The position numbers were made by a program, and so were the translations under genes. Below the pieces are notes generated by a model that saw only the letters and a list, made by a program, of their open reading frames with translations, had not been told where the DNA came from and did not search any database. This document shows, piece after piece, positions 1 through 64,000 of a stretch of DNA of 64,000 nucleotides (positions are counted from its first letter, which is position 1; every line of letters begins with the position of its first letter). The stretch lies in assembly GCA_027484685.1 (NCBI GenBank), contig JAIXSO010000014.1:62001-126000 (forward strand), written 5' to 3'. Origin of the DNA: Bacteroidota bacterium (GTDB taxonomy: Bacteria; Bacteroidota; Bacteroidia; UKL13-3).

Positions 1-1317
1 ACAGCCATTTTATCACAACACAATATTATTTTATTGGGACTAAGAGGTCAGGCCAAAACACGTATTGCCCGATTGATGTTAAACCTATTGGATGAATACA
101 TTCCGGTAGTAGAAGGCTCAGAAATAAACGATGATCCTTTGGAACCTTTGAGTCGTTATGCCATTGATTTGATAGCAGAAAAAGGTGATAAAACTCCTAT
201 AACTTGGATGCACCGCAATGATAGATATACTGAAAAGTTAGCAACGCCCGATGTAAGTGTAGCCGATTTAATTGGCGATGTGGATCCAATAAAAGCAGCT
301 ACTTTAAAGTTACATTATAACGATGAACGAGTAATCCATTTTGGATTGATTCCTCGCAGTCACCGTTGTATTTTTGTTATAAACGAATTGCCCGATTTAC
401 AAGCCCGTATTCAAGTGTCTTTATTCAATATTTTGCAAGAAGGCGATATGCAAATACGAGGTTTTAAATTGCGTTTACCTTTGGATGTGCAATTTGTATT
501 TACTGCCAATCCAGAAGATTATACCAACCGCGGTAGTATTGTTACACCTTTAAAAGACAGGATTGATAGCCAAATTTTAACGCATTATCCTAAAACTTTA
601 GAAATATCTAAAACCATTACACAACAAGAAGCAGCTATTAAACCAGAACAAAGAGCAGCAATTACTTCAAATGAATTATTGAATAATTTGATTGAACAAA
701 TAGCCATGGAAGCCCGCCAAAGCGAACTGGTTGATCAAAAAAGTGGGGTATCTGCTAGGTTAACCATTAGTGCTATGGAAAACTTATACAGTGCTGCCGA
801 GCGCAGAATGTTATTGAATGGTGAAAAGAATACGCATTTGCGTATTGCCGATTTATTTGCTGTGTTGCCAAGTATTACTGGTAAAGTAGAATTGGTGTAT
901 GAAGGCGAATTAGAAGGTGCAAATAATGTAGCTCAAAACTTAATTGGCAAAGCTATTCGTACTTTATTTAGCGAACAATTTGCTAATCCTGAAAAAGTAA
1001 AAAAATCAAAGAAACCGAATCCTTATGCGGAGATTATCAATTGGTTTAACGATGGAGATATGATTAGCATTTTATCAACTGCTTCTAACCAATTATACGA
1101 AAGTGAATTGCTAAAAGTAAAAGGTTTAAAAGAAATAGTTAAAACCACTTTGGGCAAAAGCAGCAAAGCCGATGAGTTATTAATGATGGAATTTGTGCTT
1201 CATGGCTTATCAGAATTTAGTCAATTAAGCAAACACCAACTAAACAGTGGCTTTGAATTTAAAGACTTAATGAGCAGCATGTTTAATATGGGTAGCCGAG
1301 CCGAAGACGAAATTTAA
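1..1317 (+). CDS. MoxR/magnesium chelatase-like AAA+ ATPase (5' end outside window)
   Basis: The reading frame is open from base 1, so the true start lies to the left. The first visible residues run into a Walker A-like stretch, GLRGQAKTR, followed by a Walker B/sensor region with INELPDLQARIQ, then a sensor stretch FTANPEDYTNRG and LKDRIDSQI. This order is that of the magnesium chelatase ChlI/MoxR/sigma-54 activator group of AAA+ ATPases. The C-terminal third (GSRAEDEI end) is helical and has no domain I recognise. Bacteroidota often carry such an ATPase beside a VWA-domain partner, and that partner could lie left of the window, but this is inference. Family membership is fairly sure; the substrate is unknown. 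A strong hairpin terminator follows. Confidence 0.75.
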   Translation, partial: TAILSQHNIILLGLRGQAKTRIARLMLNLLDEYIPVVEGSEINDDPLEPLSRYAIDLIAEKGDKTPITWMHRNDRYTEKLATPDVSVADLIGDVDPIKAATLKLHYNDERVIHFGLIPRSHRCIFVINELPDLQARIQVSLFNILQEGDMQIRGFKLRLPLDVQFVFTANPEDYTNRGSIVTPLKDRIDSQILTHYPKTLEISKTITQQEAAIKPEQRAAITSNELLNNLIEQIAMEARQSELVDQKSGVSARLTISAMENLYSAAERRMLLNGEKNTHLRIADLFAVLPSITGKVELVYEGELEGANNVAQNLIGKAIRTLFSEQFANPEKVKKSKKPNPYAEIINWFNDGDMISILSTASNQLYESELLKVKGLKEIVKTTLGKSSKADELLMMEFVLHGLSEFSQLSKHQLNSGFEFKDLMSSMFNMGSRAEDEI

Positions 1318-1323
1318 ATCCAT

Positions 1324-1354
1324 AAAAAAACACGAGTTATGGCTCGTGTTTTTT
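1324..1354. terminator. Bidirectional rho-independent terminator
   Basis: A perfect 12-bp stem (AAAAAACACGAG pairing with CTCGTGTTTTTT) closes a six-base loop. It lies between two convergent genes, and either strand ends in a T run, so it can stop transcription from both sides. Confidence 0.85.
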
Positions 1355-1386
1355 GTTTTATAAGTAAATAAATTAATGTTTTAAAA

Positions 1387-2274
1387 TTATCTCTGCCAGC
1401 TATATAAAATACCTAACGAGAGTATTTGCGAACGTTGCCAATCTTTATCTTGATCGTAATCGTAAAGCACTACAGCTTGTAAATTGGTATTGATGTATTT
1501 ATTTACCTTCATGGTAAAGTTAATATCAAAACGCTGAACAATGGCACCTACTTTATCAAATTTGATATAATCCCAGTTGGTAGCAGAGCGAAACTTCAAA
1601 TTAACATTTTTCATTACATCTCTATCAAAATTGATAATAGCTTGTAATACCGCCTGATTTCTAATTTTATCGCCAGCTTTTTCCAAACCATAAGCTTTAA
1701 TTGCAGAAAGGTTATCGTCTAACACAAATGTTTGGCGCAAAGTTCCAACACCCAATCGTCCCCAAAAATATGGAACTGGCTTGTACTCCACCCCTAATGA
1801 TGAAGTTAAATAAGCGGGAGCCATAAATAACGAAACCAATGAATCGCCACCATCACTTTTTTTACCATACAAATATCCTTCTTGAAATTGTGTTTGAAAA
1901 TTGCTTGAAACGAATAAATCCCAATGTTTGGCAATTTTTCTACCAGCTTTCAAATCATAAAAAATTCTATCAGCGTTTTTGGTGGTTTGCTTGCCATTGT
2001 TTAAAAAACCTAATTGTAATTGTAAATCGCTGTTAATACTCCATTTTGGACCTTGGTATTTACTTAAAATATTTAAAAATCCACCATAAGAAATGGAACT
2101 TATACCTCCACCCTTCCAATTATCAGAAAAAGAAGATTGTGTTATGTTTAAGCCCGTTTGAGCACTATGGGTCCACTTAATTTTAGGGGCTATTTGAACT
2201 TTAGAAGAATCAGCAGTTTGCGCAAATACATTAATTGAGGTAAAAGCGGTAATGAGTAGAATTATTTTTTTCAT
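1387..2274 (-). CDS. DUF3078 domain-containing outer-membrane-type protein
   Basis: The 295-residue product begins with a signal peptide (MKKIILLITAFTSINVFAQ, cut after AQ). Next come a short linker and a DUF3078-like body with the NWKGGG and FLNNGKQTTKNADR motifs. The many alternating hydrophobic and aromatic strands and the C-terminal end LYSWQR fit a beta-barrel in the outer membrane. The function of DUF3078 proteins is not established; they are common in Bacteroidota. The gene converges on the upstream ATPase gene and shares its terminator. Family assignment is by eye from the motif and length. Confidence 0.75.
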   Translation of the reverse strand: MKKIILLITAFTSINVFAQTADSSKVQIAPKIKWTHSAQTGLNITQSSFSDNWKGGGISSISYGGFLNILSKYQGPKWSINSDLQLQLGFLNNGKQTTKNADRIFYDLKAGRKIAKHWDLFVSSNFQTQFQEGYLYGKKSDGGDSLVSLFMAPAYLTSSLGVEYKPVPYFWGRLGVGTLRQTFVLDDNLSAIKAYGLEKAGDKIRNQAVLQAIINFDRDVMKNVNLKFRSATNWDYIKFDKVGAIVQRFDINFTMKVNKYINTNLQAVVLYDYDQDKDWQRSQILSLGILYSWQR

Positions 2275-2323
2275 AGATTTAATTTTTACAAAAATAAAAA
2301 TCTACAAAATAGTTTTTTGCTAA

Positions 2324-3133
2324 TTAAATAACACGTAATTTAAAATGTTGTCTAATTTGTTCAGTTCTAAAATATACCAATCCAATAAAAAACAAATCTA
2401 CCGTTTGATGCACTTTACTATGCTGTTTAATTTCCTCCCAAGCCTTTGTCATTCCTGAGCTCCAGTAAATATCATCAAAAATAAAAACAGAATCGTTATG
2501 GGCAAAAGGCAACGCTTTTTCAAAGTATTTCATGGTAGCTTCGTAAGTGTGATTGCCATCTACAAAAAAAACATCCACATTTTTATACGAATTTAAAACA
2601 GGTTCAAGTTGTTCGTTAAAGTTACCTTCTACCGAATTGATGTAATCACTTAATTTTAAAGAAGTAAACTGCTCATTGGCAATTTGCTTAATGGCCGAGG
2701 AACCTTCGATAGTAGTAAAATTAACCTCATTGGATTCAAAATTTTGTTTTAAAGCTGATGCTATATAACTACTTGTAACTCCTAATGAAGTACCTAACTC
2801 AATAACATTTCTATATTTATAATTTAAAACAATGCAATGAATAATTTGAGCAATTCTTGCAGGTTTTAAATGAGCTTTGGCTAATTGACTAATTGATTTT
2901 TCAATATTTTTAGAAAGTAAATTACTACCTGCACCTAAATCGGTGTAAGTTATGATACTTTTATTTTCAAGCAGTTGACTCCTAATATTTTCAATTTCAT
3001 TGAATGCTGTAAGATCTTTTTGTTTCTTAATACAAGTTTGATACAAAGTAAAAACAAAAGGAGAATGCAACACATCTATTAAAGTAGCTGTGAAATAGTG
3101 TTTTATAAAATGTTTGAGGTAATGAAATTTCAA
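2324..3133 (-). CDS. Class I SAM-dependent O-methyltransferase-like protein
   Basis: The 269-residue soluble protein has the Rossmann motif I NVIELGTSLGVTSSY. Motif I is followed by a TTIEGS strand and an acidic VDVFFVDGNHTYE strand with the D-x-x-H arrangement seen in class I O-methyltransferases (methyltransferase_24 type). FIFDDIYWSSGM then supplies a probable metal- or substrate-binding acidic pair. No signal peptide is visible. The substrate cannot be told. It is transcribed in the same direction as the DUF3078 gene and lies 49 bases upstream of it, so the two may be co-transcribed. Confidence 0.75.
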   Translation of the reverse strand: MKFHYLKHFIKHYFTATLIDVLHSPFVFTLYQTCIKKQKDLTAFNEIENIRSQLLENKSIITYTDLGAGSNLLSKNIEKSISQLAKAHLKPARIAQIIHCIVLNYKYRNVIELGTSLGVTSSYIASALKQNFESNEVNFTTIEGSSAIKQIANEQFTSLKLSDYINSVEGNFNEQLEPVLNSYKNVDVFFVDGNHTYEATMKYFEKALPFAHNDSVFIFDDIYWSSGMTKAWEEIKQHSKVHQTVDLFFIGLVYFRTEQIRQHFKLRVI

Positions 3134-3253
3134 ATTTTAAGTATTTTAGGTCAAAGGTAAATTAAACTCAAAAAATCATTCAAACAATAAATCAACACTA
3201 TAGTAAATCAGGTAATTAAGTTATTAATTTACACCATTATTACCCATTAATAC

Positions 3254-6200
3254 ATGAAAACCTTTATTTCAAAGTCGCCTAAAATTGCCATTGCCGCATT
3301 TGTAGCCCTTTTTGTAGGAATTATTTGGCTTTTAAAAGCCGAACCTTTAACCAAACGTAAAAATACCAATCCAGCTTTTGGTGCTTACATTTCTGCTTTT
3401 AGCCCAAGTATTATTAAACGAAACGATGCTTTTGTGGTTAAACTTACCAAGGCCATTACCGACAGTAGTATTTTATTAAATCCTAAAAAACTATTCGACA
3501 TTAGCCCATCGGTAGAAGGAACAGTTGAAATGTTAGATGCATTTACCATTCAATACAAACCAAAGGAATTATTAAAGCGCGAAACAGAATATGAAATAAA
3601 GTTTTATTTAAATGAAATCATAAAAGATTTACCTGCTGATTTATCAGTATTTGAATTTTATAGCGAAACGGTTAAACAATCGTTTGAAGTAAAAAGCACG
3701 CACCTAGTAGCCTTAGATGCCAATAACTATAAATATGTTAGCCTAAAAGGCATGGTTTTTACTGCCGATTTTGAAGAAGAAAAAGTATTAGAACAATTGA
3801 TAACAGTGGGCAAAGGTGGCAATGCTTATCATGTAAAATGGTTACATAATACGGATGGTGTTACACATGAATTTACTGTAGATAGTATTGAAAGACTAAA
3901 CGCTGCTTACGACATCAGTGTTAGTTATGATGGAAAAGTAATTGATGCTGATAACAAAGGTTCAATTAAAATACAAATTCCTGCAATTGGCGATTTTAAA
4001 GCACTTTCGGCCGAAGCTGAAAATGGTGATGAACAATTTATTAGTTTGTTTTTTTCTGACCCAATTGAGCCAAACCAAGATTTAACTGGATTAATTACCA
4101 TTGCAGATAATGAAGATTTGCGCTTTACTGTTTTTGGAAATCAAGTAAAAATATATTCAGATAGCAAGTTTATTGGCACTAAAAACATTTACATAAATGC
4201 TGGAATACTTAATACGTTAGGCAATAAATTACCTATTGCTAATTCTTATTCAGTAACATTTAATAATGAATTACCTGCGGTAAACTTAATAGGTAAAGGT
4301 GTAATAATGCCTGATGGTAATAAATTTTTATTGCCATTTGAAGCGATTAACCTAAGTGCAATTGATGTTACTATTGTTAAAATTTTCGAGCAAAATATTC
4401 CTCAATTTTTACAAGTAAATACCCTTGATGGGGTAAATGAATTACGCAGAGTTGGAGTTCCAATTATCAAACGTAAAGTGCTTTTAGGTAAAAATAAATT
4501 AACGGATTTAAACAGAACCAACCGTTTTGCTATAGACTTGGCGCAAGTAATGAAAACTGAGCCTGGCGCTATTTATAATGTTGAAATAAGTTTTAAAAAA
4601 GAATACAGTTTATATAGCTGCGCAAAAGATACCAATGTAAATTACAGCAACACCACTCCAGAAGACGAAAACCTAGAGACAACTGCTGTGTGGGATGAAA
4701 GTGAATCACAAAACAGTTATGAATATGATGAATATTATTGGCCTGAAGATTACGATTGGGATGAACGCGATAACCCTTGCCATAATAGTTATTATAACCG
4801 CCAACGTTGGGTAAGCCGTAATTTATTATCGAGTAATATTGGTTTAATTGCCAAACGAGGAAGCAACGGCATGTTGTTTATTTCGGCTAACGATATAAAA
4901 ACTACCAATCCATTAACGGGTATAAAATTATCTATTTTAAATTTCCAACAAATAGAAATAGCTGAAGCAGCTACCGATGGACAAGGTTGGGCTACTGTAA
5001 AAGTAAATCAAAAACCATTTTTACTAATAGCCGCTTACAATAACCAAAAAGCATATTTGCGTTTAGATGAAAGCACAGCCTTAAACTTAAGCCGATTTGA
5101 TATTGGTGGTAAACCATTGATGCGCGGTATAAAAGGATTTTTATATGGAGAACGAGGTGTATGGCGCCCTGGAGACAGTTTGTTCTTTAACTTTATTCTA
5201 GATGATAAAGGTAAAACTTTACCTATTGATGTACCTGTTGCATTTGAATTATACAATCCTCAAGGACAAATACATCGCAGGATTATTAATAGCAAAAATA
5301 TCAATGGCTTTTATAATTTTACCACTACTACCGATGACAATGCACCAACAGGAAATTGGTTAGCCAAAGTTAAAATTGGTAATGTAGTTTTTGAAAAAAA
5401 TGTAAGAATAGAAACTGTTGTTCCTAATAGGTTAAAAATCAACTTATCATTTAACGATAAATTACTTACCAAAGGAAATGAATTAAACGGAACCTTAAGT
5501 TCTACTTGGCTTCATGGAGCCATTGCAAGTAACTTTAACGCCACGGTAGATGCTACTTTTAGTGTAAGCGATTTTAAATTTAAAGGATATGAAAACTATA
5601 ATTTTATTGATGAAACCAAAAAATTAAATGCGGAGACTGAACGAATTTTTGATGGTCAATTAAATGCTGATGGAGTTGCCAAAATTGGTGGAAGTATGCA
5701 AGCTGGCGAAAATGCTCCAGGTATGTTAAATGTTAATTTTTTAACCAAAGTATTTGAACCAGGCGGAGGATTTAGCACGGATAGATTCAACGAAAACTAC
5801 CATCCTTATAATGAATATATTGGTTTAAAATTACCTGATTTGGCTAATCCATACGATTATTACGAAACCAATAGTCCTTTAAAAATTGATTTGGCTTGTT
5901 TAAATAAAAATGGAAGTATTGTTTATGGCTCAAGCAATGTAAATATTAAAGTTTATAAAATTGAATACCGTTGGTGGTGGGATAGATCGGATGAGGATTT
6001 AAGTGATTTTGCCAATAGCCAATACAATAGTTTAATTAAAGACGAAAACATCAGTATTAGCAATGGAAGAGGAAGTTATAATGTAACTGTTAATTATCCA
6101 GATTGGGGCCGTTATATGGTAATAGCTACCAATTTAAAAACCAACCACAGTAGCACACAAACCTTTTATTTAGATTGGCCAAATTCATATAGCCGAAGCA

Positions 6201-8842
6201 ATAGAGGCAATTCGCAAGAAGCCACCATGCTATCGTTTAGTACCAATAAAAACGATTACAAAGTAGGCGATGAAGTAGTTTTAAAAATACCAAGTAGTTC
6301 CAATGGAAGAGCATTAATTAGTATTGAAAATGGAACTGAAGTAGTTAAAACTTATTGGAGTAATTTAACCAAAGGCGAAACTGAATTTAAATTTACTGCT
6401 ACCAAACAAATGCTTCCAAATGCATTTGTGCATGTAAGTTTATTGCAGCCACATGCACAAGTTAATAACGATTTACCAATACGTTTATATGGAATAAAAC
6501 CAATAAATATAAGCGATGCAGAAACAGTTTTAAAACCAGTTATTAAAGCACCAGAAGTTTTACGTCCTGACGAAAAACAAAGCATTGAAATTAGTGAAGC
6601 CAATGGCCGTGCCATGACTTACACTGTAGCAATTGTGGATGAAGGTTTATTAGATTTAACTCGATATAAAACACCAAATCCGCACGATGATTTTTATGCA
6701 AGAGAAGCGCTTGGTGTTCAAACCAACGATTTGTATGACTTTATAATGAATGCTTTTAGCTTACAAATGGATAAAGTTTTAACCATAGGTGGTGACGAAG
6801 GAATAAACAAAAAACGCAAAGACAATAAAGCCAATCGTTTTAAACCAATAGTTAAGTTTATTGGACCATTTTATTTACCAAAAGGTAAAAAAGAAAACCT
6901 ATCATTTGTATTACCTACTTATTATGGTTCGGTTAGAATAATGGTAATTGCTGGTCAAGATGGCGCTTATGGAAGCACTGAAAAAGCCGTTCCTGTAAGA
7001 AAACCTTTAATGATGTTGGCTTCATTACCGTGTGTGTTAGGAATTAATGAAACAGTAAAACTTCCAGTAAGTTTATTTGCCATGGAAAGCAAAATAAAAA
7101 ATGCACAAGTAAGTGTACAAGTAAATAATTTATTGAGTGTGCAAGGTGCAAGTACCAAAACAGTTTACTTTAAAAAACCAGGAGAAGAAATGGTTGATTT
7201 TGAGTTAAACATGAAATCGGTAACTGGTATAGGCCGTATTACTTTAAAAGCTAGCAATGGTTCACAAAGTATCAGCGAGGAAATTGAAATTGACATCAGA
7301 AATCCAAACCCAGTAATAACCGATGTAAAAGAAGGAATTACTGAGGCAAACGGAAACTACTCAGCCAGCATTACACCTATTGGTGCAAGCAATATTAGCA
7401 ATGCTACAGTAGAAGTTTCAAGCATCCCTCCTATTAATTTAAGCAAGCGTTTAGATTATTTAATTCAATACCCACATGGTTGTATTGAACAAACTACTTC
7501 ATCTGTTTTCCCTCAATTGGTTTTAAATAAATTGATTGAATTAAATACCATTAAAGCTAAAAACATTGAAGCCAATATTAAACGTGGTATTGATCGTATC
7601 AAATTATTCCAAACCAGTGATGGTGGTTTTGCATATTGGCCAGGACAAGGCGTGAGCGATGAATGGGGAACCAATTATGCAGGTCATTTTTTAGTAGAAG
7701 CACAAAAAAATGGTTATGCAGTTCCTAATAGTTTGTTGGGTAATTGGAAGCAGTTTCAAAAACGTTTGGCTCAAAATTATAGCCAAACTGCACAAAGCAA
7801 CGACATTGTTCAATCATACAGATTATACACTTTAGCGCTTTGTGGTGCTGCCGAAATAGGCGCCATGAATAGGTTAAAGGAATCGAAAAATTTAAACAAT
7901 ATAAGTAAATGGAGTTTAGCGGCATCGTATGCTTTGGTTGGTCAAAAAGATGTGGCTGAGCAATTGATTAAAAACTTGCCAATAAATGTTACCAACTATA
8001 GCGAAATGAATTTTAGCTATGGTAGCGATGAACGCGATGATGCCATTATTTTACAAACTTTAAATTTATTGAACAAACAAACAATGGCATTACAAAAAGC
8101 TATTCAAATTAGCCGCAACTTAAGCAGCAACGAATGGTTAAGTACGCAAACTACCGCTTATTGCTTATTAGCCATGTCGGATTACAGCAATAGCACCACA
8201 GCAGGCAAATCGTTAAACTACGATATAACCATTAATGGAGTAAAACAAAATGTAAATAGTAAATCGTTTATTTACCAAAGTAATGTAAACTTCACAGGTC
8301 GCAATGCAGTAAATATCAGTGTGAAAAATAACCTATCTAAAAGCTTGTTTGTGCGCATTATAAACAAAGGTCAGCCAATTACCGACCAAGTAACCGATGC
8401 TGAAAATAACTTACAAATGCAGGTGCAATACAAAGATTTAAAAGGAAATGTAATTAACCCAACTTTAATGGACCAAGGAACCGATTTTGTATGCGAGGTA
8501 AAAGTAAGCAACAGAAGCAATATGGGTAATTATGAGCAAATGGCTTTAAGTACTATTTTCCCTAGTGGTTGGCAAATTCACAATGCACGTTTGTTTGGCG
8601 AAAACCCAATGTTTGCTTCAAGCGCAAGCCAATACCAAGATATAAAAGACGATAGAGTTTATACTTACTTTAATATCAATAACCAACAAACTTTAACTTA
8701 TTACTTTGTATTAAATGCCAGTTATTTAGGTAAATTTTACTTACCACCTGTTAATTGCGAAGCCATGTACAATGGCAATATTTATGCCCGCAAAAAAGGA
8801 ACTTGGGTAACTGTGGTAAGTAAGAGAAAAACACTTTGGTAG
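3254..8842 (+). CDS. Large alpha-2-macroglobulin family protein
   Basis: At 1862 residues this is a full-length bacterial alpha-2-macroglobulin. A single N-terminal hydrophobic segment (roughly residues 10-28) without a lipobox suggests anchoring to the inner membrane facing the periplasm. The beta-sandwich MG repeats are followed by the motif GERGVWRPGDS near the middle, a YLPKGKKENLSF region, and a thioester motif HGCIEQTTS with Cys at about residue 1410 and Gln at 1413. The alpha/alpha-toroid helices (LKLFQTSDGGFAYWPG type) follow. Bacterial members are thought to trap proteases that breach the envelope. The usual partner, penicillin-binding protein 1C, is not adjacent here. An acidic Tyr/Asp-rich insert lies at about residues 470-510. 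Confidence 0.9.
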   Translation: MKTFISKSPKIAIAAFVALFVGIIWLLKAEPLTKRKNTNPAFGAYISAFSPSIIKRNDAFVVKLTKAITDSSILLNPKKLFDISPSVEGTVEMLDAFTIQYKPKELLKRETEYEIKFYLNEIIKDLPADLSVFEFYSETVKQSFEVKSTHLVALDANNYKYVSLKGMVFTADFEEEKVLEQLITVGKGGNAYHVKWLHNTDGVTHEFTVDSIERLNAAYDISVSYDGKVIDADNKGSIKIQIPAIGDFKALSAEAENGDEQFISLFFSDPIEPNQDLTGLITIADNEDLRFTVFGNQVKIYSDSKFIGTKNIYINAGILNTLGNKLPIANSYSVTFNNELPAVNLIGKGVIMPDGNKFLLPFEAINLSAIDVTIVKIFEQNIPQFLQVNTLDGVNELRRVGVPIIKRKVLLGKNKLTDLNRTNRFAIDLAQVMKTEPGAIYNVEISFKKEYSLYSCAKDTNVNYSNTTPEDENLETTAVWDESESQNSYEYDEYYWPEDYDWDERDNPCHNSYYNRQRWVSRNLLSSNIGLIAKRGSNGMLFISANDIKTTNPLTGIKLSILNFQQIEIAEAATDGQGWATVKVNQKPFLLIAAYNNQKAYLRLDESTALNLSRFDIGGKPLMRGIKGFLYGERGVWRPGDSLFFNFILDDKGKTLPIDVPVAFELYNPQGQIHRRIINSKNINGFYNFTTTTDDNAPTGNWLAKVKIGNVVFEKNVRIETVVPNRLKINLSFNDKLLTKGNELNGTLSSTWLHGAIASNFNATVDATFSVSDFKFKGYENYNFIDETKKLNAETERIFDGQLNADGVAKIGGSMQAGENAPGMLNVNFLTKVFEPGGGFSTDRFNENYHPYNEYIGLKLPDLANPYDYYETNSPLKIDLACLNKNGSIVYGSSNVNIKVYKIEYRWWWDRSDEDLSDFANSQYNSLIKDENISISNGRGSYNVTVNYPDWGRYMVIATNLKTNHSSTQTFYLDWPNSYSRSNRGNSQEATMLSFSTNKNDYKVGDEVVLKIPSSSNGRALISIENGTEVVKTYWSNLTKGETEFKFTATKQMLPNAFVHVSLLQPHAQVNNDLPIRLYGIKPINISDAETVLKPVIKAPEVLRPDEKQSIEISEANGRAMTYTVAIVDEGLLDLTRYKTPNPHDDFYAREALGVQTNDLYDFIMNAFSLQMDKVLTIGGDEGINKKRKDNKANRFKPIVKFIGPFYLPKGKKENLSFVLPTYYGSVRIMVIAGQDGAYGSTEKAVPVRKPLMMLASLPCVLGINETVKLPVSLFAMESKIKNAQVSVQVNNLLSVQGASTKTVYFKKPGEEMVDFELNMKSVTGIGRITLKASNGSQSISEEIEIDIRNPNPVITDVKEGITEANGNYSASITPIGASNISNATVEVSSIPPINLSKRLDYLIQYPHGCIEQTTSSVFPQLVLNKLIELNTIKAKNIEANIKRGIDRIKLFQTSDGGFAYWPGQGVSDEWGTNYAGHFLVEAQKNGYAVPNSLLGNWKQFQKRLAQNYSQTAQSNDIVQSYRLYTLALCGAAEIGAMNRLKESKNLNNISKWSLAASYALVGQKDVAEQLIKNLPINVTNYSEMNFSYGSDERDDAIILQTLNLLNKQTMALQKAIQISRNLSSNEWLSTQTTAYCLLAMSDYSNSTTAGKSLNYDITINGVKQNVNSKSFIYQSNVNFTGRNAVNISVKNNLSKSLFVRIINKGQPITDQVTDAENNLQMQVQYKDLKGNVINPTLMDQGTDFVCEVKVSNRSNMGNYEQMALSTIFPSGWQIHNARLFGENPMFASSASQYQDIKDDRVYTYFNINNQQTLTYYFVLNASYLGKFYLPPVNCEAMYNGNIYARKKGTWVTVVSKRKTLW

Positions 8843-8861
8843 TTTTATCATATTCTTAAAC

Positions 8862-8894
8862 ACCGATGCCATCGCTTAAAGCGATGGCATCGGT
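8862..8894. repeat. 33-bp perfect palindrome, copy 1 of 4
   Basis: Fifteen-base arms (ACCGATGCCATCGCT and its complement) flank a TAA loop. Identical copies occur at 17319, 26769 and 27097. This copy follows the stop of the macroglobulin gene, and the other three follow the end or remnant of a T9SS gene. There is no T run after it, so it is not a classical terminator, although it may protect 3' ends of mRNA. Confidence 0.9.
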
Positions 8895-9647
8895 TATAAA
8901 AAATAATATCATTTGCGTATGGTCTGTGTTTTCACCGACCATTTTCGTATTTCTTATTTGTCCTCGGTTGGTGTCCTCACCAATCGATATGGAATATTCA
9001 AAGTAAAAAACCAAGTCATGCTGTAAGCATCTCCTTGACTATAACTAATTGCTTTCCATTATCATTAACTTTGTCAACATCAGACGTCATTGCGATCACG
9101 CCAAGGCGTGAGTGGCAATCTCAAGCTAGTATTTGTATTATTTTGTCCTCGGTTGGTGTCCTCACCAATCGATATGGAATATTCAAAACAAAAACCAAGT
9201 CATGCTGCAAGCATCTCCTTTGCTGTAACTAATTGTTCTTCATTAACATTAACCTTGTCAACATCAAACGTCATTGCGATCACGCCAAGGCGTGAGTGGC
9301 AATCTCAAGTGAGTATTTGTATTCAGAAGATTAAATTCAAAGTAAAAAACCAAGTCATGCTGTAAGTATCTACTTGGCTTTAACTAATTGCTCTTCATTA
9401 ACATTATCAACATCAAACGTCATTGCGATCACGCGAATGCGTGAGTGGCAATCTCAAGTGAGTATTTGTATTCAAAAGATTAAATTCAACTCAAAAACCT
9501 AGTCATGCTGCAAGCATCTCCTTGGCTTTAACTAATTGTTTTCCATTACCACTACTTATTTCAGTATTTTTCGTCAACAAATTTTGTAAATGTTGGAGAA
9601 AAATTCTAATCTTATAAAAATGAAAATGTGCCACAACATGTATTGGG
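8895..9647. repeat. Intergenic array of diverged tandem repeats
   Basis: About 750 bp without a credible gene. Four diverged units begin with GTCATGCTGYAAGYATCTCC near 9014, 9198, 9353 and 9501, spaced 184, 155 and 148 bp. Three contain a second element, CGTCATTGCGATCACGC, at 9085, 9269 and 9418, which can fold with the following GGCAATCTCA. Two carry half of the GGTTGGTGTCCTCACC palindrome at about 8966 and 9150. Such elements are dispersed in Bacteroidota genomes. Short reading frames here are repeat translations. Confidence 0.8.
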
Positions 9648-12600
9648 TCACTCTACTTTCAATATTTCGTAATAGAGCTCTAACATTCCCAACTGACAAG
9701 CTTCTCCTTCAGTTCTATTCATAATTGCAACCGCTAAAGGGGCTTTCTCATAAACTGTAATCATTCCATTACTGTCGGGTTTTACATTTTGTGTTGCTTG
9801 TTTCTTACTGAATTTTACTTTCAAAATTTTCCCTTCTGGATTCCTTACCGTAACAGTTGAAGAAAATGAAACTTTTCTTTTTGTCTCTGGTCGCAAAGTA
9901 ATTGGAACAATTTCTTTCACTTCTAAAACTTCATCTATTGGAAGAATATTTATTGGCTTTTCTTCACTGTCAACCTGCGAAATAAACTCAACAAGTTTTT
10001 TCAATTCTTTCTCTGATGAATACCACCAATTAGTTGACCATATTCTATAAAATGTAAAACCTTGTTCTTCAAGTCGTGATTGTCTGAACATATCCCAAGC
10101 ATAGGCTTCATTGCTGCTATGATATTTTGCTCCATCACATTCAATAGCAATAATAGGTTTACCTGTAATTTTTGATTTCACAATTAAATCTATTCTGAAA
10201 CCACCGATTTTAAATTGCTGTTGCAAGCGTTCTTGCCCAATTTTTTCGGCAAGTCGGTAATAAACTTCTTCTTCAAATGGAGATTCAGAACCATAAACAT
10301 CATGGTCGATTTCAAAGGTTTTTGATTCGCAATTTTCGTATAGCTGCTTTAGCAATGATTCTCTTGTCTCAATGTTATTTTCACTTACCGATTTGGCGTA
10401 AGCCAAATAAGAATAGAAAATAGCTCTACCATTATTTTTCATTTGTTGTAACAAAACTGGATAAGTGTTGTAATGCTCTTGCGGAATAGAAGTGCATACA
10501 TAAACTTTATATTTTGCTCTTGTTACAATTACATTCAAAAGTTTGTAGCCATTGCGTTGCAAAATCGGGCCAAACGATTGGCGAAAAGAACCGTCTGCTT
10601 TCTTTCCAAAAGTTGTTGAAATAATAATAATATCTCTTTCATCACCTTGAATGTTCTCTAGATTTTTCACGAACAAATCAGAACCTAAGTCCGAAATCTT
10701 TTTATCATGTTCGGGCTTCTGTTGTCTTGCCTTTGTAATTTCTTCAAGGATTAAATTACGTTGATACAAATTGAAAGTTGCCACACCAACTGACGGATAT
10801 TTTCCTGTTTTAAATGGCTTAATGTGATTTAGTAAAATGTCAACTACTTGTCTTGCTTCATCTCTGTTTACTTGGTCTTCGTATAGTCCGTTTACTTCAA
10901 TAAACTGAATTGGTTTGTATTCCAGTTTAGCTGGCATTGGAATTAGTCGCTTGCCATAAAACGCATGATTAGAAAAGTCAATTAAGTACGGATGCTGTGA
11001 ACGGTAGTGAACCTTTAAATATGATTGCTTGTAATTGCAATTCTCTGCATAAACTAAAAGTGATTCGCTGTCTGCAAGGTCAAGGGAATTATTTGCATGA
11101 CGAATTGATGCCGATTTTTGTGCTTCGCTTGCTGTTTGTTCTTCCTCATAATCTTCCTCTGTTGGGCTTAACAAAGCCGTTCCTCCTTGAAAGAAGTTTG
11201 AAGGTGGCATTTGTTGGCTGTCACCTGAAACAACTTTAATTTTCCCTCTAAGCAATGCAGGAAATGTATCTTCTAATCTTAACTGACTTGCCTCATCAAA
11301 AATTACAACATCAAAAATTGCTTCTTGTAATGGAATTACGGAACTGCAAACTGTAGGACTTAGCATTACTACTGGAAAAAAATCAGTGAACAGTTGAAAA
11401 TCTGTTGTGATAATTTTTCTTAAAGAGTTTCTTCTTTCGCCTCGGCTCCCCCGTTTGTTAAATAAACTAATTGGATTTACTCCATTTGTCTGCGCTCTCT
11501 TGGCTGACTGCAATTGTCGGATTGACCAATTATTAATTATGCTTTTGATTTGGAATTTTTTCAGTTCCTCTTTTGATTTAAACAATTCAACAATCTTGTC
11601 ATCACTTTTCGGCAAACCTTTCAAATTGCTTTCTGCAATTGCAAGCAACCAATAGAAATACCAACTTTCAAAAGTTGTTTCCCAATTATTGCAATTTACT
11701 TCAATGATTGACCTTACAACTGTCTGTTGCAATGTCGTAAGTTCAATGTAGAACTTTCTCCAATCAAAATACTCTCTGAATTCTTCAAGATTTTCAGAAA
11801 TGATTTTCATTTCTGTTTGTAAAATTTCCGTTTCGGAAATTTTCTGATTGTGATTTGTTGTTTCGGAAATAGTCCGTCTTAATAGTTTCTCTTGATTGAT
11901 ATTAGATATGATTTGTTCAAATTTACTCTCTGTGTTTTGCAAACTTGTTTTGTCTGTGAAAAGAGGATGCAAATAGTTTGAAGAAAAGTTTTGCAAATAA
12001 TCTTGTTTAACTTTTACGTTGTTTTTAAACCATTCTTCTGTTTGGTGGCTTAACTTATCAATGTTGTCAACGAAAACTTTGAGTGTTGGTGTGTCGCTTC
12101 CTTCAAAGTAACTGTGTTCAAAATATTTTAGACTTTGATGAACTTGCTTTATTTCTGCAATCTGATTCACTAAAGTAATTCTGTTTCCTTTCAGCGTTTT
12201 GTAACGTTTAGAAACAATACTCAAAGTTTGAATTCTGAATTTTGTAAAGCCGTCATTCTTAAAAAACAATTCTCCAAACTGCTCGTGATTAGTAACAACA
12301 AAATCTTTGTAGTTTGTGATTCGCTGCTTCACTGCAAAATAATATTCACCAAAGTGGCTGTCAAGCCACTTTTGGTATTCTGTTATTTCTTTTTGCAGTT
12401 CTGCTTTTACTTCTTCAAGTTGTTTGGCTGTTTCCTTTGAGTTTTCTTCCAACTTTAGTTGGATGGCTCTCGGATTATCTTCTTTAAAAATTGCATCACT
12501 TAAAATTTCAAGTGGATGGTCAAGCAGTTTTACATCAGCGTAAAGTTTCTTCGCCATCTTTATTTTGCTGACAATTTCCGCAAGTTCTTTTTCATCTTCT

Positions 12601-14030
12601 TGAAACTTGAATTGTTTGTAATCAAGTTTTGGTTTCAATGTTTCAAAGTCCGCAACCTTTTGTCTTTTTAAAAACTCTCCGACTAATTCAGTCCATGACT
12701 TACCTAAATAAATTTTCTTGTCAAGTTGTTTGTGTTGGTGGTTTAACTCTGCTGCATTTGTTTCAACTATTTCCCGAACTGTTGTGTAATTCGTTTGATT
12801 GAAACTTGCGTATTGAGAAAGGTTGCCCAACCTGTCACGAACTGAATTTACTATTCCGTCTCGGTCTTTATTGATGTCTTCTATAACTGCGGCCAATGCT
12901 CCTAACTGGTCGCTCTCTCTGTGTAGATTGTTTTTTATTACATCAAGAGCAGTTTTCTTTTCGCAAACTACAAGGCATTTTAAATTGTTTGCTAAAGCAT
13001 TTGTAATAAGTGCTGTAAGTGATTGACTTTTCCCGGTTCCAGGTGGTCCTTGAATTATTTTCTTTCGCTCAATACCTAATGTTGTGAGTATTTCTTGTTG
13101 GCTTGGATCGGTTTCAACTGCACTATGTGCAGTGCCTGTAAAGTTCTCAACCTTTAAGTTTTCAAATTCAAAATCATCAAACTTGACAATGATTTTATCA
13201 ATGTCAGTGATGATGCTTTCTTTTTGTGTTCGGAATAATCCGAACACACCACCAAAATGTATCCATGGAATATTTCCTGATACTGATTCTAAAGCCGATG
13301 CTTCGGGAATGTTTCTTAATGGCTCTTTAAATTTAGCAAGCAAACTTTCTTTGATGTTTATTGTAGCGTTTGTGTTAAGTGCTTTAAGCACTTTGTAACA
13401 CTCTTCAATCAATTCTTTTTGGTCAATAACTGCATCCTCTAAAAGTTCTTCATTGATTTGGGGCACTACAATATTTTCATCCGTTTTTAGAAATGAGAGT
13501 AATACTTCGTTTAATCCAACCGAATGTAGTTCTTCATCAACAATTTTTCCGTTTTCATTTTTTACCTTGTTACGAAGGATTGACCAAGTGTTTACTTTAT
13601 TCGTTGCCTTGTTAATTTCCAATTGCCAAATGAAAAGAGGAGCTTTAATAATTTTTTTCGGGTCTTGTCTTGATGGCTTTATCAAAATCGGAAATCCGAA
13701 ACCAAAAGTTTTTATTCCATGTTCTTTGTAATTGTCCTCGTTTTCAATATTTAGAGAATTCAACCGTTTGGATAAAAGTCCAAGTCGTTTTTGTTCGTCT
13801 GTCTGAATGGAGTTTAAATCAATTCCGTCAAAAGATATTTTAAAGTCAAAGCAGGAATTGGTTAAAAGTAGGTCAAGAAATTTTTCTGCAAAGTCAGGTC
13901 TGATATAATTAAGATTTGCTAAGTCCAGCCTTGTCGCAAAGCGTCCAGGCAATACATTCAAATGAATTGACCGAGTGTTGCCACCTTTGAGTTTATCTCT
14001 TAATGCTTTTAAAAAAACTAAATCTGTCAT
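9648..14030 (-). CDS. SF1 DNA/RNA helicase fused to a Vsr/DUF559-like nuclease (putative defence protein)
   Basis: The 1460-residue protein has an N-terminal region resembling DUF4011-type helicases (GFGFPILIKP, APLFIWQLEI). The helicase Walker A, QGPPGTGKSQS, is near residue 326, and a long coiled-coil insert spans about 400-800. Walker B is FDEASQL near 907, followed by VSGDSQQMPP and C-terminal RecA motifs NIQGDERDIIIIS and LNVIVTRAK. At about 1265-1340 lies a Vsr/DUF559/MTES_1575-like nuclease (GGFRIDLIV, IECDGAKYH, RQSRLEEQG, RIWSTNWW). Single large proteins with this architecture are known from antiphage defence islands. It is the most downstream of three large same-strand genes and is separated from the next by a structured 237-bp spacer. 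Biochemistry is inferred. Confidence 0.85.
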   Translation of the reverse strand: MTDLVFLKALRDKLKGGNTRSIHLNVLPGRFATRLDLANLNYIRPDFAEKFLDLLLTNSCFDFKISFDGIDLNSIQTDEQKRLGLLSKRLNSLNIENEDNYKEHGIKTFGFGFPILIKPSRQDPKKIIKAPLFIWQLEINKATNKVNTWSILRNKVKNENGKIVDEELHSVGLNEVLLSFLKTDENIVVPQINEELLEDAVIDQKELIEECYKVLKALNTNATINIKESLLAKFKEPLRNIPEASALESVSGNIPWIHFGGVFGLFRTQKESIITDIDKIIVKFDDFEFENLKVENFTGTAHSAVETDPSQQEILTTLGIERKKIIQGPPGTGKSQSLTALITNALANNLKCLVVCEKKTALDVIKNNLHRESDQLGALAAVIEDINKDRDGIVNSVRDRLGNLSQYASFNQTNYTTVREIVETNAAELNHQHKQLDKKIYLGKSWTELVGEFLKRQKVADFETLKPKLDYKQFKFQEDEKELAEIVSKIKMAKKLYADVKLLDHPLEILSDAIFKEDNPRAIQLKLEENSKETAKQLEEVKAELQKEITEYQKWLDSHFGEYYFAVKQRITNYKDFVVTNHEQFGELFFKNDGFTKFRIQTLSIVSKRYKTLKGNRITLVNQIAEIKQVHQSLKYFEHSYFEGSDTPTLKVFVDNIDKLSHQTEEWFKNNVKVKQDYLQNFSSNYLHPLFTDKTSLQNTESKFEQIISNINQEKLLRRTISETTNHNQKISETEILQTEMKIISENLEEFREYFDWRKFYIELTTLQQTVVRSIIEVNCNNWETTFESWYFYWLLAIAESNLKGLPKSDDKIVELFKSKEELKKFQIKSIINNWSIRQLQSAKRAQTNGVNPISLFNKRGSRGERRNSLRKIITTDFQLFTDFFPVVMLSPTVCSSVIPLQEAIFDVVIFDEASQLRLEDTFPALLRGKIKVVSGDSQQMPPSNFFQGGTALLSPTEEDYEEEQTASEAQKSASIRHANNSLDLADSESLLVYAENCNYKQSYLKVHYRSQHPYLIDFSNHAFYGKRLIPMPAKLEYKPIQFIEVNGLYEDQVNRDEARQVVDILLNHIKPFKTGKYPSVGVATFNLYQRNLILEEITKARQQKPEHDKKISDLGSDLFVKNLENIQGDERDIIIISTTFGKKADGSFRQSFGPILQRNGYKLLNVIVTRAKYKVYVCTSIPQEHYNTYPVLLQQMKNNGRAIFYSYLAYAKSVSENNIETRESLLKQLYENCESKTFEIDHDVYGSESPFEEEVYYRLAEKIGQERLQQQFKIGGFRIDLIVKSKITGKPIIAIECDGAKYHSSNEAYAWDMFRQSRLEEQGFTFYRIWSTNWWYSSEKELKKLVEFISQVDSEEKPINILPIDEVLEVKEIVPITLRPETKRKVSFSSTVTVRNPEGKILKVKFSKKQATQNVKPDSNGMITVYEKAPLAVAIMNRTEGEACQLGMLELYYEILKVE

Positions 14031-14266
14031 ATTACAAGGTTACTATATTTGATTTTGCTAAAGTTTTGGTTCATCAGTTCATTTTTTATGCTTTTGTCAG
14101 TCTGCTCGGTCGTTATAGCGTTAATGGTAACGTTTTAGGGCTTAGCGAAGGTGGCGATTTTCACCGCAAATATTAATGAGGAGAACCAAAGTTTGATTAA
14201 CCACAAATGTGTTTGCGGAGCACTGAACCGCCACTTTTGCCAAATTCGTGTTAGGAACAGTGTTTA
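14031..14266. other. attC-like long foldback element between two defence genes
   Basis: The spacer holds a large imperfect palindrome from about 14128 (TAACG) to 14256 (GTGTTAGG). An outer arm GCGAAGGTGGCGATT faces ACCGCCACTTTTGCC, and an inner arm CCGCAAA (14164) faces TTTGCGG (14213). The ends resemble the TAAC/GTTA simple sites of integron attC sites, and the middle is a variable terminal loop. No integrase is visible, so the attC analogy is inference; the foldback itself is seen directly. Confidence 0.5.
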
Positions 14267-16744
14267 TTAAATTTTTTTTTCAATTCGCTTTAAGTCTGGT
14301 GCAAGTCCATTGGAAATATGCGTTGTCATGTCGCCATACATTGTTTTTAAGTTGTTTGCTTGTTTACTTTCTCTTTGTTTCAAATATTCAATGAAAATTT
14401 TTACCGACTCAAGCCTGTTTGATAGAAGCCGTTTACCACTTGTGTCCGATAGAGGAAAAACAGCTTTTAAGTTTTCAAATGATGTTTTGTCAAAAATTGG
14501 CACGTCCTGTAAACATAAATCTATGTAATGGAATCTTGTTGAAAGTTCTTTGAAATAATAATGTCCTTTTGATGTTATACCAACATTTATATTTTTGGGC
14601 AAAGATTTCCATTCTATATCACTAAGTTGCTCATCAGTATCAAGTAAATTATATTTCAATAGGTTCGTTAATGAATTAACAATAACACTTACTCTGTAAC
14701 CTATCGCCACAAACTTGTCTATTAGAGTGTTGCTAAGAATATATTTATTAGCCGAACCTTTTGATTCCATAATATCATAAATATCTTTCAATATGTAGAA
14801 ATTAATAAAATGATCATCGCTGTCAATAGGTGGTATAAATAAGTTATGAACAAGACTAAACTCAGAGTTATAGTATAGTTTATTATGGAGTCCAATAGCT
14901 TTTACGAACTCAAAAATAGGAATTACTTGCCTGCTATCTATTTCAGAATTTTTATATCTTTCTCTAAGAATATAATCGGTAACGTTAGTGTGACCAGAAA
15001 TAAGAAATTGTTTAAATACACGAAGTCCTTCTCTAATGTTAGGATAAGTAGTAAAATTTAAATAGTCAATGAGTTCTGTATTTTGGTCAGAAAAAAGAGA
15101 ATCTTTTAATCCTGACATAAATTCAAATACAGCTTGGTTAGGAACTACTACTTTGTAACCTTTTTCATTTTGACCCTTAGAAACACCTTCTAATTCTTCA
15201 AGTTTTTCCAATGTATAATCAATTCTTTTCAGAAGTACTTCAGAATACTTTGGTGCTGTAATGTGGTACACATTAGATTCGTAAGCGTCAAATGGCGGTG
15301 AATAGCGCCATTTGTAATAGTAGCCTTCACGCAATGAAATTATAGAGCCGCAATATGAACTTTTAGCCAAAGAATGAGCATATAAGAAAACTTCTTCTTG
15401 TATTTTAGATGAATATTGGTCTGCATTGTCTATAATTACAATAATTCTTTTTCTGTGATCTTTGATAAGATACTTATTCAAAGATTCTAAATGTTTAGGG
15501 TAATCTTTTTTAGATTCGTCCAAGAATATAGAAAGTTTATTTTGGTAAGAACCTTCGTTGTTTTGTTTGTCATATTGCCAGATACTTTCATCATTTTCTT
15601 TAATTGGCTTTGAATAAATTCTTTTTAGAGCTTTTAGAGAATGTAGTTCCAAATTTTGATAAGTATCAAGTGTTTTTTCAATAATTTGTTTTGAAATATT
15701 AATTGGTTCAAAAGTCCCGTAAATAGCAAAAAATGCTACTAAATCAATATATACAATTAAGTGATTATTTATTGCTTCATTTTCTTTTGTTTTAAATAAA
15801 TGATTTATGAAAGTGGTTTTACCAGCACCTTTTGAACCAACTATTACTATTGGTTTGGGTGGTACTAAATTTCTTATATTGATTTCATCTTCATTAATTT
15901 CTTTTGCAATTTGTCCTTTTATACTTACAGTATTAACAGCTTTTACTACATTACTTAGTTGAGGGGCTTTATCTCCAAATAATCTGTCAATTTCATCTCT
16001 ATTTTTTTTGGTTTCACTATTTTCAACAAAACATTTTTCAATAAACTCTTTGTTGTCCTCGTTTTCATCACTAAAAATTTCACCAAATATTTTTTCAATA
16101 ATTGGTGTTAATTTTATACTAAGCGAATTCCTAACTAATTCTTTATCTCTGTCAATTAACGTTGACAGAATTGTATTTGATTCAAATTTCTTTACAGGAA
16201 AATCAAAAATAAATCCACCGTTGTTTACAACGGAATGTTTTGATAGATTCTCATAGAATTCCACAAAACGTGATTCTATATCTTCAATTCCATTAAAAAG
16301 TAAACACTCGTTATCTTGCCAATTCTTACCATCAGTGTTGAACAATTTGGCTACAATAAATTGTCTTCCATTTGTCAAAATACCATATTGTAAACCAATG
16401 TCAATTGCATAACCACGGATTTGCTTAAACAATTCTTCGTTTTCTGAGTAAATAGATTTTATTTTCGCTTTTTTATGTTTTGTTGGAACTAAAAAGTCTT
16501 TAAAATTTCGTTTTGCTTCAATGATGAAAGTAATTCCAGGTGCCGAAACTTGATAATCAAAGTATCCTGATTCAACTTTTCCCTCACGTTTTATATCAGC
16601 TTCTGACCAACCCAAAACGTCTATTAGTAAAGTGTCAATCAGTTTTGAACGTGTATCACTTTCATTAAGGTCATTCTTAACAAAGTCAACAATTTTCGTC
16701 TTGTAGTTTTCAAAATTATGTTTTGAGTCGTCTATTTTAAGCAT
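14267..16744 (-). CDS. HsdR-like PD-(D/E)XK nuclease fused to a P-loop ATPase (putative defence protein)
   Basis: The 825-residue protein starts with a type I restriction HsdR-N-like nuclease domain. Its predicted core is FDYQ (Asp63), then a beta strand and EAK (Glu76, Lys78), followed by QIRGYAIDIGLQYGILTNG, the conserved helix of that fold. A P-loop NTPase follows with Walker A GSKGAGKTT near residue 305 and a Walker B-like IIVIIDNAD near 437. The rest is helical with a winged-helix look (TSKGHYYFKEL). Fusions of an HsdR-N nuclease with a STAND/KAP-like ATPase are frequent in defence islands. I do not recognise a named system. It shares its strand with the two flanking large genes. Confidence 0.75.
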   Translation of the reverse strand: MLKIDDSKHNFENYKTKIVDFVKNDLNESDTRSKLIDTLLIDVLGWSEADIKREGKVESGYFDYQVSAPGITFIIEAKRNFKDFLVPTKHKKAKIKSIYSENEELFKQIRGYAIDIGLQYGILTNGRQFIVAKLFNTDGKNWQDNECLLFNGIEDIESRFVEFYENLSKHSVVNNGGFIFDFPVKKFESNTILSTLIDRDKELVRNSLSIKLTPIIEKIFGEIFSDENEDNKEFIEKCFVENSETKKNRDEIDRLFGDKAPQLSNVVKAVNTVSIKGQIAKEINEDEINIRNLVPPKPIVIVGSKGAGKTTFINHLFKTKENEAINNHLIVYIDLVAFFAIYGTFEPINISKQIIEKTLDTYQNLELHSLKALKRIYSKPIKENDESIWQYDKQNNEGSYQNKLSIFLDESKKDYPKHLESLNKYLIKDHRKRIIVIIDNADQYSSKIQEEVFLYAHSLAKSSYCGSIISLREGYYYKWRYSPPFDAYESNVYHITAPKYSEVLLKRIDYTLEKLEELEGVSKGQNEKGYKVVVPNQAVFEFMSGLKDSLFSDQNTELIDYLNFTTYPNIREGLRVFKQFLISGHTNVTDYILRERYKNSEIDSRQVIPIFEFVKAIGLHNKLYYNSEFSLVHNLFIPPIDSDDHFINFYILKDIYDIMESKGSANKYILSNTLIDKFVAIGYRVSVIVNSLTNLLKYNLLDTDEQLSDIEWKSLPKNINVGITSKGHYYFKELSTRFHYIDLCLQDVPIFDKTSFENLKAVFPLSDTSGKRLLSNRLESVKIFIEYLKQRESKQANNLKTMYGDMTTHISNGLAPDLKRIEKKI

Positions 16745-17238
16745 GTATTTGTTTGATTGCTGTTTCTAATAATATTGTGTACAATTTGTTTATATGGGCA
16801 TGTTTTTGCCTAAAACCATCCTATATATATCCAATTTTGGTTTGCATTATTGAGGTTTTATACCTTCCAAACATACCAAATATTTTTATAAATCCTAATG
16901 TGGCTTTAAGCTTTTTATTGTTGATATTTACATAGAATTAACCAAAAAAAATCCCGAAGCCTTCGCCTCACTTTCCTTAGTCTATAGCCTAACTCTGCGC
17001 GCAAGGACTAAGGTCTTTTAAATAAAAAAGGCTATTAACCTCGCACAGATTAAAAGCCTTAGTGGTGGTTCTCCGTAGATAACCACCACAAAAATAGCTA
17101 AACGATACTTTAAAAAAATCCCGAAGCCTTTGCCCCAGGATTTTCTTTTAAATCCCGATAGTTATCGGGACTATCAACTGACAACCGACAACTATCAACT
17201 AAATGACGCAAGGCGTGAATCGTCTATCAACTATCAAC
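16745..17238. repeat. Left copy of the duplicated spacer flanking the STAND gene
   Basis: Bases from about 16851 onward (TATACC..AAACATACC..ATTTTTATAAATCCTAA) match 22402-22460 beyond the other end of the STAND gene. The similarity resumes in an ATCCCGAAGCCTTCGCCTCA element and in AAGGCGTGAATCGTCTATC (near 17210, compare 22555). The left copy carries an extra segment of about 142 bp described separately. No convincing gene is present. Confidence 0.65.
16971..17111. ncRNA. Three-hairpin structured segment, possible small RNA or mobile element
   Basis: Three stems follow each other: CCTTAGTC (16975) with GACTAAGG (17006); AAGGCTATTAA (17028) with TTAAAAGCCTT (17050, one mismatch); and GTGGTGGTT (17062) with AACCACCAC (17081). 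The segment is bordered by two copies of a 26-27-bp sequence with core ATCCCGAAGCCTT at 16944-16970 and 17112-17137; the homologous site at 22491 has only one. It therefore looks like an insertion. Whether it is transcribed is unknown. Confidence 0.35.
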
Positions 17239-17301
17239 GGCATGTATTTTTTAAGTATTGATGGTTTGAATAAGCAAAGTATAAAAGTGATAAAGGAATA
17301 A
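17239..17301 (+). pseudogene. Remnant of a T9SS adhesin gene (last 20 codons only)
   Basis: The bases encode GMYFLSIDG..NKQSIKVIKE and a stop, the same as the C-terminal end of the adhesin at 23065-26751. The match runs on for about 200 bp past the stop, through the 33-bp palindrome and a GTTGGCGAGGACGCCAAC palindrome. Upstream the match ends abruptly at CTATCAACTATCAAC, which also occurs at 22570. This is the scar of a deleted gene copy. Confidence 0.85.
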
Positions 17302-17583
17302 AATTTCCTACATACAATACCGATGCCATCGCTTAAAGCGATGGCATCGGTTTAAAACAATAAATAAAAATAAAATTTGCCGCAATTATTGATTTGTTTC
17401 AGTACTTTTAGATGTTGGCGAGGACGCCAACAACGGCTAAATATTCAACACAAAACCGAGTCATGCTGCAAGCATCTCCTTGGCTTTAACTATTTGCTTT
17501 CCATTAAATATTGATCATGGTTGGTATTTTCATCCAACAGTTTCATATAAGTAGGAAAAAACACCAACCTCAAACAAATTTTG
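17302..17583. repeat. Duplicated 3' flank of the T9SS genes
   Basis: This stretch matches 26752-26960 closely. It includes palindrome copy 2 (17319-17351), GTTGGCGAGGACGCCAAC (17414-17431) and the GTCATGCTGCAAGCATCTCC element (17460). No gene is seen. Confidence 0.8.
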
Positions 17584-20500
17584 TCATAAAATACTTTCTC
17601 GCAATAAATAACCATGAATAGAACCTCGTTCAATCATAAAGTCAAGTATTGGAATTATTTTGTTTTTTAATTTAATTTCTTCTTTTATTTTTTGTCTGTT
17701 GATGAAAACATACTTTCTTAAAAACTTTTCAAGGTAGTATAAAGTGTTTGATTCCAAATCGTCAAGCTGTAACGATTTGTTGGTTGACACAATTGTATGA
17801 ATCCATTCAACACCTTCCTCCTGAAATTTAGCTCCAATGGAATTTAAAACTTTGACAATAGAATACAATACAGCTGGAATGTTGCCTATTTCTTTTGAAG
17901 CGTTTGTATATAGAGATAAATTCTCTTTTTTTAAGCTACGCCATTCTTCAATACCTTCACGCCACCAACGCCATGCAAAGAAATAATTGATAATAATTTC
18001 TTTTAGATGATAGCCACGAGGGTTATTGCATAGTTCTTTTATTTTAGGATATAGGCTGTTCCAAATGTGCCAAAATTGTTCATATTTGTTTAGGTAATCT
18101 TCTCCACTTACTAATTCACTAATAAATGCGGCTGTTTCTTCTGTTGAAGAAAACGAATCTATAAATGGTTTTAAGAATACGTCAATTTCGCTTTCTTCTC
18201 TTTGTAAAATGAAATAAGCGAAATTTTTGAAAATATGTTGGCGTAACATGTAAATGTTAGTGTTATCTCCTGAATCGTCTTTATAACTTCTTCTATCTTT
18301 CAAGAACTGTGAAGCCAATGATGGCAATGCTTTCGCATAAATGTCTAAGTGGATTTTATCTTTCGTGTTTGAAGGAATTAATTGAAGGACTATTTCCAAA
18401 GCATGAATGTCAAGTGAGGCAATATCATTTATGTCAAATGATATATTTTCAAATGTGAAATCAGCATTTTTCTTCTCTAATTCTTCTAATATCGAACTTT
18501 TATAAATTCGTCCCCAACCTTGTTTTTTCCTTATTTCCGCAACAACATTTTTATAAATAGGTTTGAGTTTTACATATCCGAATAAAATTGATTGTGCGAC
18601 TTTTGAATTTTGTTCCCATAATTTTGATTTGTGAATTGTTTCAATAACGTAATCACATATTCTTTTGTAAGCACCAAGAGATGTTTCATCGAAAAGAGTT
18701 AAAACCAATATAGAAACATAGTTTTCTATTTCATCAGGGTATTCTTTTACTAATGATGGAATTGCATGAATAGAGGCTTCAACACCATCACTTATTTGAT
18801 AATCGTAATTATCGGCAAAAAGATTAGACAGAGAAGAATGAATAATTTCTTTGCAAAAAGCCTTATCTTCTTCTGATAGTTTGTCTTTATGCTCAATTAA
18901 TAATTTAGAACACGAAAACGCAGGTATAGAATAATCAAGCATACCTATCCCGTTTCGTCCCGATTTCAGTTCTTCAGCAAGTTGTTTTGTTTCTGATAAA
19001 GCTAAAAGAGGATTGTTGTCATATTGCTCTTGTTTTGTGGTTTTGGTTTGATTTCTCGAACCAATCAAAAAATCTGCCCACATTTTTAGCGAAGAATATT
19101 TAAAAACATCTTGGAACTGATTTAATGCTTCTTCGCTTTCCTTTTTAAGTTCATCTGAAAGTTCTTTGGGACTAAATTCTATTCGTAAATGGTTGTCGTC
19201 ATTTTGTGATACTTTTGGTATCAGATTTCGTCTGTCCATTCTTGCCAACAAAATTCCGTAAGATTTACTTGTTGAGGCGTTTGATTTATGTTGGTCAATT
19301 ATCGTATATAATTTTTCGATGAATTCAGTGTTTTGTTCTTCTGTAAATCCTTTTACGCCAAAAAGCTGATAATTCAAAAACAACGATTCTAAATTTGAGT
19401 TTCTATGTATATCCTCGCAAGTTTTCAATCTTTCATCCGTATACAAGATATCTTTAATTTTATCCATTCCATATCCTATTGAATACAGCGATTTTGCTTG
19501 GAATTCGTTTGTGCATCTGAATGTATCCAAATGAAACAATTCTATTGTTTTGAATAAAATCAATGCAACATCATAGAACTTATCTGGATTTGCAAGCACA
19601 ACGCTACAAACAACAGAAGTAAGAGAAGTAGATTTTGATTGATTAATAATTCTTAGAAGTATATTCTGAATTATTTCTGACTTTAATATTTGAGAAAATT
19701 CTAAAAGAGTTTTTTCTAATGCCATATGTATTGACTGCAATACGTGTGGAACAACAGGGCTTCCATTGCCACGATACATATTCCATATAGCACCACTCAA
19801 ATACTGTGTTACTTCCGTTTCATTAATGTGTAATGTGACTTTTACGACATCTTCTTTTCCATAATCAGATTTACTATAAGATTCAACAGCCCTATTCGTA
19901 AAATCTATGATAAAATCAAGTGTTTTGTAGAATTCTATTTGTAATAACCATTTTATTGGTGTTTGGTTAGCACTTGAAGGAAAATAATTGAATTCGTGTT
20001 TTCCTGCTAAGCCATATCTACTTTCCATTGTGTCTCTATCATATCCAAATCTGTCTTGTTTTTTCGGCTGTTTTTGCCAAAACAAATCACACAATTGAAT
20101 AATAGATAGCGGAAGTGTTTTAATTAATTCAGTTGCTATGTATGGTTTCTCTAAAATTTTAGAGCAAAGTCCTTCGTATGGGTGTCTGTGTTCAGTCCAT
20201 ATATTAGAAACTACTTTGTCAAATATTTCTTTTAGTTCTGATTTTAGTTCATTGGCTGCATTGAAAACCACTTTCAAAATATTTTCTTCTGCAACTTCAT
20301 GTATATAAAAGTTTTCTTCAGTTTCAGTTTTTTGAATTACACTCAATGCTAACAAGCCTGCATATTTCGTTGTTTCTCCTGTTTTGTTGAAGTCGCACCA
20401 ATCAGTTAAAACTGGTAAAACAAGTTTTAAATTGCTATCAAAAAAGTCAGATTTATGTTTGTAAATAAGGGTAATTACTTCTTCCCAACCTTTGCCTTTA

Positions 20501-22278
20501 GGTTTTATAATTTCAATATTTTGAATTGCTGAAATATCAGTGCATGCAATTCTTAGTAGGAACAATATTCGTTTTAGTATTTTAAAATCATTTGCAATGA
20601 TTTCCTTCTCGAAAAAATTAAAAAATGTCTCTGAATAATCCGACAATAAAACAGAAACTAAAATTTCATCTTTCCAAAATTGTGTTACCTCAACGTTTGT
20701 GAATGCACCCTGAATAAATGTTTCTATTTCTTTACTGTTTTCAGATAAATGGTTAGATAACCACAATCTAAATGCTCTGCGTATGGGTAATGAATTCCCT
20801 AAATCATCCAAAAACTCTTTCGGAGTTGAAGTATTTGAAAAGCTTCTGGAAACAATTTTATCCAACGTCCATTCTTCATAGATGTCATGAGTAATAAAAT
20901 ATCCGCTATGAGTATCATCATAGCCAAGTATTTCGTCTAGCTTTAATTGGAACAGTGCTGATTGTGGCAAATCGTCAGAACTAATATAAAATCGTCCTGT
21001 TTCACATCTTTTTTTAGAAATACTGATGATACATTTTTCTCGTTCAAGATCCAGGTTGTCCTTTTGAACAGCATTATTTTGTATTCGCTTTTTCCAAAGC
21101 AAGTCAATAAATCCCTTGTAATTTCCTTGTTTGTCAATGTTTGAATATTGTTGAACATACTCCCTTAGATAAAACAAGTTCCTAAGTCGTTCTGAGAACT
21201 TTTGATTGTCGGGAAGTGAGAATTTGAATTCAACTGCTAGTGACTTTAATTCTTTAGCACTAATCAAAGAAACGTCAATCACGTCAAATGGTAACTGATA
21301 ATTCTCCTTAATGTGAAAAGTTAAATCGTTAAGATAAGCGTAGCGTGTTGTAAAGATGATATTCCAAGCATTCTCTTTTAACTTTTGTATTAGTGTAGTA
21401 AGAATATCGTTATTAGAAATCTCTGCGAGTTTTTCTGCGGAATCAATGACAAATATCTTAAGTGGCTCATCTTTATAAGCATTGAGAAACTGGGCAAATG
21501 TAAATTTGTGGTCAAAGTGAAATATTTCATTAATGTGATTTACATTAAGTTCATTTGCTTTAAAAACACAAATTGGTATTCTCTTAAAATAAGAATTATA
21601 AAACTCCTTAAAAATTGAGGTTTTACCGCAACCACCTTCGCCTGAAATAATTATGTTTTTTTTATTTTGAGAAATATTTGCTATTGCTTCAACAACAGAA
21701 TTTCGGTCAATTTTGATTTGTTTGTTTCCGAATGATATTTCTGTTTGAATTGCTTGTAAAATGTTCTCATTATGTTTAGAAATTTCATCAAGCAAATCTC
21801 CTTCGTTTGGGTCAAGGCTGAAAAAAAAGTCATTGATGTATTTGTTGTCAGGCAAAGACAATTGTAATTCAAAATGACTTGGAACTCGCCATTGTATATT
21901 TATTCCTGCTGTTGTTGCTGCTTTCTCAATGTCTAATTGATATTGTGGTTTTTTTTCGCTTTTCTTTGTGCTTTCGGAAAGTTCTTGGTTAATGTAGAGG
22001 TATAATTCGTTTAATTGGTTGTTTTTGGCTTTAGCTTTATTAATTGAATCAATAATGTCGTCTTTATTTTCAGCAATGGAGGTCGTATAATATTTAGATT
22101 GAAAGCCATAATATTTTCCCTCTTTTTCGATTGGCTCTGTCTCAATTCCCGTTTGATTTTTGTAACGAAATAATCCTATCCTATTATTAAACTCTGAACA
22201 AAACAGCAAATAAGACATTTGTTCAAATGCAGATGTTTCCTGCTTGTCATATTTTACTCCAAAAATTTTCCAATTCAT
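17584..22278 (-). CDS. Avs-like STAND NTPase with N-terminal PD-(D/E)XK nuclease (putative antiphage sensor)
   Basis: The 1564-residue protein opens with a Mrr/Cap4-like nuclease: FEQM (Glu19), GIETEPI (Glu48), then FQSKYY (Gln60, Lys62), the Q-x-K variant of PD-(D/E)XK. A STAND/NACHT-type NTPase follows, with Walker A GEGGCGKTS at 213-221, a Walker B-like IFVIDSAEKL at 275-284 and sensor arginine FTTRYAY near 312. The remaining 1150 or so residues are helical repeats with no motif I know. This order of effector, STAND NTPase and long helical sensor is that of the Avs antiviral proteins, which recognise phage proteins and then activate the nuclease. The gene lies between duplicated spacer sequences. 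Which Avs type, and which ligand, cannot be decided from sequence alone. Confidence 0.8.
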   Translation of the reverse strand: MNWKIFGVKYDKQETSAFEQMSYLLFCSEFNNRIGLFRYKNQTGIETEPIEKEGKYYGFQSKYYTTSIAENKDDIIDSINKAKAKNNQLNELYLYINQELSESTKKSEKKPQYQLDIEKAATTAGINIQWRVPSHFELQLSLPDNKYINDFFFSLDPNEGDLLDEISKHNENILQAIQTEISFGNKQIKIDRNSVVEAIANISQNKKNIIISGEGGCGKTSIFKEFYNSYFKRIPICVFKANELNVNHINEIFHFDHKFTFAQFLNAYKDEPLKIFVIDSAEKLAEISNNDILTTLIQKLKENAWNIIFTTRYAYLNDLTFHIKENYQLPFDVIDVSLISAKELKSLAVEFKFSLPDNQKFSERLRNLFYLREYVQQYSNIDKQGNYKGFIDLLWKKRIQNNAVQKDNLDLEREKCIISISKKRCETGRFYISSDDLPQSALFQLKLDEILGYDDTHSGYFITHDIYEEWTLDKIVSRSFSNTSTPKEFLDDLGNSLPIRRAFRLWLSNHLSENSKEIETFIQGAFTNVEVTQFWKDEILVSVLLSDYSETFFNFFEKEIIANDFKILKRILFLLRIACTDISAIQNIEIIKPKGKGWEEVITLIYKHKSDFFDSNLKLVLPVLTDWCDFNKTGETTKYAGLLALSVIQKTETEENFYIHEVAEENILKVVFNAANELKSELKEIFDKVVSNIWTEHRHPYEGLCSKILEKPYIATELIKTLPLSIIQLCDLFWQKQPKKQDRFGYDRDTMESRYGLAGKHEFNYFPSSANQTPIKWLLQIEFYKTLDFIIDFTNRAVESYSKSDYGKEDVVKVTLHINETEVTQYLSGAIWNMYRGNGSPVVPHVLQSIHMALEKTLLEFSQILKSEIIQNILLRIINQSKSTSLTSVVCSVVLANPDKFYDVALILFKTIELFHLDTFRCTNEFQAKSLYSIGYGMDKIKDILYTDERLKTCEDIHRNSNLESLFLNYQLFGVKGFTEEQNTEFIEKLYTIIDQHKSNASTSKSYGILLARMDRRNLIPKVSQNDDNHLRIEFSPKELSDELKKESEEALNQFQDVFKYSSLKMWADFLIGSRNQTKTTKQEQYDNNPLLALSETKQLAEELKSGRNGIGMLDYSIPAFSCSKLLIEHKDKLSEEDKAFCKEIIHSSLSNLFADNYDYQISDGVEASIHAIPSLVKEYPDEIENYVSILVLTLFDETSLGAYKRICDYVIETIHKSKLWEQNSKVAQSILFGYVKLKPIYKNVVAEIRKKQGWGRIYKSSILEELEKKNADFTFENISFDINDIASLDIHALEIVLQLIPSNTKDKIHLDIYAKALPSLASQFLKDRRSYKDDSGDNTNIYMLRQHIFKNFAYFILQREESEIDVFLKPFIDSFSSTEETAAFISELVSGEDYLNKYEQFWHIWNSLYPKIKELCNNPRGYHLKEIIINYFFAWRWWREGIEEWRSLKKENLSLYTNASKEIGNIPAVLYSIVKVLNSIGAKFQEEGVEWIHTIVSTNKSLQLDDLESNTLYYLEKFLRKYVFINRQKIKEEIKLKNKIIPILDFMIERGSIHGYLLRESIL

Positions 22279-23064
22279 TTATATTACTTTAATTATCTTG
22301 ATGATACTTGGGTTGTCGTCTGATACCACAATCTTTCCATTTCACATATTACTCAATGATTTAATTAAAAACCTTACACTTCTATTTATTTTTTATTTAC
22401 TAAGATTTTATACCATCAAACATACCTTTTATTTTTATAAATCCTAAAGTAGTATTAAGCTGTGTAATCTTCAATTTACCTTCAAAACACAAAAAAATCC
22501 CGAAGCCTTCGCCTCAGGATTTTCTTTTAAAAAACTTATTACTAAATCATGCAAGGCGTGAATCGTCTATCAACTATCAACTGACAACTATCTCTTTTCG
22601 ACTTCGCTTCCTTAACAAAAAGAAGGCAAGAATATGGAACTAATGGGAAAAAGGGGAAGAAGTAAAGTTAATTAAGTAAATAATATAAAAAAATTAATTT
22701 TATTGCAAATACTTTAATCTTATAATAAATTAACATATTTCAGCCATTGCAGGCGTCCTCGCCTGCAATTTTGTTTCGGTACTTTTAGAATGGATAAGTC
22801 ATTTCTTTCCTTTCTTCTTTCTTTTTCCATTGCTGAAAAAGAAACAAAAAAGCTAGACAAAAATATGCTTCCACGCACTTGCCAAGGCTGGCCCGCATTT
22901 TTGTCGGGCCAACACGCAGTGCTAATGGAATATTTATTGCCATACCAAGGCTAAGCTCTGTATGAAGAAAAATAAAAAAATATTATTACCAAATTAACAA
23001 ATTTCATCTTTTAAGTTTTTATTTTTTGGTATAAGCATTTAATTGCATACTCTTTTAAACCAAA
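22279..23064. repeat. Repeat-rich spacer upstream of STAND gene and first adhesin
   Basis: The 785 bp contain the right copy of the STAND-flanking duplication (about 22402-22580). They also hold a hairpin TTGCAGGCG/CGCCTGCAA (22745-22768) and a T-rich element with AAAAAGCTAGACAAAAA (22850) leading into GGCCCGCATTTTTGTCGGGCC (22890-22912). Relatives of the last occur at 32750-33370. The promoter of the minus-strand STAND gene should lie at its left end, but I could not identify one. Confidence 0.7.
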
Positions 23065-26000
23065 ATGAAAAAACAATCAACATTATTAATTTTTATTTTA
23101 TTAAGCCTTATATCTTTTAAAATAAATGCCTCACATATTGCAGGGTGCGATATTAGTTACCAATGCACAACTACGCCAAATGTTTACAAGGTTAATGTAA
23201 AAATTTATAGAGATTGTTCAGGAATTCCTTTGTGTCCTGGCTGTAGTAGTTTCCCTGGAAATATTTCAACTTGTAATACATCTAATGCAGGTTTATCAAC
23301 TAGTATTTTAGGTGCTAGTGGAACTTGCTTGGGAAACAACTTTGGCTCATTTACCTTAAACATTGTACCAGATGTTAGCGGTTATGATGTAATACAAACA
23401 TGTGCAACTAGTACCACAATTTGTACCAATTGCAATACAAGAACAGCCGGTACTATGAGCACTGGAATAGAGGTTTATATTTTTGAGGGTAATGTAAACT
23501 TAAGTTCAATTCCAACTTCGTGTTGCAGAGTAACTTTAGGTGTTAATGGAAGTACTAGGAATGCTGCATTAACAACCATGATACCTGGCACATTTCAAGC
23601 AATTTGTGAATTAGACAGATGCCAATCTATTTGCAATTCGGCACCAACATTTACTAATGATGCAGTACTTTTTCTATGCGCTGGTGTAGATTTTATACAT
23701 AACTTAGGTGCTAGCGACCCAGATGGAGATTCTTTAAGTTATGCCTTTGGACAATCTTATCAAAGTATTGGCTCTCCAGTAAGTTACGTGCCACCTTACA
23801 GTGCAAATTATCCATTTTCATATTTGGGAGCACCAAATCCAAACGCTTCATTACCGGCAGGGTTACACATTAACCAAGCTACTGGAGATATAAGATTTAG
23901 ACCTCAAGGAGTTTTTGTTTCTCAGTTGGTTATAGAAGTTACACAATGGAAACTTGTTGGAAATACAAGAGTAAACGTAGGTATGACTAGACGAGATATT
24001 CAAATACAATCGTTTATTTGTTCTGGGTCAAGCCCAAACTTAGCGCCACTTGTTAAAATTTATAATAATGGAATAATCCAATCTGGTTTAAATTTTTCAG
24101 TTTTTGAGGGTTCTCAAATTTGCTTAGATTTTGTAGCTCAAGATCAATCATCAGGTTCTATAACAGCCGATACAACAGACTTAAAATGGAATAATCCTGC
24201 TACCTATATCCCTGTAATGGCTAATGCTACATTTACTCGCAATTATGTTTTAAGTCAAAGGGGATTAAATGGTCCAAAAGCTGATAGTTTCAAATTTTGC
24301 TGGACACCTCCAATTGGTTCTATAAGAACTACACCATACTTGTTTACCGTTTCGGGTTCCGACAGATTTTGCCCCTATAAAGCTGTAAACACATTAGGAA
24401 TAAATATTAGTGTAATTAAACCTAAATCTTTAACTATTGATAGCACCACAAAAAAAATATATTGTAATCATAAAATAATAAATAGTAATGTTAATTATAG
24501 AACAAGCAGTATCAATTTAATAACTGGAAACGTACTCACTGTGCAGCTTTCTGATTCATCAGGTTCATTTACCAATTCAACAATTATAGGAAGTAAAACC
24601 ACCACTGACACAGTTAGTGTTATTCCTATTATAATTCCTGCAAACTTATACACTAATACAAATTATAAAATTAGAGTAAACTCAAGTTCAGATACAGTAA
24701 ATCTTGGAACTCCATTTGCTATTAGCTTTGTTGCAGGATTTAGCACACCAGTTATAACCAACAATCGCGATTCGTTTTGTAAAGGTTTAGTAAGTACATT
24801 TAAAGTTACTCCAAATACATCAGGTTTAACTTATAAATGGTTAAAAAATAATTTGGTAATTGCCAATGAAACCAAAGACAGTTTAATAGTAGATTCAGCT
24901 TATACTTACCGCGCATTAGTAAGTAATAATGGCTGTACCGATACTTCAAATGCCATGTATTTAACAGTATATCCAAAACCAATTGTTGGTTTTACCACAA
25001 ACAATTCTTCACAATGCATTAATTTTAATAATTTTATATTTACAGATACTTCAAAAGTTGTTTCTGGAAACATTACGAGAATATGGACTTTAAATAACTC
25101 TGATACCTCTAGTAATATAATTGTTAATAAAACTTTCAGTACTATTGGAACCTTGCCAATTAAATTAATAGCCATAAGTAATAATAATTGTAGAGATTCT
25201 ATTACTAAAAATATAGTTATAAATCCAAAACCAACAGTTGGTTTTACTATTAATAATAGTGCTCAATGTTTAAATGGAAATAGCTTCAAATTTACCGATA
25301 CTTCAAGAATTGCAACCGGTGTTTTAGCTATAAAGAAATGGAACTTTGGTACTAGTATAAATGATACTTCAATCATTTCTAGTCCAACCAAAACTTATAA
25401 TTCACCAAACACTTACTTTGTTAAATTAGTTGTTAATAGCAGTTTAGGCTGTAAAGATTCTTTAACAAAAACAATAATTGTTCATCCAAAACCTTTGGTT
25501 AATTTCACCATAAATAGTCAAACTCAATGTTTCAAAAACAATAATTTTATATTTACTGATTCAACCAATATATTATCGGGAACAATTAGTAGAAAATGGA
25601 ATTTAGGAACTGGTTTAGCTGACACCACAAACCAGCTAAATCCTACTAAAACTTATAGTTCGCCTAATTCATATACTATAACTTTAATTGCCACAAGTAA
25701 TAACAACTGCAAAGACTCTGCTTTAAAAAATATTTTAGTAAATAATAGTCCTACTGCTAATTTTACAATAAATAAACCTCAACAGTGTTTAAAAGGAAAT
25801 GGATTTAACTTTAATAATATATCAACTGGTTTAAACAATCAATCTTGGAGTTTTGGTGATACAAGTAATTCTAATATTTTTAACCCACAAAAAACATATT
25901 TAAGAGCGGGGACATATAACGTAATGTTAGTAGCAAATAATGTCTCAAATTGCACTGATACGATTACTAAAACTATTACGGTTTACCCTCAACCCAATAT

Positions 26001-26751
26001 TGCAATAAGTGTCAATAAATCTTCACAATGTTTAAATGGAAATAATTTTATTTTCAACGATATTTCGAGTATTAGTAGCGGAACAATAAATAGATTATGG
26101 TTATTTGATAATGGGGATACCTCCACCAATTCAATTACCAGTAAAACATACTCATCTACAGGAAATTATACCATTAAACTAATTATTAAATCAAATAATA
26201 ACTGTATTGATACTGCCAATAATAATATAACTGTTCTGCCTAAGTTAACTATAGGAAATATTTTGGGAAATTCAGCCCCAACTTCTGTAACAATACCATT
26301 CCAATATTCAGTGCTAAGTCAGGCTAACAGCAATTATAATTGGACTGCTTTGAACGGAACTATTCAAAGTGGACAAGGAACTAATGCGGTAAATGTAATT
26401 TGGCCAACAGCAGGAATTGGAAATTTAAAAGCCGAAATTACCAATAATGATGGCTGCAAGGATTCAACTAATTTATCTATAAATATAACAAGTGTTGGTA
26501 TCAATAAACTTAGTTTAGAGAACGATTTAAATGTTTATCCAAACCCTACTAAAAACAATATTACTATTACTAATAAAACCAATTTGGTGGGTAAAAATTA
26601 CATCATTGAAAATTTAATTGGACAAACAATATTAAGTGGCAAACTTAACTTAGACGAAACAATAGTAAATCTAGAAACCCTGCAAAGCGGTATGTATTTT
26701 TTAAGTATTGATGGTTTGAATAAGCAAAGTATAAAAGTGATAAAGGAATAA
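23065..26751 (+). CDS. PKD-repeat T9SS type A secreted adhesin-like protein (paralog 1)
   Basis: The 1228-residue product has a signal peptide (about residues 1-22) and an N-terminal region of about 430 residues rich in cysteine (SHIAGCDISYQC, YRDCSG, ICTNCNTRTAG, ASDPDGDSLSYAFG). An Ig-like segment follows. About six PKD-type repeats come next, each about 90 residues, with the pattern QCLNGNxFxFxDTS, WxFGD and Y..PGxYxVxL. The end is a T9SS type A signal (VYPNPTKNNITI to SIKVIKE). Such proteins are exported across the outer membrane by the gliding/PorSS machinery and attached to or released from the surface. An adhesive or matrix role is inference. It is a tandem paralog of the next gene. 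Confidence 0.9.
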   Translation: MKKQSTLLIFILLSLISFKINASHIAGCDISYQCTTTPNVYKVNVKIYRDCSGIPLCPGCSSFPGNISTCNTSNAGLSTSILGASGTCLGNNFGSFTLNIVPDVSGYDVIQTCATSTTICTNCNTRTAGTMSTGIEVYIFEGNVNLSSIPTSCCRVTLGVNGSTRNAALTTMIPGTFQAICELDRCQSICNSAPTFTNDAVLFLCAGVDFIHNLGASDPDGDSLSYAFGQSYQSIGSPVSYVPPYSANYPFSYLGAPNPNASLPAGLHINQATGDIRFRPQGVFVSQLVIEVTQWKLVGNTRVNVGMTRRDIQIQSFICSGSSPNLAPLVKIYNNGIIQSGLNFSVFEGSQICLDFVAQDQSSGSITADTTDLKWNNPATYIPVMANATFTRNYVLSQRGLNGPKADSFKFCWTPPIGSIRTTPYLFTVSGSDRFCPYKAVNTLGINISVIKPKSLTIDSTTKKIYCNHKIINSNVNYRTSSINLITGNVLTVQLSDSSGSFTNSTIIGSKTTTDTVSVIPIIIPANLYTNTNYKIRVNSSSDTVNLGTPFAISFVAGFSTPVITNNRDSFCKGLVSTFKVTPNTSGLTYKWLKNNLVIANETKDSLIVDSAYTYRALVSNNGCTDTSNAMYLTVYPKPIVGFTTNNSSQCINFNNFIFTDTSKVVSGNITRIWTLNNSDTSSNIIVNKTFSTIGTLPIKLIAISNNNCRDSITKNIVINPKPTVGFTINNSAQCLNGNSFKFTDTSRIATGVLAIKKWNFGTSINDTSIISSPTKTYNSPNTYFVKLVVNSSLGCKDSLTKTIIVHPKPLVNFTINSQTQCFKNNNFIFTDSTNILSGTISRKWNLGTGLADTTNQLNPTKTYSSPNSYTITLIATSNNNCKDSALKNILVNNSPTANFTINKPQQCLKGNGFNFNNISTGLNNQSWSFGDTSNSNIFNPQKTYLRAGTYNVMLVANNVSNCTDTITKTITVYPQPNIAISVNKSSQCLNGNNFIFNDISSISSGTINRLWLFDNGDTSTNSITSKTYSSTGNYTIKLIIKSNNNCIDTANNNITVLPKLTIGNILGNSAPTSVTIPFQYSVLSQANSNYNWTALNGTIQSGQGTNAVNVIWPTAGIGNLKAEITNNDGCKDSTNLSINITSVGINKLSLENDLNVYPNPTKNNITITNKTNLVGKNYIIENLIGQTILSGKLNLDETIVNLETLQSGMYFLSIDGLNKQSIKVIKE

Positions 26752-27034
26752 CATTTCCTTTATACAAAACCGATGCCATCGCTTAAAGCGATGGCATCGG
26801 TTATAAAACAATAAATAAAAATAAAATTTGCCGCAATTATTGATTTGTTTCAGTACTTTTAGATGTTGGCGAGGACGCCAACAACGGCTAAATATTCAAA
26901 ACAAAAAATAAGTCATGCTGTAAGTATCTCCTTGACTTTAACAGATTATTTTACATTAGCTATAACATTAGTCCTCGGTTGTTATTCATTACCAATCAAT
27001 TTGGGATGATTGGTGAGACACCAACCACGGACAA
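26752..27034. repeat. 3' flank of adhesin 1 with palindromes
   Basis: Palindrome copy 3 (26769-26801) is followed by GTTGGCGAGGACGCCAAC (26866-26883), a GTCATGCTG element (26912) and a degenerate long palindrome with GTCCTCGG at its left and CCACGGAC at its right (about 26969-27033). The last belongs to the family that brackets the mini-gene in the nuo operon. Confidence 0.75.
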
Positions 27035-27067
27035 AATAAGCAAAGTATTAAAGTATTAAAAGAGTAA
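27035..27067 (+). pseudogene. Second remnant of a T9SS adhesin tail (10 codons)
   Basis: The bases read NKQSIKVLKE and stop, one residue different from the living adhesin ends, and are followed after 29 bp by palindrome copy 4 (27097-27129). The same 3' flank with AATAAATAAAAATAAAATTTGCC comes next. This is best explained as another almost fully deleted gene copy. Confidence 0.7.
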
Positions 27068-27227
27068 AGACACGATGAACCGTGTCTGTAGCAAACACCG
27101 ATGCCATCGCTTAAAGCGATGGCATCGGTTTAAAACAATAAATAAAAATAAAATTTGCCGCAATTATTAATTTAAAGACCCAATATTATTTAAGTTTTTT
27201 TTGATAAATAAGGTGTTTTTATTGGGC

Positions 27228-27235
27228 TACTTTTG
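27228..27235 (+). promoter_or_regulatory. Bacteroidota-type -7 element
   Basis: TACTTTTG fits the TAnnTTTG consensus. It ends 18 bases before the ATG chosen for the second adhesin. A TTG lies 24 bases upstream at 27201, slightly farther than the usual spacing. Confidence 0.45.
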
Positions 27236-27253
27236 CTCATTATAAATGCACTT

Positions 27254-30200
27254 ATGAAAACACATTTCTACTTACTAGCCTCTATTTTATTAAGTTTTTT
27301 ATGTTTTCAAAGTAAAGCAACACACATAAGAGGTTTAGAAATTTCTTATCAATGTACCGATACAGCGCAGCTTTATAAAGTAACCATAAAAGTTTATAGA
27401 GACTGCTCTGAAGCACAGTTGTGTTCTAGTTGTTCCATTCCTTCACCCAATGGAACGGTAGCAGGTTGCAACACTAATAACGCTTTACTTACTACCAGTA
27501 TTAGAGGTTTAACCACTGGTTTTTTAGGAATAAATTATGGAAGTTTTGTATTAAATGCTGTTGGAGCTGCAAGTGGTTATGACATAGTAAATACCTGCGA
27601 TTCCATTAAAACCATTTGCTCCAATTGCAATACCCGAACTGCCGGCACATTTAGCCCCGGAATAGAAGTTTATACTTTTGAAGGAAACGTAAACTTAAGC
27701 AGCATTCCAACAGCGTGTTGTAGTGTAGAATTGGGCGTATACTTTTGTTGCAGAGGATCTGCTTTATCCCATGTTGAATCTTCAAGTCTATATAATTATG
27801 CTCAACTAAATAGATGTCAATCCACTTGTAATTCTGCACCTATATTTACCAATAATCCTAACGTGTTGGTTTGTTCAGGTTTAGATTTCGTTTATAATTT
27901 AGGTGCTAATGACCCAGATGGAGATTCGTTAAGTTATGCCTTTGGTTCTATATATAACTCATTTGCAACACCTGTAACTTATAATCCTCCTTTTTCTGCT
28001 AATTATCCATTTTCTTATTTTGGTGCTCCAAATACTAATGCTGCTCCTCCCGCAGGTTTAAGAATTGATCCAGCAACCGGTGATGTTTTGTTTAGACCAA
28101 TTGGGGTTTTTGTTGCACCACTAGTAATTGAAGTTACCCAATGGAGAAAAATTGGTGGAGTTACAACAAATGTAGGTGTTACCCGAAGAGACGTTGAATT
28201 TCAAACACGATTGTGCACCAGCAATAGAATCCCTTTAATAAAAATTTATAAAAACAATGTTCTTCAATTTGGCCAACAATATAATATTTCCGCAGGACAG
28301 CAAATATGCTTAGATATTGTATCGGAAGACAATTTTGATTTAAATGCCGTACCTTCAATTTTAGCCGACACTACCGACTTAAAATGGAATAATCCTGGAA
28401 TAACAATACCCGTTATGGCCAATGCCACTTTTACCAGAAATTATATTTTAGCTAATAGAAGGATGAATGGACCCAAAGCTGATAGTTTTAAGTTTTGTTG
28501 GACACCACCAATAAATGCGGAAAGGAACGAACCTTACTTATTTACAGTTACTGGCAGCGATCGTTTTTGTCCTTTAAAAGCAACAGCTACACGCGGAATA
28601 AAAATTAAAGTAGATATTGCAAAAACAATTTTGATTGACAGTAGTAATAAACAAACATTTTGTAATAACAGAATAAATGCCTCCAATGTTTATTACAAAT
28701 CAAGTAGGATACTTTTAGTTAATTCAAATGTATTTATGGTTCAATTATCCGATTCGGCTGGTTCGTTTAATAGTGCCACCACTATTGGAACCAAAGCTTC
28801 TATGGATTCTATTGGTTTTATTCCTATCAGTATTCCAGCTAATTTATTTGGAAATAGCAACTATAAAATAAGAATTATAGCTAGCTCAGATACTACCATC
28901 AAAGGTTTTCCTTTCGATATTAAATTTGTTGCAGGTTTTAGCACTCCAGTTATAACAAATAGCAGAGATTCGTTTTGTCAAGGATTGGTTTCAATTTTAA
29001 AAGTTACTCCAAATACTGCTAGTTTAAATTTTAAATGGTTAAAAAATAATATTGTAATAGTAAATGAAACCAAAGATAGTTTAATAGCAGATTCCGCATT
29101 TACTTATAAAGTTGTTGTAAGCAATACCGGTTGTTCCGATACTTCTAATGCTAAATATTTAACAGTGTATCCTAAACCAGTTGCTGGTTTTATAGCTCCA
29201 AATACTTTTTGTGTCAATAACTCTAATCAAATCATTAATTTAACCAATACTTCTACTATAAATTCAGGCAGCATGAGTTATAATTGGTGGTTTAGTAACA
29301 ATTCAAATACTACAGTTACAAATCCCAATTTAATAGTAACCGATTCAGGTAACTATGTAATAAAATTGGTAGTTACTAGTAACAGAAACTGCGTTGACTC
29401 TACTACAAAAAACATCTCTTTACAATTATCTCCTAAAGCATTATTTACTATTAACGATACCACACAATGTATCAATGGAAATTCGTTTGTGTTTACCAAT
29501 TCATCTGATTCCGTTGGTAAACCTACCCAATACATCTGGAACTTTGGAATAGCAAATAATTTAGATACTAATTACAACGCTCAATCATTTAGTTATACCA
29601 ATGCAGGCAATTATGTAGTGAAGCTCAAAGCCATTTCTGCTACTGGATGTTTAGATTCTATCTCAAAGATTGTAGCCGTTTTTCCTAAACCAATTGCCAA
29701 TTTTAATAGTCCAAGTTTGGTATGTTTGAGAAATAATTCTATTGTAAATTTAACCAATACATCTGCAATAAGTTCTGGAAACATGAGCTATAATTGGTTG
29801 TTTGGAAACAATACCAACTCTAGTTTAACCAATCCTTCCATAACATTATCCGATACCGGAAATATGGTAATAAAATTAGTGGCTACAAGCAATGATGATT
29901 GCACAGATTCTATTTCTAAAACCATCAACTTTCAAAAAGCACCCAAAGCATTATTTACCATTAACGATTCAACACAATGTATCAATGGAAATTCGTTTGT
30001 GTTTACCAATTCATCCGATTCTGTTGGTAAACCTACCCAATACATTTGGAACTTTGGAATAGCAAATAATTTAGATACCAATTACAATACTCAAATAGTT
30101 AGTTATGCCAATGCAGGCAATTATGTGGTGAAGCTCAAAGCCATTTCTGCCAATGGATGTTTAGATTCTATTACAAAAATGGTAGTCGTTTTTCCTAAAC

Positions 30201-30472
30201 CAATTGCTAATTTTAGTATTAACAATGCAGTACAATGTTTAAAAAATAACAACTTTGTTTTTACCAATCAAAGTTTGCCCAATAATAACACACTTCAGTA
30301 TTTTTGGAAATTTGGTGATGGAAATGAATCAATAAATGTTTCCCCAACCAAAAAATATTTAAATGATGGAAGTTTTCCTGTTACATTGGTATTAATTCAA
30401 ACACTGCCTGCATTGATTCCATTACCAAAAATGTATTTATCAATACTAACCCAATTGCTGCATTTTCGGTAA
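27254..30472 (+). CDS. PKD-repeat adhesin paralog 2, N-terminal part (frameshifted)
   Basis: The start ATG at 27254 gives MKTHFYLLASILL, a clean signal peptide. A TTG 21 bases upstream is possible but lies inside a promoter-like element. The first 430 or so residues match paralog 1 closely (YQCTDT, YRDCSEA, ICSNCNTRTAG, ANDPDGDSLSYAFG). PKD-type repeats follow. Two neighbouring pairs of repeats (about 29190-29700 and 29700-30210) are near-copies at DNA level. Near 30391 the frame is lost: after FPVTLV the reading leaves the PKD pattern and ends at 30472, while the pattern continues one frame away. A single missing base restores the full protein of about 1400 residues. It is either a pseudogene or a sequencing error. 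Confidence 0.85.
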   Translation: MKTHFYLLASILLSFLCFQSKATHIRGLEISYQCTDTAQLYKVTIKVYRDCSEAQLCSSCSIPSPNGTVAGCNTNNALLTTSIRGLTTGFLGINYGSFVLNAVGAASGYDIVNTCDSIKTICSNCNTRTAGTFSPGIEVYTFEGNVNLSSIPTACCSVELGVYFCCRGSALSHVESSSLYNYAQLNRCQSTCNSAPIFTNNPNVLVCSGLDFVYNLGANDPDGDSLSYAFGSIYNSFATPVTYNPPFSANYPFSYFGAPNTNAAPPAGLRIDPATGDVLFRPIGVFVAPLVIEVTQWRKIGGVTTNVGVTRRDVEFQTRLCTSNRIPLIKIYKNNVLQFGQQYNISAGQQICLDIVSEDNFDLNAVPSILADTTDLKWNNPGITIPVMANATFTRNYILANRRMNGPKADSFKFCWTPPINAERNEPYLFTVTGSDRFCPLKATATRGIKIKVDIAKTILIDSSNKQTFCNNRINASNVYYKSSRILLVNSNVFMVQLSDSAGSFNSATTIGTKASMDSIGFIPISIPANLFGNSNYKIRIIASSDTTIKGFPFDIKFVAGFSTPVITNSRDSFCQGLVSILKVTPNTASLNFKWLKNNIVIVNETKDSLIADSAFTYKVVVSNTGCSDTSNAKYLTVYPKPVAGFIAPNTFCVNNSNQIINLTNTSTINSGSMSYNWWFSNNSNTTVTNPNLIVTDSGNYVIKLVVTSNRNCVDSTTKNISLQLSPKALFTINDTTQCINGNSFVFTNSSDSVGKPTQYIWNFGIANNLDTNYNAQSFSYTNAGNYVVKLKAISATGCLDSISKIVAVFPKPIANFNSPSLVCLRNNSIVNLTNTSAISSGNMSYNWLFGNNTNSSLTNPSITLSDTGNMVIKLVATSNDDCTDSISKTINFQKAPKALFTINDSTQCINGNSFVFTNSSDSVGKPTQYIWNFGIANNLDTNYNTQIVSYANAGNYVVKLKAISANGCLDSITKMVVVFPKPIANFSINNAVQCLKNNNFVFTNQSLPNNNTLQYFWKFGDGNESINVSPTKKYLNDGSFPVTLVLIQTLPALIPLPKMYLSILTQLLHFR

Positions 30473-30633
30473 ACGATGCTTCTCAATGTTTTAAAGGTAA
30501 TAGTTTTAGTTTTACCAACTTATCAATCAATTCTACTTCTCAAAATTGGAGCTTTGGTGATGGAAATAATTCAACCATATTAAATCCAACAAAAGCTTAT
30601 AATATTTTAGGAATTTTTAACGTAAAATTAGTT

Positions 30634-31452
30634 GTGAAGAATACTGCAAATTGCTTGGATTCAATTACTAAAACTGTTGCTGTAAATCCTCAGCCAATTG
30701 CTTCATTTATTATCAATAAAGCCACACAGTGCTTTTATGAAAATAACTTTGTATTTACCGATAATTCAACTAATACAACGGGTTCATCTACCAGATTATG
30801 GCGTTTTGATAACAATGATACCAACAGTAGTGTTACAGTGAGCAAATCATACACCATTGATGGAACATACAGTGTTAAATTAATTGTAAAATCAGGTATT
30901 AATTGCGCGGATAGCACCAGTAAAACCTTTACACTTTTACCTAAATTAACTATAGGAAATATTTTAGGAAATGTAAATCCAACTAGTCGTTCAACTCCTT
31001 ATACCTATTCAGTTTTAAGCCAACCAAATATTATTTATAATTGGACTACTTTGAACGGAACAATTCAAAACGGTCAAGGAACTAATACTGTAAATGTAGT
31101 TTGGCCGACAACAGGAACTGGAAGTTTAAAAGCTAAAATTACCCATAATAATGGCTGTGTTGATTCAACTAATTTATCTTTAAATATTACAAGTGTTGGT
31201 ATCAATAACCTCAATTTAGAAAACGATTTAAATGTTTATCCAAACCCTACTAAAAATAATATTACTATTACTAATAAAACAAATTTAGTTGGTAAAAATT
31301 ACATCATTGAAAATTTAGTTGGTCAAACCGTATTGAGTGGAAAACTAAACTTGGACGAAACAATAGTAAATCTTGAAACCCTTCAAAGCGGTATGTATTT
31401 TTTAAGTATTGATGGTTTAAATAAGCAAAGTATAAAAGTGATAAAGGAATAA
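30634..31452 (+). CDS. PKD-repeat adhesin paralog 2, C-terminal part with T9SS tail
   Basis: This is the continuation of the preceding gene. The coding pattern can be read in this frame from about 30391 (NSNTACIDSITK) although the first ATG is at 30634. It contains PKD repeats (QCFYENNFVFTDNS, RLWRFDNND) and a final T9SS type A signal (VYPNPTKNNITI, GMYFLSIDG) almost identical in protein and DNA to the end of paralog 1. That suggests a recent duplication or gene conversion of the 3' end. Alone it lacks a signal peptide, so it would not be secreted unless the frame is restored. Confidence 0.85.
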   Translation: MKNTANCLDSITKTVAVNPQPIASFIINKATQCFYENNFVFTDNSTNTTGSSTRLWRFDNNDTNSSVTVSKSYTIDGTYSVKLIVKSGINCADSTSKTFTLLPKLTIGNILGNVNPTSRSTPYTYSVLSQPNIIYNWTTLNGTIQNGQGTNTVNVVWPTTGTGSLKAKITHNNGCVDSTNLSLNITSVGINNLNLENDLNVYPNPTKNNITITNKTNLVGKNYIIENLVGQTVLSGKLNLDETIVNLETLQSGMYFLSIDGLNKQSIKVIKE

Positions 31453-31481
31453 TTCCCTCCATTTACCAAAATTTTTAGCAT

Positions 31482-31521
31482 AAAAACGATGTTGAAGTTC
31501 ATAACTTTGACATCGTTTTTT
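31482..31521 (+). terminator. Rho-independent terminator after adhesin 2
   Basis: A perfect 11-bp stem (AAAAACGATGT with ACATCGTTTTT) is followed by a T. The 17-base loop can itself pair as AAGTT/AACTT. It lies 30 bases past the adhesin stop and before the AlkC gene. Confidence 0.8.
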
Positions 31522-31560
31522 AATATTCAAAATACTACCAACTTCAACTTTTATTTATAT

Positions 31561-32643
31561 ATGGCTGAACCTTTAAAAAATTTATACAATCAAAGTTTTA
31601 TAGTAAATTTAGCTCATCAAATTGCTAAAAATTATGCAGATTTTGACTCTGATTCATTTATAAAACTGGTTTTTGATAAACATTGGGAACAAAAAGAATT
31701 GAAGCAACGCATGAGGCATATTTCGGAAAGTATGCACCAAACTTTGCCATTAAGTTATAAGGATCAAGTTAATATTTTAATGCAAACTGCGCCAAATTTT
31801 GGTGGTTTTACAGCCATGTTTTTCCCCGATTTTATAGAAGTTTATGGACTACATGATTTAAAAACTTCTGTTAAAGCATTGGAATTTTTTACCCAATTTT
31901 CGAGTAGTGAATTTGCTGTTAGGCCGTTTATAATTAAATACCCTAATGAAATGCTGAAACAACATTTGGTCTGGAGTAAACATAAAAACCATCATGTGAG
32001 GCGTTTGGCTAGCGAAGGCATTAGGCCACGATTACCTTGGGCTATGGCATTACCAATGTATAAAAGTAACCCCACTCCTATTTTAGGTATTCTAAACAAT
32101 TTAATGACTGATGAATCGGAATATGTAAGACGAAGTGTGGCCAATTGTATCAACGATATTTCGAAAGATAATCCTAATACAGTTATTGAACTAATAAACC
32201 AATGGAAAGACCATTCTGACGAAACCAATTGGATATTAAAACATGCAAGCCGTGGATTATTGAAAAAAGGAAATGCTACTGTTTTAAAGGCATTTGGGTT
32301 AAATAACGAGCATAAAGTTAATCTTATAAACCTTGATATTGATAAAACAAAACTAGCCATTGGCGATAGTTTTAACTTTAATTTTAGTGTGGCATTACAA
32401 GAAAAACAGGCTACTAATATTAGGCTTGAATACCAAATTTATTATATGAAAGCAAATGGAAAACAGTTACCTAAAATATTTCAAATAGGTACCTATCAGT
32501 TAAAGCCAAATGAACCTTTTGAAATTAAAAAGAAACATAGTTTTGCTAACTTAACTACACGTAAACATTATGCAGGAAAACATTTCATTGCCATTACTGC
32601 TAATGGCAATGAAATAGGCAGATTGGAATTTGAACTGCTTTAA
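31561..32643 (+). CDS. AlkC-type DNA alkylation repair glycosylase with Ig-like tail
   Basis: Starting at the ATG at 31561 gives 360 residues (MAEPLKNLYN). A longer frame begins at a non-ATG codon inside the upstream terminator and is unlikely. The N-terminal two thirds are HEAT-like helical repeats with the family motifs HHVRRLASEG and RPRLPWA, then DESEYVRRSVANCINDISK, typical of COG4335/AlkC-AlkD glycosylases that remove N3- and N7-alkylated purines. The last 95 or so residues (LAIGDSFNFNFSVAL to GRLEFELL) form an Ig-like beta-sandwich, a known AlkC extension that helps hold damaged DNA. It is a cytosolic single-gene unit. Confidence 0.85.
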   Translation: MAEPLKNLYNQSFIVNLAHQIAKNYADFDSDSFIKLVFDKHWEQKELKQRMRHISESMHQTLPLSYKDQVNILMQTAPNFGGFTAMFFPDFIEVYGLHDLKTSVKALEFFTQFSSSEFAVRPFIIKYPNEMLKQHLVWSKHKNHHVRRLASEGIRPRLPWAMALPMYKSNPTPILGILNNLMTDESEYVRRSVANCINDISKDNPNTVIELINQWKDHSDETNWILKHASRGLLKKGNATVLKAFGLNNEHKVNLINLDIDKTKLAIGDSFNFNFSVALQEKQATNIRLEYQIYYMKANGKQLPKIFQIGTYQLKPNEPFEIKKKHSFANLTTRKHYAGKHFIAITANGNEIGRLEFELL

Positions 32644-33584
32644 CTAGTATACACTCAAAAGACCTCAACATTCAGCACTCGCTCGCATCTTGCGAGTGTG
32701 AGTTTAAAAGGCGTCTCGCCATTTTTTGAATTTATGAAATCAGCCTGATAACCCAACTAATCATTTTTTTCTTTTGTTCTTCATACTTTTTTCATTGCTA
32801 AAAAAGTATGCAAAAAAGCTAGACAACACTTCGACTTCGCTCACTGTAAGACGCTACCTCCCCTCGGGGCCTGATGCACGGCCCGCTTTATTGTCGGGCC
32901 TAAGCTCGCCTCCTGTTTAAATTTTGATTTCCTATTTCCACACTTTTATAAAACTGTAAGTTAAGCATAAAGAAATTATAAAAATCATTATTCCATTAGC
33001 AATGTGCGTTGGGCCGGCAAAAAAGCGGGCCAGCCTAGGCCATGCGTGGAAGCATTTTTTTGCCTTGATTTTTTGTTTCTTTTTCATCTAAGGAAAAAGA
33101 AAGAAGAAAAAAAGAAATGAATTATCCATTAGCCAACTTGTTTGCCACCTAAAGGATACCGCTCGAGCGGTACTACTGAATGACCCAACTAATCATTTTT
33201 TTCTTTTGTTCTTCATACTTTTTTCATCACTAAAAAAGTATGCAAAAAAGCTAGACAACACTTCGACTTCGCTTACTGCAAGACGCTACCTGCCCTCGGG
33301 GCCTGATGCACGGCCCGCTTTATTGTCAGGCCTACACTCGCCTCCTATTTATATTTTGATTTCCTATTGGCACATTTACAAAACAGCAAAATAAGTATAA
33401 AGAAATTATAAATATCATTATTCTCAGCACTCGCTCGCATCTTGCGAGCGTGAGTTTAAAAGGCGTCTCGCCATTTTTTGAATTTATGAAATCAGCCGGA
33501 GGCTTACCAATACATCCACTCTCAGGATACGAGCGAATGCGAAGAAGTATCTAAGGAAAAAGAAAAAAATTGAGGGTTGTTCAA
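32644..33584. repeat. 940-bp spacer of direct and inverted repeats
   Basis: Two direct copies of a segment of about 190 bp lie at 32752-32944 and 33183-33370 (CCCAACTAATCATTTTTTTC to CTCGCCTCCT). Between them is an inverted relative at about 33000-33118 with GGGCC..GCGGGCC and AAGCATTTTTTTGCCTTGA. A second pair, TCGCATCTTGCGAG with AAAAGGCGTCTCGCC, lies at about 32681-32747 and 33426-33497. Its reverse complement recurs near 48590-48695. ACCGCTCGAGCGGT (33168) is a perfect palindrome. No gene is supported. Confidence 0.8.
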
Positions 33585-34028
33585 CTATTTGCTTTTATAA
33601 ATAGCTTTTCCAGATTTGATAATCGTCCAAATATTATTTTCAAATATTAATTCAAAGGTACTCAACTCAGTTTTGGTAACATAACGGTTTTCTTTTGTTT
33701 TGATCAAAACCAAATTTTCTGTTTCATTAGCCATAAATAATTCAGCTTGTGAACTATCAGTGCTAAATATAACTGATGCAGTTATGATTGCCGAAGAATC
33801 TTCGTGGTTAATGGGCAATAATTGAAGGGTGTTTTCCCATGGTCTAATGCACTCATTTTTAATAACCGACCAAGTATAGCCTGCACTGCCTTTGCAGCCG
33901 TGTGCATCGGCATCATTCCCAACTACGTGGGCTGAATCAGTTACTGCATCGGAATTACTGTTACTAACAGAACTATTGCAACTGCCCATTAACAAAGCAC
34001 TTGCAAAAACAATCAATAAATTTTTCAT
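33585..34028 (-). CDS. Small secreted lipoprotein of unknown function
   Basis: The 147-residue product has a signal peptide with lipobox LLMGSC, so it is probably a lipoprotein acylated at Cys17. A Ser/Asn/Asp-rich linker leads to a compact domain containing HGCKGSAGYTW and NECIRPWE, a motif I have seen in small Bacteroidota envelope proteins, with two cysteines that could form a disulfide. The rest is beta-rich. The gene stands alone, with spacers of over 200 bp on either side. Function unknown. Confidence 0.7.
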   Translation of the reverse strand: MKNLLIVFASALLMGSCNSSVSNSNSDAVTDSAHVVGNDADAHGCKGSAGYTWSVIKNECIRPWENTLQLLPINHEDSSAIITASVIFSTDSSQAELFMANETENLVLIKTKENRYVTKTELSTFELIFENNIWTIIKSGKAIYKSK

Positions 34029-34207
34029 TCTGTAAAAATAATATTTTGTTCTTAATAGTTGTTTTCTTTAATAAATTCAGAGCAAATTTTTGTTAGACCA
34101 ATTATTGCAATCAGTAAAATTCTAATTTAAAATAACACGTAATTAATACTTAAAGTTCAAAGACAATAGTAATAAACTAAATAATTCTAATAAAAAAAAA
34201 TTACAAA

Positions 34208-34239
34208 AAAAGGGCTGTCTTTTGCAAGACAACCCTTTC
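34208..34239 (-). terminator. Rho-independent terminator of the downstream T9SS gene
   Basis: A stem of 13 pairs with one mismatch (AAAGGGcTGTCTT, loop TTGC, AAGACAaCCCTTT) is followed by a T run when read on the minus strand. It lies 20 bases beyond the stop of the minus-strand gene ending at 34259. Confidence 0.85.
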
Positions 34240-34258
34240 TTATTGTTTCAATAATTAC

Positions 34259-36184
34259 TTATTCAGCAATCATTTTACCAGTAGTTTTGAATCCTTCAGC
34301 TTCAATGCTGTAGAAATAAACACCAGCAGCAATATTTCCTAAGTTAAGTTCTAAGTTATTTAAACCTGCAGGAATTCTTTCGAATGTTTGGCTATAAACT
34401 TCTTGACCTGTTACATTAATCACTTTTACAGTAGCGTTAGTGCTTTTTGCAAAATTAACACCAATATTGGTTGTTCCGTTAAATGGATTTGGGTAATTGT
34501 TAACTACATTGAAAACATCGTTTTTTACATTGTTAACTCCAACTGTTCCATCAAATACACTTGAAATTGGAACACTTAAGTGCATAATATCGTAGTTTAC
34601 TAAACCAGCATCAGGATTATCGGTAGCATCGTAAGCACCAATTGAAGCACTTTGAGTAAATACCAAATGTAAATTTCCATCAGCCGAAGTAGGAGAAAGA
34701 CTTGCATAAATTTGTTCTTGATTAAAACCTATAAATGCAGTTAAATTAACTTCTTTTGACCAGCTGATTCCACCATTGGTAGAATATACTAAATAAACAT
34801 CTCTAAAGTTTTTACCGTTAGCATCCACATCACCTTCTGTCATACCAGAAAAAATCATGTACATAGTATCACCAATAACTGCTGAATGAGGCATAGTTGA
34901 AATTGAATTTCCAAAATACCTAGTTCCAGTTGCTCTCCAGTTTGTGCCTAAATCTAACATACCATTATTATCAACATCAGGCGAAACACCTACAGTTTTG
35001 ATACTGTCAGTTGGAGTACCTTCTCTCCAATACAAAATATCGTTTTGACCAGGGAAATATGAATAAGAACCAGCGGCAGTACCTTCTGTTCTAATCATTC
35101 TACCTAAAGCCCAAAAGCAATGAGCATTACCATTTTTATCTAAAGTTACACTAACACTACCATCATTTGCATAAGTGGTATCAATTGTTCTAATAAAATC
35201 AAAAGCAGGATCAGGGAATGAATCAATAATGGTTTTTGTCCAAGTATTTCCATTGTCACCTGATTTGTATAATTGTAAATCATCAGCTATACCACCAATT
35301 AAAATAGCTACATTATCGCCTTTAGCATCCATTGAGTAATTATCGCCTCCACCACTATATATTCTATCAGCAGTGTAACCAGGAAGTAACATTTTTTTAA
35401 CTTCCCAAGTACTATTAGATAGATTATAACGTGAATAAACTTGAGGAGTTCTGATACCGTTTATTACAATTCTATTTGGTTGAGCTGAACCTGAATCGGT
35501 AAACGAAGCAAATACATGTAAATAGTTACCTGAAACAACACTTCTGTTCCATAAAATACCAGGGATTTTAATATCTGAACTGTCTAATACAGCTGTACTT
35601 GTCCAAGTACCTGCACCTAAACCACTTTTACGATTTAACATTAAACCGGTGGCAGCACCAGCATTAGCAGTACCCGAAGCTTTAACAATATGAGATAAAA
35701 TCATTTCTTCGTTAGTTGAAGCGCTGTATGCATAACAAGGAAAACCAGTACGCTCTGGCTCAATTCTTAAAGATGATTGAATTGGGCTAGCCCAAGTAGT
35801 ACCATTGAAATGATTGTATCCAGAACCTCTAGAATTTGAACCATCAGCAGGACCTTCTTGAGATGAAGTCCATGTTGCTGAAACCTTACCAGTTGGTAAT
35901 GAGTAAACTCTCGTATAAATTGAGCCGTTGGTTTGTTGGTTATTTCTAGTTTCGCCAATTTTTGTTACTTTAGAAAAAGTAGCACCTTTTCCAACAATTA
36001 CAGTTCCTGTTTTAGTACCGCTGTTTGTGGTAGTTTTAACCACTGATGGTTTTACTTCATCTTTAACTCCAACTTTAGCAGGAACAGCAACGTTTGCCTC
36101 AGCCGGAAGTGTAACTTTTTTCGGGGTTTGTGCCATTGCTGCAGTAGTTGCAACAGCAAAACCAAATAGTAAAATTCTCTTCAT
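34259..36184 (-). CDS. T9SS type A secreted protein with sialidase/BNR-like propeller
   Basis: The 641-residue product has a signal peptide (MKRILLFGFAVATTAAMAQ), a Lys/Val/Thr-rich linker to about residue 75, and then a beta-propeller-like body. The blades contain Asp-box-like turns (SGDNGNTWTKT, STNGGISWSKEV), as in BNR/sialidase-fold proteins. The C-terminus is a T9SS type A sorting domain (YPNPFNGTTNI, GQEVYSQ, AAGVYFYSIEAEG). It is probably a secreted or surface protein. No catalytic residues are obvious, so no enzyme activity is claimed. A terminator follows it and holA lies upstream in the same direction, 87 bases away. Confidence 0.85.
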   Translation of the reverse strand: MKRILLFGFAVATTAAMAQTPKKVTLPAEANVAVPAKVGVKDEVKPSVVKTTTNSGTKTGTVIVGKGATFSKVTKIGETRNNQQTNGSIYTRVYSLPTGKVSATWTSSQEGPADGSNSRGSGYNHFNGTTWASPIQSSLRIEPERTGFPCYAYSASTNEEMILSHIVKASGTANAGAATGLMLNRKSGLGAGTWTSTAVLDSSDIKIPGILWNRSVVSGNYLHVFASFTDSGSAQPNRIVINGIRTPQVYSRYNLSNSTWEVKKMLLPGYTADRIYSGGGDNYSMDAKGDNVAILIGGIADDLQLYKSGDNGNTWTKTIIDSFPDPAFDFIRTIDTTYANDGSVSVTLDKNGNAHCFWALGRMIRTEGTAAGSYSYFPGQNDILYWREGTPTDSIKTVGVSPDVDNNGMLDLGTNWRATGTRYFGNSISTMPHSAVIGDTMYMIFSGMTEGDVDANGKNFRDVYLVYSTNGGISWSKEVNLTAFIGFNQEQIYASLSPTSADGNLHLVFTQSASIGAYDATDNPDAGLVNYDIMHLSVPISSVFDGTVGVNNVKNDVFNVVNNYPNPFNGTTNIGVNFAKSTNATVKVINVTGQEVYSQTFERIPAGLNNLELNLGNIAAGVYFYSIEAEGFKTTGKMIAE

Positions 36185-36271
36185 TTTATTTGTTATTTGA
36201 TTTGTTTATTAATTTTAAAGGTTGCATATTTAACTATATCATAACAATAATGCAAGTGTCAATGTTTTTTG

Positions 36272-37282
36272 TTATAATATTTTTACCAATATTTCTTTAA
36301 GCATTTCCTGATTTGACATAGCTACAGTGTTGATTCCTTTGCTTTTCAAATCGTATTGCGAGCAAATAGCTATTACTTTCTCAATTTCACCTAAACTAAA
36401 ATTTTTTACCAAATTCACATAATCATCGGTTTGATAAAACCCCAAACCAAAGGCTTTTGAAATGGTATTTCTATCACTGGTATTGGTTTTTTTAATTATA
36501 TACCCCTTTGAATACATATTACTTAATAATGCAACAAATGGAATAATAGAAAAATCTTTGGCTTTTGATAAATGATGTCCAATTTTAAAAGCCCGATGCG
36601 GATTTTTAGCTGCTATGGCACTTAACAATTCAAACGAGTTAAAATCCTTACTAATACCAATATAAGTTTCAATGTCTTTATCAGTTATTTCTTTGTCAAC
36701 CCCAGTTTTATTGATAAATAATTTATCTAACTCATTGGCAATTTTTGATAAATCGTTTCCAAGCGAATCGGCAATTAATTGGATAGAGCGTTCATTAATG
36801 TTGAAATGATGCATTTGAACATAACTTTTTATCCACGGAATTAAATCCTTTTCGTAAAGTTTACTGCTTTCAAAAGCCACATGCTTGGCGGCTTCTTTGT
36901 AAAATTTGGTTCTTTTATCTAATTTTTTTCCTTTAACACAAATTACCAATAAAGTAGTTGGAACAGGTTTTAACAAATAAGGTTCAAAAGCATCTAACGA
37001 TTTAAATCCTTGTGCTTCTTTCACTATAATAACCTGTCTTTCAGCCATCATAGGGAAACGCCTAGCCGCTTCTATTACTTGGCTTGGTTCCACATCCTTA
37101 GCATAAAAAATGGTTTGATTAAATCCTTTTTCGCTTTCAGTTAATGCGTTATGTTCTATAAAGCTACTAATAGCATCTACAAAATAGGTTTCTTCGCCAT
37201 GCAAAATATACACTGGAGCAAATTTTTTTGCTTTCAAATCTTGCATTATTTTGCTGTATTGATTGGTAAAATCGGTAGCCAC
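36272..37282 (-). CDS. holA: DNA polymerase III subunit delta
   Basis: The 336-residue protein matches the clamp-loader delta subunit. The N-terminal AAA-like domain has APVYILHGEETYFVDAIS in place of a true Walker A, as expected because delta does not bind ATP. FPMMAERQVIIVKEA, a central KKLDKRTKFYK region and the C-terminal collar helices follow (FNSFELLSAIAAKN, IIPFVALLSNMY). Delta opens the beta sliding clamp during clamp loading at the replication fork. It is transcribed divergently from the HsdR-N-like gene, with an 83-bp gap that must hold both promoters. Confidence 0.9.
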   Translation of the reverse strand: MATDFTNQYSKIMQDLKAKKFAPVYILHGEETYFVDAISSFIEHNALTESEKGFNQTIFYAKDVEPSQVIEAARRFPMMAERQVIIVKEAQGFKSLDAFEPYLLKPVPTTLLVICVKGKKLDKRTKFYKEAAKHVAFESSKLYEKDLIPWIKSYVQMHHFNINERSIQLIADSLGNDLSKIANELDKLFINKTGVDKEITDKDIETYIGISKDFNSFELLSAIAAKNPHRAFKIGHHLSKAKDFSIIPFVALLSNMYSKGYIIKKTNTSDRNTISKAFGLGFYQTDDYVNLVKNFSLGEIEKVIAICSQYDLKSKGINTVAMSNQEMLKEILVKIL

Positions 37283-37365
37283 TTTTTGTTTAAAATTTAA
37301 GTTTGCAAATAATTAAATTTTTTCGAGCCTTTTTACTTCATTTGTGAACATTTGTATAGAAAACT

Positions 37366-37794
37366 TTGCACCTAAACTTACCCACATATCAATTTAAAAT
37401 TACCAAACAAAACGAAAAACCGTTTATTTACGACATTATTAGGCGTAAATTGGTAAGCTTAACCCCCGAAGAATGGGTACGTCAGCATATAATTAACTTT
37501 TTAGTTTATTATAAAAATTACAACAAAAAACTAATTGCTGTTGAGCGTAAGCTCAATTATTTAAATAGTTTTAAACGATTTGATATTTTAGTTTTTAACA
37601 ATAAAGCTGAACCTGAAATTTTAATTGAATGTAAAGCACCTTCAATCAACTTAACTAGCGAAACGGCTTTACAATTAGCGCTTTACAACCAACAGTATAA
37701 AGCTAAAATTATTATTATTAGCAACGGAATTAACCATTTTGCTTGGCAACTCAATCAGGAGTACGAATATCAATCATTTTCTTTTTTTGAATAA
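37366..37794 (+). CDS. Stand-alone type I restriction HsdR N-terminal-like nuclease domain protein
   Basis: The 142-residue protein is a single HSDR_N_2-type domain: PEEWVRQHIINFLVYYKNY, VERKLNYLNSFKRFDILVF (Asp), PEILIECKAPS (Glu-Cys-Lys) and LALYNQQYKAKIIIISNG. These make up a full PD-(D/E)XK core. No helicase, specificity or methylase partner is near. The start is a TTG just after an in-frame stop, the only option giving the full domain. Such small proteins are widely conserved in Bacteroidota beside holA, which suggests a housekeeping role rather than restriction; that context is from memory and the function is unknown. Confidence 0.75.
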   Translation: MHLNLPTYQFKITKQNEKPFIYDIIRRKLVSLTPEEWVRQHIINFLVYYKNYNKKLIAVERKLNYLNSFKRFDILVFNNKAEPEILIECKAPSINLTSETALQLALYNQQYKAKIIIISNGINHFAWQLNQEYEYQSFSFFE

Positions 37795-37819
37795 ATAATG
37801 GCTATGAAATATTTTTTTT

Positions 37820-37827
37820 TAGTTTTG
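37820..37827 (+). promoter_or_regulatory. Bacteroidota-type -7 element before glycosyltransferase
   Basis: TAGTTTTG matches TAnnTTTG exactly and ends 23 bases before the glycosyltransferase start. No clear -33 TTTG is seen upstream. Confidence 0.35.
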
Positions 37828-37850
37828 CTTTTTTTATACATAAATAAAGT

Positions 37851-38990
37851 TTGAAACTTAAAGTCTGCCATTTTTCATCGGTTCATAGTATTATAGACAC
37901 ACGTGTTTTTTACAGAGAATGTGTGAGCATGGCTATATATTTTGATGTAACTTTAATTGCCATTGGCAATTTTACTGGTTTAAAAAATGGGGTTCAAATA
38001 ATTGGTATTCCAAAACCAAAAAACAGATTACAACGAGCCTTTGGAACCATTTTTAAAGTTTTTGCTTTAGCCATTAAACAAAATGCAGATGTATATCACA
38101 TTCACGATGCTGAAATGTTGCCTTTTGGCTTAATACTATCATTTTTAGGCAAAAAGGTAATTTATGATATTCACGAGAATACCAAACAAGATATTTTATT
38201 AAAACCTTGGATTCCAGAACAACGCAAACAAACCATTGCCAGTTTATACGATAAATTACTTAAATTTTCGAGCAATTATATTCATTACATTCCTGTAGTA
38301 GCCAATGATAGTTTTTTACCCATTTTTCATGTAAAAGAAAATCAATATACTGTAATTCAAAACTTTGCCGATAGCCAACAAATGGCAAAATATAAAATTA
38401 CCGAAAGGAATGTTTTACCCGGAAATCATATTTTTTACATTGGAATGATAAAAGATATGTATTACGATATCAATCCTTTGATTGATGCATTGTACTTATT
38501 AAAACAGCAGGGTAAAACTTACTACTTGCATTGCGTTGGTTATTTTGGAGCCAGAACTGACCATAGTTTTGAAAGCAATCCAAATTTTGAAGCCATTAAA
38601 AACCAAATTCATTTTTATGGTTATTTAGATATGGATACTGCTTATAAAATAAGTATGCAATGTAAAATAGGCATTTGCCTAAAAAACCAACCGGTTGAAA
38701 TGCTTGTAAGCCATGAACGTAAATTTTTTGAATACCTTGCAATTGCCTTACCATCAATATTTTGCAATAGCAGCATTTATACAGATATAACTGATAAACA
38801 ACAAGTTGGCATTCCAGTTGATTTAAACAGTAGCAATCAAATTGCAACTGCTATAGAAAAACTTTTTACCGATTCTGAATTTTACCAAAATTGTATTAAT
38901 GCCTGCCAACAGGCTACTAATCAAACCTATAATTGGGAAAATGAAGCCTTGAAGCTTAAGAACTTATATAGCCAACTAGTAAACAACTAA
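37851..38990 (+). CDS. GT4-like glycosyltransferase
   Basis: The 379-residue protein resembles GT-B glycosyltransferases. The N-terminal half has CHFSSVHSIIDTRVFYRE, ADVYHIHDAEMLPFG and VIYDIHENTKQD, and the C-terminal donor-binding half has the family acidic motif region (MLVSHERKFFEYLAIALPSI). The HENTKQD and DTRVFYRE motifs are typical of GT4-like proteins from Bacteroidota polysaccharide loci, but no other polysaccharide genes surround it. The start is TTG, since the first ATG is far inside. It is cytosolic and uses an unknown nucleotide sugar. Confidence 0.75.
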   Translation: MKLKVCHFSSVHSIIDTRVFYRECVSMAIYFDVTLIAIGNFTGLKNGVQIIGIPKPKNRLQRAFGTIFKVFALAIKQNADVYHIHDAEMLPFGLILSFLGKKVIYDIHENTKQDILLKPWIPEQRKQTIASLYDKLLKFSSNYIHYIPVVANDSFLPIFHVKENQYTVIQNFADSQQMAKYKITERNVLPGNHIFYIGMIKDMYYDINPLIDALYLLKQQGKTYYLHCVGYFGARTDHSFESNPNFEAIKNQIHFYGYLDMDTAYKISMQCKIGICLKNQPVEMLVSHERKFFEYLAIALPSIFCNSSIYTDITDKQQVGIPVDLNSSNQIATAIEKLFTDSEFYQNCINACQQATNQTYNWENEALKLKNLYSQLVNN

Positions 38991-39030
38991 TATCATTTTT
39001 AAAAAATTTAGTGAATATAAATTAAACATT

Positions 39031-39038
39031 TATTTTCG
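39031..39038 (+). promoter_or_regulatory. Promoter-like -7 element before cysteine desulfurase
   Basis: TATTTTCG differs by one base from TAnnTTTG and ends 18 bases before the ATG. The same octamer at the same distance precedes nuoA. Confidence 0.4.
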
Positions 39039-39056
39039 CTCAATTATTTACTCAAT

Positions 39057-40202
39057 ATGGAAAGAATATATTTTGATAATGCTGCTACTACCCCACTTGA
39101 CAAAGAAGTAGCCGATGCAATGTACCAAGTAATGTTGCACGAATACGGAAACCCAAGCAGCACTCACGCCACCGGTAGAACAGTTCGTACCATTATAGAA
39201 GAATGTCGTAGAACAATTGCCAAATTAATTAATTGCTCACCAGGCGAAATATTCTTTACATCGGGCGGAACCGAAGCCGATAATATGGCTATTAGAAAAA
39301 CTGTGGAGGATTTTAAAATACAAAATATAATTACCTCAGCTATTGAGCACCATGCAGTTTCGCACACTATTGAAGAATTAGCACATGCTGGTTTGGTTAA
39401 AATGCATTTAGTTAAATTAACCGAAAATGGCCATATTGACTACACAGATTTAGAAAATTTATTACAAAATAATCCAAATGCTTTAGTAAGTTTAATGCAT
39501 GCCAACAACGAAATTGGTAATTTATTAGATGCCGAAAGAGTGGGTAATTTATGTGAACAATACAAAGCATTTTTTCATAGCGATACGGTGCAAACCATTG
39601 GCCACTATCCAATTGATGTTCAAAAATTGAAAGTACATTTTATAGCTTGTGCAGCTCATAAATTTCATGGTCCAAAAGGGGCAGGATTTATTTATGTAAG
39701 CAGCAATGCTAAAATACATCCTTTTATTACTGGAGGAGCACAAGAAAGAAACATGCGTGGAGGAACTGAAAATGTATATGGAATAGTAGGTTTAACCAAA
39801 GCATTAGAAAAAGCTTATGCACATTTAGACGAAGAAATGGCTCATATCAGTTCATTGAAAAAATACATGATTGAGCAACTTAAAGCCAATATACCTGGTA
39901 TTCAGTTTAATGGTGATGCTGAAGGAAACTCACTTTATACTGTTTTAAACACCTCGTTTCCTCCTAGCCCAATTGGCGAAATGTTATTATTTAAATTAGA
40001 CATTGCAGGAATTTCGGTTAGCGGTGGAAGTGCATGCAGCAGTGGTTCAGATGTTGGAAGTCATGTATTAAAAGCCTTAAATACAGATAGAAACAGAGCA
40101 GCTGTTCGTTTTTCATTTGCAAAACAAAACACCAAAGCCGAGGTAGATAAAGTAATAGCAGCTTTATCAGAAATGTTAAATGCAGCAGCTAAATCAAATT
40201 AA
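39057..40202 (+). CDS. Cysteine desulfurase (NifS/IscS family)
   Basis: The 381-residue PLP enzyme removes sulfur from L-cysteine for Fe-S cluster and thiocofactor synthesis. Visible motifs are YFDNAATTPLD at the N-terminus, SSTHATGR, FTSGGTEADNMA, HSDTVQTIG, and AAHKFHGPKG with the PLP lysine at about residue 202. The catalytic cysteine loop SGGSACSSGSD has Cys327. The length is right for IscS/NifS. No scaffold gene is adjacent, but the gene precedes the nuo cluster, whose products need about nine Fe-S clusters. That makes a supply role plausible though not proven. Confidence 0.9.
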   Translation: MERIYFDNAATTPLDKEVADAMYQVMLHEYGNPSSTHATGRTVRTIIEECRRTIAKLINCSPGEIFFTSGGTEADNMAIRKTVEDFKIQNIITSAIEHHAVSHTIEELAHAGLVKMHLVKLTENGHIDYTDLENLLQNNPNALVSLMHANNEIGNLLDAERVGNLCEQYKAFFHSDTVQTIGHYPIDVQKLKVHFIACAAHKFHGPKGAGFIYVSSNAKIHPFITGGAQERNMRGGTENVYGIVGLTKALEKAYAHLDEEMAHISSLKKYMIEQLKANIPGIQFNGDAEGNSLYTVLNTSFPPSPIGEMLLFKLDIAGISVSGGSACSSGSDVGSHVLKALNTDRNRAAVRFSFAKQNTKAEVDKVIAALSEMLNAAAKSN

Positions 40203-40282
40203 TTAAAATTTTTAAAATCTTTTTGGCTGAAATCATGTTAATAATTTTAGTTTGATAAGTTTTTATAAACAATAAAACCAAC

Positions 40283-40290
40283 TATTTTCG
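40283..40290 (+). promoter_or_regulatory. Promoter-like -7 element before nuoA
   Basis: TATTTTCG ends 18 bases upstream of the nuoA ATG. A TTTG at 40251 is 28 bases further up, longer than the usual spacing, so only the -7 part is proposed. Confidence 0.35.
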
Positions 40291-40308
40291 CAATCTTAAA
40301 ATAAAAAT

Positions 40309-40671
40309 ATGAACGTATCAGTTGATTATATAGCAATATTTATCCAATTTTTGGTAGGTTTTGGGTTTGTGGCTACCACCATGGTTGCTACACATTACCT
40401 TGGTCCTAAGCGTAAAACAGCCGATAAATTAGCCTCATTTGAGTGTGGAATTGATAGCCAAGGAAACGCCCGTTTACCATTCTCAATTAAATATTTTTTA
40501 ACTGCTATTTTATTTGTAATGTTTGATGTAGAGGTAATTTTTATGTATCCATGGGCTGTAAACTTTAAAGAATTAGGCTCAACCGGATTTATAGAAATGC
40601 TACTATTTATAGGAACTTTGCTTATTGGCTTTGCTTACATTATTAAGCGTGGCGCTTTAAAATGGGAATAA
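40309..40671 (+). CDS. nuoA: NADH-quinone oxidoreductase subunit A
   Basis: The 120-residue membrane subunit has three hydrophobic segments and the conserved loop FECGIDSQGNARLPFSIKYFL with its cysteine, then FDVEVIFMYPWA. It is a small subunit of the membrane arm of respiratory complex I near the quinone site. It is the first gene of the nuoA-nuoI run, 106 bases after the cysteine desulfurase stop. Confidence 0.95.
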   Translation: MNVSVDYIAIFIQFLVGFGFVATTMVATHYLGPKRKTADKLASFECGIDSQGNARLPFSIKYFLTAILFVMFDVEVIFMYPWAVNFKELGSTGFIEMLLFIGTLLIGFAYIIKRGALKWE

Positions 40672-40717
40672 TTACAAATAATCAAATCAAAAATTTCCAA
40701 ATCAAAAAATAACTTAA

Positions 40718-41260
40718 ATGTCAGATATAAAAATTGCACAAACACCACCAAGTATTGAAGGTCCTGGTTTTCAGGCTACCTCGTTAGACAAAATAATTGG
40801 TTTGGCTAGAGCTAATTCGCTTTGGCCTTTACCTTTTGCTACTTCGTGCTGCGGTATTGAGTTTATGGCTACTATGGGTTCAAATTACGATTTGGCTCGT
40901 TTTGGAAGTGAGCGTATCAGCTTTTCACCTCGCCAAGCCGATGTATTGTTGGTAGCAGGTACCATTTCCAAAAAAATGGGACCAGTTTTAAAACAAGTAT
41001 ATTTACAAATGGCTGAACCACGTTGGGTAATTGCTATTGGAGCATGCGCTTCAAGTGGAGGTGTATTTGATACTTACTCAGTTTTGCAAGGAATTGATAA
41101 AGTAATTCCGGTAGATGTATATGTGCCAGGCTGCCCTCCGCGCCCTGAACAAATTATTGATGGCATTTTAAAATTACAAGAAATAGTTAAAAACGAATCA
41201 CTTCGCAGAAGAAATTCTGATGAGTATAAAGCGCTTTTAGGAAGCTACGGAATACAATAA
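40718..41260 (+). CDS. nuoB: NADH-quinone oxidoreductase subunit B
   Basis: The 180-residue subunit carries the terminal [4Fe-4S] cluster N2. The cluster ligands are visible as TSCCGIEFMA, GACASSGG and VPGCPPRPE, and N2 passes electrons to quinone in the peripheral arm of complex I. Its stop codon overlaps the start of nuoC by one base, indicating translational coupling. Confidence 0.96.
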   Translation: MSDIKIAQTPPSIEGPGFQATSLDKIIGLARANSLWPLPFATSCCGIEFMATMGSNYDLARFGSERISFSPRQADVLLVAGTISKKMGPVLKQVYLQMAEPRWVIAIGACASSGGVFDTYSVLQGIDKVIPVDVYVPGCPPRPEQIIDGILKLQEIVKNESLRRRNSDEYKALLGSYGIQ

Positions 41261-41766
41261 TGGTAAACATAGATAACGAATATATTTTAACCGAAATTAC
41301 CAATCAATTTGGCGATAAAGTATATAGCTCATACGAGCCTTATGGTTTATTAACCATTGAGTTTGATAAAAACAGCATCAAGGATTTACTTTCATTTTTA
41401 TACAATCACCAAGAATTGCAAATGCAATTTTTAACTGATGTATGTGGAACGCACTACCCTGATGTTAAAGGAAAAGAAATTGGTGTAATTTACCATATAC
41501 ATAGTTTAATAAATAATGTACGTTTACGCGTAAAATGTTACATGCCAATCGAAAATCCTAGTATTGATTCGGCTACATTTTTATTCAGTTCTGCCAATTG
41601 GCAAGAACGCGAAACGTTCGATTTTTATGGTGTTAACTTTGTTGGTCACCCAAATTTAAAACGTATTTTAAACGCTGACGAAATGGATTATTTTCCAATG
41701 AGAAAAGAGTATCCATTAGAAGATGGCACTAGAACAGATAAAGACGATAGTTATTTTGGTAGATAA
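41260..41766 (+). CDS. nuoC: NADH-quinone oxidoreductase subunit C
   Basis: The 168-residue 30-kDa-type subunit has the family signature NWQERETFDFYGV followed by HPNLKRILNADEMDYFPMRK. It is a separate gene, not fused to nuoD as in enterobacteria. It begins within the last base of nuoB. Confidence 0.95.
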   Translation: MVNIDNEYILTEITNQFGDKVYSSYEPYGLLTIEFDKNSIKDLLSFLYNHQELQMQFLTDVCGTHYPDVKGKEIGVIYHIHSLINNVRLRVKCYMPIENPSIDSATFLFSSANWQERETFDFYGVNFVGHPNLKRILNADEMDYFPMRKEYPLEDGTRTDKDDSYFGR

Positions 41767-41798
41767 GCATTTGTGCTTTAATTAAAGATATAAACTAA

Positions 41799-43001
41799 AT
41801 GATTGAATCATTAGAATTAAATACTAAAAGCAAAGACGAAGATTATAACATTTTAAATCTTGGTCCAACGCATCCTGCTACGCATGGTGTTTTTCAAAAT
41901 ATATTGAAAATGGATGGCGAAATTATACATGACGCCACTTCTACTATTGGATATATTCACCGTGCTTTCGAAAAAATTGCAGAACACCGCCCGTTTTACC
42001 AAATTACGCCTTTAACAGATAGGTTAAACTATTGCTCATCGCCAATTAATAATATGGGTTGGCACATGACAGTAGAAAAACTATTGGGAGTTGAAACACC
42101 TAAGCGTGTTGATTATATGCGTGTAATCATTATGGAATTGGCGCGTATTGCAGATCATTTGGTTTGTAATGCTGTAATTGGTGTTGATACTGGTGCATTA
42201 ACCGGATTTACTTACATGTTCCAATGGCGTGAAAAAATTTACGATATTTACGAACAAGTTTGTGGTGCGCGCTTAACTACTAATATTGGAAGAATTGGCG
42301 GTTTAGAAAGAGATTTCACGCCAGAATGCATTCGTTTAATCAGAGAATTTTTAAATGATTTCCCTAAATATTTTGATGAATTTGCTGGATTATTAGAGCG
42401 CAATAGAATATTTATGGATAGGATTATAAACGTAGGACCAATTAGTGCAGAACGTGCATTAAACTATGGTTTTACAGGTCCTAACTTACGCGCAGCAGGT
42501 GTTGATTACGATGTGCGTGTAATGAATCCATATTCTTCTTACCAAGATTTTGATTTTGCAATTCCACTAGGAACTCAAGGCGATACTTATGATAGATTCA
42601 TGGTTCGTCAGCATGAAATAAGAGAAAGTTTAAAAATTATTACACAAGCTTTAGAAAATTTGCCGGAAGGTAAATTCTTTGCTGATGTACCTGACTTTTT
42701 CTTACCTCCAAAACAAGAAGTTTATAATAATATGGAAGCTTTAATTTTCCATTTTAAAATTGTAATGGGCGAAGCAACTGTTCCTGTAGGTGAAGTTTAC
42801 CATTCAGTAGAAGGTGGAAATGGCGAATTAGGATTTTACATGGTAAGTGATGGTGGACGTGCTCCTTACAGATTGCATTTCCGTAGACCATGTTTTATAG
42901 CTTACCAAGCTTATCCTGAAATGATTAAAGGTTCTATGCTTTCAGATGCTATTTTAACCATGAGTAGCATGAACATTATAGCAGGTGAATTAGACGCATA
43001 A
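41799..43001 (+). CDS. nuoD: NADH-quinone oxidoreductase subunit D
   Basis: The 400-residue 49-kDa-type subunit forms the quinone pocket with NuoB. Motifs include LNLGPTHPATHGVFQ, GYIHRAFEKIAEHR, PLTDRLNYCSSP and, near the end, SSMNIIAGELDA. The length is normal. It lies 32 bases after nuoC. Confidence 0.96.
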   Translation: MIESLELNTKSKDEDYNILNLGPTHPATHGVFQNILKMDGEIIHDATSTIGYIHRAFEKIAEHRPFYQITPLTDRLNYCSSPINNMGWHMTVEKLLGVETPKRVDYMRVIIMELARIADHLVCNAVIGVDTGALTGFTYMFQWREKIYDIYEQVCGARLTTNIGRIGGLERDFTPECIRLIREFLNDFPKYFDEFAGLLERNRIFMDRIINVGPISAERALNYGFTGPNLRAAGVDYDVRVMNPYSSYQDFDFAIPLGTQGDTYDRFMVRQHEIRESLKIITQALENLPEGKFFADVPDFFLPPKQEVYNNMEALIFHFKIVMGEATVPVGEVYHSVEGGNGELGFYMVSDGGRAPYRLHFRRPCFIAYQAYPEMIKGSMLSDAILTMSSMNIIAGELDA

Positions 43002-43146
43002 TCCCGATTTAGCGGGAATGAATTTTGAATTTGTGAATGAAAATATTCACTATTTCATGTTCATTTTACTATAAAAAAATAAGTTAATAAGAAAATAAGT
43101 TTTGAATCATTCAACATTCAAAATTTAACATTCAAAATTTTAAAAG
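43002..43146. repeat. Repeat-like spacer inside the nuo operon
   Basis: A small hairpin TCCCG/CGGGA follows the nuoD stop. Just before nuoE stands a 15-bp direct repeat (AACATTCAAAATTT twice). Similar low-complexity direct repeats precede nuoF, nuoG and nuoI. Confidence 0.5.
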
Positions 43147-43683
43147 ATGAGTGAAATAAAATTTAATGATGAAACACTTGCCTTGGTGCAAAGTATTATC
43201 AAACGTTATCCAGAAGGTAAGCAAAAATCGGCTTTATTGCCACTTTTGCATTTAGCGCAAGCCGAATTTGATGGTTGGTTAAGTGCTCCTGTAATGGATT
43301 ATGTAGCTTCGTTATTAAATATCAAACCAATTGAGGTATATGAAGTTGCATCGTTTTATTCTATGTATAACTTAAATCCTGTTGGTAAATGCTTATTAGA
43401 AGTTTGCAGAACCAGTTCATGTTGGTTAAGAGGTGCAAATGAAATTGTAGCTCATATTGAAAATAAATTAGGTATTAAAGATGGTGAAACAACTGCTGAT
43501 GGTAAATTTACCTTAAAAACAGTAGAATGTTTGGGTAGTTGTGGTACAGCTCCAATGCTTCAAATTGGTGCAGATTTCCACGAAAACCTAACTTTTGAAA
43601 AAGTAGACGCTTTAATTAATGATTGGAGCAATAAAACTGAACATAGCAAATACTTAGATAACAGTACTTTTAGAAAAAACTAA
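43147..43683 (+). CDS. nuoE: NADH-quinone oxidoreductase subunit E
   Basis: The 178-residue 24-kDa-type subunit binds a [2Fe-2S] cluster (N1a) through C-x4-C (VCRTSSC) and C-x3-C (ECLGSCG). It has the thioredoxin-like fold of the family and works with NuoF in the NADH-input module. The 145-bp gap before it is the first sizeable spacer in the operon. Confidence 0.95.
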   Translation: MSEIKFNDETLALVQSIIKRYPEGKQKSALLPLLHLAQAEFDGWLSAPVMDYVASLLNIKPIEVYEVASFYSMYNLNPVGKCLLEVCRTSSCWLRGANEIVAHIENKLGIKDGETTADGKFTLKTVECLGSCGTAPMLQIGADFHENLTFEKVDALINDWSNKTEHSKYLDNSTFRKN

Positions 43684-43719
43684 CAATTAAGCCACTGATT
43701 AACGCAGAGCAGTATTACA

Positions 43720-45063
43720 ATGAGTAAAAAAATATTATTAGAACATATAGATGTACCCGGAATTGAAACTTTAGCAGTTTACCGCGAAAAAGGTGGTTAT
43801 GCTTCGGTTGAAAAAGCTTTGAAAACAATGACACCAGATGCTATTGTAGAAGAAGTAAAAAAATCAGGGTTACGCGGACGTGGTGGTGCTGGTTTTCCTA
43901 CTGGTATGAAATGGAGTTTTTTAGCTAAACCTGAGGGTGTGGCTAGATACCTGGTTTGTAATGCCGATGAAAGTGAACCAGGTACTTTTAAAGATAGATA
44001 CTTAATGGAAAAAATTCCTCATGCTTTAATTGAAGGAATGATTACATCAAGTTTTGCTTTAGGTGCTAATACCTCTTACATTTATGTGCGTGGTGAGTAT
44101 TTTTATATAATTAAAATTTTAGAAAAAGCCATTGCAGATGCTTATGCCGCGGGTTGGTTAGGTAAAAATATTTTAGGAACTGGTTATGATTTAGATTTAT
44201 ATGTACAAGCAGGTGCAGGTGCATATATATGCGGAGAAGAAACTGCTTTATTAGAAAGTTTAGAAGGCAAACGCGGAAATCCAAGGATTAAACCTCCTTT
44301 TCCTGCTATTGCAGGTTTATATGGTTGCCCAACTGTGGTAAACAATGTAGAAACCATTGCAGCAGTTGTGCCAATTGTAAACAACGGTGGCGATTGGTAT
44401 GCAGGCATTGGAATTGGAAAATCAAGTGGAACTAAATTGATTTCAGCATCTGGACATATTAATAAACCAGGTGTTTACGAAATTGAAATGGGAATTACGG
44501 TAGAAGATTTTATTTACAGTGATGAATATTGTGGCGGTATAAAAAATGGTAAAAAACTAAAAGCAGTTGTGGCTGGAGGTTCATCAGTGCCGATTTTACC
44601 AGCTGATTTAATTTTAACCACTGCCAATGGCGAAAAACGTTTGATGAGCTACGAAAGCTTAGCTGATGGTGGTTTTGCTTCTGGCACTATGTTAGGTTCA
44701 GGTGGGTTTATAGTAATGGATGAAACCACTAGTATTGTTCAAAATTTACACACCTTTGCTCGTTTTTACCACCATGAAAGCTGCGGACAATGCAGCCCAT
44801 GCCGCGAAGGAACAGGTTGGATGGAAAAAATATTGCATAAAATATTAGATGGACATGGAACTTTAGAAGATGTAAATTTGCTTTGGGAAATTCAGCGTAA
44901 AATTGAAGGAAATACCATTTGCCCATTAGGTGATGCAGCAGCATGGCCAGTAGCAAGTGCTATTCGTCATTTCAGACATGAATTTGAAGAGTATGTAAAA
45001 AATCCAGCTGCTATTAAAAATGTGAAGCATTACCATAATATGCATGGTTTAGCAACAGCATAG
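43720..45063 (+). CDS. nuoF: NADH-quinone oxidoreductase subunit F
   Basis: The 447-residue 51-kDa-type subunit binds NADH and FMN. The glycine-rich RGRGGAGFPTGMKW motif, CNADESEPGTFKDR, and the N3 [4Fe-4S] cluster ligands ESCGQCSPCREG with NTICPLGD are all present. Electrons enter complex I here. After its stop, the next nuo gene is delayed by two small unrelated genes. Confidence 0.96.
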   Translation: MSKKILLEHIDVPGIETLAVYREKGGYASVEKALKTMTPDAIVEEVKKSGLRGRGGAGFPTGMKWSFLAKPEGVARYLVCNADESEPGTFKDRYLMEKIPHALIEGMITSSFALGANTSYIYVRGEYFYIIKILEKAIADAYAAGWLGKNILGTGYDLDLYVQAGAGAYICGEETALLESLEGKRGNPRIKPPFPAIAGLYGCPTVVNNVETIAAVVPIVNNGGDWYAGIGIGKSSGTKLISASGHINKPGVYEIEMGITVEDFIYSDEYCGGIKNGKKLKAVVAGGSSVPILPADLILTTANGEKRLMSYESLADGGFASGTMLGSGGFIVMDETTSIVQNLHTFARFYHHESCGQCSPCREGTGWMEKILHKILDGHGTLEDVNLLWEIQRKIEGNTICPLGDAAAWPVASAIRHFRHEFEEYVKNPAAIKNVKHYHNMHGLATA

Positions 45064-45070
45064 CCGATTC

Positions 45071-45133
45071 TGCCCTCGGTTGGTGTCCTCACCAATCGAA
45101 TGTAGTTGGTGAGGACACCAACTACGGACAGGA
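45071..45133. repeat. 63-bp palindrome bracketing the nuo mini-gene, left copy
   Basis: A perfect 17-bp stem (GTTGGTGTCCTCACCAA with its complement) encloses the loop TCGAATGTAG. It matches the right copy at 45408-45470 in 60 of 63 bases. Half-copies lie at about 8966 and 9150, and a degenerate full copy at about 26969. Confidence 0.9.
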
Positions 45134-45181
45134 ACAGCATAAAAGTTAGCCACAGATTACACAGATTTCACAGAAAAAAAC

Positions 45182-45406
45182 ATGACTGTTAAAGAACTAA
45201 TTCACAAATTAAATACGTTACCTTCAGAATTACAAGTTATAACTGAAGGATACGAAAACGGATTTGATTTAATTAAAACAGTGGAAAGAATAAATGTAGT
45301 TGAAAATGTAAATAAAGATTGGTGGGATGGTGAATTCATAGAAAGTAATACTGATAATGTGGAAGAAATGGTATATTTAAATACGAAAAGAAAAGCAAAA
45401 AAATGA
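45182..45406 (+). CDS. Small unknown protein in a repeat-bracketed cassette within nuo
   Basis: The 74-residue acidic protein (MTVKELIHKLNTLP, ENGFDLIKT, lysine-rich end) has a start like several small cytosolic proteins (VKELIxxLxxLPxxxxV), as seen in phage and toxin-antitoxin neighbourhoods. I know no function. The gene lies exactly between the two 63-bp palindromes and is preceded by CACAGATTACACAGATTTCACAG, a periodic element. It has no role in complex I that I know of and looks like an inserted cassette. Confidence 0.6.
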   Translation: MTVKELIHKLNTLPSELQVITEGYENGFDLIKTVERINVVENVNKDWWDGEFIESNTDNVEEMVYLNTKRKAKK

Positions 45407-45407
45407 T

Positions 45408-45470
45408 TGCCCTTGGTTGGTGTCCTCACCAATCGAATGTAGTTGGTGAGGACACCAACCACGAACAGGA
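45408..45470. repeat. 63-bp palindrome bracketing the nuo mini-gene, right copy
   Basis: Same orientation as the left copy, with three substitutions. It starts one base after the stop codon of the mini-gene, so it could also act as a 3' stem-loop. Confidence 0.9.
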
Positions 45471-45507
45471 AAACAAATAAATTTAACACATAAAAGTAAC
45501 AAAAATT

Positions 45508-45810
45508 ATGAAAACAAAAATTATTCTAATTGCAGTAATTACCATCATTGGTATTTCATTATTTAGTGCTTTTAAACACAGTGAAGGTTCCAAAAAGTAT
45601 TTGATAATGACGGTTTCTAATCATGATATATTTATTGTTGATGAGAACGGAGTAATCACAGAAAAAAAAATTGCAAGTTTTATGAGCAATTTGAAAGGAT
45701 CAGTGGATTTAGCTAAAGAAATTAATATTATCTCTTTAAAAGGTTATAAATTAAATTCTTCCTCTACTTCTCAAGTAAATTTTGGTACATTCATTTTCGA
45801 AAAAGAATAA
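45508..45810 (+). CDS. Small membrane-anchored or secreted unknown protein
   Basis: The 100-residue product has an N-terminal hydrophobic segment (IILIAVITIIGISLF) that is either a signal peptide or an anchor, then a small beta-rich domain (KYLIMTVSNHDIFIVDENG, FGTFIFEKE). It is not a complex I subunit. It is the second foreign gene between nuoF and nuoG and may have arrived with the palindrome-bracketed neighbour. Function unknown. Confidence 0.6.
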   Translation: MKTKIILIAVITIIGISLFSAFKHSEGSKKYLIMTVSNHDIFIVDENGVITEKKIASFMSNLKGSVDLAKEINIISLKGYKLNSSSTSQVNFGTFIFEKE

Positions 45811-45873
45811 ATAAAAACCGCCAAAAATAAATCAGAGAAATCAGAGAAATTAGTGGCTAAAATAAAAATATAA

Positions 45874-46857
45874 ATGGCAAAAGTAACAATAGACGGACAA
45901 ACAATAGAAGTAGCAGACGGAACTACCATTTTACAAGCAGCCCGCATGATTGGGCCTGAGGTGGCTCCGCCAACTATGTGTTATTATAGTAAGTTAAAAA
46001 CCAGTGGTGGTTATTGCCGCACTTGTTTGGTTGAGGTTAGCAAAGGTTCAGAAAAAGACCCTCGCCCAATGCCTAAACTAGTGGCAAGTTGCAGAACTAC
46101 CATTATGGATGGTATGGAAGTTAAAAACATGACATCTGACAAGGTAATTGATGCACGTAAAGGTGTGGTGGAGTTTTTATTGTTAAATCATCCTCTTGAT
46201 TGCCCAGTGTGCGACCAAGCAGGTGAATGCCAATTACAAGACTTAGGTTACGAACATGGTTCAGCTAAAACCCGTACCGATTTTGAACGCAGAACGTTCG
46301 AAAAAATTGATATTGGCAATAAAATTCAATTACACATGACACGTTGCATATTATGCTACCGTTGTGTTAAAACTGCTGAACAAATTACTGATGGACGCGT
46401 GCATGGTGTTTTAAACAGAGGTGATGCCAGCGAAATTTCAACTTATATTGAACAAGCCATTGATAACGATTTTAGTGGAAATGTAATTGATGTTTGTCCT
46501 GTAGGTGCTTTAACCGATAAAACTTTCAGGTTTAAAAGCCGCGTTTGGTTTACCAAACCAGTTGATGCACACAGAGATTGCGATAAATGTAGCGGAAAAA
46601 CAGTAGTTTGGTACAAAGGCGAAGATGTTTTACGTGTTACAGGTCGTAAAGACCAATGGGGCGAAGTAGAAGAATTTATCTGCAATACTTGCCGTTTCGA
46701 TAAAAAGAAAACAAGCGATTGGACAATTGAAGGACCAAGAGCCATCAGTCATCAGTCAGTTATTTCGGCTAATCATTATACCAAAATGGTTAAACCAAGA
46801 GAATTGACATTGAATAATATTAAAACAATTGCTTTAACAGAGGGAGAAAATAAATAA
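45874..46857 (+). CDS. nuoG: NADH-quinone oxidoreductase subunit G, short Bacteroidota form
   Basis: The 327-residue protein keeps the electron-wire half of NuoG: the [2Fe-2S] ligands (MCYY, GGYCRTCLVEV, ASCRT), the HPLDCPVCDQAGECQLQD cluster and CILCYRCVK with DVCPVGALTDK. CDKCSG and FICNTCRF mark the start of the molybdopterin-oxidoreductase-like region, which then stops. E. coli NuoG is about 900 residues. The short form without the large C-terminal domain is, to my knowledge, normal in this phylum, so I do not call it broken. Its last base overlaps the start of nuoH. Confidence 0.93.
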   Translation: MAKVTIDGQTIEVADGTTILQAARMIGPEVAPPTMCYYSKLKTSGGYCRTCLVEVSKGSEKDPRPMPKLVASCRTTIMDGMEVKNMTSDKVIDARKGVVEFLLLNHPLDCPVCDQAGECQLQDLGYEHGSAKTRTDFERRTFEKIDIGNKIQLHMTRCILCYRCVKTAEQITDGRVHGVLNRGDASEISTYIEQAIDNDFSGNVIDVCPVGALTDKTFRFKSRVWFTKPVDAHRDCDKCSGKTVVWYKGEDVLRVTGRKDQWGEVEEFICNTCRFDKKKTSDWTIEGPRAISHQSVISANHYTKMVKPRELTLNNIKTIALTEGENK

Positions 46858-47918
46858 TGTTTTTATTGATTTTTAAAATAGCACTGATTGTCATTTTATT
46901 TTTAATCAGTTTGGGTGTAGCTGCTTATGCCACTTATGGCGAACGTAAAGTTGCTGCATTTATGCAAGATAGAATTGGTCCAGACCGTGCAGGTCCTTTT
47001 GGATTATTACAACCCATTGCCGATGGTGTTAAAATGTTTATGAAAGAGGAAATTATTCCAAATGTTTCCGATAAATTATTATTCATTCTAGGACCTTGTA
47101 TTTTTATGATCACGGCTTTAATGACCAGTGCAGTTATTCCTTGGGGAACTGCAATGGAATTTGATGGTGTAAAATACGGATTACAAGTAGCCGATATCAA
47201 TATTGGTATTTTATACGTTTTTGGTGTTGTAAGTTTAGGGGTTTACGGAATTATGATTGGTGGTTGGGCTTCTAATAATAAATTTGCCTTATTGGGTGCT
47301 GTGCGTGCTTCAAGCCAAATGATCAGTTACGAATTAGCTATGGGCATGTCATTAATTGCCATTATCATGATGAGTGGTTCATTGAGTTTAAACGATATTG
47401 TAGCGCAACAAGGACAAGGAAAATTGTATGGTTTTATTCCTGTAAGTGGTTTAAATTGGAATATATTTTATCAACCTTTAGGTTTTATCATTTTCTTAAT
47501 TTGTGCTTTTGCAGAATGTAACAGAACTCCATTTGACTTACCAGAGTGCGAAACTGAATTAGTTGGCGGTTATCATACAGAATATTCATCTATGAAACTA
47601 GGATTGTATTTATTTGCTGAATACATCAATATGTTTGTATCTGGAGCAATCATTTCATGCCTATATTTTGGTGGATATAATTTCCCTGGATTAGAATATT
47701 TAAGTACCGTTTTAAATCCTAATTTAGTATCAATTATTAGCTTTGGTGCTTTGTTTACAAAAGCTATTTTCTTTGTATTTTTCTTCATGTGGATTCGTTG
47801 GACAATACCGCGTTTCCGTTATGACCAATTAATGAAATTAGGCTGGCAAGTATTATTGCCACTATCAATTTTAAACGTATTGTTAACTGGCGGAGGATTA
47901 ACTATTTTTAGTAAATAA
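46857..47918 (+). CDS. nuoH: NADH-quinone oxidoreductase subunit H
   Basis: The 353-residue membrane subunit has about eight hydrophobic segments. Conserved loops are ERKVAAFMQDRIGPDRAGPFG, FAECNRTPFDLPECETELVGGYHTEYSS and WIRWTIPRFRYDQLM. It links the membrane arm to the quinone cavity. It starts in the last base of nuoG, which indicates tight coupling. Confidence 0.96.
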   Translation: MFLLIFKIALIVILFLISLGVAAYATYGERKVAAFMQDRIGPDRAGPFGLLQPIADGVKMFMKEEIIPNVSDKLLFILGPCIFMITALMTSAVIPWGTAMEFDGVKYGLQVADINIGILYVFGVVSLGVYGIMIGGWASNNKFALLGAVRASSQMISYELAMGMSLIAIIMMSGSLSLNDIVAQQGQGKLYGFIPVSGLNWNIFYQPLGFIIFLICAFAECNRTPFDLPECETELVGGYHTEYSSMKLGLYLFAEYINMFVSGAIISCLYFGGYNFPGLEYLSTVLNPNLVSIISFGALFTKAIFFVFFFMWIRWTIPRFRYDQLMKLGWQVLLPLSILNVLLTGGGLTIFSK

Positions 47919-47950
47919 TTATAACAGAATTCATAATTCATAATTCAAAA

Positions 47951-48484
47951 ATGCAATTAACCAATAGATCAAAAGTAGTAAGTAATAAGGAAATGAGCTT
48001 TAAAGAAAAGCTTTATATTCCTGCTATATTATCGGGTATGGGCGTAACTTTTAAACACATGTTTAAAAAGAGTGTTTCGTTACGTTATCCTGAAGTAACC
48101 AGACAATTTAGTCCTGTTTACCGTGGAATGCATGTATTAAAACGTGATGCTGAAGGACGTGAAAATTGCACAGCTTGTGGATTATGTGCTGTAGCATGTC
48201 CGGCTGAAGCCATTACTATGGATGCAGCAGAGCGTAAAAAAGGCGAAGAGCATTTATACCGTGAAGAAAAATATGCAGCCAAATATGAAATTAATATGTT
48301 ACGCTGCATTTTCTGTGGATTATGCGAAGAAGCTTGCCCTAAAGATGCTATTTACTTAACGGATAGAATTGTTCCAACTGAATATAAGAGAAGCAATTTT
48401 ATTTATGGTAAAGATGTTTTAGTTGAAAAAATGGAAGATAGAATTGATATTACTAAACGTAAAAAAGAGTATCATATTGACTAG
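47951..48484 (+). CDS. nuoI: NADH-quinone oxidoreductase subunit I
   Basis: The 177-residue ferredoxin-like subunit carries two [4Fe-4S] clusters (N6a, N6b) with the motifs CTACGLCAVACP and CIFCGLCEEACP. The spacer before it contains a periodic ATTCATAATTCATAATTCA. It is the last nuo gene here; nuoJ to nuoN, which normally follow, are absent and a terminator comes instead. Confidence 0.95.
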   Translation: MQLTNRSKVVSNKEMSFKEKLYIPAILSGMGVTFKHMFKKSVSLRYPEVTRQFSPVYRGMHVLKRDAEGRENCTACGLCAVACPAEAITMDAAERKKGEEHLYREEKYAAKYEINMLRCIFCGLCEEACPKDAIYLTDRIVPTEYKRSNFIYGKDVLVEKMEDRIDITKRKKEYHID

Positions 48485-48524
48485 TTAATTGGTTAACAAG
48501 GTTGATTGTTTGTTTGAAGCCAAG

Positions 48525-48561
48525 AAAAAAGCTGTGATAATTTACTTATTACAGCTTTTTT
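48525..48561 (+). terminator. Rho-independent terminator of the nuo operon
   Basis: AAAAAAGCTGT pairs with ACAGCTTTTTT across a 15-base loop that itself pairs in part (GATAA/TTAT). It lies 41 bases after the nuoI stop and shows that the operon ends here. Confidence 0.85.
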
Positions 48562-48940
48562 AGTTTTAGGTACAGAAAATATACGCTCTCATCTTGCGAG
48601 TGAATGTATGGATAAGCCTCTGGCTGATTTTGTAATAGTAAATTTGAAAATGGCAGGACGCCTTTTAAACCCAAACTCGCAAGATGCAAGCGCAATGTCA
48701 TTAAGTTAAGGAATTTCTGACCTTGAAAAGGTCAAATGTTTATAGCAATCATAAATTGATTGGTGGGTGCGACCCCGATGGGGTCGTATGTTTTATGGCA
48801 AATATTTTCTATAAACATGTGACTCCTTTGGAGTCATTTCCTTCATTTAATGACATTGGATGCGAGCGAGTTCAGGAAATAAAATACATTCTTCGTTTAA
48901 ATAATAATCAGCTATTTAGCCTATTATTAATTCTGGATTT
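48562..48940. repeat. Spacer with dispersed palindromes
   Basis: It contains an inverted copy of the TCGCATCTTGCGAG/AAAAGGCG element (about 48590-48695). Three short hairpins follow: GACCTTGAAAAGGTC (48719), CGACCCCGATGGGGTCG (48770) and GACTCCTTTGGAGTC (48821). The one reading frame across them is made of these repeats and is not called a gene. Confidence 0.7.
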
Positions 48941-49537
48941 TTAGGAGTGTTCATTATTATCACTATTTCGTTCTTCTAAAATTTGCTGAGCTACCATTAC
49001 AGCCTGCTTTATAAACTTTCCATTATTAATAATTTCAAGTAGTTCTTCATTTGTTAAAGAACCATATTTTAATTTAAACTTTTCTGTTAGAGCCAAGTTT
49101 TCTTCCGTTTGTTGTTTAACTAATCTACTCGGTGAAGATGAAAATAAAGCCGCCCAATAACTATTTGCTTTTTTATAATTTAAAATATAAATCAAAACGA
49201 ACAAACAAAAAAACAATGGATGAAAACTAATGGTAATTGAATTAATACCGAACGAACCACTTAAGTTAATTGGTAAAAAATTTACCAAGTTAGTATAACC
49301 TAATAACAGGGTACTTACCAAAAAGTATTTATAGTACTTTCTTAATTTAAAATAAACTAATGTACTGATAATCAAAATTATACCTGCAAGAATATTTGTG
49401 TATTGAAACACAAACAAACCTTGATTATAACTAATTGATAATAAATCATATACAGTATTCAAAAAAACTAAAACCAGAATGACTAACGGAATTAAGTTTT
49501 TATGTTTGTAGAGTATCCGATTCTTTAAAATAACCAT
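48941..49537 (-). CDS. Multi-pass membrane protein of unknown function
   Basis: The 198-residue protein has about four hydrophobic segments in the first 130 residues. A cytosolic helical tail follows, with the pattern KYGSLTNEELLEIINNG.FIKQAVMVAQQILEER. That tail motif is frequent at the ends of small Bacteroidota membrane proteins. No enzyme motif is visible. It ends the run of minus-strand genes beginning at 52476 and starts 21 bases after the SH3 lipoprotein gene. Confidence 0.6.
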   Translation of the reverse strand: MVILKNRILYKHKNLIPLVILVLVFLNTVYDLLSISYNQGLFVFQYTNILAGIILIISTLVYFKLRKYYKYFLVSTLLLGYTNLVNFLPINLSGSFGINSITISFHPLFFCLFVLIYILNYKKANSYWAALFSSSPSRLVKQQTEENLALTEKFKLKYGSLTNEELLEIINNGKFIKQAVMVAQQILEERNSDNNEHS

Positions 49538-49558
49538 CTTGAGTTACTTTGCGATAAA

Positions 49559-50302
49559 CTAGTCACCACTGTTAACTACTGTATCTTGCACCACATCGTC
49601 ATTACCTTCTTCGTAATCTCCTTCTACTTCCTCAGGATAAGCACTTGGATCAATTTTTCTAATTTCATTGATAACAATATACTGAAACGATGATCCTGAA
49701 ATATTGCTATTTTCCATAATAGACTTTAATTCAGCTAATCTATCAGCTGTTTTGGCAATAGCCAAAGCTCTATTGATAAAAATGGCCGTTGCAATATCGG
49801 TTGTGCCTTCACTGTAACCTCTATCTTTAATCCAACCTCTTTCAATTCCTTTAGCTTTGCCGCGTTTACCCGCTACTTCTATCCAATCATCTTTTTTAGA
49901 AATTATGGCTATTACATCCATTTCGTTAAATGATTTTTTGCTAATGGTTGATAAATCAGGACGAGAATAAATATCCGATTTTTCAATAATTACCGCTGGT
50001 CTTGCCTCTACAGCCACGTAATCAGCCATAATCCAACCTTCGTTACCATCCAATAATTTTACTTTTAAGTATTGTTTGCCTTTTTCTTCTTCTTTATCAT
50101 CTAAAAACATCAATTTTTCGCCAAGTGAAACGGAAGAAAGTACTTTTCCTTCTTTTTTTGATGGTTTATCTAACACGGGTGCCTTATCGGAAATACATAC
50201 CGATGGAATTTCTTTATCGCTACCACACGAAACAAATGAGGTTAAAATAAAGCTAATAGCTAAAAAAAGAAATACGGTTTTTTTTATAAAATTTAAGTTC
50301 AT
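49559..50302 (-). CDS. SH3-domain lipoprotein
   Basis: Starting at the ATG at 50302 gives MNLNFIKKTVFLFLAISF and a lipobox ending SFVSC; an earlier in-frame ATG would add nine residues that spoil the signal peptide. Two bacterial SH3-like repeats follow (about 35-90, with GNEGWIMADYVAVE, and 95-155, with WIEVAGKRG and RGWIKDRGYS). A helical part and an acidic tail end the protein. Such SH3 repeats often bind cell-wall peptides. The neighbouring putative peptidoglycan enzymes upstream fit that, but the role is inferred. Confidence 0.7.
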   Translation of the reverse strand: MNLNFIKKTVFLFLAISFILTSFVSCGSDKEIPSVCISDKAPVLDKPSKKEGKVLSSVSLGEKLMFLDDKEEEKGKQYLKVKLLDGNEGWIMADYVAVEARPAVIIEKSDIYSRPDLSTISKKSFNEMDVIAIISKKDDWIEVAGKRGKAKGIERGWIKDRGYSEGTTDIATAIFINRALAIAKTADRLAELKSIMENSNISGSSFQYIVINEIRKIDPSAYPEEVEGDYEEGNDDVVQDTVVNSGD

Positions 50303-50372
50303 TGTTAATTGAAAATTTTTGAACCGCAATTAATGCATTTGAAGTCTTATTTTAAAATTAAAATTGACTGTT

Positions 50373-51062
50373 TTAGTTAAATTTTGTGCCTAGTAGCCAT
50401 TTTATTACTGCTGACTTATCTAAAATTTTACCAATTACTACATAACTTGAATTATCTAATGGATTATGGCCTTCTAAATTTTCAGATAAAACACCTATAT
50501 CGGGTTTATAATAACTAGAGTGTATAAATTTTAAAGTTTGATTATGCTTAAATATGAATCCAACATGACAATCTAAACCAACAATATAAAGTCCGTTACT
50601 TTTAGTTAAAATGTATTGCTTAATATTTTCAATTGGCTCATTTCTATATCTTTTTATATCTTTAGAAAACTTTTTGATAAAAACTTCGGAAGCCAATTTA
50701 GCCCAATCGGTATAAGGAATATTAAACCCCGCTTGATATAAAATAGTGGTTACAAAATAACCACAAGCTATGGAACCTTGTTTTGGAACTTTGGTTTGCC
50801 CATAAAAACTCCAAGGCGTGCCATACCAATATTTAAAATATTCGTTTACTATGGTTTTATAAATATAATATTGAGCCTCTGAAATAATAGAGTCTTTTTG
50901 ACGTTCATTTTTAGCATTTAAATATAAATGTCGCAGTTCTGCTTGGCGCTTTTTATTAGTTGCAAGCAGCTGATTATAGGCACTATCCTGCTGCGCAAAA
51001 ACTGGCAACATTGTAGTAAACAATAGGGCAAAAAAAAGTAATTTAATTTTCATCATTGCCAT
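50373..51062 (-). CDS. Secreted NlpC/P60-like (papain-fold) putative cell-wall hydrolase
   Basis: The 229-residue product has a signal peptide (cut near VFAQ). A cysteine-peptidase core follows, with YWYGTPWSFYGQT, then IACGYFVTTILYQAGF (Cys100 as nucleophile) and DCHVGFIF (His166 as base), in NlpC/P60 order. Such enzymes usually cut peptide cross-links or acyl groups. The first ten bases overlap the end of the upstream caspase-like gene, so the two are co-translated. It is the third gene of an apparent envelope operon. Confidence 0.65.
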   Translation of the reverse strand: MAMMKIKLLFFALLFTTMLPVFAQQDSAYNQLLATNKKRQAELRHLYLNAKNERQKDSIISEAQYYIYKTIVNEYFKYWYGTPWSFYGQTKVPKQGSIACGYFVTTILYQAGFNIPYTDWAKLASEVFIKKFSKDIKRYRNEPIENIKQYILTKSNGLYIVGLDCHVGFIFKHNQTLKFIHSSYYKPDIGVLSENLEGHNPLDNSSYVVIGKILDKSAVIKWLLGTKFN

Positions 51063-51817
51063 CCTGTAATTAAAATATTTTTAGCTGCTTTTACACTGCA
51101 TTTTTGATATTTGGCATAAGCCAAAGGTGCTTTATTTCTTACTTCGTTATTACTTTTATTATTTATATAAGCTTCCAAAGCATCGTGTAAGGTATAGGCC
51201 TCCGGACACATTAAAGTGTTGGTTAGCAATAAAGGCAATGCATTGGCTGATTTAATAAATGGTTCAAAATAAGCTCTACTCACACATGCCAAAGCTATGC
51301 AGCTGCGTTGTATTTTATCGGTATTTTTAAATGTGTTTGGCAGTTCAAAATCCATTAAACCATTGTGCCCAATATAGGCCACCAAACTAGCATTGCCATT
51401 AATTCCAAGCTCAATGCCATCAACAGTTATTTTTTGCTTATTGGTACCAGCCAAACTATTAAAAAATTGAATAGTGCAATCTTTTATATTTTTACCATTG
51501 TAAGCATCGGCTACTAAATAATAATTTTGAGTTTTGTGCTTAAAAATCAATCTTTCTAAAACCATACCATTGGCTTTAAATGTTTTAACAAGTTGCCAAT
51601 TTTTACTTTTTGAAAAATATGTTTTTATACCAAAACCTGCACCCCAATATAAATTGGTAGCTGCATTTTGTCCGTTACCAATTTTAGGCGGAACTTTAAC
51701 TATGCCTTGGTATTCATTATCGCATAAAGCCACAAATACATGGATGGTTTTAGCACTCATTTTAGCTTGTAATGCATATGAATATAAAACACTTAAAATC
51801 AAATAAATATATTTCAT
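51053..51817 (-). CDS. Secreted caspase-like protein of unknown function
   Basis: The 254-residue product has a signal peptide and a fold pattern resembling clan CD peptidases: a first strand IHVFVALCDN, then YYLVADAYNG, the His strand LVAYIGHNGLMDF (His151) and the Cys strand CIALACVSRAYF (Cys178), then LLTNTLMCPEAYTLHDALEAY. The His-Gly/Ala-Cys spacing of about 27 residues is shorter than in most caspases. The assignment is tentative; the conserved motifs themselves are clear. It lies between a transpeptidase-like and an NlpC/P60-like gene on the same strand. Confidence 0.5.
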   Translation of the reverse strand: MKYIYLILSVLYSYALQAKMSAKTIHVFVALCDNEYQGIVKVPPKIGNGQNAATNLYWGAGFGIKTYFSKSKNWQLVKTFKANGMVLERLIFKHKTQNYYLVADAYNGKNIKDCTIQFFNSLAGTNKQKITVDGIELGINGNASLVAYIGHNGLMDFELPNTFKNTDKIQRSCIALACVSRAYFEPFIKSANALPLLLTNTLMCPEAYTLHDALEAYINNKSNNEVRNKAPLAYAKYQKCSVKAAKNILITGWQ

Positions 51818-51825
51818 ATTATAAG

Positions 51826-52476
51826 TTATTTTTGGTTAAAGATCCACATTAAAACAGGCTTTTTCTCGTTTTTAAGTTTGTTATCCATCCAAGTCATGTT
51901 GGTGTTAGAAATGGCAGGGCAACCCCAACCTTCAGGAGTTCCATCAGGAAAAATTTCTTCATCGGCAATGGCATCCCAACCATGAAAAACAATTAGCCTA
52001 TTAACTGCATTGGCATTTTGCTTTTCAAGGCCATGCATTAAATATTTAATATTAATACCCCAATTGCTGTAACCCCTCTCTCCTATTTTATACTTGCCCA
52101 ACGCGGTGCAATGGCTTCCATCAACACTGCTAAAAGTGGGATTTTCTTTTGAATCATCACTGCTCCAACTGTTATTTCCGCAACCATGGCTTACCAAAAA
52201 GCTGTTTATAAAAGTATCTTTCTTAAAATCCCAAACAAAAAACCGGTTTAAACCTGAATGCATTCCCATATTGATGAGCAAAGCAAATTCAGTATTTAAC
52301 TTGTTGGTTTTACAATAGGTAAATGCCTTTTTAGCCTTTTGCTTCAATGCGGCAAAATTTAAAGCAGGCTTTTGTTCATTATTAGTTAACGATTTTAATT
52401 GCCTACTAAAACTATTTGAATTAGTGCAACTTATACTAAAAAAATAAAAAACCACTACAAAAATTATTCTATTCAT
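51826..52476 (-). CDS. Murein L,D-transpeptidase catalytic-domain family lipoprotein
   Basis: The 216-residue product has a lipoprotein signal (FFSISC). The body matches the 'murein L,D-transpeptidase catalytic domain' family: LLINMGMHSGLNRFFVWD, SFLVSHGCGNN, SHCTALGKYKIGERGYSNWGI, RLIVFHGWD and the catalytic segment GWGCPAISN with the nucleophile Cys. Such enzymes make or edit 3-3 cross-links in the periplasm. Its stop is nine bases from the start of the caspase-like gene, so they form one operon. Confidence 0.75.
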   Translation of the reverse strand: MNRIIFVVVFYFFSISCTNSNSFSRQLKSLTNNEQKPALNFAALKQKAKKAFTYCKTNKLNTEFALLINMGMHSGLNRFFVWDFKKDTFINSFLVSHGCGNNSWSSDDSKENPTFSSVDGSHCTALGKYKIGERGYSNWGINIKYLMHGLEKQNANAVNRLIVFHGWDAIADEEIFPDGTPEGWGCPAISNTNMTWMDNKLKNEKKPVLMWIFNQK

Positions 52477-52663
52477 AATAATAAACTAAGCTAACGATAT
52501 AAGACATATATTATTATAAAATGGTTCCATCCTAATAATAAAAAATGAATTGGTGTTTTATTATGGAATGCTTCAAAATGTAAAAATAGCAATAAAATAC
52601 GCCCAATATTTGCTTAAATTTACAAAAATGTAAAAATAAGCTTTTTTTTTACTACTTAATTTA

Positions 52664-52671
52664 TACATTTG
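52664..52671 (+). promoter_or_regulatory. Bacteroidota-type -7 element before DUF4143 ATPase
   Basis: TACATTTG matches TAnnTTTG exactly and ends 19 bases before the ATG. A T-rich tract rather than a TTTG occupies the -33 area. Confidence 0.45.
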
Positions 52672-52690
52672 TGTAGAAATAAGAAATTTT

Positions 52691-54148
52691 ATGGATTTCA
52701 ATAGTGTTATTCCAACATCTAAACGCATAGAACGATTGCAATACGAAAACCCATGGTGGGTTTCGGGGCAAGTACAACAAAGCTATCAAGAAATGTCGAA
52801 AAGGCTGTATTTTGACTTGTTTTTCCCTTTTGTTAAAGATACCGATATAAAACGTGCTTTGGTGCTAATGGGCCCAAGGCGTGTGGGAAAAACGGTAATG
52901 ATGTATCATGCCATACAAGAACTATTGGCCGCAAAAATTACACCTAAAAAAATTTTTTTTATTGCAATAGACAACCCCATTTATATGCACTTGGGCTTGG
53001 ATGATTTATTACTTTTAACCCAAGAGGCCGTTAGTTTAGAAAACTTGGATGGTTGCTTTGTGTTTTTTGATGAAATTCAATATTTAAAAGATTGGGAGCG
53101 CCATTTAAAAGTATTGGTTGATTCATATCCAAATACCAAATTTGTGGTTTCGGGTTCGGCTGCTGCTGCTTTAAAGTTACAAAGTTCTGAAAGTGGTGCA
53201 GGTAGGTTTACCAATTTTATGTTGCCACCGCTTACTTTTCATGAATACATACACTTAAAAGGATTAAATCACTTAGTGCAATCAAAATCAATTATTTACA
53301 ACAATAAAGAAATACCATTTTTTACCACACACGATAATAAAGCTTTGAATAAAGAGTTTTTTCATTACTTAAATTTTGGTGGATACCCAGAAGTAGTACT
53401 TTCAGAAAAAATTCAAAGCGATATGGCAAGGTATGTGAAAAGCGATATAGTAGATAAAGTATTGCTGCGCGATTTGCCAAGTTTATATGGCATAAAAGAT
53501 GTGCAGGAACTAAATAGTTTTTTTAGTTATTTAGCTTATAACAGTGGTGGCGAAATTTCTTTTGAAAGATTGGCAAAAGACAGTGGTATTCAAAAAGAAA
53601 CCATCAAAAAATATTTGGAATATTTAGAGGCGGCTTTTTTAATTAAGGTTATTCATAAAATAGATGATAATGCTAAAAAATTTAAGCGTGTTACTAACTT
53701 TAAGGTATATCTTACCAATCCATCATTGAGAACGGCTTTGTTTTCGCCAATTCAAGAAACTGACAATGAAACTGGAAATATGATAGAAACGGCTATTTTT
53801 TCACAATGGATGCACCGCGAAAACCTGGATTTAAAATATGCAAGGTGGAAAATGGGTCGTTCGGAGGGTGAAGTTGATATTATATTGATTGATAATAAAC
53901 TATTTAAACCTCAATGGTGTGTAGAAATAAAATGGAGTAACCGATATTTTGAAAAACCACAAGAACTGAAGAGCTTATTGCACTTTTGTAATCAAAATAA
54001 ATTTAATGCCACTTTGATTACTACTATGGATTTAGCAGGCAATAAAACAATTGATAATTTAAATATTACCTTTGTTCCTGCTGCTATTTATGCATACAAT
54101 ATTGGAGTAGTTACTTTGCTTCAAAAATCGAATTGGATGGGTGAATAA
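52691..54148 (+). CDS. AAA+ ATPase with DUF4143 nuclease-like C-terminus
   Basis: The 485-residue protein has Walker A GPRRVGKTVM near residue 58, Walker B CFVFFDEIQYLKDW near 130, and the sensor FVVSGSAAAALK. The PLTFHEYI strand typical of the AAA_14/DUF4143 family follows. A winged-helix part (GGEISFERLAKDSGIQKETIKKYLEYLEAA) and a PD-(D/E)XK-like end (GEVDIILID, CVEIKWSN) complete it. Bacteria often have several copies; some are linked to toxin-antitoxin or mobile DNA, but the function is unknown. A stand-alone unit with its own promoter-like element. Confidence 0.8.
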   Translation: MDFNSVIPTSKRIERLQYENPWWVSGQVQQSYQEMSKRLYFDLFFPFVKDTDIKRALVLMGPRRVGKTVMMYHAIQELLAAKITPKKIFFIAIDNPIYMHLGLDDLLLLTQEAVSLENLDGCFVFFDEIQYLKDWERHLKVLVDSYPNTKFVVSGSAAAALKLQSSESGAGRFTNFMLPPLTFHEYIHLKGLNHLVQSKSIIYNNKEIPFFTTHDNKALNKEFFHYLNFGGYPEVVLSEKIQSDMARYVKSDIVDKVLLRDLPSLYGIKDVQELNSFFSYLAYNSGGEISFERLAKDSGIQKETIKKYLEYLEAAFLIKVIHKIDDNAKKFKRVTNFKVYLTNPSLRTALFSPIQETDNETGNMIETAIFSQWMHRENLDLKYARWKMGRSEGEVDIILIDNKLFKPQWCVEIKWSNRYFEKPQELKSLLHFCNQNKFNATLITTMDLAGNKTIDNLNITFVPAAIYAYNIGVVTLLQKSNWMGE

Positions 54149-54209
54149 TGCATAAACCCGAAAATTTAAATCACTATAAAACCTATTCTAAATCGTTATC
54201 AAATTAATT

Positions 54210-55070
54210 ATGAATAACCCAGTAATTAAAAGACGAACTTTTATAAAAAAAAGTTTTAAAAGTTTGATTGGAATTGGCGTTTTAAGTGGTTTATATGCTT
54301 GGCAAATTGAGCCATTTTGGTTAGAATTTGTAAGGGTAAAAATGCCAATTAAGAACTTACCCAATAATTTAATTGGAAAAACTTTATTGCAAATAAGTGA
54401 TATACATGTTGGTAAAAATTTTGATTATCATTTTATTATAAAATCTTTCAAAAAGGCACAAGAGTTAAATCCCGATTTTGTGGTTTATACTGGCGATTTT
54501 ATTACCTCTGATAAAGATGAAGTACGTTATGATTATTTAAATGAAGTATTGCAAAATTCTGTTAAGGGTAAATTAGGAACAATTGGAATTTTAGGAAATC
54601 ATGATTACGGACGAAATTGGTCTCAACAACATGTTGCACATAAAATAAGTGACATGCTAACTAATAATGGCATTAAACTTTTACAAAACGAAAGCGTTAA
54701 TATTAATGAACTAAATTTTATAGGATTTGATGATTACTGGGGACTCAACTTTAATCCAATTGAAGCAATGAAAAACCATGATAAATACTTAGCAAATATT
54801 GTACTTTGCCATAATCCAGACGTTTGCGATTTAGATATTTGGAGTGATTATGATAGTTGGATTTTATCAGGTCATACGCATGGAGGACAGGTAAAACCTC
54901 CATTTTTACCACCATTAATTTTACCAACACAAAATAAAAACTATACCTCTGGGAAATTTAATTTAGCTAACGGAAAAACACTTTATATCAATAGAGCATT
55001 AGGTCATTTAAAACAAATTAGATTTAATGTAAGACCTGAAATTACCATTTTTGAATTAAATAAAGTTTGA
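54210..55070 (+). CDS. Membrane-anchored calcineurin-like metallophosphoesterase
   Basis: The 286-residue protein has an N-terminal hydrophobic anchor (SLIGIGVLSGLYAW). It has all five metal-binding blocks of the metallophosphoesterase fold: ISDIHVG, YTGDFI, LGNHDYG, LCHNPDV and SGHTHGGQ. This is the YkuE/LpxH-related layout, but the substrate cannot be told. It lies 61 bases after the DUF4143 gene on the same strand. Confidence 0.8.
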   Translation: MNNPVIKRRTFIKKSFKSLIGIGVLSGLYAWQIEPFWLEFVRVKMPIKNLPNNLIGKTLLQISDIHVGKNFDYHFIIKSFKKAQELNPDFVVYTGDFITSDKDEVRYDYLNEVLQNSVKGKLGTIGILGNHDYGRNWSQQHVAHKISDMLTNNGIKLLQNESVNINELNFIGFDDYWGLNFNPIEAMKNHDKYLANIVLCHNPDVCDLDIWSDYDSWILSGHTHGGQVKPPFLPPLILPTQNKNYTSGKFNLANGKTLYINRALGHLKQIRFNVRPEITIFELNKV

Positions 55071-55111
55071 ATTGATAACTATCTAACTTAAATTGCATAA
55101 AACTAACAAGT

Positions 55112-55468
55112 ATGCTTACAGCCATCAATCCTAAATTACCCATGCGAGATAAAACCATCACGCGCAATTTTTATATAAACCAATTGGGGTTTAATGAATT
55201 TGGTAGCCAAGACTTTGAAGGTTATTTAATGGTTGAAAAAGATGCTATTCAAATTCATTTTTTTGAATTTAAAACGCTCAATCCGCTTGAAAATTATGGT
55301 CAGGTTTATATTAGAACAAACCAAATAGAACAAGTTTATCAAGCATTTATGGATAATGGTGTTATGATACATCCCAACGCACCATTACAAATAAAACCTT
55401 GGGGACAAAAAGAATTTTCAATTATTGATCCTGACCATAATTTGTTAACTTTTGGAGAGAGTTTGTAA
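55112..55468 (+). CDS. VOC-family (glyoxalase/bleomycin resistance-like) protein
   Basis: The 118-residue protein has the VOC pattern: KLPMRDKTITRNFYINQLGF, DAIQIHFFEF and a closing IIDPDHNLLTFGE. Such proteins can bind bleomycin-type drugs or be small dioxygenases. The length and the PMRDK start suggest the bleomycin-binding group, without a claim of resistance. It lies 41 bases after the phosphoesterase gene. Confidence 0.75.
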   Translation: MLTAINPKLPMRDKTITRNFYINQLGFNEFGSQDFEGYLMVEKDAIQIHFFEFKTLNPLENYGQVYIRTNQIEQVYQAFMDNGVMIHPNAPLQIKPWGQKEFSIIDPDHNLLTFGESL

Positions 55469-55481
55469 TCAAATAACAACC

Positions 55482-57335
55482 TTACCTAATAATAGTTAAA
55501 GTACCGTTTTCGGTATTTAAATAATCAATAGCTTCTGAAGAGTAATTAATGTGGTAAACATATACGTCTTCTGGCAAAGGAATGCCATTAATTGTTCCAT
55601 CCCATTTATTCAAATAATCGTTTGATTGATAAACCAATTGCCCCCATCTGTTGTAAACTTCAATATTAAAAAACTCAATGTATTTTCCCGTAAAATTTAA
55701 ATAATCATTTACGCCATCATTATTAGGAGTAAAGGCAGTTGGCATATAAAATATGGGTTTACAAGCATCTTTTATATTTATGGTATCAGTATTTTCACAA
55801 CCAAATTGATTGATAACAGTATGCCAATATTTACCAGATTTATTAATGGTTATAGTATTATTTTCTATATTAATTGGAAACCAAATGTTCTTAATAAAAC
55901 TATTGGCTTTGAGTGTAATGGTATCGTTGTTTTCTGAACATAAAAACCTTGGACCAACAATTTCAATTTGTGGTAGCGCTTTTTCTGTTACAATTACAGT
56001 ATCGTAATTATAACAAAATGAATCCTTTACTGAGAGGACATTAACACCACTTTTATTAACCAATAATGTTTTTGCATTGGTACTACTATTCCATTGGTAT
56101 TGATATAAATCGTTATTGAGTTTATTACCTATTTCTATTACACTTCCTTTGCAAAAAAAGGTATCTGCTTGGTAAAATATGTTTGGTTTTTCCTTAGCTC
56201 CAACATTAAAAGTATCAATTCTTACACAGCCGTTTTCTTCGGCTTTTAACCAGTATTTTCCAACACCTTGTAATACAGTAAATGAATCCGTAGCACCATT
56301 ACTCCAAGTATATTTTGGCAATCCAGAAGACAATGTAATGGCTAAATCACTTTTATCGCAAATGGTAGTATCGGAAAGCAATTGATTGTAAATATGAGGT
56401 GTTTTTATTACCAAAAACGAATCGTTAAACGAACTGCCATCAGGCAAAAAATTGGTTATCCAAACAGTGGTTTCAGTTTTAAAATAACGCGTTCTGTTCA
56501 TAGTATCGCCATTATTCCACCTGAATTTATTAATGGTTGATTTTACATCAATGGCAACCGAATCTGATTGATTACATAAATATTTAGTAACCTTAGTTTG
56601 TTTTTCTATAAGGCTTATATCATCAATAAAAATATAAACTTGGCCTATTAAACTTGCATCAGGTTTTTGGGTTCCTAAGTTATAAGGTGTGCATTCAAAA
56701 TCCTTTAAAAAATTGCCAATGGTAAGCCATTGCTCCCCTCCTATTGCTTTAAACGAACCTGAAACTTTATACCAAATGCTTGAATCTACCAAAGGTGCAT
56801 TATTGTTTATCTGTGGATTACAATTGAGAGAAACTTTTGATGAAAAATCTTCCAATTTGTTTACAGATACATAAGCCGAAATATTACTTACCGATTTAGC
56901 TCCTGTTGGCGATAAATAATAGGTAACTTCATATTCTTTATTGGCTATCAAAGGAGCAGATAATTGAATTTGAATATATTCTCGTAAACCATCGAAACTG
57001 GAGTTTTGGTTATAGTAGGCTATTAAACCAACATAAGCATTTCCTTGATGTGGTTGTTGATATCCAGCTTCATTTAAAGGAACTCCAGCGGTGTTGGTAG
57101 TTAAATTGCAAGTATTAAAATAATCAGGAGTACCAATACTTGGCCTAATCCAATTTAAAACGGTAGGAAAAACGGTGGTTGACGTTTCTATAGAAGAGTT
57201 GGCTCTTGGGCAACCATTGAAGTTTTCGAAGCTGGCATTGGGCACAAAATTAGTTTGGGCTAATAAACTATGGTTTAAAAGCCCTATAAATAATATAATT
57301 TTTAAAAAATTAACTATCTTCTCTGTTAACACCAT
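55482..57335 (-). CDS. T9SS type B (gliding motility-associated C-terminal domain) secreted protein
   Basis: From the ATG at 57335 the product has about 617 residues and a signal peptide ending LLAQ. An earlier start at 57377 would extend the overlap with the cupin gene and adds a second hydrophobic block, so the later one is preferred. The N-terminal domain (FVPNASFENFNGCP, a galactose-binding-like fold) is followed by Ig-like repeats (WSNGATDSFTV, YQWNSSTNAKTLLV). The C-terminus is a type B sorting domain: MPTAFTPNNDGVNDYLNF, VYNRWGQLVYQS, WDGTINGIPLP. It is exported by T9SS and usually stays linked to the surface. Confidence 0.85.
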   Translation of the reverse strand: MVLTEKIVNFLKIILFIGLLNHSLLAQTNFVPNASFENFNGCPRANSSIETSTTVFPTVLNWIRPSIGTPDYFNTCNLTTNTAGVPLNEAGYQQPHQGNAYVGLIAYYNQNSSFDGLREYIQIQLSAPLIANKEYEVTYYLSPTGAKSVSNISAYVSVNKLEDFSSKVSLNCNPQINNNAPLVDSSIWYKVSGSFKAIGGEQWLTIGNFLKDFECTPYNLGTQKPDASLIGQVYIFIDDISLIEKQTKVTKYLCNQSDSVAIDVKSTINKFRWNNGDTMNRTRYFKTETTVWITNFLPDGSSFNDSFLVIKTPHIYNQLLSDTTICDKSDLAITLSSGLPKYTWSNGATDSFTVLQGVGKYWLKAEENGCVRIDTFNVGAKEKPNIFYQADTFFCKGSVIEIGNKLNNDLYQYQWNSSTNAKTLLVNKSGVNVLSVKDSFCYNYDTVIVTEKALPQIEIVGPRFLCSENNDTITLKANSFIKNIWFPINIENNTITINKSGKYWHTVINQFGCENTDTINIKDACKPIFYMPTAFTPNNDGVNDYLNFTGKYIEFFNIEVYNRWGQLVYQSNDYLNKWDGTINGIPLPEDVYVYHINYSSEAIDYLNTENGTLTIIR

Positions 57336-57675
57336 CAATTGAAAAAGCAGGTATACAAATACTCCAATAATCAGCACTTTCGGAAAACGGGTTGCTATAC
57401 CTAATTTTGGCTCCCGCTTTAATTAAAATAGTTTGTCCAGCTTCTATAATTACAGTTTCGCCATCTATTTCTATTTGCTTTTTACCTTTTATCATAATGG
57501 TGACTTCATCAAAATTTGGTGTTTGATGTGGTTCGCTCCATCCAGCAGGAGCCACCATGTGTGCCACACTAAACTTATTTTCGGCTGTACTAGCCAAACC
57601 AAAATGTTCTTCTATTAATTTACCATCGGTAGTTGGTACTACAAATGGCTCATTTTGAATTTTATACTTCTTCAT
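57310..57675 (-). CDS. Small cupin-domain protein
   Basis: The 121-residue protein is a single cupin barrel: WSEPHQTPNFDEVTIMIKGKK (His, Glu of motif 1) and GQTILIKAGAKIRYSNP (motif 2). The metal ligands are incomplete in motif 2, so a metal-independent role is possible. It overlaps the start of the T9SS type B gene, so the two are likely co-transcribed. Substrate unknown. Confidence 0.7.
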   Translation of the reverse strand: MKKYKIQNEPFVVPTTDGKLIEEHFGLASTAENKFSVAHMVAPAGWSEPHQTPNFDEVTIMIKGKKQIEIDGETVIIEAGQTILIKAGAKIRYSNPFSESADYWSICIPAFSIDGVNREDS

Positions 57676-57756
57676 TTATTTATTTAAAAATTTCTAGCTT
57701 ATAAAAATAATATTTTAAAATTAATAAGTGTATTCTTGCCAAAAATATATCAAAAA

Positions 57757-58356
57757 ATGACCATTACCTTATTTATCATTATTGCTACTTGTTTAATCAG
57801 TTTTTTGTGTTTTAATAATGAAGATTCGAAAATGAAATTAATATTTCATCCTTACACCATTAACAAGGATAAAAGCCAATGGATGCGCTTTATCAGCGGT
57901 GGTTTTATTCATGCTGATTATTGGCATTTAGGATTTAATATGTATGCGTTGTATGGTTTTGGTGAGGTTTTGGAGCGCAGTTTTTTTCCCATGGTTTTTG
58001 GTAATTATTACAAATTAGCCTATATACTTTTTTATTTAAGTGCCATTGCTTTTGCAGATGTTTACACCTATTTTAAGCATAAAAATAATTCGAGCTATTA
58101 TTCGCTTGGAGCTTCGGGTGCAGTTTCAGCAGTGGTTTTTGCTTGTATATTATTTGCTCCCAATTTATTAATAATGGGTATGCCCGGATGGCTTTATGGA
58201 TTAATTTACTTAGGTTTTTCGAGCTATGCTGCTAAACGTAATTTAGGAAACATAGCCCATGATGCACATATTTGGGGCTCCGTTTATGGATTAATGTTAC
58301 CATTAATATTCAAACCTTCGTTATACCTAGATTTTATTAATCAAATTTTACATTAA
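57757..58356 (+). CDS. Rhomboid-family intramembrane serine protease-like protein
   Basis: The ATG at 57757 (MTITLFIIIATCL) gives 199 residues and a clean first membrane segment; a TTG 21 bases upstream is possible. About six hydrophobic segments are present. The catalytic serine is in YSLGASGAVSAVVF and the histidine in AHDAHIWGSVYG. FIHADYWHLGFNMYALYGFG is the L1/TM2 motif of rhomboids. It cleaves or binds membrane proteins within the bilayer. The gene converges on the outer-membrane protein gene, with a four-base overlap. Confidence 0.85.
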   Translation: MTITLFIIIATCLISFLCFNNEDSKMKLIFHPYTINKDKSQWMRFISGGFIHADYWHLGFNMYALYGFGEVLERSFFPMVFGNYYKLAYILFYLSAIAFADVYTYFKHKNNSSYYSLGASGAVSAVVFACILFAPNLLIMGMPGWLYGLIYLGFSSYAAKRNLGNIAHDAHIWGSVYGLMLPLIFKPSLYLDFINQILH

Positions 58357-58949
58357 AACACAAAACCAATTCTTATATCGAATGGACTTGCATAAAAGCT
58401 AGTATTGGTATTGTACAATAAATCATATAGAGCAACTATATAAACACCTGTTCCTCCTGGCATGTAACCACCTCCAACAAAAGCGCTATTACTAAATCTT
58501 GATATATCTGCCCTTGATAATTCATCATAAATTTTATAACTCAAACCTAAATATTCAACATGAGCAAATATATTGTCATTGATTAAATATCTGCCAAAAA
58601 CACCAGGACCAAAAGCATTTACCGATTGCGTGAAATTTTTCCCTGTTGTTAATTGAAAAGTTCTTGAACTATAAATGTATAATGGACATAAACCAGCTTG
58701 GAATTTATCAGTAATTTTATAACCAACAATAGGCTGAACCATAAAAAAAGAAGACACATTACCCAAACTTCCACCAATATTTCCACCATAAATCATTTTG
58801 TCTTTCCAACTATCATTGCTTCCATAGGTTTCGTCAGCTTGCTTTTGTTCTTCTACTTTTTGCTTATCTAACTCAGGCGTTTTACGCTGCGCAGTGGCTA
58901 TATTTATAAAAAAAACTACTGTTAAAATCGTTAAAACTATTCTATTCAT
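58353..58949 (-). CDS. Outer-membrane beta-barrel protein
   Basis: The 198-residue product has a signal peptide (cut after ATAQ), a charged linker (KQKVEEQKQADETYG), and then alternating strands with glycines and aromatics ending in FDIRIGFVF. It looks like a small barrel of 8 strands or so, of the OmpA/opacity type. No known function. Confidence 0.7.
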   Translation of the reverse strand: MNRIVLTILTVVFFINIATAQRKTPELDKQKVEEQKQADETYGSNDSWKDKMIYGGNIGGSLGNVSSFFMVQPIVGYKITDKFQAGLCPLYIYSSRTFQLTTGKNFTQSVNAFGPGVFGRYLINDNIFAHVEYLGLSYKIYDELSRADISRFSNSAFVGGGYMPGGTGVYIVALYDLLYNTNTSFYASPFDIRIGFVF

Positions 58950-59050
58950 AATATGATGTTAATTAATTGGCTCAAATTTATTGCGTTTATTTTGGTTATT
59001 TCAATCCTTAATTCTTAATTTGACAATTATCAAACTAATTAAGTTGCATT

Positions 59051-60124
59051 ATGACAAAAGTACACAATTTTTCAGCAGGTCCTGCTATTTTACCTCAATC
59101 GGCTATAGATGCTAGTATTGAAGCCTTAAAAAACTTTTCAGGAACAGGTTTATCATTAATTGAAGTAAGCCATAGAAGTAAAGAATACGAAGCAGTAGTA
59201 GAAGAAGCTTGCCAATTAGTAAGAGATATATTGAATTTAAGCGATGAGTATGCTGTATTGTTTTTACAAGGTGGTGCTTCTACTCAATTTGATATGATTC
59301 CAATGAATTTATTAGACGAAGGCGAAACAGCAGCCTATGTAAATACAGGTGTTTGGGCTAGTAGAGCTATAAAAGAAGCTAAAATGTTTGGAAACGTAAA
59401 TGTATTGGCAAGTAGCGAGGATAAAAACTTTAATTATATTCCTAAAAACTACACCATTCCAAGCGATGTAAAGTATTTCCATTGCACTAGCAATAATACT
59501 ATTTATGGTACCGAAATGTTTGATTTCCCTAAAACAGAAGTTCCATTAATTTGCGATATGAGTTCTGATATTTTTAGTCGCCCTTTTGATGCCAGTCAAT
59601 TTGATTTAATATATGCTGGTGCTCAAAAAAATATGGGACCTGCAGGTACCACTTTGGTAATTATAAAAAAGAGTTTAGTAGGCAAAGCAAAACGTAAAGT
59701 ACCTACCATGCTTGATTATAAACCACATGTAGAAAATGGAAGTATGTATAATACACCAAGTGTATTTGCCATTTTTGTTTGTATGCATACTTTACGTTGG
59801 ATTAAAGAAATTGGTTTAGAAGCTATGGAAGTAAGAAACAAAGCCAAAGCCGATTTATTATATGCTGAAATTGACAGAAACCCATTATTTGAAGGTACGG
59901 TAGTTAAAGAAGACAGAAGCCGCATGAATGTAAACTTTGTAACTACCAATAAAGAACACGAAGCTGAGTTTTTAAAATTCTGCGAAAGCAAAAATTTAAG
60001 CGGCTTAAAAGGACATCGCTCAGTAGGTGGTTTACGTGCTAGTTTGTACAATGCATTACCAATTGAAAGTGTTCAAGTTTTGGTTGATACTATGAAGGAG
60101 TTTGAAGCCCTTAAAAATGGTTAA
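59051..60124 (+). CDS. serC: Phosphoserine aminotransferase
   Basis: The 357-residue PLP enzyme converts 3-phosphohydroxypyruvate to phosphoserine. Motifs include NFSAGPAILPQSAI, GTGLSLIEVSHRS, LFLQGGASTQFDMIPMN, TSNNTIYGTEMF and YAGAQKNMGPAG (PLP lysine about residue 193). SGLKGHRSVGGLRASLYNA is the phosphate-binding end. It works with serA downstream; the pair is interrupted by a small foreign gene. Confidence 0.95.
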   Translation: MTKVHNFSAGPAILPQSAIDASIEALKNFSGTGLSLIEVSHRSKEYEAVVEEACQLVRDILNLSDEYAVLFLQGGASTQFDMIPMNLLDEGETAAYVNTGVWASRAIKEAKMFGNVNVLASSEDKNFNYIPKNYTIPSDVKYFHCTSNNTIYGTEMFDFPKTEVPLICDMSSDIFSRPFDASQFDLIYAGAQKNMGPAGTTLVIIKKSLVGKAKRKVPTMLDYKPHVENGSMYNTPSVFAIFVCMHTLRWIKEIGLEAMEVRNKAKADLLYAEIDRNPLFEGTVVKEDRSRMNVNFVTTNKEHEAEFLKFCESKNLSGLKGHRSVGGLRASLYNALPIESVQVLVDTMKEFEALKNG

Positions 60125-60158
60125 TTGAATTAATAAGGTTAATTGGGTTAAATAAGTT

Positions 60159-60530
60159 ATGTTTTTAAGTTTTGAGGAGCTAGAGGCATGGAAAGAATGT
60201 AGAAAACTTAGGCAAATGATTTCTACTTTGACTAAATCGTTTCCTGAAACAGAAAAATTTAGACTTACAGACCAAATTTTAAGGTCATCAAAATCTGGTT
60301 GTGCCAATATTGCTGAAGGACACGGAAGATATCATTATCAAGAAAATATACAATTCTGTAGAATAGCTAGAGGCTCACTTTCTGAAACACATAACCATTT
60401 AACAGATGCTTTGGATGAAAAATATATTTCAGATGAAGATTTTGAAACTCATGTAACCCAAATAAAACTTTGTACACGAATTTTAAATGGATATATCAAC
60501 TATTTAGAAAAACAAAAAATAAGTAAGTAA
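60159..60530 (+). CDS. Four-helix-bundle protein (23S rRNA intervening-sequence type)
   Basis: The 123-residue protein fits the four-helix-bundle/IVS family: EELEAWKECRKLRQM, FRLTDQILRSSKSGCANIAEGHGRY, FCRIARGSLSETHNHL. Family members are found inside 23S rRNA introns, near diversity-generating retroelements, and as lone genes in Bacteroidota. Its cellular role is unresolved. It splits the serC-serA pair. The flanks have GGTTAATTGGGTTAA before and CCTATTAACC..CAACCTT after, roughly inverted, as if it were a cassette. Confidence 0.85.
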   Translation: MFLSFEELEAWKECRKLRQMISTLTKSFPETEKFRLTDQILRSSKSGCANIAEGHGRYHYQENIQFCRIARGSLSETHNHLTDALDEKYISDEDFETHVTQIKLCTRILNGYINYLEKQKISK

Positions 60531-60588
60531 ATTTTATAAAAACCTATTAACCTATAAACATAATCAACACATCAACCTTAAAAAAACT

Positions 60589-61557
60589 ATGACAAAAATA
60601 TTAGCAAACGATGGCATTGATGCCAATGGAAAAAAGATACTTGAAGACGCTGGTTTTACAGTAATTACTGAAAAAATTGCTCAAGAAAATTTATTAACCG
60701 AGTTAAATAATTTTGATGCTATTTTGGTACGCAGTGCTACTAAAGTTCGCAAAGAATTAATTGATGCTTGCCCCAATTTAAAATTAATTGGTCGCGGTGG
60801 CGTTGGTATGGACAATATTGATGTAGAATATGCTAAAAACAAAGGTATTAAGGTTATCAATACACCTGCTTCTTCATCAGTTAGTGTGGCTGAATTAGTA
60901 TTTGCACATATATTTTCGGCAGCACGCTTAATTCAAGTAACTAACCGAGTAATGCCAAATGAAGGCAATACCAAATTTAACGATTTGAAAAAAGTTGCTT
61001 CTAACGGAATTGAATTACAAGGCAAAACCATGGGTATTTTTGGTTTTGGAAGAATTGGGCAAGAAGTAGCAAAAATGGCCATTGGCCTTGGAATGCATGT
61101 GTTGGCTTTTGATCCTTATGTAGAAAAAGTTGATTTAAGTTTAAACTTACCTGCTTTAGGTCAAAATAACTCACGCATTAAAGTTACCATTAATACAGTA
61201 AGCGATGAAAGTGTGTTAACTCATGCTGATTTTATTACTTTCCACTTACCTTTTAACGAAGGTGACAAACCCATTGTAGATGCGGCTAAAATGGCTAAAA
61301 TGAAACGTGGTGTTGGTTTAGTTAATTGCTCACGTGGTGGTGTAATTAGCGAAAGCGATTTATTGGCAGCCTTAAACTCAGGTCAAGTTGGATTTGCAGG
61401 ATTAGATGTTTTTGAAAAAGAACCACCTGTTAATATGGATATTTTAAAACACGATAATGTGAGTTTAAGTCCACATATTGGCGGAAGTACCAAAGAGGCT
61501 CAAAACCGTATTGGTATTGAACTTGCCGAAAAAGTAATTGAGTTTTTTAAGAACTAA
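60589..61557 (+). CDS. serA: D-3-phosphoglycerate dehydrogenase-like enzyme
   Basis: The 322-residue D-2-hydroxyacid dehydrogenase has the NAD motif GIFGFGRIGQEVA and the catalytic LVNCSRGGVISESD region with its arginine. GLDVFEKEPP (Glu) and LSPHIGGSTKEAQ (His) are also present. No ACT domain is present, as in many short SerA proteins. Its position after serC supports the serine-pathway role, catalysing the first step from 3-phosphoglycerate. Confidence 0.88.
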   Translation: MTKILANDGIDANGKKILEDAGFTVITEKIAQENLLTELNNFDAILVRSATKVRKELIDACPNLKLIGRGGVGMDNIDVEYAKNKGIKVINTPASSSVSVAELVFAHIFSAARLIQVTNRVMPNEGNTKFNDLKKVASNGIELQGKTMGIFGFGRIGQEVAKMAIGLGMHVLAFDPYVEKVDLSLNLPALGQNNSRIKVTINTVSDESVLTHADFITFHLPFNEGDKPIVDAAKMAKMKRGVGLVNCSRGGVISESDLLAALNSGQVGFAGLDVFEKEPPVNMDILKHDNVSLSPHIGGSTKEAQNRIGIELAEKVIEFFKN

Positions 61558-61574
61558 TTTATTTTATAAAAAAG

Positions 61575-61612
61575 AAAAAGCCGTTTTAGTTAAGCTAAAG
61601 CGGCTTTTTTTT
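61575..61612. terminator. Bidirectional rho-independent terminator
   Basis: AAAAAGCCG and CGGCTTTTT pair, with an inner TTTAG/CTAAA stem. T runs on both strands suit the convergent serA and small hypothetical genes. Confidence 0.85.
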
Positions 61613-61621
61613 GCAAAAAAT

Positions 61622-61987
61622 TTACACTTGGTCTGTAATACGTTTTACTATTAGCTGACTAATACGTTTATTTATTTCCGTTTGGTTTTTCAAATAAAAA
61701 TCTGTTTCCATTTGTGTAAATAAACCAATGGTTAAGCCTATTAATTGTTGTTTTAGTACTTGATTTTTTTGAACAATTGATTGTATAAACAATTGCTTTT
61801 CTTGCACATTACTAGGTAATTTTAAATTCAACATTTGGTTTTTAACCAAAGCTAAAATCAATTCGTTTTGAAACTTTAAAATTGGCCTTAAAGTGTTATT
61901 TTGAAAATCTTCATCAGTTAAACTCACTTTGGTTTCATCAGTTATAATGCTTGGTCGTAAGGCCAATATTTGTTCCGTTCTATTCAT
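61622..61987 (-). CDS. Small conserved-looking cytosolic protein, unknown function
   Basis: The 121-residue all-helical protein (MNRTEQILALRPS, LRPILKFQNELILALVKNQ, ISQLIVKRITDQV) has no signal peptide and no catalytic motif that I know. Good codon structure, a clean ATG and the shared terminator support it as a real gene. Nothing about its partners is visible. Confidence 0.6.
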   Translation of the reverse strand: MNRTEQILALRPSIITDETKVSLTDEDFQNNTLRPILKFQNELILALVKNQMLNLKLPSNVQEKQLFIQSIVQKNQVLKQQLIGLTIGLFTQMETDFYLKNQTEINKRISQLIVKRITDQV

Positions 61988-62318
61988 ATTGTTTTGTTAG
62001 TTTTATAAAGATAAAATACATTTATTTGTTTTAAAATAATGGAAGCAATTTTTAGCAAAGCAATAAAGCACTTAAGCAAAGACCCTATTTTTTGAAGAGA
62101 AAATTCAAGATTTTTTATGGGAATCAAATAAATTGTAATATTCACAACTTTCTTACTTCCAATATTTAACAATCAAAAACTATTTTTCCTTAAAACCATT
62201 TTAAAACAACTAATTAAATAAGTGCTTCACAATAAAGCCTTTTAGTTTTTGTGTATTTCGTGTTAGTTTCTTATAAAGTTGGCATATTATTTTGCCTTTT
62301 TATTTTTAAACTAAATAC
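61988..62318. other. Spacer upstream of the SMC-like ATPase
   Basis: A 331-bp AT-rich spacer between divergent genes. I see no gene, strong palindrome or repeat copy. A TATTATTTTG box at 62285-62294, 24 bases before the plus-strand ATG, is a weak promoter candidate. Confidence 0.5.
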
Positions 62319-64000
62319 ATGCTTACATCATTAACCATTATCAATTCGAAAGTATATGGCAAAGCCGAAATACGATTTAACGATTGCGATAGTTTACAAT
62401 TAGTTGGACCAAATAATATTGGAAAGTCAACCTTAATTTATGCCCTCAATTTTTTATTTATTATTGATGGAAATAAAATGACTTTTAGCGGAAACAGGCG
62501 TGGTGACAAAGAAACCATTCACCATTATTTCCCAAACCCCAACCAAAGCTACATTGTATTTGAAGTGTTTAAAAAAGCATATTACTGTATTTTGTTAAAA
62601 CGCGATGGTGAAGGAAATTTAGAATATTATAAATACCAAAGCGATTATAAAGAAAGTCATTACGTGGACGCTGAAAAACGCTTGATGAAGTTTGATGAAG
62701 TACAAGCTAATTTGGCGAGCGAAGGCATTACTTTAGAAGCATTTAAAGATAAACGTGAGGTGTTTAACTTTGTGTACCAACGTGGACGCAGAAATAATGG
62801 TGTAGTTTGGTTAGACGACAATGTAAAAAGCGATGGTTTAAGCAATAATTTTTCGAAAATTTATAGGTACTTAATCAATACCAAGTTAATTACCAATAAA
62901 AACCTGAAAGAGGCTTTAATTATAGCCGATAACAGAGAAAACGAATCGTTAAATTTTAGCCAAAAAAATAAAAAAGATATATATGATTTACGTAAAATCA
63001 ATAATGAAATACGTAATCTAAAATCGGTTAAAAACGAGTTTGATGATTTTAGAGAAGTGGTAAGTCAGTACAGTGCTAAAACTAAAATTATTAGCCAATT
63101 ATATGCTGCGTTTACCCAAAATTACGAACATACTTTACCAAGTTTACAAGCTCAATTGGTTGATAAAACCCAAACCAGAGCTAAAATAAACACCGAAATT
63201 CATGAAGATTTAAATCCTAAAAAATCGGAGTTAGATAGAAAAATTGGGGGTAAAGATGCTGAAATTCAAAACGAAGCAATTAAGGTTAACGAAAAAGAAG
63301 TGGAGCTAAAAACCATTAACTCGTTTGAGCCTGAAAAAATGCTGAACGAGAGTTTAGCCAATTACGATAAAAAACGTAAGGAAATAGAAAGTCGTTTAAC
63401 CATGATTGATATTCAAAAACTGAATTCAAAACAAATTGAATACAGGGTAATGAATTTAAAAAATCAGGTAAACAGTTTTGAAAACCAAATAAAAAACTAT
63501 AGCGACTTATTAATTAATAAAATTAGTGGTAATAAAGAAAACCGCAAACTATTAAATGCTATTTTAAGTGAACAGGTTAAAGCATTACCGGGCGACCAAG
63601 TAATAAAAGCCATTCATAAAATTAGCGATTCGCTCAAAATTTTTGATGGTGAAATTGATATTTCGAAAAACATTGTTCAAAAAGATTTTGAAAGCATTGA
63701 AGAAATAACAGAAAAACTAAATCAAGCTAAAACGGAACTAAAAAGTCAAGAACAATTGCTTGAAACGGTTAAAGATATTGAAAAATCGCAAAGCGAATTG
63801 CAAACCATTTTAACCGAAATAGATACAATTAAAGTAAAGCTACAAAAAATAAAAAGTAAGCCGTCTTTAATAAAAACTATTGAAAAAATGAAAGCTGTGA
63901 TTGCTACTTTAAATACCGAAAAAGAGCAATTTGAAACAGATCAAAAAGCCATTAGCAAAAAGATTGCACAAAAATCAAACGAGCTAAACGATATAAACGA
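62319..64000 (+). CDS. SMC/RecF-like coiled-coil ATPase (3' end outside window)
   Basis: The frame opens with ATG at 62319 and stays open to the right edge (about 560 codons). The N-terminal head has MLTSLTIINSKVYGKAEI and Walker A VGPNNIGKSTLIYALNFLF, then FYYQRGRR-like and KTIHHYF regions. From about residue 225 a long coiled coil begins, rich in Lys/Glu/Asn heptads (NNEIRNLKSVKNEFDD). This is the layout of SbcC/RecN/SMC-type ATPases. Several defence systems use such an ATPase, but its partners and C-terminal half lie outside the window, so no system is assigned. Confidence 0.8.
   Translation, partial: MLTSLTIINSKVYGKAEIRFNDCDSLQLVGPNNIGKSTLIYALNFLFIIDGNKMTFSGNRRGDKETIHHYFPNPNQSYIVFEVFKKAYYCILLKRDGEGNLEYYKYQSDYKESHYVDAEKRLMKFDEVQANLASEGITLEAFKDKREVFNFVYQRGRRNNGVVWLDDNVKSDGLSNNFSKIYRYLINTKLITNKNLKEALIIADNRENESLNFSQKNKKDIYDLRKINNEIRNLKSVKNEFDDFREVVSQYSAKTKIISQLYAAFTQNYEHTLPSLQAQLVDKTQTRAKINTEIHEDLNPKKSELDRKIGGKDAEIQNEAIKVNEKEVELKTINSFEPEKMLNESLANYDKKRKEIESRLTMIDIQKLNSKQIEYRVMNLKNQVNSFENQIKNYSDLLINKISGNKENRKLLNAILSEQVKALPGDQVIKAIHKISDSLKIFDGEIDISKNIVQKDFESIEEITEKLNQAKTELKSQEQLLETVKDIEKSQSELQTILTEIDTIKVKLQKIKSKPSLIKTIEKMKAVIATLNTEKEQFETDQKAISKKIAQKSNELNDIN

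Follow-up and report, generated by a model that had tools for sequence, protein, structure and literature searches.

Organization of the locus

Three consecutive genes on the reverse strand, all of them encoding putative exported proteins, were found in the window (the whole stretch of 64,000 nucleotides that was analysed). The first one (51826–52476) encodes a YkuD_2 L,D-transpeptidase-like protein of 216 residues, with H165 and C186 (codon 51919–51921; motif GWGCP) as its conserved His and Cys. It is followed by a gene (51053–51817) for an exported single-domain protein of 254 residues with a predicted clan-CD (caspase-like) fold, hereafter the middle protein, which carries H151 (codon 51365–51367) and C178 (codon 51284–51286; motif ALACVS). 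The third gene (50373–51062) encodes a protein of 229 residues with a predicted NlpC/P60 fold, in which C100 (codon 50763–50765; motif IACGYF) is accompanied by H166 and H181. According to the list of open reading frames, the YkuD_2 gene and the middle gene are separated by 8 bases, and the middle gene overlaps the NlpC-like gene by 10 bases. Moreover, a short hydrophobic leader of the export type was present at the start of all three proteins, as read directly from the sequence. The preliminary description of this locus, which reported three overlapping or abutting genes for exported proteins and a set of Cys and His residues in them, was accurate in both respects, since the named residues are not only present but conserved in each set of relatives (see below).

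A fourth gene on the same strand, located downstream (49559–50329) and outside the trio of the preliminary description, encodes an SH3-domain lipoprotein (PF08239 SH3_3, E 4.4e-07), whose relatives were found in 6 of 40 genomes, its own included. On the forward strand, a divergent gene (52691–54148) encodes an ATPase with AAA_14 and DUF4143 domains, for which PADLOC returned the candidate PDC-S01 (E 2.6e-59). Such ATPases are common, so a defence role of this one is unsure. Furthermore, a Bacteroidota-type promoter pattern was not enriched in the window (5 matches vs. 9 expected).

The outer two proteins

The YkuD_2 protein matched the Pfam family PF13645 with an E-value of 9.2e-30 and 103.7 bits, against a cut-off of 27 bits, and both H165 and C186 were found in 18 out of 18 aligned proteins, the one of the window included. 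It is most likely an ordinary peptidoglycan enzyme of the YkuD_2 L,D-transpeptidase-like kind. As a separate observation, in one congener (G003) two contigs each have a copy of YkuD_2 at their extreme end and a third terminates in a fragment (L155, L156 and L157), and a repeat may lie downstream of these copies.

None of Pfam, NCBIfam, PHROGs and PADLOC gave a meaningful match to the third protein; the best hits were at chance level and below the cut-offs. A total of 32 relatives were found, of which five partial or interrupted rows were omitted to give an alignment of 27, the window protein included. Weak AmiA-like Pfam matches appeared in seven of these members (best E 9.6e-4), and C100, H166 and H181, the last of them absent from the preliminary description, were present in all 27. 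The predicted structure of the window protein had a mean pLDDT of 92.8 and a pTM of 0.85. Foldseek gave no matches for it at E ≤ 0.001, while in a second-look structural alignment the NlpI-MepS structure reached a Z score of 13.1 and the DUF1460 amidase 4h4j one of 8.3, with titles naming MepS/Spr, NlpC/P60, the P60 domain or DUF1460 making up much of the top 24 rows. A Cys-His-His triad is given for DUF1460 and NlpC/P60 proteins in the literature (PMC10318531). Taken together, the model and the conserved residues support an NlpC/P60 fold with a Cys-His-His triad, and the third protein is most likely another ordinary peptidoglycan enzyme, a predicted cysteine amidase or endopeptidase of the NlpC/P60 type. 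The earlier assignment of two of the three proteins to cell-wall enzyme families was thereby borne out, by a Pfam match above the cut-off in one case and by structural comparison in the other.

The middle protein family

A search of Pfam, NCBIfam, PHROGs and PADLOC gave nothing usable for the middle protein, the best hits again being at chance level and below the cut-offs. Likewise, profiles of the family retrieved no sequence from the PDB in one search and a single chance match (E 0.53) in another. No name or description of the family was found in the portion of the literature searched, which consists mainly of open-access journal articles.

In GTDB genomes, two sequence patterns yielded 589 stretches among the matches listed, and at least 576 of these encode a relative; the figure was not taken as a number of genes, since stretches were counted under two patterns and one gene may appear twice. 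By title, the best 80 of these at least 576 stretches comprised 74 from Bacteroidota, three from Spirochaetota, one each from Fibrobacterota and Pseudomonadota, and one unassigned, the loci from outside the Bacteroidota being metagenome bins. In a tree built with a quick method, the records of Treponema, Chitinispirillales and Limnohabitans fell among those of Bacteroidota and, being metagenome bins, may be mis-binned; the nearest relatives of the window protein were not resolved in this tree. The middle protein is a member of a widespread family that occurs mainly in Bacteroidota, with Pedobacter isolates and Cytophaga aurantiaca among the carriers, and has no name in the libraries searched.

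These best 80 loci, nine from related genomes and genomes of the phylum, and the window protein were aligned (n = 90). H151, C178, G150, G153 and E206 were present in all 90 members. The N-terminal half of the family is very conserved, and three cysteines (C32, C178 and C240) are conserved as well. The distance from H26 to the C-terminus was 225–231 residues in 88 of the 90, and a hydrophobic leader was detected by a simple rule in 88, while a lipobox-like motif appeared in 18. The uniform length and the leader indicate that the protein consists of a leader and one domain, with no tail; the mature form of the window protein would start at about residue 22. When two relatives encoded on plasmids were added, H151 and Glu206 were found in 92 out of 92 proteins, C178 in 91 and Asp33 in 90. 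In a distant relative on an Agarilytica plasmid (L092:7839–8720), the catalytic Cys is replaced by Arg and Asp33 by Thr; judged from its sequence, this copy looks like a natural pseudoenzyme.

With the genome of the window counted in each case, the middle gene was found in one of 64 genomes of the order, five of 97 relatives and six of 395 genomes of the phylum, and it was absent from all nine congeners. Three plasmid records had a match to the family. Phages had none, and none of the 12 pattern stretches found in viral contigs was confirmed, so there is no sign that the family is carried by phages. Apart from the middle protein, the genome of the window carries an ordinary Peptidase_C14 domain (L232, contig 33 of G000, 1231–1845, E 1.8e-13), and hence a true caspase-family protein as well.

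Predicted fold of the middle protein

The AlphaFold model of the middle protein, based on the alignment of 90 rows, had a mean pLDDT of 92.2 and a pTM of 0.89. In this model, H151 lies just after the strand 145–149 and C178 just after the strand 172–176. In clan CD, core strands 3 and 4 carry the His and Cys at their C-terminal ends (PMC4357240), and the model places the conserved pair correspondingly, at the ends of two consecutive strands.

Solved structures were compared with the model in two ways. Foldseek against the PDB gave no match at E ≤ 0.001 among 602; within the 50 rows listed, the best clan-CD entry was a SAVED-CHAT structure (E 0.12, TM 0.35), and no caspase or metacaspase appeared. 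In the second-look alignment of 1,000 chains, which was restricted to rows ranked by Foldseek, so that unranked clan-CD rows could not show up, the SAVED-CHAT structure came first (Z 10.1, rmsd 3.6, 168 aligned residues), followed by gingipain R (Z 7.7 and 7.3) and C11 proteases (Z 7.5, 7.2 and 7.1), although the aligner itself notes that models lacking a clear match commonly reach a best Z of 7–8. Unrelated entries reached Z 5.9 and lower. CHAT belongs to clan CD, and the six top entries thus come from one clan. Because of this and of the positions of H151 and C178, the middle protein likely has a clan-CD-like (caspase-like) fold, as far as a predicted structure can tell, even though Foldseek by itself was not significant.

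Sequence comparison did not lead to the same clan. None of C11, C14, C25 and CHAT was among the 22 Pfam families listed at E ≤ 10 for the 90 members, and hhalign against the alignments of C14 and C11 gave probabilities below 1%, a weak test given the shallow query alignment (Neff 2.7). The middle protein is therefore not filed under any of these families. The preliminary description had called it caspase-like from its His/Cys pattern and proposed structure prediction as the check; the predicted fold, both in the AlphaFold model and in the second-look alignment, speaks for that label, while the sequence profiles do not.

Predicted activity and location

With such a fold, the middle protein would act as a small exported cysteine peptidase, in which C178 would serve as the nucleophile and H151 as the base; we infer this activity from the model and the conserved pair. 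As for its specificity, the C11 protease PmC11 binds a basic P1 residue, most likely through Asn50, Asp177 (two residues before the Cys) and Asp207, and the equivalents of these in MALT1 are Asp365, Asp462 and Glu500, as stated in PMC4850288. In the model of the middle protein, the first strand leads into a loop with Asp33, and the next strand after the Cys into one with Glu206, a correspondence with C11 and MALT1 drawn from secondary-structure position rather than from superposition. The positions of these two conserved residues suggest that the protein may cut after Arg or Lys. However, this basic specificity is uncertain, because the main S1 Asp of C11, two residues before the Cys, is replaced by Leu176 here. 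Moreover, neither a pro-domain nor a type IX sorting domain was seen in the middle protein, and its most likely place of action is therefore the periplasm or a membrane to which it is tethered.

It is also conceivable, though rather improbable, that the protein adopts a clan-CD fold without being a peptidase, using its His and Cys for another reaction such as acyl transfer, or binding a ligand. The three cysteines C32, C178 and C240 and the very conserved N-terminal half suggest a narrow ligand; furthermore, the C11-type Asp ahead of the Cys is missing, and sequence comparison did not connect the protein with known peptidase families. On the other hand, H151 and C178 follow consecutive strands, as they do in the peptidases of the clan, and the Agarilytica copy, the only one without the Cys among 92 proteins, also lacks Asp33, as expected if both residues cooperate, albeit in a single and very diverged case. 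The peptidase reading is preferred here, and if the family is active, it would represent a new family of clan-CD peptidases.

Gene neighbourhoods and co-occurrence

Among 210 loci, the only ones with all three genes together were the window itself. The surroundings of 89 other middle-family genes were inspected over up to 8 kb on each side, often less, and in nine cases over about 1.5 kb. Within the resulting 1,038 neighbouring frames, no YkuD gene and a single intact NlpC-like gene were found, the latter preceding the middle-family gene (L012). In another locus (L014), a remnant of the C-terminus of an NlpC-like protein (24 residues, 75% identity) precedes the middle-family gene. In genome G087, an NlpC-like gene is followed by a YkuD_2 gene that overlaps it; these stand in tandem with a third gene on contig 464 (L154:642–2587), which encodes an exported protein presumably resembling YiiX, as recognized by eye, and form a different cluster of exported enzymes. 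As for the congeners, the NlpC-like gene of G009 is adjacent to the SH3 gene, with neither a YkuD_2 nor a middle-family gene, whereas no member of the trio is found next to the SH3 gene of G003. In G005, some 4 kb separate the NlpC-like gene from the SH3 gene, and in G006 the contig ends too early to show this arrangement. The middle-family gene of genome G379 overlaps at its end with another gene (L007:2196–3230), whose product looks like the type IX secretion protein PorQ, as recognized by eye.

The commonest families among 83 close neighbours were CinA and MoCF_biosynth, with five each, among the 25 of 92 families listed. As wall-enzyme families with a single member may be hidden in such a tally, six probes were used, and 85 out of the 89 loci had no match to any of them. 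Papain-like or M23 wall enzymes directly adjoining the middle-family gene were an NlpC-like protein (L012), a DUF4846 protein (L002) and an M23 protein (L003); DUF4846 has been suggested to be NlpC/P60-like (PMC10318531). The probes matched three of 123 adjacent frames on the same strand and one of 915 others, a count that is biased, given that two probes were chosen from these very neighbours and the NlpC profile includes the L012 protein.

When the genome of the window was left out, NlpC-like genes were found in four of nine genomes with the middle gene vs. 22 of 475 without it (Fisher P-value 7e-4), a test that ignores relatedness and taxonomy and in which one of the four genomes (G179) has an interrupted copy among the matches. 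They were also present in 13 of 50 further genomes with the middle gene, this search having covered 50 of the 80 loci. The co-occurrence of YkuD (41 of 50 genomes with the middle gene vs. 15 of 96 relatives, the own genome excluded) was set aside, as the two samples differ in taxonomy. Given the NlpC-like gene beside the middle gene in L012, the remnant in L014 and the co-occurrence, the two genes may not be fully independent.

Overall, the three genes do not look like a conserved system or operon. A conserved operon was rejected on account of the varied neighbours, the lack of another trio in the 210 loci and the presence of the middle gene in only one of the 64 genomes of the order. The trio was probably assembled within the lineage of the window, and the middle gene was probably acquired horizontally, the alternative being repeated loss within the order.

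Interpretation of the locus

The reading that we consider likely is that three separately working exported enzymes share an operon-like stretch here, the middle one representing a new clan-CD-like family of cysteine peptidases. The outer two would be ordinary peptidoglycan enzymes, the middle one an exported peptidase, probably of horizontal origin, and their operon-like layout would be a chance arrangement in one genome. What the middle gene points to is a large and very conserved family of exported proteins.

The preliminary description had instead conceived of a wall-remodelling or wall-damage system with a proteolytic switch. Spelled out, cleavage by the caspase-like protease would activate or inactivate both wall enzymes. 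The tight spacing of the three genes would fit such a dedicated system, as would the NlpC-like gene beside the middle-family gene in L012, its remnant in L014, the overlap of NlpC-like and YkuD_2 genes in G087 and the excess of NlpC-like genes in genomes with the middle gene. Against it, gene order is not conserved, an outcome that the preliminary description had named as refuting: the comparison of trio conservation across genomes, which had itself been proposed as a check, returned the window only, no YkuD gene neighbours any of the 89 other middle-family genes, and the middle gene is missing from every congener, among which G009 has just the NlpC-like and SH3 genes and G003 the SH3 gene with no trio member beside it. 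The co-occurrence and the adjacent wall enzymes keep the idea alive, but at a low probability, and we regard it as very unlikely.

A looser association, in which NlpC/P60-type enzymes and the middle-family protein serve one pathway and are co-inherited without a fixed operon, horizontal transfer joining their genes now and then, would partly overlap with the explanation favoured above. The neighbours in L012, L002 and L003 and the higher proportion of probe matches among adjacent frames on the same strand are consistent with it, whereas the bias of that count, the 85 loci without any probe match and the co-occurrence samples unmatched for taxonomy argue against it; on balance we hold it to be unlikely. 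A more specific proposal, that of a mobile periplasmic clan-CD protease or ‘wall caspase’ that would regulate NlpC/P60-type hydrolases by cutting them and would sometimes be encoded beside its targets, seems highly improbable. The explanation retained is that of three enzymes that work separately.

Comparison with known systems

The YkuD_2 protein of the window does not differ notably from other PF13645 proteins of Bacteroidota, as it scores above the family cut-off and conserves the His and Cys. The NlpC-like protein shares the predicted fold, the Cys-His-His triad and the export leader with the DUF1460/AmiA-like (4h4j) and MepS/Spr amidases; it differs from NlpC/P60 amidases in having no Pfam match and in the long N-terminal helices of its model. 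The middle protein, in turn, has no sequence match to the Pfam models of C11, C14, C25 and CHAT, bears neither a pro-domain nor a C-terminal domain, and has Leu176 where C11 has the main S1 Asp. In contrast, it has in common with clan CD (C11 clostripain/iotapain, C25 gingipain and CHAT) the predicted fold and a His and a Cys just after consecutive strands. Furthermore, it carries conserved acidic residues in two of the loops around the S1 pocket of C11 and MALT1, and its export leader is in keeping with the C11 proteases and gingipains, which are secreted.
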